From positions 2,356,001 to 2,420,000 of the forward strand of contig NZ_CP097349.1 of the NCBI RefSeq assembly GCF_023516215.1: a stretch of 64,000 nucleotides of DNA, in the 5' to 3' direction. The notes under the pieces were generated by a model. It made no database searches, was not told the DNA's origin, and saw only the letters and a program-made list of their open reading frames with translations. The position numbers were made by a program, and so were the translations under genes. Positions 1 to 64,000 of this stretch are shown here, piece after piece. The stretch comes from Cytobacillus pseudoceanisediminis (GTDB taxonomy: Bacteria > Bacillota > Bacilli > Bacillales > Cytobacillaceae). Every line of letters begins with the position of its first letter. Positions within the stretch are counted from its first letter, which is position 1.

Positions 1-181
1 AAAAAGCCTGGTTTCCCTCTCCTGTAATCGCAAGTGCCTTAACTGATTTCTTACCTGCTTTATGAAGTGCGTTCTCCAGGCCATCCATAACTTCATAGCT
101 TATGGCATTCCTTTTTTCAGGCCTGTTAATCTTAAATACTAAAAGTCCATTCTCGAATTCTTCAATTATGTAAGGGTTCAT
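1..181 (-). CDS. Enoyl-CoA hydratase/isomerase family protein (N-terminal fragment)
   Basis: The first 60 codons of a gene that runs off the left edge. The visible protein has the crotonase-fold opening, with the RPEKRNAIS segment typical of the first beta-hairpin of the enoyl-CoA hydratase/isomerase family, followed near residue 50 by ALAITGEGNQAF, where the oxyanion-hole region begins. The ATG at 181 follows AAGGAGG at good spacing, so the start is secure. The family hydrates or isomerises acyl-CoA double bonds in the cytoplasm. The substrate cannot be judged from this fragment. It lies downstream of rpmF on the same strand, separated by the rpmF terminator. Confidence 0.85.
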   Translation of the reverse strand, partial: MNPYIIEEFENGLLVFKINRPEKRNAISYEVMDGLENALHKAGKKSVKALAITGEGNQAF

Positions 182-281
182 GGCTGCCTCCTTGTAATTG
201 GTTAAACTATTTATAATATTAGCAAAAATATACATAGACAGGTACTTATTGATGAGGCAAAATCACTGCCTAAAAACGACA

Positions 282-310
282 AAAGCACAAGAACTAAGTT
301 CTTGTGCTTT
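282..310 (-). terminator. rpmF terminator
   Basis: A perfect 13-bp stem (AAAGCACAAGAAC with GTTCTTGTGCTTT) with a 3-nt loop lies 12 nt after the rpmF stop codon and runs into a T-rich stretch on the minus strand. Confidence 0.85.
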
Positions 311-322
311 ATATCTAAAGGA

Positions 323-496
323 TTAGTCGTTTACTACTTCTTTTCCTTTGTAAGTTCCGCAAGCTTTGCAAACGCGGTGAGCAAGTTTCATTTCACCACA
401 GTTTGGGCATTCTACCATACCAGGAACCTGTAATTTAAAATGGGTACGACGTTTTCTCTTCGCAGTTTTAGATGTTCTTCTAAAAGGTACAGCCAT
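323..496 (-). CDS. rpmF: 50S ribosomal protein L32
   Basis: A 57-residue protein starting [10 protein letters not shown], with the L32 zinc-ribbon cysteines as CPNC and CKAC pairs near residues 30 and 43. It is a structural component of the large ribosomal subunit. The open frame extends 19 codons upstream, but AAGGAGGTGG sits just before the ATG at 496 and matches the family start. It follows ylbN, the usual ylbN-rpmF pairing in Bacilli. All four Zn-ligand cysteines are present, so this is the zinc-containing form. Confidence 0.97.
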
Positions 497-614
497 TCTT
501 CCCACCTCCTTAAAGAGTATTAGAGGATGTCCATAGGAATTGGACACACCCATTAAGAAAGTTATGAAGGCCAGAGCAAGCTGGTGTCTTCAAGTGCTTC
601 TTGTTTTTCTTCCG

Positions 615-1139
615 TTATGAATCGGAAGAAGGATCATTCTGATCAAAAAATTGAGCAAGTCCGGCAAGACGAGGATCTACTTTATCCTGTTTATCCTGCT
701 CCTGAATGACCTCCCAATCCTTACCGGATTGAGGAGCTCCTTCTTCACTGCTGTCTTCGCAGAAAACTTGCATTGGGACTTCGAGTAAAAGGATCTCATG
801 AAGGATCGGATTTAAATCAATCACATCCCCTTTTACCTGGTGAACCTCCTCTTCAGTCTCATAATCAAGACCTTTTAAAAGGAAAGTTTCAGTTGTTTCA
901 ACATTAATTGGATAATTTACGTCAACTAAAGTACGAGAACAAGGTAATATTAAATGACCCTTTATATTTAAATGAAAAGTCACTTTGGCAGAATCAATAT
1001 CCGTACGGCCCGTCACATGCATTGGTGATGCACCGCGTATTTCCGGATTCAATTTCATGACCTCATCAACATTGACAGTTTCATCAATGGGAAAATCCTT
1101 GCTTCGATATTTTTGTAACTGACTTAAAGTCCATTTCAT
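615..1139 (-). CDS. ylbN: YceD/DUF177 family protein YlbN
   Basis: A 174-residue acidic protein of the DUF177 (YceD) family, encoded directly upstream of rpmF as in most bacteria. The central LILPCSRTLVDV segment carries the cysteine typical of the family. Members are linked to 23S rRNA and large-subunit assembly, but the molecular role is not settled. The frame opens three codons earlier at a GTG, but GGGGTGA is placed for the ATG of MKWTLSQ at 1139. Probably co-transcribed with rpmF. Confidence 0.9.
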   Translation of the reverse strand: MKWTLSQLQKYRSKDFPIDETVNVDEVMKLNPEIRGASPMHVTGRTDIDSAKVTFHLNIKGHLILPCSRTLVDVNYPINVETTETFLLKGLDYETEEEVHQVKGDVIDLNPILHEILLLEVPMQVFCEDSSEEGAPQSGKDWEVIQEQDKQDKVDPRLAGLAQFFDQNDPSSDS

Positions 1140-1340
1140 ACGAATCACCCCAAGGCAACAAAGGTAATTATAGCCTTCCTATAATTATTTGTCAATATTT
1201 TTTCTTTACACTATAATGTAGCTAATATCCTACTATTGAAGGCTTCTTCAGTAAAAAAATTTTGCAGGATTTAAAGATTTTGTTTCTTAATACTTTTTCC
1301 ATTACATATCTTTTTAAACCTTTTCGAGGAGTATGTCAAT

Positions 1341-2554
1341 ATGAATGCAACAGGTGTAATTGTAGAATATAATCCTTTTCATAACGGCCATGTTTTTCAT
1401 TTGGAGCAGGCAAAAAAAGTTTCAGGTGCAGAAACCATTATAGCTGTCATGAGCGGCAACTTTCTCCAGAGGGGGAACCTGCATTAGTTTCCAAATGGAA
1501 ACGTGCTGAAATGGCATTAAGAGCGGGTGCAGATATTGTATTTGAGCTTCCATACCAGTTTGCTGTTCAGCAGGCAGATATTTTTGCAAGCGGAGCTGTA
1601 TCCATTCTGGAAGCAGCCGGCTGCAGGAGCCTTTGCTTCGGAAGCGAATCCGGCAGTATGGAAAGCTTTCACCAAACTTTATCTTTTCTTGAGGAACATA
1701 ATTCTGCCTATCAAGAAAGGGTCAGAGTGCATCTGGATGCTGGCTTCAGCTATCCCAAAGCAACATCGATGGCATTCCTCGATCTGAACCCTGAAGGTGA
1801 ATTGGTAGACCTTTCAAAACCTAATAATATTCTTGGCTTTCAGTATTTAAAGTCAGCCCGAAGGCAATATTCATCCATGGAACTTTTTACAGTTGCAAGA
1901 AAAAGCGCAGGATACCACGACGAACAATTTGCTTCTGATTCTATAGCAAGTGCCACAAGCATAAGAAAAGCACTTTTTTCCAAGAATGGAGAGATTGAAT
2001 CCATTCGCCAATATGTTCCGGAAACTACATATCAAGGTTTACTCCAGTATAAAAAAGAGTTTGGCGGGTTTCACCAATGGGAACAATATTGGCCCTTCTT
2101 AAAATTCCGACTGGTTCATCTACAGCCGGAAAAGTTACGGGACATTTATGAAATGGAAGAAGGCTTGGAGCATAGATTTTTATCAGCAGCACTCCAGGCT
2201 CAAACTTTTCAGCAGTTTATGGAGAAGATTAAAACTAAGCGTTACACCTGGACAAGACTTCAGCGGGCATGTGTGCATATCCTTACAAATACAGAAAAGT
2301 CAGAGATGCCCAACAAACCATTAAAAGCAGATTATCTGCATCTTCTGGGGATGTCCAAGAACGGCAGGAAGTATTTAAACAGGCATAAATTCGAATTAAA
2401 ACTGCCGCTGATTTCAAGAATTTCTTCACACGCTGCACAGCAGCTGCAGCTGGATATTAAAGCTTCCCGGGTATATGCAATGGGTATAGATGGTGGTCGG
2501 GACCGGACTCTAATGCAGAAGGAATTTAATCAGCCTCCTATTATGGTTGATTAA
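1341..2554 (+). CDS. ylbM: tRNA(Met) cytidine acetate ligase YlbM/TmcAL (frameshifted as sequenced)
   Basis: Divergent from ylbN. The N-terminal piece (1341-1487) has the nucleotidyltransferase-like opening [13 protein letters not shown], and the body follows in another frame from about 1470. The break is at a run of five G (1471-1475). With six G the text reads [20 protein letters not shown], the family sequence, giving about 404 residues. TmcAL uses acetate and ATP to make N4-acetylcytidine at the wobble base of elongator tRNA-Met. The start ATG at 1341 follows GAGGAGT at rather long spacing. The gene is otherwise undamaged, so a sequencing error is more likely than a pseudogene. Confidence 0.85.
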
Positions 2555-2608
2555 ATTCTGAACTCCTTAATTCTATAAACTGAAAGCTGCAGTTTGCCAG
2601 CAGATAAT

Positions 2609-2651
2609 AATGAACAGCCAGCGGTTTCTTGATTGCCGCTGGCTGTTCATT
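2609..2651. terminator. Bidirectional terminator between ylbM and ylbL
   Basis: A 16-bp perfect stem (AATGAACAGCCAGCGG and its complement) with an 11-nt loop lies between the convergent ends of ylbM and ylbL. T-runs are short on both sides. Confidence 0.75.
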
Positions 2652-2669
2652 GCTTGGTGCAAGCTCCTG

Positions 2670-3680
2670 TTAATCCAGGCTCCTTAAATATTCAACCGCA
2701 TCATCAAAGGTTTCCACAGGAACGATTTTCATATCAGTCTTGATATCCCTGGCTGTTGCAACAGCAGCTTTGTAATTGGAGTCTTCTGCTCCTTTTTCAT
2801 TAGGGGCAAGGAAGATTTCTGCTCCGGCTTTGTCAGCGGCCACAATTTTTTGCTCGATGCCGCCTATTCTTCCGACTGTACCTTCCGAATTAATAGTTCC
2901 GGTTCCTGCTATTTTATAGCCTCCAGTCAAATCTTCTTTTATAAGCTGATTGTAAATTTCAAGTGAAAACATCAGCCCGGCGGAAGGGCCGCCAATTTCT
3001 TCACTGTCAATATTCACTGCCGGTTCAACCTCTATTTCTTTGTCATCAACCAGGGTAATTCCCACTCCCGGCTTTCCTGTTTCTTTGAGTGTCTTTAAAG
3101 GAATCGAGGTTTCCTTAGTCTTATCCTGGCGTTCAAAGGTTAATGTTATTTCACTGCCCTCCTGTTTATTGGAGACCATGCTGATAAATTCATCAGAGGA
3201 TTTGAACTCCTTGCCATCCACTTTAAAGATGCGGTCACCAGCCTGCAGCTTGCCGTGAGCAGGCATATCAGGGAGCACATTAAGGACATATACGCCATTA
3301 TAATGATAATGAATAGGTATGCCAGCTTTTTTATAGGCAGTTTCAATAGCAGCCAATTTGGATGTTGCCATCAGATGCAGCTGCCGTACATTATATTCTT
3401 CTTCTGTTTCATTTTCGGAACGTATTTCTTCTACAGGGTATAGTTCCTGATACTTGCTGAATTTAGCAGCTGCGTATGCATATATGTTAGCCCGGCCCAT
3501 TCTTACAGTCGTAAGCATAAAGCTGCCTTGTTCTTCATTGCCGTTTTCGACCTCAATAATTGGTTCCAGTTCTTTAGCCATACCTGGCTTTGATACATAA
3601 TAAGGCAGATAATAAAACGAACTAACCAGAAGAATAACTGCCAAAACCAAGAAGGAACGGGTATAAAACTTGCTTCTCAT
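2670..3680 (-). CDS. ylbL: PDZ and Lon-type serine protease YlbL
   Basis: A 336-residue membrane-anchored protease. An N-terminal transmembrane helix (about residues 8-25) is followed by a PDZ domain (PAHGKLQAGDRIFKVDG) and a C-terminal S16/Lon proteolytic domain. The catalytic serine is in GGPSAGLMFSLE and the lysine is probably in the IEQKIVAADKAGA helix. YlbL degrades the cell-division inhibitor YneA in B. subtilis, helping recovery after DNA damage. I chose ATG 3680 rather than the GTG at 3701 because GAAGGAG lies between them. The start overlaps the ylbK stop by 4 nt, indicating coupled translation. Confidence 0.93.
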   Translation of the reverse strand: MRSKFYTRSFLVLAVILLVSSFYYLPYYVSKPGMAKELEPIIEVENGNEEQGSFMLTTVRMGRANIYAYAAAKFSKYQELYPVEEIRSENETEEEYNVRQLHLMATSKLAAIETAYKKAGIPIHYHYNGVYVLNVLPDMPAHGKLQAGDRIFKVDGKEFKSSDEFISMVSNKQEGSEITLTFERQDKTKETSIPLKTLKETGKPGVGITLVDDKEIEVEPAVNIDSEEIGGPSAGLMFSLEIYNQLIKEDLTGGYKIAGTGTINSEGTVGRIGGIEQKIVAADKAGAEIFLAPNEKGAEDSNYKAAVATARDIKTDMKIVPVETFDDAVEYLRSLD

Positions 3681-4468
3681 CTGTCGGGATGCTCCTTCCA
3701 CTTTGTTATGTAATGATGAATACTGTCAATATGCTTTTTTGCTTCTTCTTCGCCGATTTTGATGATTTCTTCTATATTGGTAAATGCACGGGAGCTATAC
3801 ATTTCCACCCGGGGCCTGATCATAAAATCGGAAGCTATCTCCCGGTGAGTAACCAGCTCCATCTGCATGATATCCAGACTTTGCATAATAACATCATAGA
3901 TTGAAGTGATTTCCGCATTCGTTTTGACATGTGAGACATCGATGGCGATGATAATATCAGCCCCCATTTCTTTAACAACAGACACAGGAACCCTGTCCAC
4001 TACTCCTCCGTCCACTAAAAGGCGCCCGTTTAATTTTTCAGGCACAAAAATGCCTGGGATGGAAATGCTTGCCCTTACAGCATCAGAAATGGGGCCGCTT
4101 TTAAAAACAACCTTTTCTCCAGTCATTAAATCAGTAGCCACAACATTGACAGGAATATCGAGGTCCTCAAGATTTTTTCCATGAGTAAATATACGGATCA
4201 GTTCCTTTACTCGTTTCCCTGCAACAAAACCCATTTTAGGAACCGTGAAATCTAAATAATACTTCCTTTTAAATGCTTTGGAAAGTTTATATAAACGATC
4301 AACATCAAGTCCGGCCCCATAAAAGCAGCCTACCATGGCACCCATGCTGCTGCCGGCAATATAATCAATCGGTATGCCGGCTTCCTTCAAGACCTTGATG
4401 GCACCCAGGTGAGCGAATCCCCGAGCTCCTCCCGAACCAAGTGCCAATCCTATTTTCGGTCGCTGCAA
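3677..4468 (-). CDS. ylbK: Patatin-like phospholipase YlbK
   Basis: A 263-residue patatin-family acyl hydrolase. The oxyanion loop GSGGARG, the nucleophile motif GSSMG and the DGG of LLVDGGVVDR (Ser-Asp dyad) are all present. Such enzymes cleave acyl esters of phospholipids or lysophospholipids; the substrate of YlbK is unknown. The longer open frame to 4516 lacks a ribosome site, whereas GAGGGGGAG stands before the TTG at 4468, which gives the family length. It overlaps ylbL downstream and is divergent from ylbJ. Confidence 0.9.
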   Translation of the reverse strand: MQRPKIGLALGSGGARGFAHLGAIKVLKEAGIPIDYIAGSSMGAMVGCFYGAGLDVDRLYKLSKAFKRKYYLDFTVPKMGFVAGKRVKELIRIFTHGKNLEDLDIPVNVVATDLMTGEKVVFKSGPISDAVRASISIPGIFVPEKLNGRLLVDGGVVDRVPVSVVKEMGADIIIAIDVSHVKTNAEITSIYDVIMQSLDIMQMELVTHREIASDFMIRPRVEMYSSRAFTNIEEIIKIGEEEAKKHIDSIHHYITKWKEHPDR

Positions 4469-4805
4469 AAGACTCCCCCTCAAACGCCAATGGCCGATTA
4501 GAACTTTTGCCTTCAAGTTATTCTATTCTATTTATTTCCAAAAGGAGCATACAATAAAAATCTTCAGCTGAAAAATACAATATGCCTGTACCTAATTCTA
4601 TGGTCTATTTTAAAGTTCTATGAGTATATTGGGTTATATGGGGACAAGACTTGACAGCAAAAGTTTGACCCTTGTATACCTGCATTTCGTTCATTCAAGT
4701 AAAATAAATGAAAAAGTCATGAGAAAATATATATTTAAACGCTTCTTTATTTTACCATTGTTTAAAATCATTGCACAGTCAGTACAACTTGAGGGAGGCT
4801 TGTCC
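4469..4805. other. Divergent intergenic region ylbK-ylbJ
   Basis: About 340 AT-rich bases between the ylbK TTG start and the ylbJ GTG start. The ylbJ frame remains open through part of it (from 4620), but without a ribosome site or family-like residues. It must hold promoters for both genes. I see no RNA gene or repeat. Confidence 0.6.
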
Positions 4806-6021
4806 GTGTTTCGTTCCAAATTAAAAACGGTTACTCTTGCACTCTCTGTAACCTTAATAGCCATCTCATTAATTTCCTTTCCCCAGGAATCGGTTGATGC
4901 ATCAATCAGGGGATTAAATATGTGGTGGGAAATTGTGTTCCCCTCATTGCTGCCTTTCTTCATTGTATCGGAAATGCTGATCGGCTTCGGTGTAGTAAAG
5001 TTCATCGGGGTACTCCTTGAACCTTTGATGAGACCTTTATTCAGAGTACCTGGAGTCGGAGGATTTGTATGGGCAATGGGGATGGCTTCAGGCTATCCAG
5101 CCGGTGCCAAACTGACCGCAAGACTTCGGCAGGAAGGACAGCTATCAAAAACAGAAGCAGAGCGCCTGGTTTCTTTCACTAATTGTTCAAATCCTTTGTT
5201 TATCTTTGGCGCAGTATCTGTTGGTTTTTTTAATAACGCCAAGCTTGGTGTTATATTAGCCCTGGCTCATTATCTCGGCAATATTACTGTCGGTTTATTA
5301 ATGAGGTTCTACGGAAAAAACCAGGCAGCCTCCACCTGGTTCAGAGACGTCAAAACCATCGTTACGGGCAGCCTTATCAGCTCTTCATCGGACAAGAATA
5401 AAAGATAATCGCCCTATAGGCAAGCTTCTTGGGGATGCAGTCATGTCATCCATCCAAACACTTTTAATGATTGGCGGATTTATCATATTATTCTCTGTTA
5501 TTAACAAACTTCTATTTCATCTGGGAATCACGGCATTCCTTGCTAAAGGCTTAGAGGCGGTACTGTCAATATTTAGTCTGCCAACCGAATTGAGCATCCC
5601 ATTCATTTCAGGGTTATTTGAAATAACACTTGGCAGCCAGATGACAAGCCAGGTTCAGCAGGCAACATTAATGCAGCAGGTCATTATTGTCAGCTTCATA
5701 CTCGCATTCAGCGGATTCAGCGTGCAGGCTCAGGTAGCAAGCATCCTTGCCCAAACTGATATTAATTTCAAGCCATTCTTTTTCGCAAGAATCCTTCACG
5801 GCTTTGCTGCTGCCTTTTATGCATACATCCTTTGGCAGCCTATTTATGAACGGTTTTACAATACAGAACAGCCATCCAATGCCATTCCGGTCGGATTTTT
5901 TGAGAAATATTCATTTTTCGGCAAATTATTTGATGGAATAGCTGCTTCAGGACCGCTTATAACCATACTTGCACTTTCTGTTTATACCTTTATGCTCGCA
6001 AGGCGCTTGGATAAGAGATAA
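4806..6021 (+). CDS. ylbJ: Sporulation integral membrane protein YlbJ (frameshifted as sequenced)
   Basis: A polytopic protein of about 404 residues with nucleoside-transporter (Gate) domains, including MASGYPAGAKLTARL and NCSNPLFIFGAVSVGFF. YlbJ is a mother-cell sporulation membrane protein needed for heat-resistant spores in B. subtilis. GTG 4806 follows GGGAGG. The reading frame changes between about 5366 and 5385: the upstream frame ends at 5408, and the downstream frame reads ALHRTRIKDNRPIGKLLGDA into the second half. Correcting it requires removing one base, opposite to most breaks in this window. A terminator follows directly. Confidence 0.88.
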
Positions 6022-6024
6022 CAA

Positions 6025-6057
6025 AAAACGGGTACCTATCAATCGGGCACCCGTTTT
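6025..6057 (+). terminator. ylbJ terminator
   Basis: A 9-bp stem AAAACGGGT/ACCCGTTTT right after the ylbJ stop, ending in a T-run. It may also serve coaD on the other strand. Confidence 0.8.
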
Positions 6058-6103
6058 ATATTATTCCAGTACAATCAGCAGGAAAGACACCACGCTCTAG
6101 TGT

Positions 6104-6604
<501 letters not shown>

Positions 6605-6643
6605 TTATTATGTATCGTTTTCCATAAGCATTCTAAGTATGTA

Positions 6644-7198
6644 TTATTCAGCCCAGCTGTAGATTGAGATAGAAATTATCCCGTAATTTTCATGTTTCCG
6701 CTGAACCAGTCTTCCGACTGAATCAGGGAGCTCTACATCAGAACCATGTTCGCATAGAATCGTTCCCTGAACCGAAAGCAGATCATTCTCATCAATTAAC
6801 TTCAGAAGCTTAAGAAGCTGCTGCTTGCGGTAAGGCGGATCGAGAAATATATAATCGAAAACCAGATCCCTTTTTAATATTGCCTTAATGGCACGATCTG
6901 CATCATTTCGATATACTTCCGCCTTTTCTTCAAAACCGCATGTCCGAATATTTTCATGGATGGTTTGAATGGCCTTCCCATCCCGATCCACAAAAATAAC
7001 CTTATCTGCTCCTCTGCTGAGGGCTTCAATGCCAAGACCGCCGCTGCCCGCAAATAGATCAAGCCCAAGGCCCCCTTCGAAATACGGCCCAATTATATTA
7101 AAAATAGCTTCTTTAACTTTATCAGTAGTCGGACGGGTTGAACTGCCCGGAACAGCTTTCAATATCTTCCCTTTTCTTGTTCCTGATACCACTCGCAT
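6644..7198 (-). CDS. rsmD: 16S rRNA (guanine966-N2)-methyltransferase RsmD
   Basis: A 184-residue SAM-dependent methyltransferase (YlbH in B. subtilis). Motif I LDLFAGSGGLGIEALSRGA binds SAM, and the catalytic DPPY motif is in YIFLDPPYRKQQ. It methylates N2 of G966 in 16S rRNA during small-subunit assembly. The frame is open seven codons upstream to a TTG, but GCGGTGAT and the family length support ATG 7198. Transcribed with coaD. Confidence 0.95.
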   Translation of the reverse strand: MRVVSGTRKGKILKAVPGSSTRPTTDKVKEAIFNIIGPYFEGGLGLDLFAGSGGLGIEALSRGADKVIFVDRDGKAIQTIHENIRTCGFEEKAEVYRNDADRAIKAILKRDLVFDYIFLDPPYRKQQLLKLLKLIDENDLLSVQGTILCEHGSDVELPDSVGRLVQRKHENYGIISISIYSWAE

Positions 7199-7351
7199 AC
7201 TATCACCGCTAACCTGCAAATTGTCAATTTTCCTGTCTGCTGAGATCGGAAAACTGCTTTTTTCTATCCTATCCTACCATATCTTACAATTGGTAGCCAC
7301 CCGGCAAATTGTAAGCGGAATCATCAGCTGAAAAAATTTATAGCATGAAGT

Positions 7352-7380
7352 GTATATCCGTGAGGATTGTGGAAATAATG
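7352..7380 (+). promoter_or_regulatory. Candidate sigma-F type promoter for the csfG-like RNA
   Basis: GTATA at 7352-7356 matches the forespore sigma-F -35 consensus (GYWTA). GGAAATAATG at 7371-7380 matches every position of the -10 consensus (GGnrAnAHTR). The spacer is 14 nt, one shorter than the usual 15-16. Transcription would begin near 7387 and run into the RNA ending at 7530. Confidence 0.6.
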
Positions 7381-7386
7381 TAATTA

Positions 7387-7530
7387 ACAGCATCTATTCG
7401 AGGATGTTGTTGCCAACCGCGGAGAAGACTTACGTTTCCCCATAAGTTCTTCCTCCGGTTTCTCCTCTCCCTTTGCCTTCTATCCTGAAAAGGATATAGA
7501 AGGACCCTGCAGTTATCTGCAGGGCTTTTT
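7387..7530 (+). ncRNA. csfG: csfG-like sporulation small RNA
   Basis: An RNA of about 144 nt on the plus strand opposite to its neighbours. It lies next to rsmD (ylbH), where to my recollection B. subtilis encodes the conserved forespore RNA CsfG between ylbG and ylbH. It contains pyrimidine-rich single-stranded segments (CTTCCTCC near 7448, CTCCTCTCCC near 7463), a small hairpin (CCTTCTAT...ATAGAAGG) and a strong terminator: CCCTGCAG/CTGCAGGG at 7505-7524 followed by TTTTT. A sigma-F-like promoter precedes it. In B. subtilis CsfG is made in the forespore and has no known target. The CTTCCTCC segments could pair with Shine-Dalgarno sequences. No ORF with a ribosome site is present. The exact 5' end is inferred. 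Confidence 0.7.
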
Positions 7531-7543
7531 ATTTTGGATTCAT

Positions 7544-8953
7544 TTAGTCTGGATCGGACGTCAGATGAATCTCGTCTTCTCTTTCTTCAGCAGTCACTCC
7601 AAACAGTGATTTAAACCATTGGATTTCTATAAATACGGTTCCGTTTTGATTGGTTAATGGATTTTCAAGCAGTCCATAATCTTCTTCATTATAAATGAAA
7701 ACATTTTTATTTAAGTAAAATCGATAGCTGTTATTCCCTTTTGACATAAGCATCGTTTCCTCACCGGATAGGATCTTAACTTCATATCCTAATGACTTCA
7801 TCGTCTCTGCAAATGGAAGAAGCCTCTTTCCATCCCTATAGATTAAATCAATGTTTGCTTTCTCAGCACCAGATACCAAAAGCTTTTTTCTTCCTGGAAA
7901 TACAGAGGAACAAACGGAGCATCGCTTTTTGTATTCATCGTGAAAAACTGTGTGCTAAGACCTTTCACATCACTTAAGAGCTTGTCCAGCTTTTCTGGAG
8001 TCAGAGAATTCACCTTGTTTACTATCATAAAGAAAGCTTTCAGCTCATCATCGGTTAACTCTCCCTGCAGCTCCTGCAGTACTATGCTTCCTTTTTTTGA
8101 ACTGGGTTTCAGATCTAATAAGCCTGAGGATAAAACATCGATTATCCACACTTGAGTGCTGTCTGCAAGCTTTCTTCGAAACTGCAATGTAATAATATCT
8201 TTTTCCAGCATTTTGGCCTCAGTGCGGGGAGATGCAATAAGGATATTTTCATCCTTATATTCAGGATATTGATCAGTAAAGATAATCGTCAAGAATGGGA
8301 AATTTCCAATCTCATTTAGTTTTTGGAAATTTAAGCTGGCTGCCTGTATGTCTTCTGAGTATACTTCTGCGTTGTTAACAGCTTTCTTTAACAGTGGTTT
8401 TTGCTGCCAGTAAAGTGGTGGAACATTCCCTTTGCCCTCGAAATAATAATAATCGATAAGTTCTAATTTCTTTCGGGCTTTTAGGGGATTCCCGCTGCCC
8501 ACGAACCCTCTCTTTTGAAAGAATCCGAAATAGTAATAGACAAGCTTTCAGCCTTAATGCCGGGAATTTCCACAAACCAATCAGTTAACAAAAATGCCTT
8601 ATTTCTTTCATTTATCGGTACAGCATACTCAAATACCATCTGATCATCAGAAGAAAAAAGGTAAAAGGATTTTCATCTGCTGAATCACAGGCTTCTCCGG
8701 CTCCATTCTTGCATTTCCATTTGAACAGAGCTTCGGGGATAACAAGCCTATATTCTTCCTGTGCCATAAGTCCGTGTATCTTTTGAGTGATTTTAAGTTC
8801 ATTTAGACGTGTGTCAACTGTGATATCCTGTGTAATCGCCCCGGAACTCTCCAAGGCAATCGCATGCTCAGAATAAGCCTGCCACTGCCACAACAGCATG
8901 CCTGAAATGATTCCAGACAAAATTATAAAAATAAATAAAGATGCCTTCCACAT
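7544..8953 (-). CDS. Membrane-anchored protein with C-terminal stalk-like domain (three frameshifts as sequenced)
   Basis: One gene split into frames that, once joined, encode about 470 residues. It has an N-terminal membrane anchor (SLFIFIILSGIISGMLLW), a large extracellular region, and a C-terminal segment resembling the copper amine oxidase N-terminal/stalk fold (KSLGYEVKILSGEETMLMSK to FIEIQWFKSLFGVTAEE). Breaks are at A6 8654-8659, G4 8484-8487 and T6 7884-7889; one extra base in each run restores the frame (e.g. YFQEEKKLLVSGAEKAN). ATG 8953 follows AGAGGG. The terminator-like hairpin just after the stop belongs mainly to csfG. No B. subtilis counterpart recognised; likely cell-surface, function unknown. 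Confidence 0.6.
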
Positions 8954-9131
8954 TGCTATTCCCTCTTAGTCAATTTTCTTCTAACCTAACAATACCAAAG
9001 GGAAGGTCATCCGTCACAATTTTTTTGTATAATTTGTATGAAATTTCATATTTTATGCCCGGGAATTTTTTCATGAACAGAGATCATAAAAAGGACCATA
9101 AAAACTTCTCCGCCGGTTACGTTACTTTAAT

Positions 9132-9448
9132 TTATGCAAAATCAAAGTCCACACCATGATCTAAAATACCGCTCACATCCCCAATGCTCATGCAGGTAAT
9201 TGCCCAATCATCAAACGATACACCTTGTGACGACGTAAATTCTTCAAGTTCACCAAGTGTCAGAGAAAAGACATCCATATTATAAGCTGCTGTCAGCATC
9301 CCCTTTGCACTGAGTGCTGCAATGATAGAGACCACAATAAAACCATTCATATGATGAATATGCTTTTTTCAATTGCAGAAATATCCCTCTTTACCAAATA
9401 TGCTGCCCACAGAAAAAATGTCATCGAAAAAAAAGGTAAAGCATACAT
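9132..9448 (-). CDS. Small two-helix membrane protein (frameshifted as sequenced)
   Basis: About 105 residues. ATG 9448 follows GGGGAG. The first part has one membrane helix (MYALPFFSMTFFLWAAYLV). After a break at six A on the coding strand (T6 at 9364-9369) the second part begins with a helix (NGFIVVSIIAALSAKGML) and ends in an acidic soluble tail (DDWAITCMSIGDVSGILDHG). Adding one A reads EKKHIHHMNGF across the join. It lies upstream of the stalk-like protein on the same strand with a 180-nt gap. I do not recognise the family. Confidence 0.55.
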
Positions 9449-9573
9449 ACACTCTCCCCTCTGCTTTTTAGGTGCTACTTCTATTTTTATGCTGAAAATG
9501 ATAAAGTATGGATGGACAAAAGGCATTTTATTTTTAAGAAGTGAATGCTATGAGTTTTAAGGGGGCTTTAATT

Positions 9574-9963
9574 TTGATACAGCGTTTTATAGAAATTGGT
9601 GAAGGTTACTCTGATATTTATGAATTAATTGAAATTGCCCAGGCAAATAAGCATCGATTGTCCCACATGGCTGCTTTCCATACGAGCATTAATAATAAAG
9701 AAGTGACATCCCTGGCAGTGATACTGAAGCCGACAGACCCTGGCGGATTTCAGCCTTTATATATTTGCCGGGAAGGGATACCTAATCCAAAGACATCACC
9801 AAATAAACGATATGATTTATTTGCGGATGCTGCGAAAGCACTTAATAAGGAAATTATTCAGCTGGCAGTAAAGCCTTCTGCTATTTTTAATGAAAAGGAA
9901 TTATATTATCAGTATTTGATTGGGATTTTAAGGCTTAATCACTATATTGCACCGCTGCAGTAA
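9574..9963 (+). CDS. DUF7147 family conserved hypothetical protein
   Basis: A 129-residue soluble protein beginning MIQRFIEIGEGYSDIYELIE, a sequence I associate with a Bacillaceae family annotated DUF7147 (sometimes mislabelled methylthioribose kinase). No catalytic motif is visible. The frame is open 11 codons upstream, but AAGGGGG lies before the TTG at 9574, which gives the conserved start. It converges with ylbG through a shared terminator. Function unknown. Confidence 0.75.
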   Translation: MIQRFIEIGEGYSDIYELIEIAQANKHRLSHMAAFHTSINNKEVTSLAVILKPTDPGGFQPLYICREGIPNPKTSPNKRYDLFADAAKALNKEIIQLAVKPSAIFNEKELYYQYLIGILRLNHYIAPLQ

Positions 9964-9973
9964 AAGATTTCAC

Positions 9974-10005
9974 AAAAAGGCATGAGCTTATGCTCACGCC
10001 TTTTT
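9974..10005. terminator. Bidirectional terminator
   Basis: Hairpin AAAAAGGC-TGAGC/GCTCA-GCCTTTTT with a TTAT loop and one A/C mismatch, between the convergent DUF7147 gene and ylbG. A- and T-runs make it work on both strands. Confidence 0.8.
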
Positions 10006-10279
10006 AGATTCCCATCTTATAATCATATTCTTTAGCCTTGTCCGGTTTGGAATTTTCAAATTCCGTTTTTAGGAACGGCTTATAGGATGGTTCCACTTTT
10101 TTAACAAAAGAATATGAATTTATCTTCTCCATAATTGTTTCCGTATCAGCAAGATCACAATATAGCACAACATATTTCAGCCGCTTTGAAACATAATGCA
10201 CATTTCCAAATCTTCTTAACATTTTCGCCTGCTTTAATGAATAAAGCCAGACAATTATTCCTTGCCTTTGACCAAGCAT
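10004..10279 (-). CDS. ylbG: YlbG family protein (DUF2129)
   Basis: A 91-residue cytoplasmic protein matching Ylb[21 protein letters not shown] at the N-terminus and a [11 protein letters not shown] core. The UPF0298/DUF2129 family has no established function. ATG 10279 follows GAAGGGGA. It is downstream of ylbF on the same strand, as in B. subtilis, but is separated from rsmD here by the inserted 7.5-10 kb island. Confidence 0.88.
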
Positions 10280-10377
10280 ATAGTTTTCCCCTTCAGCGAT
10301 CGTTTGTTTTATTTAGTCTAGCATAGAAAAATGTCAGTTTTCAATGGGAAGGTTCAAACTGTGTACTAATCCAAAAC

Positions 10378-10403
10378 AAAAAACCAGCATTTGCTGGTTT
10401 TTT
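10378..10403 (-). terminator. ylbF terminator
   Basis: AAACCAGC/GCTGGTTT hairpin followed by T-run on the minus strand, overlapping the ylbF stop codon. Confidence 0.75.
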
Positions 10404-10842
10404 AAGCAGAGCAGCCACAGCTGCCTCCAGAACCGCAGCCCCCTCCGCAGCTTGATTCAAAGAAGGGATTGCCGGCAGGAACTTTAATATGTTCAGAAAC
10501 AGAACGCCCTATCATCATGCTTATCTCATCCAGCAGATTTTGCAGGCCCGTTTCAGCTCTTCTGAATTCTGCCACATGGTCATCCATATCCATGTCGCGC
10601 TTTAGCTCTCTAATAGACATCATTACCCTTTTGTATTCGGGATGATATTTGCCAAATCGCTGAACTTCTTCATACAGTTCTTTCATTTTGACAAAATCCT
10701 GTATCTTCCTTTGTGTTTCACTGCTGTTCTTTAATTTATATAAACTTTTGCGGTAATGTTCCGCTTCTTCAGATTCTGTAATCATAGCTGCAAGTTCGTC
10801 AGCTTTGTCCAAAATAGCCATTCTTTCTAATGTAGCAAGCAA
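10402..10842 (-). CDS. ylbF: Y-complex subunit YlbF (RicF)
   Basis: A 146-residue helical protein of the YlbF/YmcA family. With YmcA and YaaT it forms the RicAFT complex, which affects RNase Y-dependent mRNA processing, competence, biofilm formation and sporulation. The C-terminal cysteine-rich tail (CGGGCGSGGSCGC) is seen directly and agrees with the reported Fe-S cluster binding of the complex. TTG 10842 lies behind GGAGGTGA and matches the family N-terminus (LATLERMAILDKADELA). It is followed closely by its terminator. Confidence 0.93.
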   Translation of the reverse strand: MLATLERMAILDKADELAAMITESEEAEHYRKSLYKLKNSSETQRKIQDFVKMKELYEEVQRFGKYHPEYKRVMMSIRELKRDMDMDDHVAEFRRAETGLQNLLDEISMMIGRSVSEHIKVPAGNPFFESSCGGGCGSGGSCGCSA

Positions 10843-10901
10843 AACAGCTCACCTCCGTTTCTTATTTTATCATGAAACGGTTTAAAGCTAAAGCAAGTAA
10901 A

Positions 10902-11330
10902 CTAAGGGATCACCACAATAAACTCTCTTTTTGAAGATGCTTCAGCACTTTTGCCTTTTATGAGCTCCAATCCAATTCGATGTTTGCCTGATGGAAGTCC
11001 TTTGACTATAAAAGCAGCAGAATGGATTTCATCCTTTTTCTTTCCGTTTACATACAGAAGAATTTTGCCCTTTTCTTTGCTGCTTTGTTTCCTAAAGGAA
11101 ACATCCTGCACAATACATTCAACGAAAATGTCTCTTCCTTTCACCTGGTGTCTGACATAAAAAGGATCTTTAGCTGCGCTTTCAACACCTGAAGGACCCA
11201 TAAGCGATGCTGCTTCAACTTCTTTTACCGGACTGGCTTCCAATTTTGTTTCTGGTTCTGGCAGATCTTTCTGGCATGCTGCAAGTACAAAAATAACCAG
11301 CAATAATAAAATGCATTTTTGCCTCTTCAT
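10902..11330 (-). CDS. Putative lipoprotein
   Basis: A 142-residue exported protein with a clear lipoprotein signal peptide: KRQK, a hydrophobic stretch, then the lipobox LAAC at about residues 16-19. The mature part is short and Lys/Glu-rich with an immunoglobulin-like ending (VKGLPSGKHRIGLELIKG), suggesting a small beta-sandwich. AAGGAG precedes ATG 11330; the open frame upstream of it has no ribosome site. It sits between ylbE and ylbF, where B. subtilis has no extra gene. Function unknown. Confidence 0.7.
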   Translation of the reverse strand: MKRQKCILLLLVIFVLAACQKDLPEPETKLEASPVKEVEAASLMGPSGVESAAKDPFYVRHQVKGRDIFVECIVQDVSFRKQSSKEKGKILLYVNGKKKDEIHSAAFIVKGLPSGKHRIGLELIKGKSAEASSKREFIVVIP

Positions 11331-11480
11331 TATTTTACACTCCTTAATGATGTCATCCGTAACCATCTGATAAAGATAGTGTTTGCCCAGCAGCTTATTT
11401 TTACTCTGTAATTATTAAAGTGACAGCTCCTTGCCTGCCTCTGACAAAAGTCAGGCGGGGAGCAGGACAGAACAAATAAA

Positions 11481-11507
11481 AAGCTCTCTCGGGTAACGAG
11501 AAAGCTT
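11481..11507 (-). terminator. ylbE terminator
   Basis: AAGCTTTCTCG/CGAGAGAGCTT hairpin (one mismatch) followed by TTTTTAT on the minus strand, right after ylbE. Confidence 0.75.
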
Positions 11508-11508
11508 C

Positions 11509-11751
11509 CTAACTGGATTGAGAATTCATAGCCTGAAACATGCTCATCATCATGGAAGCCATTTGCACTCCATTAGTAAATTTTTCAACTTGGTGGGGAA
11601 TCGTTTTTTTGTAATAATGCAGTGCGGCCACTTCAAGAGATTGAATTTCATTTGGATTTCTGCTCAGTGTTCTATACCAATGAGGCTGCTCACGGATAAA
11701 TTGCTTTAGTTCCTTTTTTTGTTCTAGATACTCGACAATATCTTTTCTCAT
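11509..11751 (-). CDS. ylbE: YlbE-like protein
   Basis: An 80-residue protein with the YlbE core (VEYLEQKKELKQFIREQPHW, then YRTLSRNPNEI). Family function unknown. ATG 11751 lies 12 nt after the ylbD stop and follows GGGGTT, so it is probably translated from the ylbD-ylbE message. Confidence 0.88.
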   Translation of the reverse strand: MRKDIVEYLEQKKELKQFIREQPHWYRTLSRNPNEIQSLEVAALHYYKKTIPHQVEKFTNGVQMASMMMSMFQAMNSQSS

Positions 11752-11763
11752 CTGTTTAACCCC

Positions 11764-12170
11764 TTAATCCTTTTTAAATGTAAAAGGGCTGCTTGGTTTA
11801 GACACACTTGATTTTGAGCCTCCTGATGGTTTCTGGCCGCCGCCCTGGAATTGGGAAATGACACCCTGTACTGCTGAAAGGGCCTGGCTGAGATTACTGA
11901 TGTACCCCTGCATTTGATTCGCATCCATTTGCTTAAGAGTACCCATGATACTTCCCATCCAGTCATTTTTTTCTCTTCTGGCTTTTGTGCTTCATCTTTG
12001 TTTTCTTTATAGGAATCCCACCTTGAATCTTCTTCCCCAAGCAAATACCAATCCTCATATAATTCCTGCCAAGTTGTATTTCCAGCCCTGACTTCCTTGA
12101 TGATTTGCGGATTCTGTTTTACAAACTCTTTAAACTTTTCGACTGAGGGATGAAGTTTCGTTTTAGTCAT
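11764..12170 (-). CDS. ylbD: Putative spore coat protein YlbD (frameshifted as sequenced)
   Basis: About 135 residues once corrected. The N-terminus (KTKLHPSVEKFKEFVKQNPQ) is the YlbD family signature. The frame breaks at seven A on the coding strand (T7 at 11966-11972). With eight A it reads EEKKNDWMGSIMGTLKQMDA and continues to a Gly/Ser/Lys-rich tail ending at 11764. The uncorrected frame runs to 11748 with unlikely residues. YlbD is described as a putative coat protein in B. subtilis. A ribosome site GAGGTGA precedes ATG 12170. Confidence 0.85.
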
Positions 12171-12332
12171 GCCATATCACCTCGTTCTGATGCAAATGCC
12201 TATAATACCATATGAATAGGAATGGAAAAGGTGAATGAAATGCCTGCTATATTCAGCCATTAAAATAAATTCAAAAATTCTGCCATTAATGATAATATAT
12301 GAATGCAGAAAGTTATCGAAAGGTGAATTAGA

Positions 12333-12830
12333 ATGAACAGAGAACTTATGGAATTATTTGATCAGTGCACCAAGAATGCAACTGAGGAAGAATTGAGCGC
12401 CTTAGAGTCCCTTCTATTAGGTTTTCATAAAAGACAGACCGGTCAAAACAGTTCCTATATCGGCGGACTTCTTCATATGGAACGGCAAATAACCGCGGAT
12501 GAATGCATTCTGACTGTTCCTTTAAGTCAGATAGTCAATAATCCGCTGGGCATTCTCCATGGAGGAATAACCGCAACCATTATTGACTCTGCCATGGGAA
12601 CACTTGCAGCATCACTTCTTCCTGAAGGCTTTGGGGCTGTTACGACACAGTTGAACATTCATTATCTTGCAGTTGGTAAAGGAGAATACGTGACATGCAG
12701 AGCGACGATTGACCATAAGGGAACAAAAAGCATGGTATTATCTGCAGATGTACTCCGCTCGGATGGAAGAAAAATTGCTCAGGCAACAGGCAGCTTTTTT
12801 ATCATTGAAAAGAAGAACGTTAATAATTAA
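12333..12830 (+). CDS. PaaI-type hotdog thioesterase
   Basis: A 165-residue acyl-CoA thioesterase of the hotdog fold. The motif NPLGILHGGITATIIDSAMG contains the HGG loop and the catalytic acidic residue of PaaI/YbgC-type enzymes, followed by the strand TTQLNIHYL. It would hydrolyse acyl- or aryl-CoA thioesters; substrate not evident. GAAAGGTGA precedes ATG 12333. Divergent from ylbD, with a small membrane-protein gene 14 nt downstream. Confidence 0.88.
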   Translation: MNRELMELFDQCTKNATEEELSALESLLLGFHKRQTGQNSSYIGGLLHMERQITADECILTVPLSQIVNNPLGILHGGITATIIDSAMGTLAASLLPEGFGAVTTQLNIHYLAVGKGEYVTCRATIDHKGTKSMVLSADVLRSDGRKIAQATGSFFIIEKKNVNN

Positions 12831-12844
12831 AAGCAGGTGGGAAA

Positions 12845-13223
12845 ATGGTCACCGCTATCGTTATACCAATTATTTGCCTTTATTTTTTTGGCTGACAAAA
12901 AAGGAAATGCGTGAGGGTTATGAGAAGTGGGCAAGCTTAAAAAATGTCCCTGAAGAGGCCATAATGTCCGGCGAAGTCGTCCAGATCAGCGAGCGCAGGC
13001 AGCGCTATAATTACAGCCGCTATGTTCATGTTCTTGAGCTGACCATCCAAACAAAGAGCAACAAACATTCCAATATTAAAAAAATCACCCCTTTAATGAA
13101 AAATACCAGAGTCCCTTCTGTAAAGATTGGCGATTCTGTTCACCTATATGGAAATTGGAAGGATGACTTTTTCAGGTTGGCCGTATTCAAAATGCAAAAA
13201 CTGAAAAAGAGCCTCATACTTAG
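12845..13223 (+). CDS. Small membrane-anchored hypothetical protein (frameshifted as sequenced)
   Basis: GCAGGTGG precedes ATG 12845, which opens a hydrophobic segment (VTAIVIPIICLYFFW) and then breaks at T7 12883-12889. One more T continues into LTKKEMREGYEKWASLKN and a beta-rich cytoplasmic domain (IMSGEVVQISERRQRYNYSR to IGDSVHLYGNW), about 125 residues. In the raw frame the ORF runs on through a terminator to 13425, so a second lost base near 13191 is likely; that would end the gene at the TAG at 13221. Co-directional with the thioesterase. Family not recognised. Confidence 0.5.
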
Positions 13224-13232
13224 GCTCTTTTT
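13204..13232. terminator. Bidirectional terminator
   Basis: Perfect AAAAAGAGCC/GGCTCTTTTT stem with a 9-nt loop between the convergent 12845 gene and ylbC. Confidence 0.85.
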
Positions 13233-13236
13233 AATT

Positions 13237-14332
13237 TTAGGTTTCTTCATCAGTTTTTTTTATGAAATTTTGCGTATAATGCTTTTTATAAACTCCAACT
13301 CCAAGATGTGTAAATTCTTCGTTCAGCAGACTATCCCGATGGCCTTTGCTGTTAAGCCATCCTTCAACGACGGCGAGGGCATCCGTATAATTTGCAGCTA
13401 TATTTTCCCCTGCAGCCTCATATGAGACTCCCCCAGCTTCAAGGCGGTCCGACAAATCTCCATAAGTTTTAGAAGTATGAGAAAAGTCATTGCTTTCATA
13501 CATATCTTTACTATGGGCAAAAGCTGCAGCTGCAGTCATATCATCCCATTTCAACGGCTGTAAATGATGTCTGACCCTTATTACATTTGTAAGGTCAAGA
13601 ATTTGCTTTTCTTTCGCTCTCTCTACATCTTCCTCAAAGGCAGGAGAAGCCAGGGGGCTCCAATAATTCACCACGGTAAACCATTTCATACGGGCGAAGC
13701 TTAATTAAGGTGGCTGCATCCATTACTCTCACACTGGAGAGTGTCCCTGTAAATCTATCTATATTCAGCTGTGCATAATACTCTCCAACCATAACCAGCG
13801 GCCTTGTATTCAGGTCATCTTCGGACAATTCGAAACGATATGAGCTATCTTTTACTTTAAGGTTGAAATCTGTTTCAAAAAAGACGGATGCATATAATTC
13901 ACCAATGGGCTGCCCTATTTTGAAAGGATAAATGTCTGCATCTTCACCTGTCGCAAACAAACTAACCACTTTATTTTTGCTTACTCCAGCCTGAATGTAC
14001 TCAGTACCGCTTTTATTATATATCCACCATTCGTAGCCATAGAAAGAAGGATCTATTCTTGAGGGTGCTCCTAAACTTTCTTTAAGCTCCGCAGCGGATT
14101 TCCCTATAAAGGATACCATGCCTTTTTCAGGGAACCCTGTATTGGAAGATAAATTATTGTCATCGTTACTTATATCCTTAATTGCATCAGGCTGTGTATT
14201 TTCCTGATTGACAAGTATTTCCCCTTTCTCATTACGTCCAATATCTATGTAAAAGCCCGCTGCCAGAAAAATGGAAATCAAAACTAAAATTCGAAAAAGT
14301 GCCCTCAGAGAACAGTCCCTCCCTTCTCTCAT
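13237..14332 (-). CDS. ylbC: CAP-domain protein YlbC (frameshifted as sequenced)
   Basis: About 364 residues when joined. It has an N-terminal membrane/signal segment (RALFRILVLISIFLAAGF), a CAP-associated domain (KSAAELKESLGAPSRIDPS onward) and a C-terminal CAP/SCP domain (HSKDMYESNDFSHTSKTYGD, AGENIA, GWLNSKGHRDSLLN). The breakpoint is a run of five G (five C on the coding strand) at 13653-13657. Four restore ELLEPLASPAFEEDVERAKE, so here one base must be removed. ATG 14332 has little ribosome site; GGGAGGG lies inside the frame before a possible CTG start about 24 nt later. Predicted secreted or membrane-bound; function unknown. Confidence 0.83.
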
Positions 14333-14540
14333 TCATTGTATTTAATGTATGTAAAAAGTATAACTTGCAGTGTGTTCTGCATAATGGAACCTAATTAAAA
14401 TCATGCAATCTATACTATTAATCATACCATTAGGTGTATTGTTTATCTATTCTTTTCACTGAGTTCCCCATGTAAAATAATCTATGTATACAAAGAGCGG
14501 TTTCCTTATTAGATTGCTGTTTTGGTCTAGGCAGATAATA

Positions 14541-14569
14541 AAAAAAGAACACCCTAATGGTGTCCTCTT
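14541..14569 (-). terminator. ylbB terminator
   Basis: GACACC/GGTGTT-type stem flanked by AAGAG and a T7 run on the minus strand, immediately after the ylbB stop. Confidence 0.75.
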
Positions 14570-14999
14570 AATGCTGTGCTTCAGTTCCGTGTTTTGAAAT
14601 ATCAGTAAGCGCTTCTCCAGCCTGGTCATCCGTTAAATGACGGACAGCAAAGTCCCCGAGAGATACTATTCCAACAAGCTTGTCACCTTCCACAACAGGA
14701 AGCCTGCGAATTTGATGTTCAGCCATCAAGCGTGCAGCTTCCCGAGCCTCTGTATCCCTGGTAACGGTTACTAAATGGCTGCTCATAATATCTTCTACTT
14801 TGGATGAAGCAGGGTGTTTTTCTGCCACACAGCGAAGAACTATATCCCGGTCTGTTATCATTCCTACTAGCTTCTCATTATCCACAATTGGGATAGCCCC
14901 TACGTTTAATTCTTTCATCTTAACTGCCACTTCATACACATTGTCCAGTAGAGAACAGCTTTCAACATGGCCGGTCATAATATCACGAATCATTTCCAT
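14568..14999 (-). CDS. ylbB: CBS domain pair protein YlbB
   Basis: A 143-residue protein made of two CBS motifs (MTGHVESCSLLDNVYEVAVK...GMITDRDI and SHLVTVTRDTEAREAARLMA...GIVSLGDF). Such pairs bind adenosine nucleotides or related ligands and usually sense energy state; the partner of YlbB is unknown. AAGGAGGA precedes ATG 14999. It starts 4 nt after the stop of the upstream LysM-CAP gene, so the two are likely one transcript. Confidence 0.9.
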   Translation of the reverse strand: MEMIRDIMTGHVESCSLLDNVYEVAVKMKELNVGAIPIVDNEKLVGMITDRDIVLRCVAEKHPASSKVEDIMSSHLVTVTRDTEAREAARLMAEHQIRRLPVVEGDKLVGIVSLGDFAVRHLTDDQAGEALTDISKHGTEAQH

Positions 15000-15002
15000 T
15001 TT

Positions 15003-15643
15003 TTATCCTCCTTGTTTTTTCTCAACAATAAATATGGTCCAATAGTGACCGTGCAGGCCTCCTTGAATATAGCCAACACCAATATGTGTTGCCTTTTTGC
15101 TTAGAATATTTTCCCGGTGGACTGAGGAATTCATCCAGGCAGCAAACATTTCATCAGCTGTTTTATAGCCCGCCCCAATATTCTCCTTTACGGTCAGGAA
15201 AGAAATCCGCTGATTCCTTAACATTTCAATAGGATTTCCATATGTAGGAGAATTATGTGAAACATATTCTAATTTCATCATGTCCAAAGACTTTTTCTTG
15301 GCTGCACCATTCAGATGCAAATCGGCAGATAATGGTTTAAGCCTTAATTCTTTTCGTTTTTGGTTGGCAAGCTTGATAAGCTCAATTTCATTCACATCCA
15401 TTTTGGGAATAGCAATTTCCCTTCCATCACCGGGAATGATAATAATTTCACCAGGAAAAATTAAATCAGGGTTTTCTATTTGGGGGTTGCTATTAATAAT
15501 TTCTTGTAAATCCTGCTGGAATCTTAGCGCAATTTCCCAAAGAGTGTCCTTTTGCTCAACCCTGTAATCTGTTGCTGCGCCCGCATGATCTGCTGTGAAA
15601 AAAATAAGAAAAAGAAGATAATAATGGTTTTGAATTTCCGCAA
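15003..15643 (-). CDS. Secreted LysM and CAP domain protein (frameshift in signal peptide as sequenced)
   Basis: About 213 residues. A LysM peptidoglycan/chitin-binding repeat (DYRVEQKDTLWEIALRFQQD...IFPGEIIIIP) is followed by a CAP domain (LNGAAKKKSLDMMKLEYVSH, VKENIGAGY, WMNSSVHRENIL) like YkwD. As read, the open frame to 15662 starts with an odd N-terminus. Adding one base to A7 at 15598-15604 instead gives a TTG start at 15643 behind AAGGGGAAG and a classic signal peptide (MRKFKTIIIFFFLFFFTA). It is therefore probably exported and wall-bound. Sits upstream of ylbB. Function unknown. Confidence 0.8.
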
Positions 15644-15878
15644 TTGACGCTTCCCCTTTCACAGTTTGGCAGCACCGAGTTTATATTTGCTAATGTTAAG
15701 GCAGCCAGTCATTCAATTATGGCATTTCAACTAACGTTCTTTCAGAGATCGATGTTTTCTTGCATGAATCCGTTGCAAGTTATCCTTTTTTCTACTATTA
15801 TTAAATTTGAGATAAACTTGTTAAAATTATGCATGGATCGTTCATCTGAACCATGGATTGTTTTCAGGAGGGACAATT

Positions 15879-16238
15879 ATGAAATTTGAAAACACAGGTC
15901 TGGAAAATAAAAAAGCAGACTTAACCCGCTTAGATGAAGTAATGCTTTCACACGGCCTGGTCCGTGAAGGGCAATGGGATTATGAAAGAGTTACATATGA
16001 CCGTAAGTTCGAATTAAAAGAGGGTGTATTTTACCTTCGTGTGTTTGGATATGCTGCTGAAGGAGATGTAGGTGCACATAGAGCAAATATCCAGCTTATG
16101 ACTCCCCTGCTTGGCAAACATTATTATCCGCATGGGGTAGAATACGGTGAAGGAGAAACCTTCCCTAAATCATTAGTAAGTCAATGCGAAAAAATTCTAA
16201 GTGAGATCAAAGCAGAGATTGACCAATTCGCTGAGTAA
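15879..16238 (+). CDS. ylbA: YugN-like family protein (YlbA)
   Basis: A 119-residue protein matching the YugN-like family (KFENTGLENKKADLTRLDEV, ...HRANIQLMTPLLGKHYYPHG). Its place between the ctaG side and ylbB fits B. subtilis ylbA. CAGGAGGG precedes ATG 15879; the longer open frame has no ribosome site. Function unknown. A bidirectional terminator follows. Confidence 0.8.
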   Translation: MKFENTGLENKKADLTRLDEVMLSHGLVREGQWDYERVTYDRKFELKEGVFYLRVFGYAAEGDVGAHRANIQLMTPLLGKHYYPHGVEYGEGETFPKSLVSQCEKILSEIKAEIDQFAE

Positions 16239-16282
16239 TTTTTGCTTTTTCATTATGATTTATGAATTTATTTTTAACATGG

Positions 16283-16312
16283 AAAAGACGCATGAACATC
16301 ATGCGTCTTTTT
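16283..16312. terminator. Bidirectional terminator
   Basis: Perfect stem AAAAGACGCATGA/TCATGCGTCTTTT with a 3-nt loop between ylbA and the convergent Asp23-like gene. Confidence 0.85.
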
Positions 16313-16338
16313 ACATTAGCTGTATGACCTTCAAAAAA

Positions 16339-16689
16339 TCATCGTTCCGGAAGACTGTTTCCCGCAGGTATAATTTTTTGAATTGAGAGATCAACTCTTT
16401 TAACTTCCAGACCGGTTAAATGAACAATTTCATCTTTGATTTCTTCCTGAATCTGGAGAGTTTCTTCCAAAATATTTTTTCCCTTTATAAAGTTAAGCTT
16501 AATCTTCAGATATACTTCAGTGTTTTTAAAAGATATTGAGATCGGGTCTTTTATTTTCTTAAAGAATGTGAATCTTTCATGATTAAGAGGAATGACGCTT
16601 TCTCTTTCCTGCAGGGTCGATTCTACGATTGCGGAGATTATATCACTGGCTGCCTGAATCGTCTCGAAGTCAAGATGATCATTATGCAT
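16339..16689 (-). CDS. Short Asp23/Gls24-like protein
   Basis: A 116-residue protein. Its C-terminal half (IQEEIKDEIVHLTGLEVKRV then DLSIQKI) resembles the Asp23 (DUF322) pattern of a helix, TGL and a beta-strand, as in YqhY/YloU. The N-terminal half lacks a clear family match, so the assignment is tentative. The ribosome site before ATG 16689 is weak (AAGAAGTGAAAG). Isolated between convergent and divergent neighbours. Confidence 0.5.
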   Translation of the reverse strand: MHNDHLDFETIQAASDIISAIVESTLQERESVIPLNHERFTFFKKIKDPISISFKNTEVYLKIKLNFIKGKNILEETLQIQEEIKDEIVHLTGLEVKRVDLSIQKIIPAGNSLPER

Positions 16690-16847
16690 CTTTCTTTCAC
16701 TTCTTTCTGTACGATTTATTATATATCGGGCAATAATCTCTCAGTTTTAAACCAAATTACTTTCAGTTTTTATAATATTTAATGCATACTATAATCAAAG
16801 TGTTACGATCTTTTGATGGTTAACAAAATTGGGGAAGGGGACTTATT

Positions 16848-17906
16848 TTGTCTGCGATATTCACAAAACGTTTTTTATTAATATTGATTGCTGTAATTCT
16901 TATAACTGCCGTTTTTTATTTCATTTTGCCTGTTTCTGTTCCGCTGATTGTTGCATTTATTACCGCATTAATCCTGGAGCCGGTTGTGAAACTGCTGCAA
17001 AATAAAATAAAAATAAACCGAAGAGTATCCGTGCTGATTACTTTTCTAGGATTTGTCCTCTTCATTGGCTTATCAGGCTATTTTATTACGACAAAAGTGA
17101 TAACTGAAGCCATTAAACTTGTTGAGAATGCTCCTATGTACATTAATGAAATCACAAAAGCATGGCTCAGGGCAGAAGCGGACTTTTCCAATGCCGCCAA
17201 AGACCTTCCTAAAGACCTTGTTGATGAAATAAGCAACCAGATTCAATCCTTCTTGAATAAAACGAAGAATGACCTTGTCGCTTACGTAAATATTGATAGC
17301 TTAAAAGCACTTCTGACAAACATCCCGAATTATCTTGTCAGTTTCATCGTATATTTGATTGCATTATTTTTGTTTTTAATAGATCTTCCCCGATTAAGGA
17401 AAGGCTTATATAATCACCTTACAGAAAAAACAGCAGATAAAGTCAAGTTTATGACTTCACGGCTGTCCTATGTCGGATTTGGCTTTTTTAAGGCCCAATT
17501 TCTAGTAAGTGTGATTATCTTTATCGTTTCCCTGATTGGATTATTATTCATCAATCCAGAAATGGCATTGATCATGTCTATAATCATTTGGATTATTGAC
17601 TTTATCCCTATTATTGGCTCGATTGTCATTCTTGGCCCATGGGCATTGTTCCACCTGCTGACAGGAGATTTAGCTATGGGTACACAATTGGCAATTCTTG
17701 CAGCCGTCCTGTTAATTATCCGCAGAACAGTAGAGCCAAAGGTAATGGGCACCCATATAGGGCTATCTCCGCTTGCTACGCTAATAGCCATGTATCTAGG
17801 CCTGAAACTCATCGGAATACTGGGCTTCATTATTGGCCCATTACTGGTCATTGCGTTTAATTCCGCAAAAGAAGCAGGACTTATTAGGATGAATTTCAAA
17901 ATATAA
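16848..17906 (+). CDS. AI-2E family / YtvI-like membrane protein
   Basis: A 352-residue polytopic membrane protein of the AI-2E transporter-like superfamily. An N-terminal helical pair (FLLILIAVILITAVFYFILP) and a periplasm-like loop rich in Lys/Asp (residues about 85-155) are followed by C-terminal helices with the conserved DFIPIIGSIVILGPWALF and VEPKVMGTHIGLSPLATL segments. The closest B. subtilis type is sporulation protein YtvI; transport substrate unknown. TTG 16848 follows GGGGAAGGGGA. Followed by its own terminator. Confidence 0.85.
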   Translation: MSAIFTKRFLLILIAVILITAVFYFILPVSVPLIVAFITALILEPVVKLLQNKIKINRRVSVLITFLGFVLFIGLSGYFITTKVITEAIKLVENAPMYINEITKAWLRAEADFSNAAKDLPKDLVDEISNQIQSFLNKTKNDLVAYVNIDSLKALLTNIPNYLVSFIVYLIALFLFLIDLPRLRKGLYNHLTEKTADKVKFMTSRLSYVGFGFFKAQFLVSVIIFIVSLIGLLFINPEMALIMSIIIWIIDFIPIIGSIVILGPWALFHLLTGDLAMGTQLAILAAVLLIIRRTVEPKVMGTHIGLSPLATLIAMYLGLKLIGILGFIIGPLLVIAFNSAKEAGLIRMNFKI

Positions 17907-17922
17907 ACTCAATGAATAAGTA

Positions 17923-17948
17923 AAAAAGCGTCCACTAGGACGCTTTTT
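17923..17948 (+). terminator. Terminator of the YtvI-like gene
   Basis: Perfect AAAAAGCGTCC/GGACGCTTTTT stem with ACTA loop; also faces the convergent acetyltransferase gene. Confidence 0.88.
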
Positions 17949-17978
17949 CTTTCCTGCATACATCTCTACTGAGTTTTC

Positions 17979-19150
17979 TTAAAAAAAGTCATAGAAAAAG
18001 GATTGTTGAACAGGAATTTTTCTTTCCAGTATCTCAGCATCATTTCTTGGTCCTTTAATTTCGCCTAAATCATATAACTCCATTGGCCTCTTATAGCCAA
18101 TTATAATCGCTGAAAGGGCATTGATAGACAAGTGCAGACCTCGAGCTGGAGGGTTTGTGCATCGGCTTCCTTCTTTTTCTTTAAACACCCTGACACCATC
18201 GCCTGCAATTAAGTAGCTTCCATTATTCCATGGCGCATGGTGATCCTCAATATGCAGAAAGACATTTTCACTATTTTCATTGAATGAATATTGGCTGAGA
18301 CACTTATCAGCATTGACGATTCTCCCCATAAAGTAAGGGAAAACCTCCATTTTTAAATGTGGCTGATTCAGGTAATAAGGAAATGGATCGTGTACTGATG
18401 TAATGATCTTTACTTCCCCAACCATCGAATCATGCTGACAGATAAAATTCCATAAATTCACTCTGGCTTCCTGATTTAAAGCCGTAAATTCTTCGACCTC
18501 CATTTTATTGTCTTTTACTTTGAATAAAATATAGCCCTGTCCTTCACCTGCTTCGTCAAAGTACACCGCAATCTGATAGTCTGAATAAACAAAGTTCTCC
18601 CACCAATATGCGTCTCTTACAAGCCCGCCTGAATAACGGAGCATATATTCTTTATAAATTTTTTCTATGGTTTTTGTGTGCTGGTTCTTAGTATATCGTT
18701 TAATGGTCCCTGAAGATTTTCCGGCCATTTGTAAATCTATTTTGTTAATAAGGGATTTCTTATATTCGGTGAATATCTCCCATCCGAATTTCCGATAGAA
18801 AGAAATATTAAAAGGATGCAAAAATGAAAAAGCTGATCCTTTTTGTCCATCTCGATCAAAGCGTGCTTTATCAGGCTGCTTACATACCCTTTTCTCCTGA
18901 ATTCAGGATATGTTGCCACACCTGCAACACCTCCCATGTTCCATTCAAATCCATTAATATGAACTTTAAGTGGGATGATGTGGAGCTTCGCAGCCAGACT
19001 TCCCTCTTCCCAGATACCAAAAATGGAATGATTTTTTAATCGGTCCTTCCTGGCTGGGATGTCGGCTTCAGGCACATTGTACTGAAAAGCATACATGGAA
19101 AGCTTCATGGCCTCTATATATTCATTCTCTGATAATTTTCTTACAGACAC
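17979..19150 (-). CDS. Eis-type GNAT N-acetyltransferase (frameshifted as sequenced)
   Basis: About 390 residues in the Eis/YkkA-like architecture: an N-terminal GNAT domain (GGVAGVATYPEFRRKGYVSS, the acetyl-CoA loop) and a second GNAT-like region with a C-terminal sterol-carrier-like domain. The frame breaks at five A on the coding strand (T5 at 18840-18844). Six A give EMDKKGSAFSFLHPFNISFY, a family hallmark. GTG 19150 behind GGGAGTG is the best start; the open frame reaches 19165. Eis proteins acetylate amines including aminoglycosides; the substrate here is unknown. Not present at this position in B. subtilis. Confidence 0.82.
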
Positions 19151-19240
19151 AACATTCACTCCCAATTAAATATCCTTATAATATTCTCCATAAATTTAAT
19201 AAGTCCTTTTAAAACAGGAAGTGGATATAATTATAAGCAT

Positions 19241-19272
19241 AAAAATACCGCTGAATAGATAGCGGCATCTTT
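19241..19272 (-). terminator. Terminator of the ctaM-like gene
   Basis: AAAGATGCCGCT/AGCGGTATTTTT hairpin on the minus strand just after the DUF420 gene, with one G-T type mismatch. Confidence 0.75.
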
Positions 19273-19278
19273 AACCTG

Positions 19279-19746
19279 TTACGTACCCAAAATCGCCTTA
19301 ATGACAGAGGTTGTTTCTCCGCCGTGATAGAAAACATACAGCAGCAAATAGACTGCAACACCTGTTATGCCAGTAAAGAACCAGACCACACTAGTAACCG
19401 GGCCTAATTTTCTATGTGCTGCCAATTTATTTTTATAGCCTGTATATAATGAGATAATTCCTAATACTGCTCCTACAGTTGCAAGGGTAATATGAAAAAT
19501 TAAGAAAATTGTATAATAAATTTTTATATCATCAGGGCCCCCAAAAGCAGTATTCCCTATAAATACTGTTCTGCTGGCATATATGATAAAGAAAATAACA
19601 GCAAACACAGCAGCCAAGGTCATTGTTTTTTTATGAGCTTCAAGCTTCTTTTGGCTAATTTGGACCCATCCAATCGCAACCGTTATTGCACTGAGTACAA
19701 TAAAAGTAGTGCTGATGGTAGGCAGTATAGGCAATGAGTATTCCAT
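19279..19746 (-). CDS. ctaM: DUF420 membrane protein, CtaM-like oxidase assembly factor
   Basis: A 155-residue protein with four or five transmembrane helices and the DUF420 pattern (LEAHKKTMTLAAVFAVIFFI, FLIFHITLATVGAVLG, LAAHRKLGPVTSVVWFFTGI). The conserved histidines in the helices are visible. The Staphylococcus aureus homologue CtaM is needed to mature the heme A oxidase, and B. subtilis YozB belongs to the same family. Its place downstream of ctaG in the cta cluster supports that role. GAGAGGAAGA precedes ATG 19746. Confidence 0.8.
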   Translation of the reverse strand: MEYSLPILPTISTTFIVLSAITVAIGWVQISQKKLEAHKKTMTLAAVFAVIFFIIYASRTVFIGNTAFGGPDDIKIYYTIFLIFHITLATVGAVLGIISLYTGYKNKLAAHRKLGPVTSVVWFFTGITGVAVYLLLYVFYHGGETTSVIKAILGT

Positions 19747-19950
19747 AGATTCTTCCTCTCTCCAATATCGGTTTGAAATTCAGCAGTATGTTGTTGATTA
19801 GTACAAAGTTAATTTTAGTAGAGTGCACTGTTTTTTTCAACAAACTGTAAGGGCTTTTCATAAAAGTTCCTTAATTGTTCAATATTTATCAATTAGTAAG
19901 TGATAGATTTCATTGCTGGTTTAAGAAAAAGGAAAAATAAGTATTTTATA

Positions 19951-19978
19951 AAAAAACTCCAGCCGCTGACTGGAGTTT
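19951..19978 (-). terminator. ctaG terminator
   Basis: Perfect AAACTCCAG/CTGGAGTTT stem plus a T-run on the minus strand after ctaG. Confidence 0.85.
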
Positions 19979-19980
19979 CA

Positions 19981-20883
19981 TTATTTTACTAAATGCGGAT
20001 TTAGCATTGTTTCTTCCTCAGAAGGTGTAATTTCCTGTTCTTTTTTATACCATGCATAGAAGATTTGCGCGAGGATGATGCCATAGACAATTTCCTGGAT
20101 GATCTTCATAATTACGCCGCCAAGCTGCTGGTCGTGTATAAGTGACATTGAATTAAACATTTCGGGTCCGCTGAGGTTCAGGCTTGCCAGTGTTGCAGAA
20201 GGGACACACAACTGAAGCGCCTGCGCCCAGGCATTCGGATCAGAATATGTGTTGTACATTGGAGTATCTGCAAATATGATCAGTGCACACGCTGGTGTCA
20301 ATAAAACACCATTGGCAAAAACATATCCTACCTTTTTCAGACCGTCAAGGGATTCCATTTCAGGGAGCTCATTAATCGTCGGCCACCACATAAAGATTGC
20401 AAGCAGGAACAGAGCAGATGTATACACAGTATGGAACATCATATCTGTTTTGACTACATCAAAAACATCCGGTATGTGGTAAATGGAAAATACTCCATTA
20501 AACAGGATTATGGCTATTAATGGCTTTGTAAAAAGACGGAATACAGGTTTAATAGCTTTGTGATTAATCACTGCTCTCCATAACCATTGAGGGACTCCCA
20601 TGACAACAAGGGGAGGAACAACTAAATACAGGATAGCCATTTGAATCATGTGGGCATAGAACATTAAATGGCCCATCAAATCCACAGGGGAGCCCTTAAT
20701 TACATATAACACGATCATCGCGACAGTAAAATAAACACCCTGCCTTCTAGTTAAAGGCTCGCTATTCTTGAACTTTCCGCGGTACTTTATTGTAATCATA
20801 TAGTAGCCTGTAAGTATCAATAGTACAAATAAAAAGAAATATGGACTCCAAAGTGCACGAAAACCGAATATGTCTAAAGACAT
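19981..20883 (-). CDS. ctaG: Cytochrome c oxidase assembly factor CtaG
   Basis: A 300-residue polytopic membrane protein of the caa3-type CtaG family. Membrane-embedded histidines and methionines (LMGHLMFYAHMIQMAILYLV, FNGVFSIYHIPDVFD, MFHTVYTSALFLLAIFMWWP) suggest copper handling. In Bacillus, CtaG is required to form active caa3 oxidase, probably at the CuB or CuA site. GAGGTGAAAG precedes ATG 20883. Separated from ctaF by 190 nt and the ctaF terminator, so it may have its own promoter. Confidence 0.93.
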   Translation of the reverse strand: MSLDIFGFRALWSPYFFLFVLLILTGYYMITIKYRGKFKNSEPLTRRQGVYFTVAMIVLYVIKGSPVDLMGHLMFYAHMIQMAILYLVVPPLVVMGVPQWLWRAVINHKAIKPVFRLFTKPLIAIILFNGVFSIYHIPDVFDVVKTDMMFHTVYTSALFLLAIFMWWPTINELPEMESLDGLKKVGYVFANGVLLTPACALIIFADTPMYNTYSDPNAWAQALQLCVPSATLASLNLSGPEMFNSMSLIHDQQLGGVIMKIIQEIVYGIILAQIFYAWYKKEQEITPSEEETMLNPHLVK

Positions 20884-21040
20884 GCTTTCACCTCATTCAA
20901 TATTGCTCAATTGCCATAAACGCATCCTGCCATGAATATTCTGCTTTCCATCTTGACAAGTATCATTATACTCTTTTCAGCCTGTAATCTCAATAAGTCA
21001 ATAAATGCTTATTAACTTGCTAAAGCTGCGTTACATAAAA

Positions 21041-21067
21041 AGAAAATCGGCCATCAGCCGATTTTCT
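21041..21067 (-). terminator. ctaCDEF operon terminator
   Basis: Perfect AGAAAATCGGC/GCCGATTTTCT stem with a 5-nt loop right after ctaF. Confidence 0.82.
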
Positions 21068-21074
21068 CTTATAC

Positions 21075-21410
21075 TTACCACCAAATAACAGTCAAGAAAG
21101 CAATGATTGTGATAAATCCGACTAATGCTCCGGAATATAAGAACAATGCAGGTGCTTCATGACCTTTGTGACTCATATGCATGAAATAATATAATTGAAA
21201 GATTACTTGCACAATAGCAAGAATCAGGATGAATGGAACAATAAACCATCCAGAGAAACCTTCATAACCTGCTGCTACGAACGCAACAATTGTCAGGAAG
21301 ATCATAAGTGCAAAGGTGATAACTTGATGTTTCATCTCTTCTGCACTTTTTTTGCGTCTATATTCAATGTCTACTCTTGGGTTACCTGAGTTTGGTTGTT
21401 GATTGGCCAT
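21075..21410 (-). CDS. ctaF: Cytochrome c oxidase subunit IVB
   Basis: A 111-residue subunit with three transmembrane helices (VITFALMIFLTIVAFVAAGY, WFIVPFILILAIVQVIFQLY, LYSGALVGFITIIAFLTVIW) and the conserved YYFMHMSHKG loop of the caa3/cytochrome o subunit IV family. It stabilises the oxidase in the cytoplasmic membrane. Starts 4 nt after the ctaE stop; last gene of the ctaCDEF block. Confidence 0.94.
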   Translation of the reverse strand: MANQQPNSGNPRVDIEYRRKKSAEEMKHQVITFALMIFLTIVAFVAAGYEGFSGWFIVPFILILAIVQVIFQLYYFMHMSHKGHEAPALFLYSGALVGFITIIAFLTVIWW

Positions 21411-21414
21411 CAGT

Positions 21415-22044
21415 TTATCCCACCATTCCCATTAAATATACTACAGTGAAGATGAATACCCAAACAACGTCGATGAAGTGCCAGTACAGGCTGGCAACAT
21501 AGAACTTAGGAGCATTGTAAAGGCTTAATCCCCTCTTGCTGTTGCGGATCATTAAAGTAGTGATCCACAGTAAACCAAATGCAACGTGACCACCATGGAA
21601 GCCGACTAATGTATAGAAAGCTGAACCAAAGGCGCTGCTTGTAAAGCTATGATGGAATTCATGCACATAGTGATTGAACTCATAAATTTCCAATCCTAGG
21701 AATCCAAGTCCAAGCAAAACAGTAATTCCAAGCCATAGCTGCATCTTTTTAAAGTTAAAATTCTTCATGTGGTACATAGCGTACACGCTTGTTAACGAGC
21801 TTGTTAATAATAGCATCGTCATAATGAATGCCAATGGAATTTCAAACAAGTCCTTCGCTAAAGCCATATCACTGCTAGGTACTTTATCTTTTAAAGCAAG
21901 GTATGTTGCGAAGAGGGATGCGAATAGAACCGTCTCTCCCCCAAGGAAAAACCAGAAACCTAAGAATTTGTTCTTGGCTTCGAGGGTTTGCTTTTCAGGC
22001 GACGCCGGCCAAGTTTCATAAGTCATTTTTTGTTCAGCAGCCAT
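21415..22044 (-). CDS. ctaE: Cytochrome c oxidase subunit III
   Basis: A 209-residue, five-helix subunit III of the heme-copper oxidase. Diagnostic segments are KNKFLGFWFFLGGETVLFAS, YTLVGFHGGHVAFGLLW and YVASLYWHFIDVVWVFIFTV. It supports proton delivery and stability of subunit I. Its ATG overlaps the ctaD stop by one base (TAATG), typical of translational coupling. Confidence 0.95.
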   Translation of the reverse strand: MAAEQKMTYETWPASPEKQTLEAKNKFLGFWFFLGGETVLFASLFATYLALKDKVPSSDMALAKDLFEIPLAFIMTMLLLTSSLTSVYAMYHMKNFNFKKMQLWLGITVLLGLGFLGLEIYEFNHYVHEFHHSFTSSAFGSAFYTLVGFHGGHVAFGLLWITTLMIRNSKRGLSLYNAPKFYVASLYWHFIDVVWVFIFTVVYLMGMVG

Positions 22045-23910
22045 TATGCCTTAACCCCCTTATCATTATTATCTTCCAAATCTTCTTTATGAATGTGGTA
22101 TCCATGATCATCCTTAACAGAACGAACAAACATAGAACCTAAGGTAATAAGCATACCAGCGATCAGGACTGGAATACCCCAGCTATGCTCCGCTCGGTAC
22201 ATTGCACCAAATGCAGCAACAAATAGACCTAAAGAAATTACAAATGGAATGAAAGAGTTGTTTGGCATATGAATATCACCAAGCGGTTCAGCAGGTGACA
22301 TGCCTTTTTTGCCTTCCATTTTTTCAAGCCAATATGCATCAAGACCGCGAACCAGCGGAAGCTGCTTGAAGTTGTAGAATGGAGGCGGTGATGGAATGGC
22401 CCATTCTAAAGTACGGCCATCTCCCCAAGGATCATTGCCAACTTTTTCATTTTTAACACTTGTAATGACAATATTAATTAACATAATGATTACTGCAGCT
22501 GCCATGAAGAAGGCACCGACAGTACTAACCATATTTGCCGTTTCAAGTCCCTGTCCAGGAAGGAAGGTGAAGATGCGGCGAGGCATTCCCCAAAGGCCGA
22601 GGAAATGCTGGATAAAGAATGTTAAATGGAATCCAATAAAGAATAATACGAATGTAATTTTTCCAAGGAACTCGTTTAGCATTGTTCCGAACATCTTTGG
22701 CCAGTATAGATGTGCACCTGCAAATAATGCAAACACAACACCGCCGACAATAACATAATGGAAGTGAGCAACTACAAAGTAGCTATCATGGTACTGATAA
22801 TCCTGTGCAGCAGATGCAAGCATTACACCAGTTACACCGCCGGCTACGAAGGAAGGAATAAAGGCAACAGCCCAAAGCATTGGAGTTGTGAACGTTATGC
22901 TTCCGCCCCACATTGTAAATAGCCAGTTAAAGATCTTAATACCAGTCGGTACTGCAATCGCCATAGTGGCAACAGCAAAAATTGCGTTAGCAATCGGCCC
23001 CATACCAGTTGTAAACATATGGTGAGCCCATACCATGAATCCTAAGAAACCAATAAGAACCGTTGCGAATACCATGGAAGAGTATCCGAAAAGACGCTTT
23101 CTTGAAAAAATCGCAAATATCTCAGAGAAAATACCGAAAGCCGGCAATACCAAGATATAAACTTCAGGGTGACCAAAAATCCAGAAGAAGTGCTCCCAGA
23201 TAATTGTATTACCGCCCATTGCCGGATCAAAGAAGTTAGATCCAAACATACGGTCGAAAATTAACAGGAATAATCCTACTGTTAAAGCAGGGAATGCAAA
23301 CAAAATCAATGCAGATGTAACAAAAGTTGCCCATGTGAACATCGGCATACGCATGTATGTCATACCAGGAGCACGCATGTTAATGATGGTAACAAGGAAG
23401 TTAATACCCCGATTAACGTACCAGCCCCTGATATCTGCAGCCCAAGTGCATAGAAGTCGATCCCATGCCCTTCAGAAGCAATTGATAAAGAAGCATAAGA
23501 AGTCCAGCCGGCATCAGGAGCTCCGCCTAAGAACCATGATAGGTTCAAGAAAACTCCGCCAAAGAAAAACAGCCAGAATCCTAAAGAATTCAAGAATGGG
23601 AACGCAACGTCACGCGCACCGATTTGAAGTGGCATAACTGCATTCATAAAAGCAAAAATTAGTGGCATAGCCGCCAAGAAGATCATCGTTGTACCGTGCA
23701 TTGTTAATATCTCATTATACAATCCGGCACTTACAAAGTCATTATTTGGTACTGCTAGCTGGATACGGATGAACATGGCTTCCAATCCGCCAAGCAAGAA
23801 GAAAAATCCGCCAGCTATAAGATAAAGGATTGCGATTTTTTTATGGTCAACTGTTGTTAAGTAATCCCATAAAACCGCTCCGAAACCTTTTTTTGTGCTA
23901 AGGTACTCAC
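22044..23910 (-). CDS. ctaD: Cytochrome c oxidase subunit I, CtaD (two frameshifts as sequenced)
   Basis: The catalytic heme-copper subunit, 622 residues after repair, exactly the usual Bacillus length. It binds low-spin heme A and the heme a3-CuB centre; the six His ligands lie in segments such as HGTTMIFLAAMPL, WIFGHPEVYILVLPAFG and HFHYVIVGGVVFA. Break 1 is at T7 23888-23894 near the start (eight restore STLAQKKGFGAVLWDYLTTV). Break 2 is at C4 23407-23410 (five restore GTLIGGINFLVTIINMRAPG). GTG 23910 follows GGGAGGT. Both breaks are one base short in homopolymers, and the gene is otherwise intact, so sequencing error is likely. Confidence 0.93.
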
Positions 23911-23937
23911 AATTTTACCTCCCTTTTCAAAAATCCC

Positions 23938-25014
23938 CTATTGTTCGGTAACTTTCAAGCCCATTAAGTATTCTGTAAGGGCATCAAGCTGTTCTTCAGT
24001 CAATTCGCCATACGTACCTGTCATTTTATTTCCAGGCTTGAATGTCTCTGGATCTCTTAACCAATCCTTAAGATCTTCCTCAGTATGGTCAAGGATACCA
24101 GCAATACGGTCACGATCACCGAAGTTCGTTAAGTTAGGAGCTAGACGAGCTGCTTCAGGAGCAGTGTTAGCCGGTGTTACAGCATGACAGCCGATACAGC
24201 TGTTATTGAAGACTTCCTGACCAGCTTGAGCCAGATCTGTCTCTGCCTTTTTAGGTTCTTTAACGTCCTGCATGGCAGTTACCCATTGATCGAATTGATC
24301 TCGTGGAACCGCTTTAACTTTGAAATCCATTAGAGCGTGGGAAGGACCACAAAGCTCAGCACATTTTCCATAGAAGAAATTATCAGCCTCAGCAGCCTTT
24401 TCACCATCAAATTTCAGCCAGAATTTGTTCACATTGTCAGTGTTCGTATCCAGCTTACCGCCTACAGCAGGGATCCAGAAGGAGTGCTTAACATCTGAAG
24501 CAATAAGATTGAAATAAACTTTTTCATCAGTTGGCACAACCAATTCCTGGCCAGTGATAATTTCCTGGTTTGGATATTCAAATTCCCACCAGTATAAGTT
24601 TGCACGCACATTAACAACAAGTGCGTCTGTTTTGCCTTCTTCATTCTTCTTTTCCATTGGGCTTACATCTGCAAGCTTAAAGGTAGCAGAAACTGTAGGT
24701 ACAGCAAGAATTAGAAGCAAAAGAATAGGAATAACAGTCCAAATGATTTCCAGTTTGTGGCTTCCTTCAACTTGTTTTGGAATTCTGTCGTCCTTGCGGC
24801 GGAATTTAAAAATAACAATAAAGAAGATTACTGTTACGACCGCAATTACTCCTACCATAATTGCAGTACTTAACACCATCAAATCAAATTGTGTTTGCGC
24901 CACTTCGCCGGCAGGATTCAGCGTAGATAAATACGGTTTGCCGGAGCAAGCGGAAAGAATGAGCGCCATCATTGCAAACAGAGAAAAAAGACGCCACTTT
25001 GCAAGCCTTTTCAT
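23938..25014 (-). CDS. ctaC: Cytochrome c oxidase subunit II with fused cytochrome c
   Basis: A 358-residue lipoprotein: lipobox LSAC at about 20-23, two transmembrane helices (residues 42-70 and 88-110), a cupredoxin domain with the CuA ligands (KHSFWIPAVGGK, CAELCGPSHALM), and a C-terminal cytochrome c domain with heme motif CIGCH and a distal Met probably in NKMTG. The fused cytochrome marks this as a caa3 oxidase. It receives electrons at the outer face of the membrane and passes them to CtaD. First structural gene of the operon; the GAGGGG ribosome site is 12 nt from the ATG. Confidence 0.96.
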   Translation of the reverse strand: MKRLAKWRLFSLFAMMALILSACSGKPYLSTLNPAGEVAQTQFDLMVLSTAIMVGVIAVVTVIFFIVIFKFRRKDDRIPKQVEGSHKLEIIWTVIPILLLLILAVPTVSATFKLADVSPMEKKNEEGKTDALVVNVRANLYWWEFEYPNQEIITGQELVVPTDEKVYFNLIASDVKHSFWIPAVGGKLDTNTDNVNKFWLKFDGEKAAEADNFFYGKCAELCGPSHALMDFKVKAVPRDQFDQWVTAMQDVKEPKKAETDLAQAGQEVFNNSCIGCHAVTPANTAPEAARLAPNLTNFGDRDRIAGILDHTEEDLKDWLRDPETFKPGNKMTGTYGELTEEQLDALTEYLMGLKVTEQ

Positions 25015-25126
25015 AGCTTAATCAAACCCCTCTTTCGTAAAAAATTTCATTTTTTGAATTGTTTGATCAAAAAATATGGATAAATCCTCTCTCGTTACTA
25101 GCGAAAGAAAGAATTTCCTAACTAAG

Positions 25127-26064
25127 TTAGATAATTGTGATGATCACCATAGCTACAAACATGATGGTCAGATATTGCAGGGAGTATACAAACATTAATG
25201 TAGCCCATTTTATATCATTGTTAAATCTCCTTGCATATAATCCCGTCAATAACCATCCAATATTCAATACTGTGGCCAGGATTAAAAAAGGCAATCCAAG
25301 TGATGGCATAAGAAATGGCAGCGGCAATAAAGCTGCAACCCATATGTAAATATGCCTTTTGGTAGCTTTAAACCCTTTTACAACTGGAAGCATGGGAACT
25401 CCCGCAGCCCGGTATTCCTCCACCCTTCTCATTGCTAAAGCATAAAAATGAGGAGGCTGCCAGATAAAAACGATAGCGAACAGCACCCAAGCCATTGGGT
25501 CGAGATTGCCATCGGCAGCTGCCCACCCGATCAGCGGGGGAACTGCTCCTGAAATGCTGCCTACAATCGTATTGGATACAAATCTGCGTTTCGTCCACAT
25601 TGTATATAAAACAACATAGCTGAAAACGCCAATTAATCCAATTACAACTGCTGCTGCTGTTGTAAACATTAAAAAGGCCGTACCAAGGCCAATAAGCAGA
25701 AAGCTCAAAAGTGCAACCTTGCCCGGTTTACTTTCCCAGTAACAGTTGGCCTCCCTTTTGTTCTTTCCATTAATGGATCAATGTCGCGGTCAATATAATT
25801 ATTTAGGCTGCAGGAGCCTGCAATAATCAATGAGGAGCCAATGACTGTATAAAGAACCAGATCAAGATTATTGAAAAATCCCTTTCCGGAAAAATGCAGT
25901 GCAAGCCAAAGTCCGGTGAAGGTTGTAATCAGATTGGAGTTCACAATGCCTATTTTGATTAGGGCAAGAAAATCCTTCCAAACTGTAGTTTCAGGTATAT
26001 CTTTTTGAAGGCTTCGCTTACTGTCCTCAATTGCAGCATCACTCAAAGCCCGTGAGTTAGACAT
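25127..26064 (-). CDS. ctaB: Protoheme IX farnesyltransferase CtaB (frameshifted as sequenced)
   Basis: A UbiA-family prenyltransferase of about 312 residues that makes heme O from heme B and farnesyl diphosphate. The polyprenyl-binding [20 protein letters not shown] and the second Asp-rich loop region ([19 protein letters not shown]) are present. The frame breaks around 25722-25727. Adding one C reads [20 protein letters not shown]; this is a two-C run, so not a long homopolymer. ATG 26064 follows AAGGAGGA. Upstream of ctaC and divergent from ctaA. Confidence 0.9.
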
Positions 26065-26712
26065 ATCTTTTCCTCCTTTATCTCTTATCGCAGACAAAAG
26101 CTATCTTTGCACAACACCTACTATAAAGCATAAATCCCTGCAAAGCTATGTACGCGATAAAAAACGAGGGGTAAACCCTGGATGAATAATAATAATCCTA
26201 ATAGTTTTCTTCCATTAATAATGTATTCAAACTGTTTATTATCTAAATGAAACTAAACCATTTCTCTGTATATTAAATCACACTTTAAAACTCTTTTGTG
26301 AATTTTTTTAGAATAATTTATGACTAATTTGTGTCAAAAAATAAATTCACTTAAAGAATGGTTGCTTTTTTGAGATAATAAAACTGCTTCAGAAAACTAC
26401 AGAAGAAAAAATATACTCACTTTTATGTATTTTGTGATACTTTCCGCGACAGGGGTTATCCATTTTATACCCCCTTTATATTTCTAGCAAACTCCATTAC
26501 AAGTTTCAACCTTTTTTACTATAATTAACTTTATAAATTTTATAACTGTTGTAAAAAAAGCTTTATTCCTGTACTATCGAAAAAGTAAAATGACGCACAT
26601 TACTATATGGCTTTTTATAGAATCTTTGATAAGATAGATAACGGACAAATACTTAGTAATTCAATTGTTTTCCCATTGATAGACATAGAATATTTAAAGA
26701 AGGTGAAAGGCT
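26065..26712. promoter_or_regulatory. ctaB-ctaA divergent regulatory region
   Basis: About 650 very AT-rich bases between the divergent heme genes. No ORF with a ribosome site, no hairpin terminator and no tRNA is visible. Promoters for both directions must be here; in B. subtilis this region is controlled by ResD and catabolite signals, but I could not identify those sites by eye. Confidence 0.55.
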
Positions 26713-27690
26713 TTGCAACGATCTTTAAAATGGTTTGCCGTTCTTACAACTATCGGCATGCTCTTAATTTTGCTCGGCGGTGCCCTGGTAACTAAAACTG
26801 AATCAGGAATGGGATGCGGAAAATCCTGGCCGCTTTGCAATGGCGAATTTGTTCCAAGCGACATTACTCCTGAATTGATTATCGAACTGGCGCACAGACT
26901 TGTTTCAGGCTCAGTTGGTTTTATGGTCCTGATATTATCGATTTGGACATGGAGAAAATTGGGACATATAAGGGAAACAAAGTTTTTATCACTCACTTCA
27001 TTCTTCTTCCTTGTCCTCCAGGCTTTAATTGGAGCGGCCGCAGTAGTATGGGGGCAATCTGATTTTGTACTTGCCCTTCATTTCGGGATTTCCTTAATAT
27101 CATTTGCTGCAGTACTGCTTTTGACTTTGCTTATCTTTGAAGTAGATAAGAAATTCGAAGCCGAGAAGCTCATTATTGATAAAAGAATGAGGAAACATAT
27201 TATTGGAGTTTCTATATACAGCTATGCTGTTGTATACACTGGCGCGCTTGTGCGCCATGTTAATGCAAGTCTTGTCTGCCGTGACTGGCCGCTTTGCTTT
27301 AACGGTTCTTTCGCTCTTCCGGAAAATATGTATGAATGGGTGCAAATGGGCCACCGAGCTGCTGCCGGATTAATTTTCATATGGATCGGTTACATTACTT
27401 ATCTTGCAATTAAGCATTACAAGGAGCAGAAAGTTGTTTATTGGGGCTGGATCATTTCATTTATCTTAGTAACCCTGCAGGTTGCTGCTGGTGCATTAGT
27501 TGTTTTAACACGACTTAACCTGTATATAGCTCTTGCCCACGCATTCTTTATTTCCTGCTTATTTGGAGTATTAAGCTATTTTATCCTTCTGTCCTCACGG
27601 AGCAGGAAGAATGAGCTTGCTGTTTCAGCTGTTAGGGAAAATGAGAAAAATGATGAAGCTGCTATCCCGACCATTACTTCCATTCCATAA
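26713..27690 (+). CDS. ctaA: Heme A synthase
   Basis: A 325-residue membrane enzyme with eight predicted helices that oxidises the C8 methyl of heme O to the formyl group of heme A. Conserved heme-ligand regions are [46 protein letters not shown] and [15 protein letters not shown]. The paired cysteines of the extracytoplasmic loops, CGKSWPLC and CRDWPLC, are present, as in Bacillus CtaA. TTG 26713 follows AGGTGAAAGG. Divergent from ctaB. Confidence 0.95.
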
Positions 27691-27700
27691 TTGCTTTAAA

Positions 27701-27735
27701 CAAAAGAGCTTCGGCAAACTGCCGAAGCTCTTTTG
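27701..27735. terminator. ctaA terminator
   Basis: Perfect 15-bp stem CAAAAGAGCTTCGGC/GCCGAAGCTCTTTTG with a 5-nt loop after ctaA, running into TTAATTTTT. Confidence 0.88.
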
Positions 27736-27745
27736 TTAATTTTTC

Positions 27746-27877
27746 GCAGTCTTATGGGAGTGAGACCCCCACTTCATGACACAGTGGAATCAAGGAGGAT
27801 AGAAGGGCCCAAAAAGAAGAACAAAGACTGTGGCCTCCTCAACTAACAATCAGTGGGGATAAGATCCACACTGATTG
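27746..27877. other. Structured intergenic element between ctaA and pycA
   Basis: A stretch of nested inverted repeats without an ORF: CAGTCTT (27747) pairs with AAGACTG (27828), CCCACT pairs with AGTGG nearby, GGAGG pairs with CCTCC, and CAATCAGTG/CACTGATTG forms a hairpin at 27848-27877. The last hairpin may terminate pycA, but it lacks a long T-run. It may instead be a member of an intergenic repeat family. Confidence 0.4.
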
Positions 27878-27887
27878 CAGTTTCACT

Positions 27888-30800
27888 TTATTTTGACAGC
27901 TCTATCAATAAGTCTCCTGATTGAATTGCTTCACCGTTCGAGACATGGATGTCTTTAACTGTTCCAGAAAATGGCGCCTGTACAGTTGTTTCCATTTTCA
28001 TAGCTTCTGTAATCATTAAGTGATCGCCCTTTTCGACTTTTTCACCTTTTTCTACAAGCACCTTGATTACAGTTCCCGGCATGCTGGCAGCAATATGACT
28101 TTCATTATGCGGATCAGCTTTTGCCTTGGAGGCTACAGTTGCTTTAATGCTTTCATCTTTTATGCTTACTTCACGAGGCTGGCCATTCAGCTCAAAATAA
28201 ACAATTCTTGTGCCATCAGCTTGAGGCTGGCCAATAGAAACTAATTTTACTATCAATGTTTTACCTGTTTCAATTTCAATTTCGACTTCCTCACCCAGCC
28301 TTAGACCATATAGGAATGTTGGGGTGTCAAGAACAGAAATATCACCAAATTGTTCACTGGTCTTAATATAGTCCATAAATACTTTTGGATACAATGCATA
28401 GGCAATTGCATCAAAGCTTGTAACTTGCCTGCCCAGTTCTTTAAAGAGTTTTTCTTTTAAAGCATCGAAATCCACGTCTTCAAGAAGCTCACCCGGGCGG
28501 ACAGTGATTGGCTCTCTGTCTTTCAATATGACCTTTTGCAGTTCTGCCGGGAATCCTCCATACGGCTGTCCTAAATAGCCTTCAAACAATTCTACAACTG
28601 AGTCTGGAAAATCCAGAGATTTGCCTTTATTCAAAACATCCTGCTCTGTCAGCTGATTCTGGACCATAAATAACGCCATATCACCAACTACCTTGGAAGA
28701 AGGTGTAACTTTAACGATATCACCAAACATTTGATTCACACGGGAATACATGTCCTTAACTTCATCCCACTTATCTCCAAGGCCAACAGCTTTAGCCTGC
28801 TGCTGAAGATTACTGTATTGTCCGCCAGGCATCTCATGCTGGTAGACTTCTGAATGAGGGGCCTTCATGCCGCTTTCGAAGTCCTGGTAATATTTGCGTA
28901 CATCTTCCCAATAGTAAGATAACTGCTCAAGCGACTGGATATCAATTTTTGGCTGTCTGTCATTCCCCTGCAGTGCGTAATATAAAGAATTAGCACTTGG
29001 CTGGGATGTTAAACCTGCCATTGTGCTTAGGGCCGTATCCACAATATCCACTCCAGCCTCAATAGCTTTTGCATATGTGAAAATTCCATTTCCGCTCGTA
29101 TCATGAGTATGAAGGTGAATTGGAATATCAACAGTCTCTTTCAATTCAGATATAAGGGTGTATGCTGATTGCGGCTTCAATAAACCAGCCATATCTTTGA
29201 TTGCCAGTATATGGGCTCCCTGATTCTCTAACTCTTTTGCCAGGTCTTTATAGTATTTAAGATTGTACTTTGTTCTGGCAGGATCCAAAATATCACCTGT
29301 ATAGCACATGGAGGCTTCTGCAATTTTCCCTGTCTGGCGGACAGCATCAATTGCGACTTCCATCCCTTTAACCCAGTTAAGGCTATCGAATATCCGGAAG
29401 ACATCAATGCCAGCGTAGGCTGATTTTTCAACAAACTCTCTTATTACATTATCCGGATAGTTTTTATATCCTACTGCATTTGAAGCACGAAGAAGCATCT
29501 GGAATAAAACATTTGGCATTTTTGCGCGCAATGTCAGCAGCCTTTCCCAAGGATCTTCTTTCAGGAATCTATACGCGACATCAAAAGTTGCACCGCCCCA
29601 CATTTCAAAGGAAAACATATCAGGAAGCAATTTTGCTGTCGGTTCTGCGATATGCTTCAGGTCATTCGTCCTTACTCTTGTCGCTAGCAATGATTGATGG
29701 GCATCACGGAAGGTCGTATCAGTAATTAAAACTTCTTTTTGCTCTTTAATCCATTTAACAAGTCCTTCAGGACCGTGATTATCTAATATTTGTTTTGTGC
29801 CATCCTGGTAATCTGTGCTGTATTTTAATTTTGGCACCCGCGGCTCATCAAATACCGGACGTTTCTTCTTTTCAATTCCCGGGAATCCATTAACAGTTAC
29901 ATTCCCGATATAACTCAGCATCTTTGTTCCGCGGTCTTTCCTTTTTGGGAACAGGAATAGTTCAGGTGTTTCATCAATAAATGATGTATCATATTCCCCT
30001 CTTAAGAATTTCTCATGTTTTACTACATTCTCAAGGAAAGGAATATTTGTTTTAATGCCCCTGATTCGGAACTCTTGCAGGTTCCGCACCATTTTTGATG
30101 CTGCCTGCTGGAAAGTCATAGCGTGCGTTGAGAGTTTAACAAGCAGTGAATCATAATAAGGGGTGATTACTGCCCCCTGGAAACCGTTCCCCGCATCAAG
30201 CCGCACGCCGAAACCGCCGCCTGATCTGTAAGCCATTAAACGCCCAGTATCAGGCATGAAGTTATTTAAAGGATCTTCTGTTGTAACACGTGATTGAATG
30301 GCAAATCCATGAATGTGAATATTTTCCTGTTCCGGAACACCCACTTCTTTACTGTGCAGCGAGTAGCCTTCAGCCACTAAAATTTGTGTTTGTACAATAT
30401 CTACTCCTGTTACCATTTCGGTGATCGTATGCTCAACTTGCACACGCGGATTTACTTCTATGAAATAAAACTGATCACCTGATACAAGGAATTCCACAGT
30501 TCCTGCATTAATATAATCTACATTCTTCATAAGATTGACAGCAGCCTGGCATATATCATCTCTTAATTTTTCGGAAAGAGATACGCAAGGTGCTACTTCT
30601 ACAACCTTCTGGTGACGCCTCTGGACTGAACAATCTCTTTCATACAGGTGGACAATATTCCCTTCATTGTCACCAATAATTTGTACCTCTATATGTTTTG
30701 GCCTTTCTATGAATCTTTCAACATAAACTTCATCATTTCCAAAAGCAGCTTTAGCTTCCGACTTTGCACGCTCATATGATTCTTTAACATCTTCCAGGCT

Positions 30801-31327
30801 CCTTACGATGCGCATGCCTCTTCCGCCGCCGCCAAGTGAAGCTTTAATGATAATGGGGAATCCGTGATTTTTGCCAAAGCTAATCACTTCATCCAGGCTT
30901 TCTACAGGGCCATCACTGCCTGGAATAACCGGAATTTCTGCAAGCTGTGCCTGGGTTCTTGCTTTAACTTTATCCCCAAACATGTCCAGATGCTTAGAAG
31001 TAGGACCGATAAATATGATGCCCTCTTCCTCGCAGCGTTTTGCGAATTCAATATTTTCCGACAGAAATCCGTATCCCGGATGAATGGCATCAACATCACT
31101 GCTTTTCGCAATGTCAATGATTCCTTCAATATCCAGATAGGCATCAATCGGTTTTTTCCCTTCCCTACCAGGTAAGCTTCATCTGCTTTATAGCGGTGAT
31201 AGGATCCGGAGTCCTCTTTGGAATAGATGGCTACCGTGCGGATATCCAGCTCTGTGCAGGCACGGAACACTCGAATGGCAATTTCTCCTCTATTGGCTAC
31301 TAATACCTTGTTAATTCTTCTGCTCAA
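27888..31327 (-). CDS. pycA: Pyruvate carboxylase (frameshifted as sequenced)
   Basis: An anaplerotic enzyme carboxylating pyruvate to oxaloacetate with ATP and biotin; 1146 residues after repair, normal for Bacillus. Domains in order: biotin carboxylase ([40 protein letters not shown]), carboxyltransferase ([17 protein letters not shown], the metal and pyruvate site), and biotinyl domain with the acceptor lysine in TEAMKMETT. The break is at T6 31152-31157; seven give [20 protein letters not shown]. The true start is TTG 31327 behind GAGGTG. Homopolymer loss in a central enzyme points to sequencing error. Confidence 0.94.
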
Positions 31328-31507
31328 CCAAAACACCTCGTCTTTATGTATTTTTTGGCAATATTCTGCCAAATCCAAGTTGAGGCCGGGTGGGTTTCCC
31401 GCTGGCCGGCCTTAGTAACTTTGAATTGGCTGCTCCCTGATGGAAGCAATTATGTAATCAGCTTCTGCTGATTGATGTATAAATAAAGCACTGAAAAGTT
31501 TCTGTGC

Positions 31508-32710
31508 CTATTTACGAATGGAAAATGTTTTTTCGGAAGCCAGTTCCATGGATTCCGGTTTTGTCTGTTCATTTTTATTTTTGTATTTTTGTTCATAATT
31601 TACAAACATAGATACATTGACTAAAATCCCCATTGCAATCGAAAGCTGAAGCAGAGATGAACCTCCATAGCTGATAAATGGAAGTGTGACACCTGTCAGC
31701 GGCATAACACCGGAAATCCCTGCAAGATTGATGAATGCCTGAATACCTATCATAGCTGATATGCCAATAGCCAATAAGCTGCCAAAAGCATCTTTACACT
31801 TTAAACTGATAAAGATTCCCCTCAGGACAATATACCCGAGAAGCAAAATTACAAAACCTACTCCAAATGCCCCAAGCTCTTCAGCAATTACAGCCATAAT
31901 AAAGTCTGTATGCGCTTCAGGAAGATAACCAAGCTTTTGTATGCTTTCGCCAAGACCCAGCCCTTTTAATCCGCCTGCACCAAGGGCAATATAGGAATTC
32001 GATAGCTGATACCCGAATTCTGATCCAAAGGGATCCCTAAATGCTTCGACCCTGCCCAATCGATAAGGTGCGAAAATCTTATCTTTTAACAGAAGGATAA
32101 AAGGCGCAGCTAATATTACCCCGAATAGTCCTAGCCTAAATATGTTTTTGAAATTCATGCCTGAAGTAAAAATGACGGCAGCTGCTACCAGAAAAATAAT
32201 CATCGCAGAACCAAAGTCAGGCTGAACTGCAACAAGCAAAGCAGCTAGAATCAGATAAGCAAGCGGGGGAAGAACCCCTTTATTAAACTCATTAATATAG
32301 GGCTGCTTTTTTGCATAGACAGCTGCTAAATATATGATGACTGAAAGCTTGACAAATTCTGCAGGCTGAAGGCTTCTGCTTCCGATTTCAAACCAGCTCA
32401 TCGCCCCGCCGGCTACTTTACCAAAAATAAATAGCGCAATCAGGCCGAATAACGAAATGAACACCATCGGAACAAGAAATTTATTGCTTTGCATTGCTTT
32501 GTAAGGAAATAGAGCGACAATAATAAAAACAATTGCACAGATAATTAAATGCATTTTTTGCTTATTATAAAAATAGTCGCTTTCCTGATCATAGATCTGC
32601 ACCGCTGTTACCATGCTTGCACTGAATACCATAATGAGTCCAAAAACAGATAACAGGGCAACTGCAATAATCAGGGTATAATCATATGATTTTAATATTT
32701 TTTTAAACAT
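31508..32710 (-). CDS. ftsW: Cell-division lipid II polymerase FtsW
   Basis: A 400-residue SEDS-family peptidoglycan glycosyltransferase with about ten membrane helices. The SEDS signatures FVKLSVIIYLAAVYA, QPDFGSAMIIFLVAA, GLGLGESIQKLGYLPEAHTD and the C-terminal LPFISYGGSSLL are all present. It polymerises septal lipid II with a class B penicillin-binding protein. Its position between ylaN and pycA matches B. subtilis ftsW. GAAGAGGG precedes ATG 32710. Confidence 0.95.
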   Translation of the reverse strand: MFKKILKSYDYTLIIAVALLSVFGLIMVFSASMVTAVQIYDQESDYFYNKQKMHLIICAIVFIIVALFPYKAMQSNKFLVPMVFISLFGLIALFIFGKVAGGAMSWFEIGSRSLQPAEFVKLSVIIYLAAVYAKKQPYINEFNKGVLPPLAYLILAALLVAVQPDFGSAMIIFLVAAAVIFTSGMNFKNIFRLGLFGVILAAPFILLLKDKIFAPYRLGRVEAFRDPFGSEFGYQLSNSYIALGAGGLKGLGLGESIQKLGYLPEAHTDFIMAVIAEELGAFGVGFVILLLGYIVLRGIFISLKCKDAFGSLLAIGISAMIGIQAFINLAGISGVMPLTGVTLPFISYGGSSLLQLSIAMGILVNVSMFVNYEQKYKNKNEQTKPESMELASEKTFSIRK

Positions 32711-32926
32711 CCAGCCCTCTTCCCTTATCTTCTAAAGTTTATTACTTATTCTACTATAGTATTGAATATCCTGCTTTGAAGAAAAGAAAAGTTAATTTAA
32801 ATGTAACACAGCAAAGAAAAAAATTCTATAATTATGCCATACTAATTTAAAAATAAGTTATACAACTTAGGGGTTTCTTTTCTTGTGGATATACTATTTC
32901 ATTTCTTTTAAAATTCATGCAGTTAT

Positions 32927-32969
32927 AAAAAAACTCAAACAATCTTTAAAAGATGTTTGAGTTTTTTTT
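32927..32969. terminator. ylaN terminator
   Basis: Long hairpin AAAAAAACTCAAACA...TGTTTGAGTTTTTTT with A/T runs on both sides; its right arm abuts the ylaN stop. Confidence 0.85.
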
Positions 32970-33250
32970 TATTTTTTTACTGAGGCTTCGTGGAGCATGG
33001 ATAGCTCCCTTTCCAATTCATCTAAAATAGCCTTGCCTTCAGCCTCTTCAATTAATCCAAGACGGACAGCAAAATCTATTTCTCTGGATAAGCCAAACAT
33101 CTGGGTATCAAGAACCTCTTCATATAGAGGACATTGAGGCATAGTCAGATTATCCATTTGCACCTTAATTAATTTTAATATTTTAGCAGCATCTGCCTTT
33201 AATAGAGCATTTGCTTTTTCTTTGTGATCAATAATCATGTCAGAAGCCAA
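32969..33250 (-). CDS. ylaN: YlaN protein (Fe-dependent regulator partner)
   Basis: A 93-residue protein nearly identical in its core to B. subtilis YlaN ([40 protein letters not shown]). YlaN is required under iron limitation and has been reported to act on the Fur regulator; older work listed it as essential. TTG 33250 follows GGAGGG. It lies between glsA and ftsW, as in B. subtilis. Confidence 0.95.
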
Positions 33251-33377
33251 CTTTCAATCCCTCCATTTCCGAGCGATCATCCTATCTATAAATTTTATAC
33301 TTAAGCTTGGAAAAAAGCAAGGATAATAAGGGATTCGACCAGGAATTCCTTCATAATATACTCACTTTCCATATATT

Positions 33378-34309
33378 TCAAAATATACTGTAGTCATTTC
33401 GATTTGAAAGCATTTCAAGCACTTTTACACCAGCGATGCTATTTCCTCTCTTGTCCAGGGAAGGGCCGAATATGCCAATTCCGCATTTATTTGGCACCAC
33501 AGCTAGTATTCCACCGGATACCCCGCTCTTTGCTGGTATGCCAACTTTAATAGCAAACTCTCCAGAAGCATTATACATCCCGCATGTCACCATTAACGTC
33601 TTGCAAACCCTGGCAATATCAGACGGAATAACCTCTTCATATGTTTCAGGATCTTTTCCATCCAACGCCAGTACTGCACCTGCCCTGGCAAGATCAAAGC
33701 AGTTCATTTCGATTGCACACTGTTTTGTATAAATGTCTATTAGTTCCTCTACATCACCATTAATTACACCATGCTGTTTCATAAAATAGCATAAAGCCCT
33801 ATTAAGCCATGAGGTTTCAAATTCAGATTTTGCAACTATTTCGTTACAAGATACATTTTTATCATTTACGAGCCTCCCCACAAACTCTATTATACGATGC
33901 CATTTTTCATCGGAGCTCTCACCTTTTATCATATTAGTTACTGCTAAAGCTCCTGCATTAATCATTGGATTTAATGGTTTAGAAGGGATTGAAGTTTCCA
34001 GTTTGGAAATAGAATTGAACGGGTCACCAGTTGGTTCCATTCCCACTTTTCCGAAAACATATTCGTATCCCATATCCTGGATCGCCAAAGCCAAAACAAG
34101 AACTTTGGATATGCTTTGAAGAGTGAATTTATTTTGATAATCACCCGCGTAAATACAGCTTTTTCTTGGATATTATATACAGCAGCTGAGAGGTCATGCC
34201 TATTTACCTCTGCAAGTGCGGGAATATAGCCTGCCACCTCTCCATAAACAGTATGCAGGGCTGCCTCATTAACAATCTTCTGAAGATCAGCGTTTGTATG
34301 ACATGTCAT
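33378..34309 (-). CDS. glsA: Glutaminase A, YlaM-type (frameshifted as sequenced)
   Basis: A serine-dependent beta-lactamase-fold glutaminase converting glutamine to glutamate and ammonia; 310 residues when joined. The catalytic Ser-Ile-Ser-Lys motif appears only after repair ([20 protein letters not shown]), with [13 protein letters not shown] and [20 protein letters not shown] downstream. The break is near 34143-34151, where TTTACGCGGG lacks one base before GCGGGTGAT; this is not a long homopolymer. GGGAGG precedes ATG 34309. Corresponds to ylaM (glsA2) of B. subtilis by position. Confidence 0.9.
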
Positions 34310-34447
34310 CTGTGAACCTCCCGGATTCGTTCTTTTCATATTGATATCTTGTCCCAACTCACTGCGGGGAATGCCTGTATGACAAGCCGCACAAAAATCT
34401 GTATACTTACCCTATACATACATTAATGCGCCGACAGGAGGATCAAT

Positions 34448-34945
34448 ATGGAAAATATAATTGCCTTTAAAGGAAACGTTAAATACCAAATCACCTTAGA
34501 TCCAGGAGTCTGGATATTCGATGATCGGAGACTCGATTTGACAACATACTTTATTCAAGATGGCATCAGGAAAAATGAACTTGAGGAATATACCAAGGCA
34601 GTCTCAAAGCACTGGGATAGAGAAATCATGGAAGGCGCAGTATTTCCTCCAACACTTAAAACAGAAAAGAAATTTGAAAAAGAAAAGGTTCTGACAGGCA
34701 CTTTCGGTATACCTTTTAAGCCATTTCTTAGGAATGCAGAACCAAAGGAGAATGCTGAAACTGTTATCATTGAAAGTGAAGATGGGGAAACTCGATTAAC
34801 TTTATCTCAAGCCGACGATTTGATATTAGGGTTCTCAAAGGATGGAAAACCTTTAAAAGAAGATGGGCCAGTTCATGTCTATTACGGGGATGGAAGCAAT
34901 CAAAACTCACCCATAAAAAGAGTGAAGGCATTTAGAGTGGAATGA
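34448..34945 (+). CDS. ylaL: YlaL-like conserved protein
   Basis: A 165-residue acidic soluble protein between glsA and ylaK, the position of B. subtilis ylaL. It has an N-terminal strand-rich part (IAFKGNVKYQITLDPGVWIF) and a C-terminal region naming a substrate-like loop (VHVYYGDGSNQNSPIKRVKA). No catalytic motif recognised; function unknown. ACAGGAGGA precedes ATG 34448. A short hairpin terminator follows. Confidence 0.8.
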   Translation: MENIIAFKGNVKYQITLDPGVWIFDDRRLDLTTYFIQDGIRKNELEEYTKAVSKHWDREIMEGAVFPPTLKTEKKFEKEKVLTGTFGIPFKPFLRNAEPKENAETVIIESEDGETRLTLSQADDLILGFSKDGKPLKEDGPVHVYYGDGSNQNSPIKRVKAFRVE

Positions 34946-34951
34946 CCGGAG

Positions 34952-34976
34952 AGGGCGATTGTGCATCGCCCTTTTA
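34952..34976 (+). terminator. ylaL terminator
   Basis: AGGGCGAT/ATCGCCCT hairpin followed by TTTTATTT, 7 nt after the ylaL stop. Confidence 0.8.
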
Positions 34977-35009
34977 TTTAATATATAAAATATTTGAACG
35001 CCCAAAAAT

Positions 35010-35350
35010 ATCTAGCGAATGAAGCCTGCCCCCCTCGAGGTCACATGCTTGTCTAGCTGAGGCTCCTAGGGACGAAAGACTAGCCAATCCCTTTCCAGAA
35101 GGAAAAAACACCTTCATGCAGGACTTTCTTATGCTTGTCGTCCCTGGGCAGTCGCCTGCACATTTCGGGCAATCCTCCCAAAAAGGCAAAGGACGCCTTT
35201 CCGGGAGGCTCGTCTTGTGCTTGAGGCCCCAGGACAAGGAAAGGAAAGCTTCGGCTGCATAAAATTCGCACCACCTAAAGCGGTAGCTTTTGGGAGGACG
35301 TGTTGTTCTTAATCTGGTTTATTCGTGGGCAAGGCGCTTGCGCTTTTCTT
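35010..35350. repeat. Composite intergenic repeat, copy A
   Basis: A GC-rich block with no ribosome-site ORF and composition unlike its surroundings. Read on the minus strand, 35158-35035 aligns with copy B at 47279-47399 (shared blocks: GCAGGCGACTGC, CAGGGACG, CCTTC-GGAA, GTCTTTC-TCCCTAGG, CTAGACA-GCAT). Its arms CAGGGACGA and TCGTCCCTAGG can pair, enclosing an inner GAAGG/CCTTC hairpin. It is flanked by a second module ending AAGGCGCTTGCGCTTTT (35329-35345), which is related to AAAAGCGGAAGCGCCTTG near 38699. Looks like nested dispersed repeats. Confidence 0.6.
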
Positions 35351-35405
35351 TCGGGAGCCAAACGGGCATAAAGACTGCAGATTCCAGAGCCGCTTTCATT
35401 GCAGG

Positions 35406-36733
35406 CTATAATAGGTCAGCAGCAAGTTGGGCAAGGCCAGATCTCTCACCTTTAACAAGCTTAACATGCCCTGAGATAACCTGATCTTTAAATCTCTCCA
35501 CCACATAGGTGAGCCCGTTGTTATAAGCATCCAAGTAGGGATGATCTATTTGCTCAGGGTCTCCCATCAGGACAATCTTACTTCCTTCCCCCACCCTGGT
35601 TAAAATAGTTTTAACTTCATGTTTTGTCAGGTTCTGTGCTTCATCAATAATAATAAATTGATCTGGTATGCTTCTCCCCCTAATATATGTCAGAGCTTCA
35701 ACCTCAATAGAGCCCATACCAGCCAATATCGCATCCAATTCACCTGGTTTTTTGACATTAAACAGGTACTCTAAATTATCATATATCGGCTGCATCCACG
35801 GCCTTAACTTTTCCTCTTTTTCTCCGGGAAGGAATCCCAAATCTTTTCCTACCGGCACAATGGGGCGAGCCACCAGTAATTTTTTGTACTGGCCATAATC
35901 TTCTGTCTGCATTAATCCGGATGCCAGCGCCATAAGAGTTTTCCCAGTCCCTGCCTTTCCGATAAGAGTAACAAGCGGCAGATCATCTCTCAGCAAGAGC
36001 TCAAGAGCCATTGTTTGCTGGACGTTCCTTGGCTTGATCCCCCAAATATGATCATGGTCAAAAATAAGCTTTTTCACTTTTTTCCACCTTTGTCCACAAT
36101 ACCAAGCGCAGACGAAGATGAACCCAGCGCATCCTTCATCACCAGAAACTGATTAGGGTAGAAAGGATGGTTCGCTATTTCTGATAACGGCAGTTCTCCT
36201 TTTTCATAAAAGCGGTTCATAATATCGAGTCCGATATAGACTTCCAGAAACCCAGGATATAAATGATCATTTTCAACCACACGGTCACTTAAGAAATCTT
36301 CTGATATTAGCCCGATAGCATCCGCTTTAACTCTGACAAGGGCATCTTTGCTTACAAGAATAACCGTTCGTCCATTTTCTTTTGTCTCTTCCTCAAGTGA
36401 TAGGTTTTTTGCAACTGCCAAAATCCGATTATCATTTGTTTTTTCTACAAAAATCTCTTGAAGTTCATGAAAAGACCTATGATTTAACTCAATTCGCAGG
36501 CTTCCGCCATTTTCAAGAGGTATTTTCTCATGCAGCTTACCCGTCTCCCTCATGCTGTCAATCAGCCGGGATACTTGCCTTGCGTTCCTCCCAATTTCAT
36601 CCATATACCTTTTCTTAGAATCAACTTCTTCTAGTACTACAGCCGGAATGACTACTTCATTTTCTTCAAATGAAAATATGGAATTAGGATCCTGCAACAA
36701 GACATTGGTATCTAATACGTAAATTTTACTCAA
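35406..36733 (-). CDS. ylaK: PIN-PhoH fusion ATPase YlaK (frameshifted as sequenced)
   Basis: 442 residues after repair, the B. subtilis YlaK length. The N-terminal PIN domain (YVLDTNVLLQDPNS, acidic metal ligands) is joined to a PhoH-type P-loop ATPase (GKAGTGKTLMALASG, Walker B FIIIDEAQNLT). PhoH2-like PIN-PhoH proteins act as RNA helicase/nucleases. The two halves are split only by T6 36078-36083; seven give DKGGKKVKKLIFDHDHIWGI. TTG 36733 behind AGGAGGC is the start. Without this correction the region looks like two separate genes. Confidence 0.92.
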
Positions 36734-37073
36734 TATGATGCCTCCTGCTCCTCTTGTGTCTTTATTTAGCAAATTACAAAAGCGAGGTCCCCTGCTTGCG
36801 GATTTGCAGCTTCATGAAAGAATCACCTTCAATCTTGATGGATATTCTCCTGTTGTTTTATATTATTCATTCTTTTACAGATGTTGATTAATCAGGAATA
36901 AAGCTACCTAATGAAGTGGACAAATCTATCTTGGTAAAAATATATGTAATGCCGAATAAAGATAGAAGAAATTTTGCACAATAACATTAAAGAATCTCAT
37001 TATTCCTGAACCTGAAAAGTCAAGTGACCAATTTCAATTTCAGGGAAATTTTGATCGCCCGGAGGTGTCAAAT
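36734..37073. other. Divergent intergenic region ylaK-ylaJ
   Basis: About 340 nt between divergent starts. It must hold the ylaK and ylaJ promoters. I saw no repeat, RNA gene or clear forespore-type promoter, and no open frame with a ribosome site. Confidence 0.55.
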
Positions 37074-37679
37074 ATGAATAGATGGCTGCTGATATGCATG
37101 ACAGGATTGCTATTATCAGGGTGCGGTATGAACGGCAATCAGGCGCTAGACCATCAGGAACAGCAAAATACCAACACGATAAATGTTAAAAATAGTACAA
37201 TACAGGAAGTTGACAGGGAGACTGGACAGCAAGTTTCCAGGCATCTTGTCAATTTGGCTACCAGAGTTCCTAATGTGAATGATGCCACTGCTGTTGTCCT
37301 TGGACGTTTTGCTATAGTCGGAGTAGATGTGAACAAAAACCTCGACCGTTCTGAGGTTGGAACAATTAAATATTCAGTTGCCGAAAGCCTCAAAAATGAT
37401 CCTCATGGTGCAAGAGCAATTGTAGTGGCTGATCCGGATATTAACGCAAGGCTGCGGGAAATAGCTGATGACATCCAAAACGGTGAACCCTTGCAAGGAA
37501 TCATGAATGAACTGGCAGATATCGCAGGCCGGCTTATGCCTGAAGTTCCAGCCGATTTAGTTGATCCCAAAAAGAAAAATGAGAAAAACGCAACCGAAGA
37601 TCCAAAGAAAAAGCTCGACAATGATCAGGAAAAACAGCTCGAACAAAAACAGGAAGAACAATCGAATTATCATAAATAA
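37074..37679 (+). CDS. ylaJ: YhcN/YlaJ family sporulation lipoprotein
   Basis: A 201-residue lipoprotein. The signal peptide ends in LLSGC (Cys near residue 17), followed by the YhcN/YlaJ domain (VDRETGQQVSRHLVNLATRV, VNDATAVVLGRFAIVGVDVN, AESLKNDPHGARAIVVADPD) and a long Lys/Glu/Gln tail. Family members are forespore lipoproteins that affect spore germination. GGAGGTG precedes ATG 37074. Confidence 0.92.
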   Translation: MNRWLLICMTGLLLSGCGMNGNQALDHQEQQNTNTINVKNSTIQEVDRETGQQVSRHLVNLATRVPNVNDATAVVLGRFAIVGVDVNKNLDRSEVGTIKYSVAESLKNDPHGARAIVVADPDINARLREIADDIQNGEPLQGIMNELADIAGRLMPEVPADLVDPKKKNEKNATEDPKKKLDNDQEKQLEQKQEEQSNYHK

Positions 37680-37744
37680 AAGGGTGACAGGCATCTATAG
37701 CTTTTTAGCTAATCGGTATAGGTGCCTGCCGCTTTTTAGCCCCC

Positions 37745-37781
37745 AAAAAAGCTTAGTTCCAAGAGGGAACTAAGCTTTTTT
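37745..37781. terminator. Bidirectional terminator ylaJ / FMN-binding protein
   Basis: Perfect stem AAAAAAGCTTAGTTCC/GGAACTAAGCTTTTTT between convergent genes; it overlaps the last codons of the minus-strand gene. A second hairpin (AGGCA-CTATA/TATAG-TGCCT) lies just upstream at 37691-37731. Confidence 0.85.
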
Positions 37782-38225
37782 CATCGCTTCCATAACCTGT
37801 TTATCCAAACGGGCTGCTGCGTCTTTATCATATGTTTTATCATATTGCGGCTCTACAGTGATCTTAGACCCGTAAAACATAACATCACGGACTTCTTTCA
37901 CAGTGATTTCCATAAGGGCAAGCTTAAGAGGTACTCCTTCCATCTTTTCTGCCTTAACAGAAGCTTTACCAGCGATGGAATATGTAGATTCATTCGCAAT
38001 AATATTCAGAACAACCATGTTATTGCTATTTATATTTTGAACAATCCTGGAACGGTTATCGACTGCAAAATACAATGTTTCCTCATTTTTTGCCAAAACC
38101 CATGAAATCGCATTGACATTAGGACCGCCGGTTTCAAAATCAACAGTAGCAAGTGTAACAAAACGTTCCTTTTGCAGTTCGTCATATAATGGTTTAATTA
38201 ATTTCGGTTCTACCTGATTTGCCAT
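37770..38225 (-). CDS. Pyridoxamine 5-phosphate oxidase family protein
   Basis: A 151-residue flavin-binding split-barrel protein (FVTLATVDFETGGPNVNAIS, ETLYFAVDNRSRIVQNINSN, ESTYSIAGKASVKAE). This fold binds FMN or F420/heme-type cofactors; the family includes general-stress FMN proteins, so true PNPOx activity is not implied. AAAGGAGGG precedes ATG 38225. The open frame to 38345 lacks a ribosome site. Sits between ylaJ and ylaI. Confidence 0.85.
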   Translation of the reverse strand: MANQVEPKLIKPLYDELQKERFVTLATVDFETGGPNVNAISWVLAKNEETLYFAVDNRSRIVQNINSNNMVVLNIIANESTYSIAGKASVKAEKMEGVPLKLALMEITVKEVRDVMFYGSKITVEPQYDKTYDKDAAARLDKQVMEAMKKA

Positions 38226-38462
38226 TCTTTTCCCTCCTTTATTAACTTCATCATAGTATGATAACGCTTTTCTTTCAACCAATAACATCCTATCCTTAAG
38301 TTTGGTTGAAGCCTTTGCACTTTCTATACTAATATGAACTAACACAATAAACCCGATACGGTCTGACCGTAAAAATTTTAATTTGCCGTTAAAGCATTCG
38401 AATCAATCCTTAACTTATACTATAATGGTATTAACAACAGCAAAAACAATATGAGGTGTCCT

Positions 38463-38663
38463 ATGCGAGTAAAATGTGTACTTTGTGATAAAATCGAATC
38501 AATTGAAAACGAGTCCTTACAGGCTAAACGGCTTCGAAACCGCCCTATTCACACATATATGTGCAAACCATGTGAAACAAGAATTACCGAAAAAACTCAA
38601 GAAAGAGCAGATACCGGAAACTTTAAGCTCTACCGAAGCAAAGTCCAGGAGGAAGAATGGTAA
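38463..38663 (+). CDS. ylaI: YlaI zinc-ribbon protein (DUF2197)
   Basis: A 66-residue protein with paired CxxC motifs (CVLC at residues 5-8, CKPC near 36) that likely bind zinc, and an Arg/Lys-rich tail. It matches YlaI of B. subtilis in length and position. GAGGTG precedes ATG 38463. Function unknown. Confidence 0.88.
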   Translation: MRVKCVLCDKIESIENESLQAKRLRNRPIHTYMCKPCETRITEKTQERADTGNFKLYRSKVQEEEW

Positions 38664-38776
38664 ATCGGGCAACACCGATCATGAAGAGCAGAATAAAAGC
38701 GGAAGCGCCTTGATCAGCTGAAGTTCAACTAAAACCGCCACGTCCTGTATATTTTATAAATTCCTAAACTATAAAA

Positions 38777-38808
38777 AAGCCGTCCCTAACAACATATAGG
38801 GACGGCTT
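38777..38808. repeat. Left 32-bp target duplication (terminator hairpin)
   Basis: A perfect palindromic hairpin with 12-bp arms AAGCCGTCCCTA and TAGGGACGGCTT around loop ACAACATA. Identical to 40368-40399, it abuts the left IS end (CAGTTTGTAGACAAA). On the minus strand it is followed by TTTTATAG, the original U-tract. Confidence 0.92.
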
Positions 38809-38820
38809 CAGTTTGTAGAC

Positions 38821-38859
38821 AAAAAGAGTTCGGAATAGTCTCATTCCGAACTCTTTTTT
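38821..38859 (-). terminator. Transposase terminator inside the IS
   Basis: Perfect AAAAAGAGTTCGGAAT/ATTCCGAACTCTTTTT stem with a 6-nt loop between the transposase stop and the left IS end. Confidence 0.88.
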
Positions 38860-38918
38860 CATTTTTTGTAGGACTTCAAGTAATTACAGAGAATTGCAGA
38901 CCTCTCCGAGGTTATCAT

Positions 38919-40277
38919 TTAGGCCATTTCTGGACCTTGCCAAGTCCAGTTGGCCATTTTCTTCAAATTCATGGCAGCGAAAGTAAGCATCGCCTGCATC
39001 GACATTTTTTTAAGTCCCCTGAGGGTTGTCCAACGCATGCCATGCTTTTCTTTTGCATCTGCGAATACTCGTTCAATTGTTTCTTTGCGTTTTTCATAGA
39101 TCGGTTTGACGTCTTGATGGTGGCGAAGATGATCTGCTTCTTCCACATGTTCCTCCCACACATGACGTTGAATCAGTTTTTGATGTGCTTGACTCTGTGT
39201 GCATTGAGACAAGAAAGGGCATCCAGCACAAATTCGAGGATCTGATTTATATTGACGATACCCTTCCTTTGTAGTTGTAGTATATTTTAATATCTCACCA
39301 GTTGGGCAAATGTAACAGTCAAAATGCTCATCATAAACATACTCATGTTTTCTGAAGAAACCCTCTTTTGTGCGAGGTCGTGTGTAAGGTAAAGCAGGTG
39401 TGATGTCGTTTTTCAATAAGTAGCTCGTGATAGCAGGTGTTTTATAGGCTGCGTCTGCCGCAACAGCTTTTGGTTTACTAACTTTCTCAATGACTTGTTC
39501 TACCAATGGCTCTAAAATATGACTATCATGCGTGTTACCAGGGGTTACAATTGCGCCTAACACGAAGCCGTTGCGGTCTGCGGCCGCATGGAAAGAATAA
39601 GCGAACTGTTTTGTACGCTCATCTTTTACATAGTAGCCACTCTCTGGATCTGTTGTACTTTCCTTGATTTCTTTGTATTCTTCTTTATCAAACTTATCTG
39701 GTGGAAACGGCTTTTTTCCATGATCCTCGCGGTCTTGGTTAATCTCCTCTTGAAGGCGTTCTTGATAAGCACGGGTTTCTTTTCGAACAACTTTCTTTTC
39801 AAATTTGCGTTTATTTGCACTCGCTTTTACATGAGTAGAATCTACAAAAACGTGTTCAGCACTAATTAAATTCTTTTCAGCTGCGGTTTTTAAGATTCGG
39901 TAAAATATTTGTTCAAAGAGATCGGTGTCTTTAAATCGGCGCTCATAATTTTTACCGAAAGTTGAGAAGTGAGGAACTTTATCGTGAAAGCCATATCCTA
40001 AAAACCATCGATAAGCCATATTCGTTTTCAATTCTTCAATTGTTTGACGCATGGAGCGAATACCGAAGGTATATTGAATAAATGTGAGTTTAATTAATAT
40101 TACAGGGTCAATACTTGGGCGGCCTTTTTCTGAATACTTATCTTTTACCAAGTCATAGATGAATGAGAAATTAATCGCCGCTTCAATTTTGCGGACCAAA
40201 TGGTCCGCCGGTACAAGTTCGTCTAAAGCAACCATTTCAATTTGATCCCGTTGAATTGGATTATGTTTTGAAAGCAT
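38919..40277 (-). CDS. IS1182 family DDE transposase
   Basis: A 452-residue transposase with the family N-terminal domain (PADHLVRKIEAAINFSFIYD, GRPSIDPVILIKLTFIQYTF) and DDE triad in HVFVDSTHVKASA, VAADAAYKT and TIERVFADAKEKHGMR. A cysteine cluster (CYICPTGE...CAGCPFLSQC) between the second D and the E is typical. It catalyses cut-and-paste or copy movement of the IS. AGGTGATTTAA precedes ATG 40277. Full length and uninterrupted. Confidence 0.95.
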   Translation of the reverse strand: MLSKHNPIQRDQIEMVALDELVPADHLVRKIEAAINFSFIYDLVKDKYSEKGRPSIDPVILIKLTFIQYTFGIRSMRQTIEELKTNMAYRWFLGYGFHDKVPHFSTFGKNYERRFKDTDLFEQIFYRILKTAAEKNLISAEHVFVDSTHVKASANKRKFEKKVVRKETRAYQERLQEEINQDREDHGKKPFPPDKFDKEEYKEIKESTTDPESGYYVKDERTKQFAYSFHAAADRNGFVLGAIVTPGNTHDSHILEPLVEQVIEKVSKPKAVAADAAYKTPAITSYLLKNDITPALPYTRPRTKEGFFRKHEYVYDEHFDCYICPTGEILKYTTTTKEGYRQYKSDPRICAGCPFLSQCTQSQAHQKLIQRHVWEEHVEEADHLRHHQDVKPIYEKRKETIERVFADAKEKHGMRWTTLRGLKKMSMQAMLTFAAMNLKKMANWTWQGPEMA

Positions 40278-40367
40278 TTAAATCACCTCAAGCATTGTAT
40301 TACTTCTATTTTAAAATAAAAAAGACTGCAGACAAGCACGATTTTCATCGAGTTTGTCGACAGTCTG

Positions 40368-40399
40368 AAGCCGTCCCTAACAACATATAGGGACGGCTT
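40368..40399. repeat. Right 32-bp target duplication (terminator hairpin without U-tract)
   Basis: Identical copy of 38777-38808. It lies 3 nt after the stop codon of the minus-strand gene at 40403, so it is the natural terminator hairpin. On that strand it is now followed by the IS end CAGACTGTCGAC instead of T residues. Confidence 0.92.
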
Positions 40400-40402
40400 T
40401 TC

Positions 40403-40693
40403 TTAATCCTCTGGATAATTCACATACTTTTCTGGTTCATTTTGAATCTGATTAAGCATCACTTCTATTAATTCACGGGGAAAACGGCTCTTTTTCCGTT
40501 CTTTATCCTTAGAATAATGCACAAAGTACATTAGATCATCTTTCTCAACTTCGATATCAGAAATCTTATGCTCTTCTGAAAGAATGTCAAAAAACATTTT
40601 TTCTGTGTCTGCTGCTGCTGTATCATCCGGACGTTTATCACAGACAATTTTTATCGTTAACCAGTTATACAGTGAATCCTGCAAAGATTTCAT
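40403..40693 (-). CDS. Conserved hypothetical protein downstream of ylaH
   Basis: A 96-residue acidic soluble protein (SLYNWLTIKIVCDKRPDDTA...EKYVNYPED) with no recognised motif. CGGGAGAGG precedes ATG 40693, 15 nt after the ylaH stop, so it is the last gene of a typA-ylaH transcript. The IS has inserted into its terminator. Function unknown. Confidence 0.72.
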   Translation of the reverse strand: MKSLQDSLYNWLTIKIVCDKRPDDTAAADTEKMFFDILSEEHKISDIEVEKDDLMYFVHYSKDKERKKSRFPRELIEVMLNQIQNEPEKYVNYPED

Positions 40694-40708
40694 CTCAGCC
40701 TCTCCCGG

Positions 40709-41023
40709 TTATTCCGCCTTTGCCTGTTCTTTCTTTTCCTGGTGAAGGCGGATTTTATAGATAATCAAGATTAACGCAGCCACAACAAGACCTTCTGCTA
40801 CAGGAAGGAATACCCCAAGAAATGTAAGCACGGTACATCCTAAAATCAAGAAGGTATATATAACAGCTGATTTTATTATAGGAAGTTTCTTGGCAAAACC
40901 TAATTTAAAAACCAGTATGGATAGTAGAACAATTGTTATATATAGAAGCCACATTCCAGTTGTGGGATTCTCATGGACTTTGAACAAAGCAGCGAAAAAA
41001 GAAAGGCGCTGTGAAACATCCAT
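40709..41023 (-). CDS. ylaH: YlaH-like membrane protein
   Basis: A 104-residue protein with three hydrophobic helices ([53 protein letters not shown]) and a basic C-terminus, matching YlaH in length and position next to typA. Function unknown. AGGGGAGGAGAG precedes ATG 41023. Confidence 0.86.
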
Positions 41024-41049
41024 ATCCTTCTCTCCTCCCCTTCTTAGCC

Positions 41050-42888
41050 TTAGTTAGTTTCAGCGTATTTCTTCTTTTTGGCCATTCTTTCACGTTCATT
41101 TTTATCAAGAATTTTTTTGCGCAGTCTGATTGACTCAGGTGTTACTTCAAGCAGCTCATCATCATTCAAATATTCAAGAGCTTCTTCAAGAGTCAAAATG
41201 CGCGGCTTTTTAATTACATTCGTTTGATCCTTATTAGCAGAACGGATGTTGGTTGCATGCTTCACTTTAGTGATATTGACAGTAAGGTCATTTTCGCGAG
41301 TATGCTCTCCAACTATCATTCCTTCATAGATTTCAGTACCTGGTTCAACGAAAATGGTACCTCTATCCTCTACTTGCATAATACCATATGTGGATGACTT
41401 TCCGCTTTCCATGGAAACAAGCACACCCTTGCTTCTGCCTCCGATTTGTCCTTTAATTTCAGGCTGGTAGCTGTCAAATGTGTGATTGATAATACCATAT
41501 CCGCGAGTAAGCGTCATAAATTCTGTGGAGTAGCCAATTAGTCCGCGGGCTGGGACGTTGAATGTTAGTCGCACTTGGCCATTTCCGTTATTGACCATAT
41601 CAAGCATTTCACCTTTACGTGTACCCATTGATTCAATGATTGAGCCGGTATTATCCTCTGGCACATCAATTTGAACACGTTCTACCGGTTCGCAGCGAAC
41701 ACCATCAATCTCTCTAATAATTACTTCAGGCTTGGAAACCTGTAATTCAAAACCTTCACGGCGCATATTTTCAATGAGGATTGATAAATGAAGTTCTCCA
41801 CGTCCAGATACAACCCAAGCGTCAGGTGAATCTGTATTTTCGACACGAAGACTCACATCTGTCTCAAGCTGGGCACGCAATCTTTCTTCAACTTTTCTGG
41901 CTGTAATATACTTTCCTTCTCTTCCTGCAAATGGGCTGTTATTTACAACGAAAGTCATTTGCAATGTTGGCTCATCTATTCTTAGAACAGGAAGTGCTTC
42001 CTGATGCTCGACAGGACAGATGGTTTCTCCAACGTTGATGTCCTCCATTCCGGAAACAGCGATCAGATCTCCAGGAAATGCTTCTTGAATTTCCTCGCGC
42101 TTAAGCCCGAAGAATCCAAAGATTTTTGTAACGCGGAATTGCTTGACCGAACCATCAAGCTTCATTAAAGCAACTTGCTGGCCGACCTTGATTGTTCCAC
42201 GGAATACACGGCCAATACCGATTCTTCCCACATAATCATTGTAATCTAAAAGGGCAACCTGGAATTGGAGCGGCTCTTCACGATTATCAGCAGGTGCTGG
42301 TATGTGGTCAATAATTGCTTCATAAACCGAATGCATATCATCATCCTGTTTATCAGGAGTAGTACTTGCAGTCCCAGCAATAGCTGAAGCGTATATGACC
42401 GGAAATTCAAGCTGGTCTTCGTCTGCACCAAGTTCGATAAATAAATCGATAACCTCATCAACAACTTCTGTTGGGCGGGCAGATTCCTTGTCAATTTTAT
42501 TTACTACTACGATTGGTGTTAATTTTTGCTCCAAAGCCTTTTTGAGTACGAAACGCGTTTGAGGCATACACCCTTCATATGCATCAACTACTAATAAGAC
42601 ACCATCAACCATTTTCATGATACGTTCTACTTCACCGCCAAAATCTGCGTGGCCAGGCGTATCCAGAATGTTAATCCTTGTATCTTTATATTTAACTGCA
42701 GTGTTTTTAGCTAAGATCGTAATACCGCGTTCTCTTTCCAGATCATTTGAATCCATCGCGCGCTCTTCCACATGCTCATTTGAACGGAAAGTCCCGGACT
42801 GTTTTAAAAGCTCGTCAACCAATGTTGTTTTACCATGGTCAACGTGGGCTATAATTGCAATATTTCGAATATCTTCTCTTAATTTCAA
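41050..42888 (-). CDS. typA: Translational GTPase TypA/BipA
   Basis: A 612-residue GTPase of the EF-G/EF-4 family that acts on ribosomes under cold or stress conditions and in 50S assembly. G1 [11 protein letters not shown]3 DTPGHADF and G4 NKID are at the N-terminus, followed by domain II, EF-G-like domains and the BipA-specific C-terminal domain ([20 protein letters not shown]). TTG 42888 follows AGGAGGA. Called ylaG in B. subtilis. Confidence 0.96.
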
Positions 42889-43102
42889 AAGATTTCCTCC
42901 TATTTATAAAAACTGAATCACTTTTTAACATTTTTCACAACTGATACATTATATCACAATTACTATAGAAACCTAAAAGCTTTTTGTGTAAAATAATGTA
43001 GAAAAGGATTTATTCCTCATGTATGCTTTTTATTTTTATTCTCTTTACATATTTTTCGCCAGTATTTACTTAAAATAATCCGCTTGGGAGTGGAAAAAAT
43101 TT

Positions 43103-43288
43103 ATGGACAAAATCAAGTGGCCTTTATTAGCCTTTGCGATTGGCGCAGCTCTATGCATGATGGGCATAGGCGTTGCTGTAGCTGAAAGAAGCATTATAGG
43201 CATGATTATTGCCATCATTGCTTTAATTTTTGTAATGGGATACGGTTTTAAAACAAAGAAGAAAATGAGGGAAGACGGTTTATTATAG
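43103..43288 (+). CDS. ylaF: YlaF-like small membrane protein (DUF5325)
   Basis: A 61-residue protein with two hydrophobic helices (WPLLAFAIGAALCMMGIGVA and IIGMIIAIIALIFVMGYGF) and a Lys-rich C-terminus. Divergent from typA, as B. subtilis ylaF. TGGGAGTGG precedes ATG 43103. Function unknown. Confidence 0.86.
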   Translation: MDKIKWPLLAFAIGAALCMMGIGVAVAERSIIGMIIAIIALIFVMGYGFKTKKKMREDGLL

Positions 43289-43297
43289 AAACGGCAT

Positions 43298-43327
43298 AAA
43301 AGCTGCAGCTCTGCGCTGCAGCTTTTT
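43298..43327. terminator. Bidirectional terminator after ylaF
   Basis: Stem AAAAGCTGCAG/CTGCAGCTTTT with a 7-nt loop between ylaF and the convergent acetyltransferase. Confidence 0.83.
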
Positions 43328-43796
43328 CAAATTAATGGACAGACCATTATTAAGAATTCTTTTTCATCAGGAGAAGCCTCCATTTTGAATTGCTCAAAAC
43401 CGGCGTCAGCTAAAAAATATATCCAATTTTGCCGGTTTTCAGGAACACCCGCAAAGAAAGACTTTTCTCCTTTTTCCTTTAATTCTGCGGCCAACTGCTC
43501 GATAATCTTAGTACCGATTCCTTTCCTGCGAATACTGTTCTTAACCAGAATCGTACCGAGCCATGGTTTCCCGTTAGAAGGAGATGAATTCACATGGAAT
43601 GTGACGGCTATCCGTTCTCCATCAAGCCTCCAAATTCTCCACTCACCATTCAATTTCTGATACCTGGCCATATATTCCATTAGGTTATGCCCGCTTTTCT
43701 CTTCTTCTTCCCAAGCAGCACTATCCTTGATGATCTCTAAAAAAATGTCAAGTCTGCATGTGTGACGCTGCTGCTCGATAAATTACCAATTGCCAT
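43327..43796 (-). CDS. GNAT family N-acetyltransferase (frameshifted as sequenced)
   Basis: A GNAT enzyme of about 156 residues. The acetyl-CoA loop lies in ILVKNSIRRKGIGTKIIEQL, and the C-terminal part has ENRQNWIYFLADAGFEQFKM. As read, only 117 residues follow an internal ATG at 43680. One missing base near 43747-43754 (between GAC and TTGAC) joins it to SSSVTHADLDIFLEIIKDSA, a standard family N-terminus, starting at ATG 43796 inside the end of suhB (14-nt overlap). No strong ribosome site; translational coupling is likely. Substrate unknown. Confidence 0.7.
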
Positions 43797-44582
43797 TTTT
43801 TAAGTATTCTTTCATAATTTCCTGATGAAGCCCTGGCTTAGAGACAAAAACAGAATTGTTTTCAAGATAGTTCAGCGGATCACCTTTAACGGTTGTTGCA
43901 ATTCCTCCCAATTCCTCGATCATGATCACACCTGCGGCGAAATCCCATGGAGCCAGACGCATTGTTATGTATGCATCAACCCTCCCGGATGCAATATATG
44001 CCATTTCAATTGCAGCTGAACCATAGGATCGAGTTCCTCTTGCATTTCTAACAAGAGGAGCCAGGAGTGATGGATCAATTCTTCTATTTTCCGTAACCCA
44101 TGTAGCATTCAGTCCGATTATTGCCTTTGATACTTCCGTTTCCTTTAATGGCGGAAGTTCCAAATCATTCATGAAAACACCCTGTCCCTTCATGCAATGA
44201 TATAACTCATCATGGACTACATCGTAAATTAATCCAATTTTCCCTTTTCCATTTTCATAAATGCCTACTGATATGGCAAAGTTTCTTTGCTGATGGACAA
44301 AATTCATCGTTCCGTCAATTGGATCAATAATCCAGACAATTCCTTCCATATCACTTAGCTTATCCCCGAAACCCTCTTCACCAAGGATTCGATGGCCGGG
44401 ATATTTTTCATTAATTTTTTTATGAAGAATTGTTCTGTTTCCTGATCTATATCTGTCACTAAATCGTTTGCATTTGACTTGGTGGTGATGGTCAACGTTT
44501 TGCTGAAAGAATTTTTAATATTCTCGCCGGCCTCTCTAATCAAGGCTTTGGCATATGTATGAATTTCACTCCAATTTGTCAT
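43783..44582 (-). CDS. suhB: Inositol monophosphatase family protein SuhB/YktC (frameshifted as sequenced)
   Basis: 266 residues after repair, matching B. subtilis SuhB (YktC). Metal-site motifs of the inositol monophosphatase family are visible: GEEGFGD after repair, IDPIDGTMNF and the C-terminal APWDFAAGVIMIEE. It removes phosphate from inositol monophosphate or related sugar phosphates. The break is at T7 44415-44421; eight give FIKKINEKYPGHRILGEEGF. ATG 44582 follows GGAGGG. The gene's end overlaps the downstream acetyltransferase start. Confidence 0.92.
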
Positions 44583-44711
44583 TGGTCAGCCCTCCGCTTA
44601 GTATATCATTAAAATATAACTAGCTTAAATGAATTAGCAAGGTTCTTCAAGTTATATACTCTCCTATGATGCGGGTTATCATTTGCAGTAAAAAACAATT
44701 GCCAAAATAAT

Positions 44712-44745
44712 AAACGAACTCCTCATGTAATCAGGGAGTCCGTTT
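44712..44745 (-). terminator. Terminator after the ykzI-like gene
   Basis: AAACG-ACTCC/GGAGT-CGTTT stem with 12-nt loop, about 60 nt downstream of the small gene at 44808. Confidence 0.6.
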
Positions 44746-44807
44746 CTAATTATTCTTTCTTTTCTTTTGCATTTTTTCTGCCTTATCTCCTTTAGTCACA
44801 ATTAATC

Positions 44808-45002
44808 TTAAAGTGCTTTTAATCTGAGAAGTTCCTGCCTGATTTTTTCAAGCTTTAGTTTTGATTGTTTCTGGAGATCTTCATTCCTTTCTGACATGGC
44901 ATCAAACAAAGTAGCTAACTCATAATCCATTTCCAGCCTTAAGACCGCTGTTCTTTCCCTATCACCATTTTTCTTCTTCACTGTATTCATAAGTTGTTTC
45001 AT
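44808..45002 (-). CDS. Small YkzI-like protein
   Basis: A 64-residue basic, helical protein (MKQLMNTVKKKNGDRERTAV ... KLKLEKIRQELLRLKAL), probably coiled-coil. Length and position next to suhB and yktB fit B. subtilis YkzI, but I could not compare sequences. AAGGGGTG precedes ATG 45002; an open frame to 45023 starts with TTG but would place that site inside the gene. Function unknown. Confidence 0.65.
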   Translation of the reverse strand: MKQLMNTVKKKNGDRERTAVLRLEMDYELATLFDAMSERNEDLQKQSKLKLEKIRQELLRLKAL

Positions 45003-45197
45003 TAGACAGTACACCCCTTCCAATAGTGTTTAATTTTCTGATTATTTTTACTATTATCATATGAAGGACAATTCTCAGTTGCAACTAATTTGTGCGATAA
45101 CCTAAAACTTTATTTAGCCTCTTCTTTAAAGCTTAAAATTTTTCGATTGTTCGAGGTTATGCTACAATATTTGACAAAGCATATAGGAGGTTAGCTT

Positions 45198-45818
45198 ATG
45201 TCTTTTCCTGGTTTCACAAACGATGATTTCGATGTCTTTAAAATAGATGGACTTGATGAAAGAATGGACAGGTTAAAATCTGTTATTAGGCCTAAGTTAG
45301 AAGAGTTGGGACGCCATTTTGCACCCTCTCTCTCAAACCTGTCCGGAGATGAAATGTTCCCTCATGTTGCTAAGCATGCCAGAAGAACAAAGAATCCGCC
45401 AAATGATACTTGGGTCGCATTTGCAGGCAATGCAAGGGGATACAAAATGCTTCCTCATTTCCAGATAGGTTTATGGGAAACGCATGTATTCATCTGGTTT
45501 GCCATCATCTATGAAGCACCGAATAAAGCTGCCGCAGGCAAGTCTTTTGAGAACAGCCTGGATAAATTTTATAAAGAAATACCCAAAGATTATGTCTGGT
45601 CCGGCGATCACACAAAACCAGATGCTGTTATGCATAATGAACTTTCCAAAGAAGAATTGAGATCCATGTTTCAGCGCCTGCAAAATGTTAAAAAAGCTGA
45701 AATTCTTTGCGGCTATCAAATTTCTCGAGAAGATGCCGTTCTCATGTCACCTGATCAGTTTATTGAAAAAGCTGAATCTGTATTTAGAAATTTATTACCC
45801 TTATACAAAATGGCATAA
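45198..45818 (+). CDS. yktB: YktB family protein (DUF1054)
   Basis: A 206-residue soluble protein of the UPF0637/DUF1054 family (FPGFTNDDFDVFKIDGLDER, PHFQIGLWETHVFIWFAIIY). Structure known for the family, function not. ATAGGAGGT precedes ATG 45198. Converges with yktA through a strong terminator. Confidence 0.93.
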   Translation: MSFPGFTNDDFDVFKIDGLDERMDRLKSVIRPKLEELGRHFAPSLSNLSGDEMFPHVAKHARRTKNPPNDTWVAFAGNARGYKMLPHFQIGLWETHVFIWFAIIYEAPNKAAAGKSFENSLDKFYKEIPKDYVWSGDHTKPDAVMHNELSKEELRSMFQRLQNVKKAEILCGYQISREDAVLMSPDQFIEKAESVFRNLLPLYKMA

Positions 45819-45852
45819 ACATGTTTCGCATAACGTGGATCAGGCAGCTCAA

Positions 45853-45889
45853 AAAAAAACAAACCTTCAATTTGAAGGTTTGTTTTTTT
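45853..45889. terminator. Bidirectional terminator yktB/yktA
   Basis: Hairpin AACAAACCTTCAA/TTGAAGGTTTGTT with long A and T runs on the two sides. Confidence 0.88.
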
Positions 45890-45896
45890 ACCAAGT

Positions 45897-46172
45897 CTAT
45901 TTCTGCATTCTTACTTTATCCCCAGGTGAAAGTTCTTTGGCCAATTTAACTGTCCGGTAAGAGGAATAGCCGCTTTGTTCTTCAAATTCATCACAGATGT
46001 TTTTCTCCTGGGCTTTTCCCGGAACAATTTCCTTAAAGCGTCTATATGCATTCATGAATTGTTCTCGCTCAATTCCTTTTTCGTATGCCATTTCAATGCT
46101 TTCAAAATATTTGATGACGTCAACTATTTCTTCTGTTGACCAATCCAGGTCAATCGGGTATTGATATTCCAT
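45897..46172 (-). CDS. yktA: UPF0223 family protein YktA
   Basis: A 91-residue helical protein of the UPF0223 family ([40 protein letters not shown]). Function unknown. GAGGTGAAGTG precedes ATG 46172. Arrangement with yktB as in B. subtilis. Confidence 0.92.
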
Positions 46173-46229
46173 TTCACTTCACCTCATTTATGATAATTCA
46201 TGGTGCTTTGTCACATTATTTTATCATAA

Positions 46230-47188
46230 TTATTTAATCCATTTCCCTCTGATTGATTCTCCATCTGCAATGATCCGCTGGAATAATTCCTCAACAGACG
46301 GGATATCCTTAATTAATCCCATAACTTGTCCAGCCCATGCAAATCCTTCATGGTCTTTCCCTTCATATATATATTTTTTATTAGCATTCCCGCTAATGTA
46401 GTCTTTTAACTGCTCATAGCCGCCGTTTTGTTTTTCGATATCGAGTATTTTTTCCGACCATGAGTTAGCGATAACCCTTGCGGGTGCTCCTATAGTTCTT
46501 TTTATGACTACTGTGTCATTTTCTGTGCCTTCGACTAAACGATTTTTATATAATTCAGAAGCATGTACGCATTCTTTTGTTGCAACAAATCTTGTCCCCA
46601 TCTCAATACCCTCTGCGCCAAGACTTAATGCTGCCATCAGGCCCCTGCCGTCTCCGATTCCTCCTGAGGCTATAACAGGAATTGATACAGCATCAGCCAC
46701 CTGAGGTACAAGAACGAAGGTTCCAATATCATCCCTGCCTAAATGTCCGCCGCCTTCCTGACCGACAACCATCACAGCATCGGCCCCAAGTTCCTCCGCC
46801 TTTACCGCCTGCCGTTTTGCCGCCACAAGTACAAGTTTCTTAACATTTACACCCTTTAATTGATCAAATATAGGAGCAGGATTTCCCCTGTCATAGAAAT
46901 AACAGGGACTTCTTCTTCAATCGCAACATCCAGGTAGTGAGAAAATGGCCTTCCATGCTGTCCAATAGCAAAATTAACCCCGAACGGCTTGTCTGTCAAT
47001 TTCTTCACCTTTTGTATCTCATCTCTAAGTTTTTCCGGGCTGCTGAGAGACATTGCGGTAACCTGCCCTAATCCTCCGGCATTTGAAACAGCTGCAGCCA
47101 AATCTGAATAGGCAAGATGGGCAAGACCGCCCTGTATAATTGGATATTTAATTTTCAATAATTCTGTCACACGTGTGTTCCAGTTCAT
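46230..47188 (-). CDS. NAD(P)H-dependent flavin oxidoreductase / nitronate monooxygenase family (frameshifted as sequenced)
   Basis: 319 residues once joined; a TIM-barrel FMN enzyme of the nitronate monooxygenase/FabK family. FMN-binding and active-site segments are YPIIQGGLAHLAYSDLAAAV, GQEGGGHLGR (the family His) and IPVIASGGIGDGRGLMAALS. The frame breaks at C4 46885-46888; five give VISMTGGNPAPIFDQLKGVN. It could oxidise nitronates or reduce enoyl-ACP; sequence alone does not separate these. GGAGGT precedes ATG 47188. Confidence 0.85.
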
Positions 47189-47278
47189 TTATATAACCTC
47201 CATTTCTTCCTAACTTTTATTTCTATTTGCAAGGTTTAAATTCCTGTTAACTTCTAAAACTAATGGCAAACCGAAATA

Positions 47279-47399
47279 GCAGGCGACTGCTCAGGGACGG
47301 ACGGCAATCACAAGACGAGCCATGCGAGGAGGTATTCTTTCCTTCCGGAAGGAATTGGCAGGTCTTTCCTCCCTAGGGACGGAAACTAGACAGGCATTA
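47279..47399. repeat. Dispersed intergenic repeat, copy B
   Basis: About 120 nt similar to the minus strand of copy A at 35158-35035. It shares GCAGGCGACTGC, CAGGGACGG, CTTTCCTTCCGGAAGGAATT, GGTCTTTCCTCCCTAGGGAC and CTAGACAGGCATT in order. CCTTCC/GGAAGG forms the inner hairpin. It lies in the 330-nt gap upstream of speA and contains no convincing ORF. Confidence 0.65.
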
Positions 47400-47517
47400 A
47401 CAGAATCAGTATGCAATAAAACTTTCTATGCAAAGGGATTGAATAATGCTATAATGCAAATGTTTTATAACAGCATGAGTATATTGAAATATTATTTTAA
47501 AGAGGTGTGGGAATAAG

Positions 47518-48986
47518 TTGTCTCAATACAAAACACCGCTGTTCAGCGGTTTGCTTGCACACGCAAAAAAGGATCCGGTACAATTTCATATACCCGGCCA
47601 CAAAAAAGGTGCCGGGATTGATCCGGAATTCAGGGAATATATAGGTGATAATGCACTCGCTATTGACCTGATTAACATTGGTCCTCTTGATGATCTTCAT
47701 CAGCCCAAAGGCATTATAAAAGAAGCACAGGATCTTGCAGCAGAGGCCTTTGGGGCGGATAGAACATTCTTCTCTGTACAAGGAACGAGCGGAGCCATCA
47801 TGACCATGGTTATGGCTGTCTGCGGGCCAGGGGATAAAATCATTGTTCCGAGGAATGTTCATAAGTCCGTCATGTCTGCAATTGTGTTTTCAGGGGCAAC
47901 CCCTATTTTTATACATCCTGAAATTGATGAAAACTTGGGAATATCTCACGGAATAACAACTGAATCCGTCTCGAAAGCCCTGGAACTTCATCCGGATGCC
48001 AAAGGGGTATTAGTAATTAATCCTACCTATTTCGGTATTTCTGCCGATCTAAAAAAATTGTTGAAATAGCCCATTCATACAATGTGCCTGTCCTTGTGGA
48101 CGAAGCCCATGGTGTGCATATTCACTTCCATGACGAGCTTCCATTATCCGCCATGCAGGCCGGAGCTGATTTAGCAGCAACATCAGTCCACAAACTGGGC
48201 GGGTCCATGACACAAAGTTCAATCTTAAATATGAAAGGGAATCTTGTTTCTGCCAAAAGGGTACAATCCATTTTAAGCATGCTGACAACAACTTCCACTT
48301 CTTATTTACTGCTTGCCTCATTGGATGTTGCCAGAAAACGTCTTGCCACTGAAGGAAAGGAACTCATTCAAAAGACTATTGATTTGGCCCAGTCCATTCG
48401 CCGCCGCATCAATGAAATTGACCGGCTATATTGTGTCGGTGAAGAAATACTGGAAACAAAAGCGGCGCATGACTACGATCCGACCAAATTGATTATTTCT
48501 GTCAAAGAACTTGGCATGAATGGTTTCGATGTGGAAAATTGGCTTCGGGAACATCATAATATTGAAGTAGAAATGTCCGATTTATATAATATCCTTTGCA
48601 TTGTTACCCCCGGTGACACGGAAAGAGAAGCTGATATTTTAGTTTCCGCTCTTGCCGAACTCGCTAATGAGCGTAAAGGAAATACTGAAAAGCTTGAAAC
48701 TCAAGTGCTGCTGCCTGATATTCCCGTTTTATCGCTTACTCCCCGTGACGCATTTTATGCTGACACAGAACTGGTTCCATTTGACGAATCAGAAGGAAGA
48801 ATTATCGCCGAATTCATTATGGTTTATCCTCCCGGAATACCTATATTTATTCCAGGAGAAATCATTACTAAGGAAAACCTGCGTTATATTAAAACGAATA
48901 TGGAAGCGGGACTTCCAGTTCAAGGGCCGGAAGATTACGACTTCAAGTATCTTCGTGTCATTGAAGAGCACCGGGCCATCAGATAA
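47518..48986 (+). CDS. speA: Arginine decarboxylase, SpeA (frameshifted as sequenced)
   Basis: A PLP-dependent fold-I decarboxylase converting arginine to agmatine for polyamine synthesis; 489 residues after repair. Features include the Orn/Lys/Arg decarboxylase opening KKDPVQFHIPGHKKGAGID, the aspartate in VPVLVDEAHGVHIHF, and the PLP lysine in TSVHKLGGSMTQ. The break is at A7 48051-48057; eight give ADLKKIVEIAHSYNVP. TTG 47518 follows AGAGGTGTGGG. In this order with the SR1P-like gene and the pdh operon, as in B. subtilis. Confidence 0.94.
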
Positions 48987-48989
48987 TGC

Positions 48990-49023
48990 AAAAGAGCCTT
49001 CCATTTTAGGAAAGGCTCTTTTT
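48990..49023. terminator. Bidirectional terminator speA / SR1P-like gene
   Basis: Stem AAAAGAGCCTT/AAGGCTCTTTT with an 11-nt loop. On the minus strand it would end the SR1-like transcript. Confidence 0.82.
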
Positions 49024-49027
49024 ATTA

Positions 49028-49162
49028 TTAACGATTATTTTTTGTATTCTCTGTTTTTTCTCCATCACAGCAATTGCATTTTTTTGAATATAGTACTGTT
49101 ACTTTTTCATCCTCAAAGTGATCAATAGTTGAATTGCAAGCCTGGCATACGATTGTACCCAT
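49028..49162 (-). CDS. SR1P-like GapA-binding peptide (SR1 RNA ORF)
   Basis: A 44-residue peptide starting MGTIVCQACNSTIDHFEDEK, matching the SR1P peptide encoded on the dual-function SR1 RNA between pdhD and speA in B. subtilis. Two cysteine pairs (CQAC at 6-9, CNCC at 29-32) suggest a small zinc site. In B. subtilis SR1P binds glyceraldehyde-3-phosphate dehydrogenase GapA and stabilises the gapA operon mRNA, while SR1 RNA inhibits ahrC translation. AAAGGAGA precedes ATG 49162, and the shared terminator ends the RNA. A cre-like box lies upstream. Confidence 0.85.
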   Translation of the reverse strand: MGTIVCQACNSTIDHFEDEKVTVLYSKKCNCCDGEKTENTKNNR

Positions 49163-49199
49163 CTTTTCATTCTCCTTTTCAATGAGTTTTAGAATCATT

Positions 49200-49213
49200 T
49201 GAAAGCGCTTTAT
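49200..49213. promoter_or_regulatory. Candidate cre (CcpA) site upstream of the SR1P-like gene
   Basis: TGAAAGCGCTTTAT matches 12 of 14 positions of the catabolite-response element consensus TGWAANCGNTNWCA, about 40 nt upstream of the peptide start. B. subtilis SR1 is repressed on glucose by CcpN and, more weakly, CcpA. I could not locate a CcpN box. Confidence 0.55.
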
Positions 49214-49337
49214 CTATAAATCAATAATAATATAACATTATTAAATTATCAAGCCTAATTGTATAACATAATTATTGTTTTTTATTGGTATTTACGTTGA
49301 CAACATTTATAAACCTTTATTAATAGTATGACATAAT

Positions 49338-49368
49338 AAAAAAACAGACCAATTCGGCCTGTTTTTTT
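49338..49368 (-). terminator. Terminator of the DUF3055 gene
   Basis: AAAAACAG-CC/GG-CTGTTTTT stem with T7 on one side and A7 on the other. Confidence 0.78.
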
Positions 49369-49370
49369 GT

Positions 49371-49670
49371 TTAATCGTATTGTTCTTCGAAACGTGCACC
49401 AGGGATCGCTTCTATGAAAAACTCGCTTAAATCAGCTGCCTGTTCATATAAATCAAGCTTAAATGCCTTTTGCAAGTATTCGATGTCTTCGAGATCTTTT
49501 GGGTCAAGGAGAGTGGAGCGGCCGGTCTGCATACAAATAACCAGAGGCTTAGAAAAGAAGAGGTTTGTATAAACAATTCCAAAATCATACCGTGTTGACT
49601 CGGTGGTAAATCCAACAAAACGGACATTCACGTTTTCATGCTCATCATAGAGCTTCTCAAAATAATCCAT
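49371..49670 (-). CDS. DUF3055 (SAV0927) family protein
   Basis: A 99-residue soluble acidic protein (VRFVGFTTESTRYDFGIVYT, GRSTLLDPKDLEDIEYLQKA) that I recognise as the DUF3055 family of Firmicutes. Function unknown. GGGAGGT precedes ATG 49670. Divergent from the DUF1885 gene. Confidence 0.78.
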   Translation of the reverse strand: MDYFEKLYDEHENVNVRFVGFTTESTRYDFGIVYTNLFFSKPLVICMQTGRSTLLDPKDLEDIEYLQKAFKLDLYEQAADLSEFFIEAIPGARFEEQYD

Positions 49671-49840
49671 AAAATACCTCCCTTTTAAATAAATATTTAG
49701 AATATTATTATAATTTATTTTAGGCGCTTTGACAAGTAATTTAAATTTACCTTACTATTTTAAGTTGTCATAAGATTTTATCTAATGCTAGAATGAAGGA
49801 AGATGTTCATTACCATAATTATGGGGATAATGGGGGAAAG

Positions 49841-50278
49841 ATGTTGGCGGCTAATTCTTTTATCAAGCTGGTTCCTTCATCAGCTAAGGAAAATATTTCA
49901 ACAGAAGAGCTTAAAGAACTTTTCTTATATTATAAGGATATTACAGGCAAAACAGGCAGACAGATTAAATGGGAATATAATGATGCCGCTTTTCCTTATG
50001 AGATTAAAGAGAAGCCTGAAGCAAAAGGAACCTGGTTTTACCTATATTCAGACCATGACCGATATAATGCCATATTGCTTGGCATTGATAAAGAAAAAGT
50101 TATTGAGGAAGACGGCTCTGAACGGGAGCAGGCCTACATACAGGTTACATTGCCGGAAACTGCAACTTTTGGAGATAAAGGTAAAGCTAATGAATTTTGC
50201 AAATTTCTTGCTAAAAAGCTGCAAGGTGAATTGCATCTCTTCAATGGAAGAATCATGTACTATTATAAAAGAAAATAA
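49841..50278 (+). CDS. DUF1885 family protein
   Basis: A 145-residue protein with the DUF1885 pattern (NSFIKLVPSSAKENISTEEL, LFLYYKDITGKTGRQIKWEY). The family has an immunophilin-like fold but no known activity. ATGGGGGAA precedes ATG 49841; the longer open frame from 49793 would place this site inside the gene. A hairpin lies between it and the convergent deacetylase. Confidence 0.82.
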   Translation: MLAANSFIKLVPSSAKENISTEELKELFLYYKDITGKTGRQIKWEYNDAAFPYEIKEKPEAKGTWFYLYSDHDRYNAILLGIDKEKVIEEDGSEREQAYIQVTLPETATFGDKGKANEFCKFLAKKLQGELHLFNGRIMYYYKRK

Positions 50279-50283
50279 TTATT

Positions 50284-50319
50284 TATAAAAAACGTTGAGA
50301 ACAGCAGCTGCTGTTCTCA
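50284..50319 (-). terminator. Terminator of the deacetylase gene
   Basis: Perfect palindrome TGAGAACAGCAG/CTGCTGTTCTCA followed by ACGTTTTTTAT on the minus strand; it begins at the deacetylase stop codon. Confidence 0.75.
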
Positions 50320-51173
50320 TTCTATTTCCTGGCTGATCTGAGCAGGATCGACAGGTGTAAATCCTTTATTCCGCAACCCTTTCACAATATCCTCTAATGC
50401 TTCTTTTGTCCATTGCCTATCATGCATCAATAAGTTTGCACCATTCACTAAAAAGGGTGAATTAATCATTATATCTGCCAAAGCTTCTTTTGATTGATAT
50501 TCCTTTTCCCAGTCATATCCGTATGTCCAATTCATGAGAATCATGTTTTCATCCTTAGCAACCTTTCGGCTGTAGTCTGAAATGGATCCAAATGGTGCCC
50601 GGAAGAATTTTGGCCTCTCTCCGATAATCTCTTCTACTCGATCATTAAGACTAACAATCTCATTATATTGCTGTGCCTCGGATAAGGTTTTTAAGTTGTA
50701 GTGGCTGTATGTGTGATTACCGATAGCAAAACCAAGTTCGTGAATTGCCTTCAAAACTTCTGCTTCTTCCGGAGTATCAATGAAGTGTCCATTAACAAAG
50801 AAGATTGCAGGTGCTGAAAGTTTTTTTAAGATCCTGGCCATCTCCAATGCATTTTTATCTGGAGCATCGTCAATAGTCAGTAATACAACCTTTGAGTTTG
50901 CATGATTCATTGGTTCTACTGTCCAATTACTTGCATTTATCTTGTATTGCGGCTCTGATAAGGATACTGCCTCTTCTTTAGGCTCTCTTTCGTCATCTCC
51001 CTTGTTCTTCTGCAATTTTGATTCATGAACTTTGGAATGGTCATCCGAATTATTTTCTTCTTGCTTATACTCTTCTTTTTCCAATTCTGATGGCTTTTCA
51101 ACCGCAGTAAGATCCGTGCAAGAAGCCAAAATCATTAGAAAAAAACACCTATGATAAGCCCCGTTATTTTCAT
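50317..51173 (-). CDS. Polysaccharide deacetylase lipoprotein (frameshifted as sequenced)
   Basis: A NodB-fold carbohydrate esterase of about 285 residues. Motif 1 reads LTIDDAPD instead of the canonical TFDDG, motif 2 is NHTYSHYN and motif 3 RAPFG; the metal-binding Asp and His residues are kept. A low-complexity acidic linker follows the N-terminus. One more base in A7 at 51139-51145 adds MKITGLIIGVFFLMILASC, a lipoprotein signal with lipobox LASC, from ATG 51173 behind GGGGGG. Probably anchored outside the membrane and acting on wall polymers. Confidence 0.85.
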
Positions 51174-51544
51174 ATTGCCCCCCTACAGTGCATATCCCTT
51201 TAATCTCACTCCAATTAGTGTTAGTATGTGAAATGGCCTTTTAAAGGAGTTGTCCCCCTTTTTGACACCTTACCATTACCTACTGATTTTACCCGAAATA
51301 GATCCGTTTTGAACATTCAAAAAGTAAAATTTAGAATTTCTGTGAGGATCTATACATCCTTTAGATTTTACATAGTCGATCTTTTTCGGGAAGCTGCTCT
51401 CCCCTGCTGAGCTTCAAAATGCTTTAAAAATCAAGCTATAACTGTCAGGAATGCGGAATTCTTATTTTCCTGCATTTTTTAGGATTGGGAGTTTTACGGA
51501 ATTATTTTATTTACGTTCATTATAATAAGATTTGGAGGGATTTG
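51174..51544. other. Divergent intergenic region, deacetylase - BCCT transporter
   Basis: About 370 nt. Near its right end is a plus-strand hairpin (51450-51474, ATGC-GGAA/TTCC-T-GCAT) followed by TTTTTT, 65 nt upstream of the transporter start. It could be a leader terminator. The rest shows no ORF with a ribosome site. Confidence 0.5.
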
Positions 51545-53069
51545 ATGAAGAAACTGACACCAGTATTTACGGTTTCAGTCATATTCACAGCAATTTTTAT
51601 TTTATGGGGACTTGTCCCAAAGACTATACTGCCAAAAGGCAATCTTGATTCTGTTACAGCATCTGTTCAAGGATTCATATTGGAGAAGTTCGGCTGGTTT
51701 TACCTTTTATCAGCTTCTATCTTTTTAATTTTTTCTATCCTATTAGCATTCAGCAAATACGGCAATATTCGTCTGGGCAAGGATGCAGATAGGCCCGAAT
51801 ATAGCTATTTATCATGGTTTGCCATGCTCTTTAGTGCCGGGATGGGAATAGGCCTGGTTTTTGGGGAGTGTCGGAACCTATGTATCACTTTTATGCCCCC
51901 CTTTTCTCGAAGGACAGACACCTGAAGCAGCCAGGGCTGCCATGAGGTACTCCTTTTTCCATTGGGGTCTTCATCCATGGGCTATTTATACTGTCATTGG
52001 GCTTGCATTGGCGTATTTCCAGTTCAGAAAAGGAGCACCGGGAGTTATCAGCTCCATTTTGAGGCCAATTTTAGGAAGCAAAGTGGACGGGCCGCTGGGC
52101 GTATTAATTGATTTTATTGCCGTCTTTGCTACTGTTTTCGGAGTTGCAACATCATTAGGTCTGGGTGCCATTCAGATTTCCGGAGGACTTTCTGGAATAT
52201 TCGACAGTATCGGTAATAATTTCAACACTCAATTAATTATTATTGTCGTTGTGACGGTCTTGTTTATGTTTTCAGCCCAAACCGGATTAAACAAGGGAAT
52301 AAAGTATTTAAGTAACTTAAATATTATCTTAGCAATATCCTTATTATTATTTCTGCTGTTTGTAGGTCCATCTAACTTTATTATGGACCTGTTCACAACG
52401 ACAATTGGGTCTTATATTCAAAACCTTCCATCCATGAGCTTCAGGCTCAGCCCTTTTGATCAGGAGCTGACATGGTTTCAGGATTGGACCATTTTTTATT
52501 GGGCATGGTGGATTGCCTGGGCGCCATTTGTCGGTACGTTCATAGCAAGAATATCCCGTGGAAGGACAATAAGAGAATTCGTCATTGGTGTGCTTGCTGT
52601 TCCAACCCTATTTGGAGCCCTTTGGTTCTCTGTTTTTGGAGGAACAGGTATATACCTTGAATTCTTCGAGGCGAAGCCTATCTTTGAAACAATCGAGCAG
52701 CAGGGAATGGAGGTAGCACTATTTACTGTGTTTGATAACTTCCCTTTCAGCACTGTTCTTAGCTCAATGGCTATTTTCTTAATCAGTACATTCTTTATTA
52801 CTTCTGCAGACTCAGCTACTTTTGTTCTTGGCATGCAGACGACTAACGGAAGCCTGAACCCTCCGGGAAAAGTGAAATTTGTCTGGGGCATTATTCAATC
52901 AGCATCTGCAGCCATCCTTTTATGGACAGGAGGTCTTGAAGCTCTCCAAAGAGCTTCCATTATAGCTGCACTCCCTTTTACCATCATTATGCTTCTAATT
53001 GTGGCATCGCTGGTTAAATCGTTTAAAGAAGAGGACATCCTGAAAAAAACAGCTGATAAAGCCAAATAA
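51545..53069 (+). CDS. BCCT family osmoprotectant transporter, OpuD-like (two frameshifts as sequenced)
   Basis: A 12-helix betaine/carnitine/choline transporter of 508 residues after repair. Family signatures are GMGIGLVFWGVSEPMYHF (only after repair) and the substrate Trp box FYWAWWIAWAPFVGTFIARI. It imports compatible solutes such as glycine betaine with Na+; OpuD is the closest B. subtilis type. Breaks are at T5 51858-51862 and C6 51896-51901, both one base short. TTGGAGGG precedes ATG 51545. A strong terminator follows. Confidence 0.9.
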
Positions 53070-53104
53070 AAAATCGGCACCTAAAAAAGGTGCCGATTTT
53101 TTTA
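53068..53104. terminator. Terminator of the BCCT gene
   Basis: Perfect AAAATCGGCACCT/AGGTGCCGATTTT stem with T7; symmetrical A-run makes it usable from the other side. Confidence 0.88.
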
Positions 53105-53119
53105 TCCTTATACTTATCT

Positions 53120-53361
53120 TTACCAATGGGACAGGTAGGACATTGCAAAATGGAAAGATGCATATAAGCTTAAGCTCATAACAGTTACCATAAATGTTTT
53201 TTGCAGACTTAATTACCCAATTTCCAATGTTTATTGCCAAATAAAAAAACAAAAAACATAATGACTTTATATATGAGCTGGTCATATTTTGACAGCCATT
53301 CAATAAAAGTATATCCGCTCCAAATTAACATCTGCAGCAAAAGAGCTGTATAAATCTTCAT
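53120..53361 (-). CDS. Small membrane protein (frameshifted as sequenced)
   Basis: Joining two frames gives an 80-residue protein. The first part has ATG 53361 behind GGTGGAG and two hydrophobic helices (IYTALLLQMLIWSGYTFIEW and LIYKVIMFFVFLFG). One added base near 53211-53214 then gives GKLSLQKTFMVTVMSLSLYA and a third helix ending YLSHW. As sequenced, the first frame stops at GN. Composition, length and the good ribosome site argue for a real gene; family not recognised. Confidence 0.5.
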
Positions 53362-53537
53362 GCACTCCACCACCAAATTTTTTAATCCTTACCCGCTTTT
53401 TTAATAGAAGAAACACTTGTGTATGTAATATATGTTGAAAAGGATATTCTTATTTTTCATTTCTGTAACATTTGAATGACAAGCCAAAATTTTCTTTCAC
53501 TATATGATAAAATACTCATAAATATTAGGAGATTATT

Positions 53538-53642
53538 ATGAATTGCTCATCAACTGTCAGAAGACTGGAAAATCACCGAGACTTCTATACTGCTTTAGAT
53601 AAAACAATCTTATGTCATACGGTGGAATTTATAATAAAGTGA
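53538..53642 (+). CDS. Possible 34-residue peptide gene
   Basis: ATG 53538 follows TTAGGAGATTATT. The 34-residue product contains two cysteines, near its start and in TILCHTVEF. Its TGA (53640-53642) is 8 nt before the next gene, suggesting a leader peptide or coupled translation. No family recognised; the ribosome site is the main support. Confidence 0.35.
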   Translation: MNCSSTVRRLENHRDFYTALDKTILCHTVEFIIK

Positions 53643-53649
53643 GGGCAAA

Positions 53650-54036
53650 ATGATGAAAGGTCTGCCGCTGATCTTAATTACTGCACTCTTGTTTGTAACC
53701 TCTTCATGCAATCATAAGGAAGTAAAAAAAGAGCTGAAGATAGACGATAGTGTTAAACAGCTCATTTTTTTCACGGATAAAAAACAATATGAACAGGAAA
53801 TATCCTATTATGATGCCATCATCGAATTAAAGAGAAGCTATCCGGATCTGATCAAGAATATGAAAATCATAACAGCATCTGAATCCAGCCATATAAGCAA
53901 TTATAATGTAGAAAACTGCCCTGCCATGCTGCTGGTCTATCAAGATAAAGTGATTGTAGAAATTAATGGCACGGTACCTAAAGAGAAGATCATTCATCCG
54001 CTTGCTGATGCAATGGATGAAAAAGACGAAAAATAG
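53650..54036 (+). CDS. Small putative lipoprotein
   Basis: A 128-residue exported protein: hydrophobic signal (GLPLILITALLFVTSSC) with lipobox-like SSC near residue 20, then a small alpha/beta domain (VKQLIFFTDKKQYEQEISYY, VENCPAMLLVYQDKVIVEIN) that resembles a thioredoxin-like fold lacking CxxC. Ribosome site GAGGG is close to the first ATG; the second ATG three bases on is an alternative. Function unknown. Faces the pdh operon terminator. Confidence 0.68.
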   Translation: MMKGLPLILITALLFVTSSCNHKEVKKELKIDDSVKQLIFFTDKKQYEQEISYYDAIIELKRSYPDLIKNMKIITASESSHISNYNVENCPAMLLVYQDKVIVEINGTVPKEKIIHPLADAMDEKDEK

Positions 54037-54047
54037 TCATCATATAC

Positions 54048-54081
54048 AAAAAAATCCTCCCCTGGCAGGGAGGATTTTTTT
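54048..54081. terminator. pdh operon terminator
   Basis: Perfect AAATCCTCCC/GGGAGGATTT stem with T7, between pdhD and the convergent lipoprotein gene. Confidence 0.88.
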
Positions 54082-54083
54082 AA

Positions 54084-55493
54084 TTATTTTACAATGTGAA
54101 TTGGGCTTCCAATAGCAACTTCTGCTGCTTCCATTGTGATTTCACCCAATGTTGGATGAGCATGAATAGTCATGGCAAGATCTTCTGCAGTCATACCTGC
54201 TTCAATAGCCAATCCAAGCTCAGCAATCATATCAGATGCACTTGCACCAGCGATTTGCGCACCGATTACAAGGCCATCCTCTTTGCGTGTCACTAGCTTT
54301 AAAAAGCCGTCAGTGGAATCAAGTGCAAGGGCACGGCCATTTGCTGCGAATGGGAACTTCGCTGTCGTTACTTCGATTCCTTCTTCTTTAGCCTGCTGCT
54401 CAGTATATCCTACAGAAGCCAATTCAGGTTCAGAGAATACCACAGCCGGGATTGCTAAGTAATCAATTTCTGCGTTATGGCCTGCAATTGCTTCTGCAGC
54501 AATCTTGCCTTCGTAAGAAGCTTTATGAGCCAATTGAGGACCTGCAACAATATCACCAATTGCATAAATATTGCTTACATTCGTACGGCATTGTTTATCG
54601 ATTTCAATAACACCGCGTTCAGTCATCTTAATGCCGGCTTGTTCTAAGCCCAGTTCGTCTGTATTTGGACGTCTTCCAACCATTACAAATACATAATCTG
54701 CATCAAGAGATTTCTCTTCGCCTTTTTCTTCAAACTTAACGGTAACTCCATTTTCATTCTCTTCAACACCTTTAGCAAGTGCCTTCGTAATGAATTCAAC
54801 GCCTTTTTTCTTTAAGTTCCGTTTAACAAGTGATGTCATTTGCTTCTCAAAACCGACAAGGATATCATCCGCACCCTCAAGAACCGTTACTTGAGAACCA
54901 AAATTCGCATAAGCTCCGCCAAGTTCGATTCCAATAACACCGCCGCCAATAACGACGATTTTCTCTGGAATCTCTTGAAGTGCCAGTGCACCTGTTGAAT
55001 CAAGAACTCGTTTAGAGAATTTAAACGTTGGCAATTCTATTGGACGCGATCCTGTAGCAATGATTGCATTTTTAAATGTATAAGTTTGTGCCGAATTATC
55101 ATCCATTACACGAAGGGTATTCGCATCAACGAAATAAGCTTCCCCGCGTACGATGTCAACTTTATTGCCCTTTAAAAGACCTTCTACTCCTCCAGTAAGC
55201 TTATTAACTACACCGGATTTAAATTCTTGTACTTTTGTAAAGTCAACTTTTACATTTTCAGCTGTAATACCCATTACATCTGAGTGCTTTGCATTTTCAT
55301 AGCGGTGGCCTGCTGCGATTAAAGCCTTTGAAGGAATACATCCAACGTTTAAGCAAACACCGCCCATATTAGCTTTTTCTACGATTGTTACTTTCTGTCC
55401 AAGCTGTGCTGCACGAATCGCTGCAACATATCCACCAGGACCCGCACCAATGACTATAGTATCTGTTTCGATTGGGAAATCTCCTACTACCAT
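54084..55493 (-). CDS. pdhD: Dihydrolipoyl dehydrogenase, E3
   Basis: A 469-residue FAD disulfide oxidoreductase shared by the 2-oxoacid dehydrogenase complexes. It has the FAD-binding [18 protein letters not shown], redox-active [18 protein letters not shown]-binding [12 protein letters not shown] and the C-terminal catalytic IHAHPTL. It reoxidises dihydrolipoamide with NAD+. Starts 6 nt after pdhC, with GGAGGCG inside the pdhC end as ribosome site. Last gene of the operon. Confidence 0.97.
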
Positions 55494-55499
55494 TTGTTA

Positions 55500-56846
55500 T
55501 TACGCCTCCATTAACAATAGTTCTGGATCGTTCAGTAAACGCTTGATGTGATTTAATGCATTTTGTGCAGTTGCTCCATCAATAATTCTGTGGTCAAAGC
55601 TTAGTGACAATGCCAATACTGGAGCAGCAACAATTTCTCCGTCCTTCACTACTGGCTTTTCAGCAATACGGCCAATTCCAAGAATGGCAACCTCTGGATG
55701 ATTGATAACCGGAGTAAACCATTGACCGCCGGCAGAACCAATATTTGTAATTGTGCATGAAGCCCCCTTCATTTCATCTGGAGCAAGCTTGCCATCACGG
55801 GCTTTACCAGCCAGCTCATTGATTTCATTAGAAATGGCAAATGTCGACTTGCGGTCTGCATCCTTAACAACTGGCACAAGAAGACCTTTTTCAGTATCCG
55901 CTGCAATACCGATATTGTAGTAATGCTTATGGATGATTTCACCTGCTGCATCATCGATTGAAGTGTTTAGTGCTGGGAATTCACGCAATGCACTTGTTAA
56001 TGCTTTTACCACATAAGGAAGGAATGTAAGCTTAATTCCTTTATTAGCTGCAACTTCTTTAAACTTCTTGCGGTGTGCAACAAGTTTCGTAACATCAATT
56101 TCATCCATTAATGTTACGTGTGGAGCTGTATGCTTAGAGTTTACCATAGCTTTTGCAATTGCTTTACGGATTCCGCTCATTTTCTCGCGAGTTTCTGGAT
56201 ATTGTCCAGCAGGAATCGCCTGTGCAGCTGCAGGTGCAGTTTCTCTTGCTTCAGCTTTTGGTGCGTCTTCTTTAGCAGTGGCTTCAGCAGCTTTTGCTCC
56301 GCCATTCAGGAATGCATCAATATCATCTTTCTGAATGCGTCCATTTTTGCCGCTTCCAGCTACCTGGCGAATATCTACACCTTTGTCACGAGCGTATTTT
56401 CTAACAGACGGCATAGCAATAATACGGCGATTAGGATCTACTTCCGTCTCAGAAATAACTACTCCTTCTTTTGGTGCATCTTGAGCAGGAGCTTCTTCCT
56501 TCTTCAAATCCTGGCCAGCTTCAGCAGTTGCCTGAACTTGCGCTTCTGTTTTTTCTTCTTTAGGAGCCTCATCTTCATGATCTCCCTTGAATTTAAGGTC
56601 TTCATAACCAGGAGCATCAAAAGTAATCAATACTTGACCTACAGTTGCAACTGTACCTTCTTCAACAAGGATTTCTTCAACTTTACCTTTAACTGGGGAA
56701 GGAATCTCAACAACCGCTTTATCGTTTTGAACTTCACAAAGCACGTCATCTTCTTGTACTTCGTCACCTGGCTTTACAAACCACTTGACGATTTCACCTT
56801 CATGGATACCTTCACCGATATCAGGCAATCTAAATTGGAATGCCAA
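55500..56846 (-). CDS. pdhC: Pyruvate dehydrogenase E2, dihydrolipoyl acetyltransferase
   Basis: A 448-residue core subunit. One lipoyl domain ([13 protein letters not shown], lysine near residue 43), an Ala/Pro/Lys linker, a peripheral subunit-binding domain ([20 protein letters not shown]), a second linker and the acetyltransferase domain with active site [10 protein letters not shown]. It transfers acetyl from lipoamide to CoA and holds E1 and E3. The long Ala-rich linkers are normal. Confidence 0.97.
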
Positions 56847-56932
56847 TGGAATTCACCCTCCTATTATTTCGATCGTTCATTATAAAACACGTCAGGGGGA
56901 TATTTCCCCCTTGTGTCATCAGTTAAATGCGA

Positions 56933-57910
56933 TTAAAATTCAAGAACTTTTTTAGCTGTTTCAATAACATCTTTATAGTTTGGAAGCCAAACAGTTTCAG
57001 CTTGCGGGAAAGCAAAAACAGTATCTGGAGCAGCTACACGCAGAACTGGTGCTTCCAGGCTGAGAATAGCACGATCATTGATTTCTGCAACGACACTTGC
57101 TGCAATACCAGCCTGCTTTTGTGCTTCTTGAACAACAATTGCTCTTCCTGTCTTTTCAACAGAAGCAATAATTGTTTCAATATCAATAGGAGCAACTGTA
57201 CGCAAGTCGATAACTTCTGCAGATTTTCCTTCTTTTTCAAGCTCTTCAGCCGCTTTTAGAGATTCATGAACCATTGCTCCGTAAGTCACAATAGTCAGGT
57301 CGGAACCTTCACGTTTAACTTCTGCTTTACCAAGAGGAATTGTATATTCTTCTTCAGGCACTTCCTGACGGAAAGAACGGTACAATTTCATATGCTCAAG
57401 GAAGATAACAGGATCGTTATCGCGAATTGCAGAGATAAGCAGTCCCTTTGCATCATAAGGAGTTGACGGAATCACAACCTTTAGCCCAGGCTGTTGAGCC
57501 ATTAAGCCTTCCAGGCTGTCAGCATGCATTTCAGGAGTATGTACCCCTCCCCCGAATGGTGAACGGATTGTAACTGGTGAATTATATCTTCCGCCGGAAC
57601 GGTAACGCATGCGTGCCAGCTGGCCGGAAATAGAATCCATTACTTCATAGACGAATCCAAAGAATTGGATTTCAGGCACCGGACGGTAGCCTTGTAAACC
57701 AAGACCGACTGCCAGACCGCCGATTCCGGATTCAGCTAGAGGTGTATCAAATACACGCTCTTCGCCGAACTCTTTTTGAAGGCCTTCGGTAGCACGGAAA
57801 ACGCCGCCGTTTACGCCCACATCTTCACCGAATACCAATACATTCGGATCGTTGCGCAATTCTGTGCGAAGAGCATCAGTAATTGCCTGAATCATTGTCA
57901 TTTGCGCCAT
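56933..57910 (-). CDS. pdhB: Pyruvate dehydrogenase E1 beta subunit
   Basis: A 325-residue E1 beta subunit ([56 protein letters not shown] family segments). With PdhA it performs thiamine-diphosphate-dependent decarboxylation of pyruvate and acetylates the E2 lipoyl group. Starts 4 nt after pdhA, so co-translated. Confidence 0.97.
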
Positions 57911-57913
57911 GGC

Positions 57914-59047
<1,134 letters not shown>

Positions 59048-59271
59048 TCATAAAAAGACGTTTATAGAGTTTTATACACAAAAATTAGGTTACCCAAAAC
59101 GAAGCCATATTAGATACTCTTTCCAAAGGCAAAAAGTTTTCTCTTTCCGGCATGTTTTATTAAGCATCTCTAAAAAGCAGAACATTCGTTTCTGCCATAT
59201 GCATACTTTTAAATAGTGTTCCACAGATCACTTCTAAAAAAACGTCTTTCTGTTCATCTTTAACTATCATA

Positions 59272-59310
59272 TTCTGTATCAATTTATTTTGCAACATAAT
59301 TGATACAGAA
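59272..59310. promoter_or_regulatory. 13-bp inverted repeat in the pdhA leader
   Basis: Perfect TTCTGTATCAATT (59272-59284) and AATTGATACAGAA (59298-59310) separated by 13 nt. It lies about 240 nt upstream of the pdhA start, just downstream of the likely promoter, and could be a regulator site or a 5'-end RNA hairpin. Confidence 0.55.
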
Positions 59311-59594
59311 TTAATTACGAGATTTAGTTTAATACACCTCCAAGACCTTAGTCAATTACCTTGCTTTTTGTTTTTCACAGTTTCCATACTTTTTATATTT
59401 TTTATTGATAATCAAAACTGTATTATCGACTGAATCGCATCTGTACTATAAAAAACTATTATATTTCGATGTGTTATAGTAAAGAAAACCCTCCCGTCAT
59501 TATTTTAAAATAAAAAGTACCGCCCTCAAAAAGAAAGCGGATTCATCCCGAGCGGCATTTCCTCTCATTCAATTGCTTTTAAGAATAGCAAAAG
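59311..59594. other. Remainder of the pdhA-ykyA intergenic region
   Basis: AT-rich sequence between the ykyA terminator and the pdhA leader. Apart from the promoter candidate, I see no gene; a 22-codon minus-strand frame near 59568 lacks a ribosome site. Confidence 0.5.
59327..59355 (-). promoter_or_regulatory. Candidate pdhA promoter
   Basis: TTGACT at 59355-59350 (one mismatch to the sigma-A -35) with a weak -10: TTAAAC at 17 nt spacing or TATTAA at 15 nt. Placing transcription start near 59320 puts the inverted repeat at the very 5' end of the message. Confidence 0.4.
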
Positions 59595-59627
59595 CAAAAA
59601 AATGCCGGGCATTAATATGCCGGCATT
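59595..59627 (-). terminator. ykyA terminator
   Basis: AATGCCGGCAT/ATGCC-GGCATT hairpin with TTTTTTTG on the minus strand, right after ykyA. Confidence 0.83.
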
Positions 59628-59631
59628 AATA

Positions 59632-60300
59632 TTATCCTTCTGTTTTTATTTCAAGTCCTGCTTCTTTATAGAAATCCAGTTTGGCTTCGTTATACTCTTT
59701 TGTTTTTTCATTGAACTGTTTATTTGAAGCCAGTATCTTTTCATACATATCATTTATTTTGCTCACTTGGCCTTCCAGCTGTTCTAGAGTAAGATCCTCC
59801 TTTTTAAACATGGCATACAACTCTTCATCTAATTGAGTCGCTTTAGAATAATCCTTGTAAAGAGCATCATGGATTTTATACCTTTCCATCATGATCTCAT
59901 ACAGCTCTTTAGCTTTATCTTTCAATTTTTGATCCTCTATCTCCTCTATGGTCGGAGATAATGTCTCAAATTCTTTTTTCGACGCCTGGATGCTTTCCTG
60001 CTCTTTCTCCATGTGAGCTACCCGCTGATCCACAATGGCGGAAGCTTCATCAGACAGCTTTTTAATTTCCTCGAAATCCTTCATTCCCAGGTTGATAATT
60101 TTATCGTATAATTCCTTTTCTCTTTTCTCCAGCTTCACGAGCGGTTCCTGCTGCTTTTCAAAATCCTTTTCTTTAGCTACAACACTCTCCAGCACATCAT
60201 ATATTTTTTCCTCGGGATCCGGACTGTTCATACAGCCTGTGAGGATGAAAGCCCCTATGATAAAAACAAGCAGCAGTCTACTTTTGTTCAAAATCAACAC
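59632..60300 (-). CDS. ykyA: YkyA family lipoprotein
   Basis: A 222-residue lipoprotein: signal peptide with lipobox LTGC (Cys near 23), then an almost entirely helical, Glu/Lys-rich coiled-coil domain (KEKDFEKQQEPLVKLEKREK, VSKINDMYEKILASNKQFNE). Matches YkyA (YkyA/PF10368) between def and pdhA. Reported only as a putative cell-wall binding lipoprotein; function unknown. GTG 60300 follows AAGGAGGT. Confidence 0.9.
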   Translation of the reverse strand: MLILNKSRLLLVFIIGAFILTGCMNSPDPEEKIYDVLESVVAKEKDFEKQQEPLVKLEKREKELYDKIINLGMKDFEEIKKLSDEASAIVDQRVAHMEKEQESIQASKKEFETLSPTIEEIEDQKLKDKAKELYEIMMERYKIHDALYKDYSKATQLDEELYAMFKKEDLTLEQLEGQVSKINDMYEKILASNKQFNEKTKEYNEAKLDFYKEAGLEIKTEG

Positions 60301-60469
60301 CTTGAAACCTCCTTACTTATAACATTTTTAACTATAAAGGTACCTGCCCGGTTTGACAATAGCCCTTTGGTTTGACACTCTTCGCATCATTGCAGAAGCT
60401 TGTCCTCATTACAAGTATAATTTAAATCTATTCACTCCATTTTTCCTTTATGACTTGGGCATAGGCCTA

Positions 60470-60497
60470 CACCAAACATCATTAAAAACATAGGCTA
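60470..60497 (+). promoter_or_regulatory. Candidate sigma-K promoter for the YjcZ family gene
   Basis: CACC (60470-60473) and CATAGGCTA (60489-60497) match the late mother-cell sigma-K consensus mACm and CATAnnnTA with a 15-nt spacer. The start would be near 60505, about 60 nt upstream of the gene. Confidence 0.5.
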
Positions 60498-60564
60498 TAT
60501 TAATCGTCCGATGCGGCAATTCAAAAAAATGGACGATAATCTTACTTTAGGGAGGTTATCCTTC

Positions 60565-60699
60565 ATGTACGGATATGGCGGTTACGGTTTTGGATGCGGA
60601 TATCCAGTAGCAGGAGCCGGCTGCGGCAGAGGTTTTGCGTTAATAGTAGTATTATTCATTCTCTTAATCATAGTTGGCTGCGCTTGCTGGAAGTTTTAA
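60565..60699 (+). CDS. YjcZ family sporulation protein
   Basis: A 44-residue protein: Gly/Tyr/Cys-rich head ([20 protein letters not shown]) and one hydrophobic helix with the YjcZ motif [15 protein letters not shown]. Many paralogues occur in Bacillaceae, typically expressed late in sporulation. GGGAGG precedes ATG 60565; the longer open frame from 60511 would read through this site. A sigma-K-like promoter and a terminator bracket it as a single-gene unit. Confidence 0.88.
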
Positions 60700-60707
60700 T
60701 TATTTGG

Positions 60708-60728
60708 GAAGGTGCCAAAGGCGCCTTC
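60708..60728 (+). terminator. Terminator of the YjcZ family gene
   Basis: GAAGGTGCC/GGCGCCTTC stem with AAA loop followed by TCTTATTAACTTTTTT. Confidence 0.7.
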
Positions 60729-60868
60729 TCTTATTAACTTTTTTGCCCCGCTCTGATAGACTGAATATAATTAAATAGACTCATGGTTTTTTTGGCTATG
60801 TCATTTGATCTTCTTGCCAATAATTTAGCCATTTTTCTATTCTTTATTACTTAGCGGGAGTGATAATC

Positions 60869-61420
60869 ATGCTGAGCATGAAAGATATTATTCGCGACGG
60901 CCACCCAACTTTAAGGAAAATTGCCGCGGAAGTGAACATGCCACCATCTGCAGAAGAAATACAAATCTTAAAAGAAATGATGGAATATGTAAAAAACAGC
61001 CAGGATCCAGAGCTTTCTGCAAAATATGGCTTAAGGGCAGGCATTGGTTTAGCTGCTCCTCAAATTAATGTTTCCAGGCGGATGATCGCTGTTCATGTAA
61101 CCTATAACCAGGATCTATACAGTTATGCTCTCTTCAACCCTAAGATCATTAGTCATTCTGTGCAGCTTTCTTATCTGGCTGAAGGAGAAGGCTGTTTATC
61201 TGTTGATGAATCCATACCCGGTTTTGTACCCAGATATGCAAAAGTGACAGTAAAAGGTACTGATTTGCAGGGCAATGAAGTAAAACTCAAGCTCAAAGGG
61301 CTGCCAGCCATTGTATTTCAGCACGAAATTGATCATCTGAACGGAATCATGTTTTACGATCACATTAATAAACAAAATCCGTTTCATCCAATTGAAAATG
61401 CAATTGCTATAGAGCGGTAG
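60869..61420 (+). CDS. def: Peptide deformylase
   Basis: A 183-residue Fe2+/Zn2+ peptide deformylase, type 2 (longer Gram-positive form, YkrB in B. subtilis). Motif 1 GIGLAAPQ, motif 2 EGCLSVDE (metal Cys) and motif 3 QHEIDHLNG (HExxH) are intact. It removes the formyl group from nascent proteins. GCGGGAGTG precedes ATG 60869; the open frame begins three codons earlier at a GTG that overlaps this site. Confidence 0.95.
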   Translation: MLSMKDIIRDGHPTLRKIAAEVNMPPSAEEIQILKEMMEYVKNSQDPELSAKYGLRAGIGLAAPQINVSRRMIAVHVTYNQDLYSYALFNPKIISHSVQLSYLAEGEGCLSVDESIPGFVPRYAKVTVKGTDLQGNEVKLKLKGLPAIVFQHEIDHLNGIMFYDHINKQNPFHPIENAIAIER

Positions 61421-61443
61421 CTTGCTGATCCATAGCATGACAA

Positions 61444-61481
61444 AAGGAAAGCCTCCAGCTAATTACTCGGATGCTTTCCTT
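61444..61481 (-). terminator. Terminator of the HAD phosphatase gene
   Basis: AAGGAAAGC/GCTTTCCTT stem with a 20-nt loop followed by TTGTC on the minus strand, after the 61488 stop. Weak U-tract. Confidence 0.55.
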
Positions 61482-61487
61482 CATTTC

Positions 61488-62264
61488 CTATATTAATTGA
61501 TGTTCCTTTAGCCCCTTCCAAATTCCTTCATCGTCAACACCGGAGGTTACATGGTCTGCAGCCTTCTTAACCACATCTTCTGCGTTGCCCATTGCTATTC
61601 CGGTTCCTACAGCGTTTAGCATCTCTATATCATTTAGTCCATCTCCAAACGCGTATACATCCTTCAAATCAAACCCAAGCCTTTTAATCATTTGTTTTAT
61701 TCCCTCAGCTTTAGAACCGCCTGCAGGCAAAACATCAACAGAGTATGGATGCCATCTGATAAAGCCAAAATCAGGATATATAGAAGAAGAAATATACTTT
61801 TCCTCATCTTTTTCCTCGCAGAACAGGAGCGATTGATACAATTCCCTTCCGCTGTAAAACTCACGATCTTCCTCAGGATGCGGAAACTTTAAGCTGCCCA
61901 TGCTTTTTTCAATAAATGCATGGTGGTGTACTGTGGATTTCATCGTTTTCTCATTCATAAACACCAATGGATGCCCATTTAACTGTGCATGAAGATATAG
62001 CTTTTCAATCTCAGATGATTTAAGAGGATTACGATAAATGGGTTCGTTTTCGAATACTACATATTGGCCATTAAAGCTGACAAATGAATCAATATCAAGT
62101 TCTCTGCGAAGACTTTCAAACATGAAAGGCGCCCTGCCAGTGGCAATTGCCACGAAAGTTCCGTTCTTTTTCAGCTTGCCGATTGCCTCTCTCGTACTGT
62201 CCGGCAAGTTTTTATCGTGATCCAATAAGGTCCCATCTATATCAAAGAAAACAATCTTTTTCAT
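61488..62264 (-). CDS. Cof-type HAD phosphatase (YkrA-like)
   Basis: A 258-residue HAD hydrolase with motif I FFDIDGTLLD, motif II ATGR, the Cof cap domain, Lys in GGSKAEGIKQ and motif IV FGDGLNDIEML. It should dephosphorylate sugar phosphates or FMN-like small molecules. Position next to def matches B. subtilis ykrA. AAGGAAGTT lies upstream of ATG 62264. Confidence 0.87.
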   Translation of the reverse strand: MKKIVFFDIDGTLLDHDKNLPDSTREAIGKLKKNGTFVAIATGRAPFMFESLRRELDIDSFVSFNGQYVVFENEPIYRNPLKSSEIEKLYLHAQLNGHPLVFMNEKTMKSTVHHHAFIEKSMGSLKFPHPEEDREFYSGRELYQSLLFCEEKDEEKYISSSIYPDFGFIRWHPYSVDVLPAGGSKAEGIKQMIKRLGFDLKDVYAFGDGLNDIEMLNAVGTGIAMGNAEDVVKKAADHVTSGVDDEGIWKGLKEHQLI

Positions 62265-62445
62265 TTTAAAATTAACTTCCTTTCAAGCGTTTTTTTACTG
62301 GCTGCTATGACATGATTTATCGTAATAAAACACTAAACCCATAAAGTTAAAAAGTCAATTTCCATGCTATTAACAGACAACATTTCCATTTTTACCCATG
62401 AGAGATTTAACTATTTTACCATATAATATAATTAAGAAAAGCAGA

Positions 62446-62503
62446 TGCGCCTCCCCGCCCCTTGACAACTCAAGGCGGTAGGCTCCCTGCGCTAGACAGT
62501 TAT
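62446..62503. repeat. Short GC-rich intergenic repeat, copy C
   Basis: A 58-nt GC-rich block in an AT-rich gap (GCGCCTCCCCGCCCCTTGAC ... GGCTCCCTGCGCTAGACAG). CTTGA/TCAAG arms form a small hairpin, and GCGC/GCGC-type ends can pair. The CTAGACA edge and adjoining GGCTCC resemble part of copy A, so I read it as a partial relative. Confidence 0.4.
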
Positions 62504-62605
62504 TAAAAGAGACCTCATTATTTACAAAAATCTGTTTAAAACGTCCTTGCTGCCTTTACTTTGGACAAGGATCGTTTAAAATAGAAAGTAAGGAGTTGAT
62601 CCACT

Positions 62606-62677
62606 ATGTTAAAGAAGCTGAGAAAGAAGCTTTTAAAACAGTGGAATGAAATGCTTCGAAAAAAATCAATTGCCTGA
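62606..62677 (+). CDS. Basic microprotein, 23 residues
   Basis: ATG 62606 follows AAGGAG. The product begins MLKKLRKKLLKQWNEMLRKK and ends SIA, an amphipathic basic helix. A terminator follows 7 nt after the stop, making a compact single-gene unit in the gap before rpoY. No family assigned. Confidence 0.5.
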   Translation: MLKKLRKKLLKQWNEMLRKKSIA

Positions 62678-62684
62678 CAAATTT

Positions 62685-62710
62685 GAGCCCTTCAAACTTG
62701 CGAAGGGCTC
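62685..62710 (+). terminator. Terminator of the microprotein gene
   Basis: Perfect GAGCCCTTC/GAAGGGCTC stem with an 8-nt loop followed by CTTCCTTATT. Confidence 0.72.
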
Positions 62711-62877
62711 CTTCCTTATTGTAAATTGGTTATCAGTATACTTTTTTACATAGATTCGGGAGCATATTAGCACTGAGAAGAATTTATTATTCATATCCGG
62801 CAGGAAAAAACATGTAATACATGTTATTATTTTATATATTAGATAAAAGTTTTTTATCGGATTAAGGAGAGATAGAA

Positions 62878-63090
62878 ATGATTTTCAAGGTATATTATCA
62901 GGATTCTAAGACAGAGGTACCGGTTAGAGAAAAAACAAAAACCATTTTTGTGGAAGGCGATTCTGAGAGAGACGTTCGCTTAAAGCTGGCTGACCGCAAC
63001 TATAATATTGAATTTGTAACATCTGTCCAAGGAGAATTCCTGGAATACGAAAGACAAAATGAAGACTTTAAAGTATTGGAGATTGAGTAA
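62878..63090 (+). CDS. rpoY: RNA polymerase epsilon subunit
   Basis: A 70-residue accessory subunit of Firmicute RNA polymerase (YkzG), with the conserved [20 protein letters not shown] and [17 protein letters not shown] ends. It binds the core enzyme near the secondary channel side and is non-essential. AAGGAGAGA precedes ATG 62878. It lies 3 nt upstream of rnjA, the conserved rpoY-rnjA pair. Confidence 0.95.
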
Positions 63091-63093
63091 TTT

Positions 63094-64000
63094 ATGAAAT
63101 TTGTTAAAAATGATCAAACAGCCGTTTTTGCCCTGGGCGGACTGGGTGAAATCGGAAAAAATACTTACGCTGTCCAATTCCAGGATGAAATTATCCTGAT
63201 TGATGCTGGAATTAAATTCCCTGAGGACGAGCTACTTGGAATCGATTATGTTATTCCTGATTACACTTACTTAGTGAAAAATGAAGATAAGATTAAGGGA
63301 TTATTTATCACTCATGGGCACGAAGACCATATCGGTGGAATTCCATATCTCCTAAGAGAAGTTAACATCCCTGTCTACGGCGGAAAGCTGGCCCTTGGCC
63401 TACTAAGAAACAAACTTGAAGAACACGGACTCTTGAGACAAACCACTCTTCATGAAATCAAGGAAGACGATATCATTAAATTCCGGAAAACTTCTGTGAC
63501 TTTTTTCCGGACGACTCACAGTATCCCTGATTCATATGGCATCGTTGTTAAAACGCCGCCTGGACAAGTTGTTCACACTGGGGACTTCAAATTCGACTTC
63601 ACTCCTGTGGGAGAGCCGGCCAACTTGACAAAAATGGCTGAAATCGGAAAGGAAGGCGTCCTTTGTCTGCTTTCTGACAGCACAAACAGTGAAATACCTG
63701 AATTCACCATGTCTGAACGCCGAGTTGGCGACAGCATACATGACATCTTCCGCAAAGTTGAAGGACGGATTATCTTTGCCACTTTCGCTTCTAATATTCA
63801 CCGTCTTCAGCAGGTGACTGAAGCGGCCGTCACGAATGGCCGAAAGATTGCTGTTTTTGGAAGAAGCATGGAAGCAGCTATAAATATCGGACAGGAATTG
63901 GGTTATATTCAGGCACCAAAAGACACCTTTATTGATGCCCATCAAATTAATAGACTTCCAGCCAACCAGGTGACAATCCTATGTACAGGAAGCCAGGGAG
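63094..64000 (+). CDS. rnjA: Ribonuclease J1 (N-terminal part)
   Basis: The first 302 codons of RNase J1, cut by the window edge. The beta-lactamase/beta-CASP metal motif HGHEDH is at residues 74-79, with further ligands in [11 protein letters not shown] and [15 protein letters not shown]; the beta-CASP part begins around residue 200. RNase J1 has 5'-to-3' exonuclease and endonuclease activity, and acts in mRNA decay and rRNA maturation. No frameshift seen in this part. Ribosome site lies in the end of rpoY (GGAGATTGAG). Confidence 0.96.

Follow-up and report, generated by a model that had tools for sequence, protein, structure and literature searches.

Insertions of an IS1182-family insertion sequence (IS) of Cytobacillus pseudoceanisediminis and of its relatives carry a complete hairpin on either side. 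Such hairpin repeats were found at many sites, with a single hairpin at empty sites; they vary in length, their boundary lies about 1 nt outside the stem, and most sites are symmetric. Judged from the sequences, it is well supported that the shape of the hairpin guides the element to its target, rather than any fixed sequence or length. Our preferred reading, which we hold to be probable, is that the DDE transposase recognises a short hairpin by its shape, the terminator palindrome most likely being extruded as a small cruciform and both joints being made just outside its 5' feet. The copy from which the analysis departs lies in the window, which here means the whole stretch of 64,000 nucleotides that was analysed.

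The element and its target terminator

The IS at the window site (38809..40367, minus strand) is 1559 bp long, has CAG ends and is present in 13 full copies in the genome. As the earlier note had described and a repeat search confirmed, it lies between two identical repeats of 32 nt, 38777..38808 on the left and 40368..40399 on the right, each of which is a perfect hairpin with 12-bp arms and an 8-nt loop. Folded as single-stranded DNA, the two repeats reached -13.7 and -13.8 kcal/mol, and 0 of 200 shuffles were as good. Both were taken as the copies of a target-site duplication. Sequence and end comparison gave the terminal inverted repeats CAGTTTGTAGACAAA (38809..38823, plus strand) and CAGACTGTCGACAAA (40353..40367, minus strand), with 12 of 18 end bases matching, which is a feature of the IS1182 family.

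The transposase of 452 aa (38919..40277, minus strand) carries the Pfam domains DUF772 and DDE_Tnp_1_6 and belongs to the family by its score of 475 bits against the NCBIfam model NF033551, 'IS1182 family transposase' (cut-off 270). The DDE transposase domains PF13751, PF05598 and PF01609 were all above their cut-offs. Residues D146, D275 and E402 are invariant in alignments of 18 and 19 rows and presumably represent the catalytic DDE. A sequence search for a solved structural relative of the transposase returned none, the best E value being 0.2 and the names unrelated. Near the left end of the IS, downstream of the transposase gene, repeat search, folding and terminator scan located a strong, terminator-like internal hairpin with 16-bp arms and a 6-nt loop (38821..38858, plus strand). 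No flank of the 13 genome copies resembled an insertion of the IS into itself.

On the host side, the hairpin ends a transcription unit on the minus strand. In the list of open reading frames (ORFs), its last ORF is 40403..40693 (96 aa), the stop of which is 3 nt from the hairpin, and the upstream ORFs of the same unit are 40709-41023 and 41050-42888, to one or both of which we take the name typA/bipA to belong. Read on the minus strand, the left copy of the hairpin still has the original terminator's T-tract, and the right copy is followed by the IS end in place of the T-tract. The terminator scan of the minus strand listed the distal copy alone (38776-38809); in the gene-proximal copy, the T-tract has been replaced by the IS end. 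A gene-proximal hairpin that lacks a T-tract would be expected to allow some read-through into the IS.

Insertions in the genome and in related bacteria

The 13 genome copies are all at least 99% identical, and all 13 adjoin hairpins on both sides, with a hairpin that differs from site to site. Exact flanking repeats of 18-32 bp were found in 11 of them; in L003 and L009, the two repeat copies differ by one indel and one mismatch, respectively. A stricter hairpin test, which required a stem of at least 7 bp with one mismatch allowed and ending at most 2 nt from the IS, was failed by L003, with its mutated copy, and by L008, the stem of which has 6 bp.

DNA matches to the element were obtained in 33 of 61 genomes from the genus and its neighbouring families and in 128 of 397 genomes of the order. 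They gave 87 end pairs, from which five were dropped (the second pairs in L079, L116, L128 and L149, and L178, which is truncated at a contig end); the 82 both-ended insertions that remained had been picked regardless of repeats. Loci without both end motifs were left uncounted and comprise elements of other clades, sites that are empty, fragments, and some relatives whose ends are altered (L037, L125, L159 and L198-L200 among them), several of which showed hairpin repeats. A direct repeat of at least 15 bp was present in 77 of the 82 insertions and exact in 74. The other five are also flanked by hairpins on both sides: L003 and L127 have mutated copies of one hairpin, and L029, L172 and L209 have two different hairpins. 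L256 is likewise flanked by two different hairpins.

A scan of named genomes yielded 80 loci, of which 35 were added, five repeated earlier ones and 40 remained unscored, as no repeat was found or the ends were unrecognised; the added insertions were chosen for recognised ends and repeats, not for hairpins. The resulting 112 insertions with long direct repeats represent at least 110 sites, as the members of each of the pairs L006/L080 and L117/L120 may share a site. By the stricter test, 112 of 117 both-ended insertions had a hairpin on either side (L132 and L326 also failed at the 7-bp stem), and a hairpin on one side was found at 160 of 4000 random window positions. The earlier note had proposed to collect further insertions of the IS and its close relatives and had named fixed-length repeats unrelated to hairpins as the result that would speak against it. 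Long hairpin repeats of variable length were found at 13 of 13 genome copies and 77 of 82 relatives, the other five relatives having hairpins on both sides as well, and fixed-length repeats of the kind named were not seen in either set.

Some individual loci deserve mention. L108, L109 and L110 are internally deleted derivatives (513, 539 and 379 bp) with both IS ends and with hairpin repeats that contain 1-2 mismatches; they may have been moved by a transposase acting in trans. L117 (genome G221) and L120 (G335) are corresponding sites, with left flanks 93% identical over about 1.5 kb; related ISs occupy the same hairpin in both and have repeats of 19 and 23 bp, which may reflect two insertions with cuts 2 nt apart. 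In genome G662, each of three copies of an IS1182-family element (L225-L227) sits in one and the same repeated inverted sequence.

Empty sites

For the window site, 19 related loci were compared, and in none of the 19 does the IS lie between the flanks. Thirteen align through one complete hairpin, five alignments begin inside the right arm and one begins after it. The nearest relative at the hairpin is L060, with 97.5% identity across 362 columns that span it. Several relatives have a T-A pair of the stem swapped for C-G on both arms, and the hairpin has therefore been maintained. The assignment of the hairpin, made in the earlier note, as the terminator of the unit that includes ORF 40403 is borne out by this conservation, by the compensatory changes in some of the genomes and by the nearby stop. 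At a second site, that of copy L011, one hairpin is present in 11 of 11 relatives, whose alignments run across the site; beside this terminator, L448 among them has about 42 additional nt with a hairpin of their own.

The single hairpin at the two empty sites means that the insertion made the second hairpin copy. A different origin of the repeats, in which the second hairpin existed beforehand or was produced when IS copies recombined, would find a place at L029, L172 and L209 (3 of the 82 insertions) and at L256. Their two different hairpins indicate that recombination between copies does happen, and at these four loci it is probably the explanation. As a general account it is hardly credible: it is refuted for the two sites where the empty locus holds one hairpin (in 13 of 19 alignments, the other six being partial, and in 11 of 11), so that the empty site with two hairpins, which the earlier note had set against itself, was not seen; and the two copies are identical in 74 of the 82 insertions.

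The boundary of the duplication

Over the 112 insertions with long direct repeats, each base at one end of the duplication was compared with its counterpart at the other, with the ends of unrelated sites as control. Counted from outside, positions 2-7 were complementary in 107, 109, 109, 109, 110 and 109 of the 112, compared with 0.49 to 0.26 in the control. Position 1 was complementary in 87 of 112 (control 0.75) and position 0, just outside the duplication, in 82 of 112 (control 0.66), and positions further out were near the control. Since pairing is constrained from the second base inward, the duplication consists of the stem-loop plus about 1 nt per side. The outermost pair is not a Watson-Crick pair in 15 of the first 77 sites, and the second pair is one in 13 of those 15. 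The length of the duplication ranges from 18 to 42 bp and correlates with arm length (r = 0.81, 77 sites). Seven perfect pairs from the second base inward were present in 67 of 77 duplications versus 354 of 63,955 x 25 segments of the window, defined by start and length, which rules out a chance match.

These results modify the claim that the whole stem-loop and nothing more is duplicated, with cuts at the base of the stem. The whole stem-loop is duplicated, but about 1 nt is added on each side, and the boundary accordingly runs about 1 nt beyond the constrained stem. In 49 of 77 sites, one or more additional Watson-Crick pairs, mostly between an A-tract and a T-tract, are possible outside the cut, which is therefore not simply at the end of all pairing. 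At the window site, the stem can be extended to 14 bp through flanking A-T pairs, and whether exactly the hairpin was duplicated can thus not be judged from that site alone.

The base composition of the ends raises the question whether the sequence of A-tract/T-tract borders might be recognised, each strand being cut 5' of A-rich, AAG-like sites and the hairpin being an incidental feature. Of 154 strand ends, 136 have A as the 5' base of the duplication, and L205 and L311, which are asymmetric by about 3 and 5 nt, start with A-rich words on both strands. Recognition of such borders would leave unexplained that pairing at position 1 and in the flanks does not exceed that of unrelated sites, while at the inner positions it occurs in 107-110 of 112 although no sequence is shared, and that 5 of 77 targets are without a T-run of 4; we regard it as very unlikely. 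A base preference, or the A-tract of the terminator, may still help to set the cut.

Targets, orientation and proposed mechanism

A T-run of at least 4 lies on one strand beside 72 of 77 targets. Long flanks are available for 71 insertions: in 40 of these, one gene ends at most 60 nt away and reads into the hairpin, 15 lie between a convergent pair and 16 have no such gene. From the T-runs and from the genes that read into the hairpins, most of the targets appear to be intrinsic terminators, with a T-run that is not universal.

No preferred orientation relative to the T-tract was found over the 112 insertions, the stronger T-tract running with the transposase in 23 and against it in 23, with 66 ties. 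Relative to a single adjacent gene, the direction was the same in 24 and opposite in 16 (p 0.27); the remainder of the 112 comprises 15 convergent pairs, 16 insertions without such a gene and 41 with flanks that were too short. Co-orientation of the transposase with the terminated gene, which had seemed to be present in the 13 genome copies, was gone over the 112 insertions (24 versus 16). The absence of an orientation preference is as expected of a target with two-fold symmetry.

DDE transposases normally produce a duplication of fixed length, because the spacing between the two points of joining is held constant. In the preferred reading, the terminator palindrome would be extruded from double-stranded DNA as a small cruciform, and the 3'-OH ends would attack just outside both 5' feet of the extruded hairpin, in keeping with the symmetry of a transposase dimer or complex. 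Both 5' feet would sit at the junction, so that the joints would be near in space at any stem length and the length of the duplication along the sequence would vary. Gap filling would then copy each hairpin strand and leave one full hairpin per side.

Alternatively, the target might be a hairpin on one strand only, formed in single-stranded DNA of the replication fork or in a transcription bubble or R-loop at the terminator, with the second strand cut opposite to it. The same kind of target has been proposed for other hairpin-seeking elements, and the prevalence of active-looking terminators, with the T-runs described above and with a gene ending no more than 60 nt away and directed into the hairpin in 55 of the 71 long-flank insertions, would fit. 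However, both ends follow the same rule of about 1 nt, and a one-stranded target would predict an orientation preference relative to the gene or the T-tract, which was not found, so that we consider it unlikely. Of the earlier suggestion that the transposase recognises the cruciform or hairpin itself, the recognition of shape is upheld, as pairing is kept without a shared sequence; that this shape is a cruciform rather than a one-strand hairpin is what we infer.

Relationships within the IS1182 family

In a midpoint-rooted tree of 52 transposases, for which the program warned that several long branches meet, the hairpin duplicators form one clade of 31 rows (support 100/98). Thirty of these were labelled A; 26 have matching hairpin repeats and two have two different hairpins (G598 and E. 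faecalis), ISEfa7 was readable on one side only and G526 is cut by a contig end. The 31st row, G499, also carries hairpin copies. The clade spans Clostridia and Rhizobium too, and the copy on a Rhizobium plasmid, at 42% identity, has a 26-bp repeat with one mismatch.

A second clade (support 100/99) holds IS1272, ISSau3 and seven others and places IS1272 apart from the duplicators, with different ends. The copies read from it show no clear long repeat, except for L403/L375 (the same place in G579), which has a 21-bp direct repeat with a 6-bp hairpin, unlike the other copies read in that genome. The flanks of elements ending in GGGGCTGT resemble an A-tract on one side and a T-tract on the other. 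Comparison of G584 with G433 and G741 as empty sites showed a terminator hairpin in the relatives, but about 170 bp of the right flank remained unmatched. Replacement of the hairpin was considered for these GGGGCTGT-ended members; the 21-bp repeat of L375 with its small hairpin speaks against simple replacement.

A third, small clade (support 99/98) shows repeats of 8-9 bp over the hairpin loop in 3 of 3 both-ended sites (L343, L344 and L353, in genomes G445 and G433), of which L344 and L353 are near-identical elements; a fourth locus lacks both ends. These IS1182-family elements end in ...CCACTGAAAAA, and their short repeats correspond to the loop duplication drawn as pathway c by Wan et al.

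A distant element in G519 (L237-L239, L423-L442), with several tens of copies, short repeats and no hairpins, provides an internal contrast within the family model; hairpin-length repeats were absent from the 23 copies examined, except at one tandem-repeat locus. This contrast bears on survivorship, by which the IS would insert widely and the insertions in terminators alone would survive, being harmless to genes. Terminators are in general safe sites, but selection on location cannot place a boundary about 1 nt outside stems of varying length, and the 23 copies in G519 have short repeats. Survivorship as the cause of the pattern thus seems most unlikely.

Taken over the family, we tend to favour the view that, in part of IS1182, the DDE transposases are guided by shape and dock onto a hairpin in the target DNA. 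The element would be joined outside both 5' feet in the duplicator clade, with the whole hairpin duplicated (18-42 bp), at the 3' feet in the IS1272 clade, with the hairpin lost, as published, or beside the loop at the three third-clade sites, with 8-9 bp duplicated. The length of the duplication would then be set by the structure of the target and not by the geometry of the enzyme.

Comparison with known systems

Duplication length is usually a fixed mark of a DDE transposase and here follows hairpin size, from 18 to 42 bp, under the rule of about 1 nt, which makes structure-guided target choice directly testable. Targeting of terminator hairpins explains how the element multiplies while mostly sparing genes, and the insertions naturally mark palindromes that possibly form hairpins in the living cell. 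Seen beside the published IS1272, one family has two opposite outcomes, the hairpin being either kept twice or lost.

Group IIC introns also insert next to intrinsic terminator hairpins, but they are RNA-based retroelements that use other machinery and do not duplicate the hairpin. The HUH enzymes of IS200/IS605 likewise make use of DNA hairpins, which are those of the element's own ends, whereas the IS described here has a DDE transposase that acts on target hairpins.

The closest systems are IS1272 and TnSha1 of staphylococci, which belong to the same family and target inverted repeats of varied sequence and length, several of them terminators, and for which recognition of shape and a cruciform model were likewise proposed (PMC5678879, PMC4923244). 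Furi et al. (2016) reported that IS1272 and TnSha1 target hairpins including terminators, with deletion and no duplication (PMC4923244). The IS1272 data of Wan et al. (2017) support hairpin replacement (pathway a), and in their Fig 13 duplication (pathway b) and duplication of the loop (pathway c) are shown as no more than possible routes (PMC5678879). The joining at the 5' feet proposed here corresponds to their pathway b. Siguier et al. (2015) is cited for palindrome-targeting IS1182 members, for which, according to the citing papers, it supplied no detailed data (PMC5678879, PMC4923244), and an IS1182 member with 4-bp repeats is listed in a further source (PMC3196728).

No report of whole-hairpin duplication in the IS1182 family was recognised in the literature searched, which was mostly judged from listings, with subscription papers and ISfinder lying outside it, where relatives such as ISBsp5 may carry such a note. 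Hairpin targeting in the family is already known from IS1272 (PMC5678879, PMC4923244), and the duplication of the whole hairpin is, within the literature searched, the new part. The element shares with IS1272 the choice of a hairpin as target irrespective of its sequence. In contrast to the replacement described for IS1272, in which the hairpin is deleted and nothing is duplicated, it keeps the hairpin and duplicates it.
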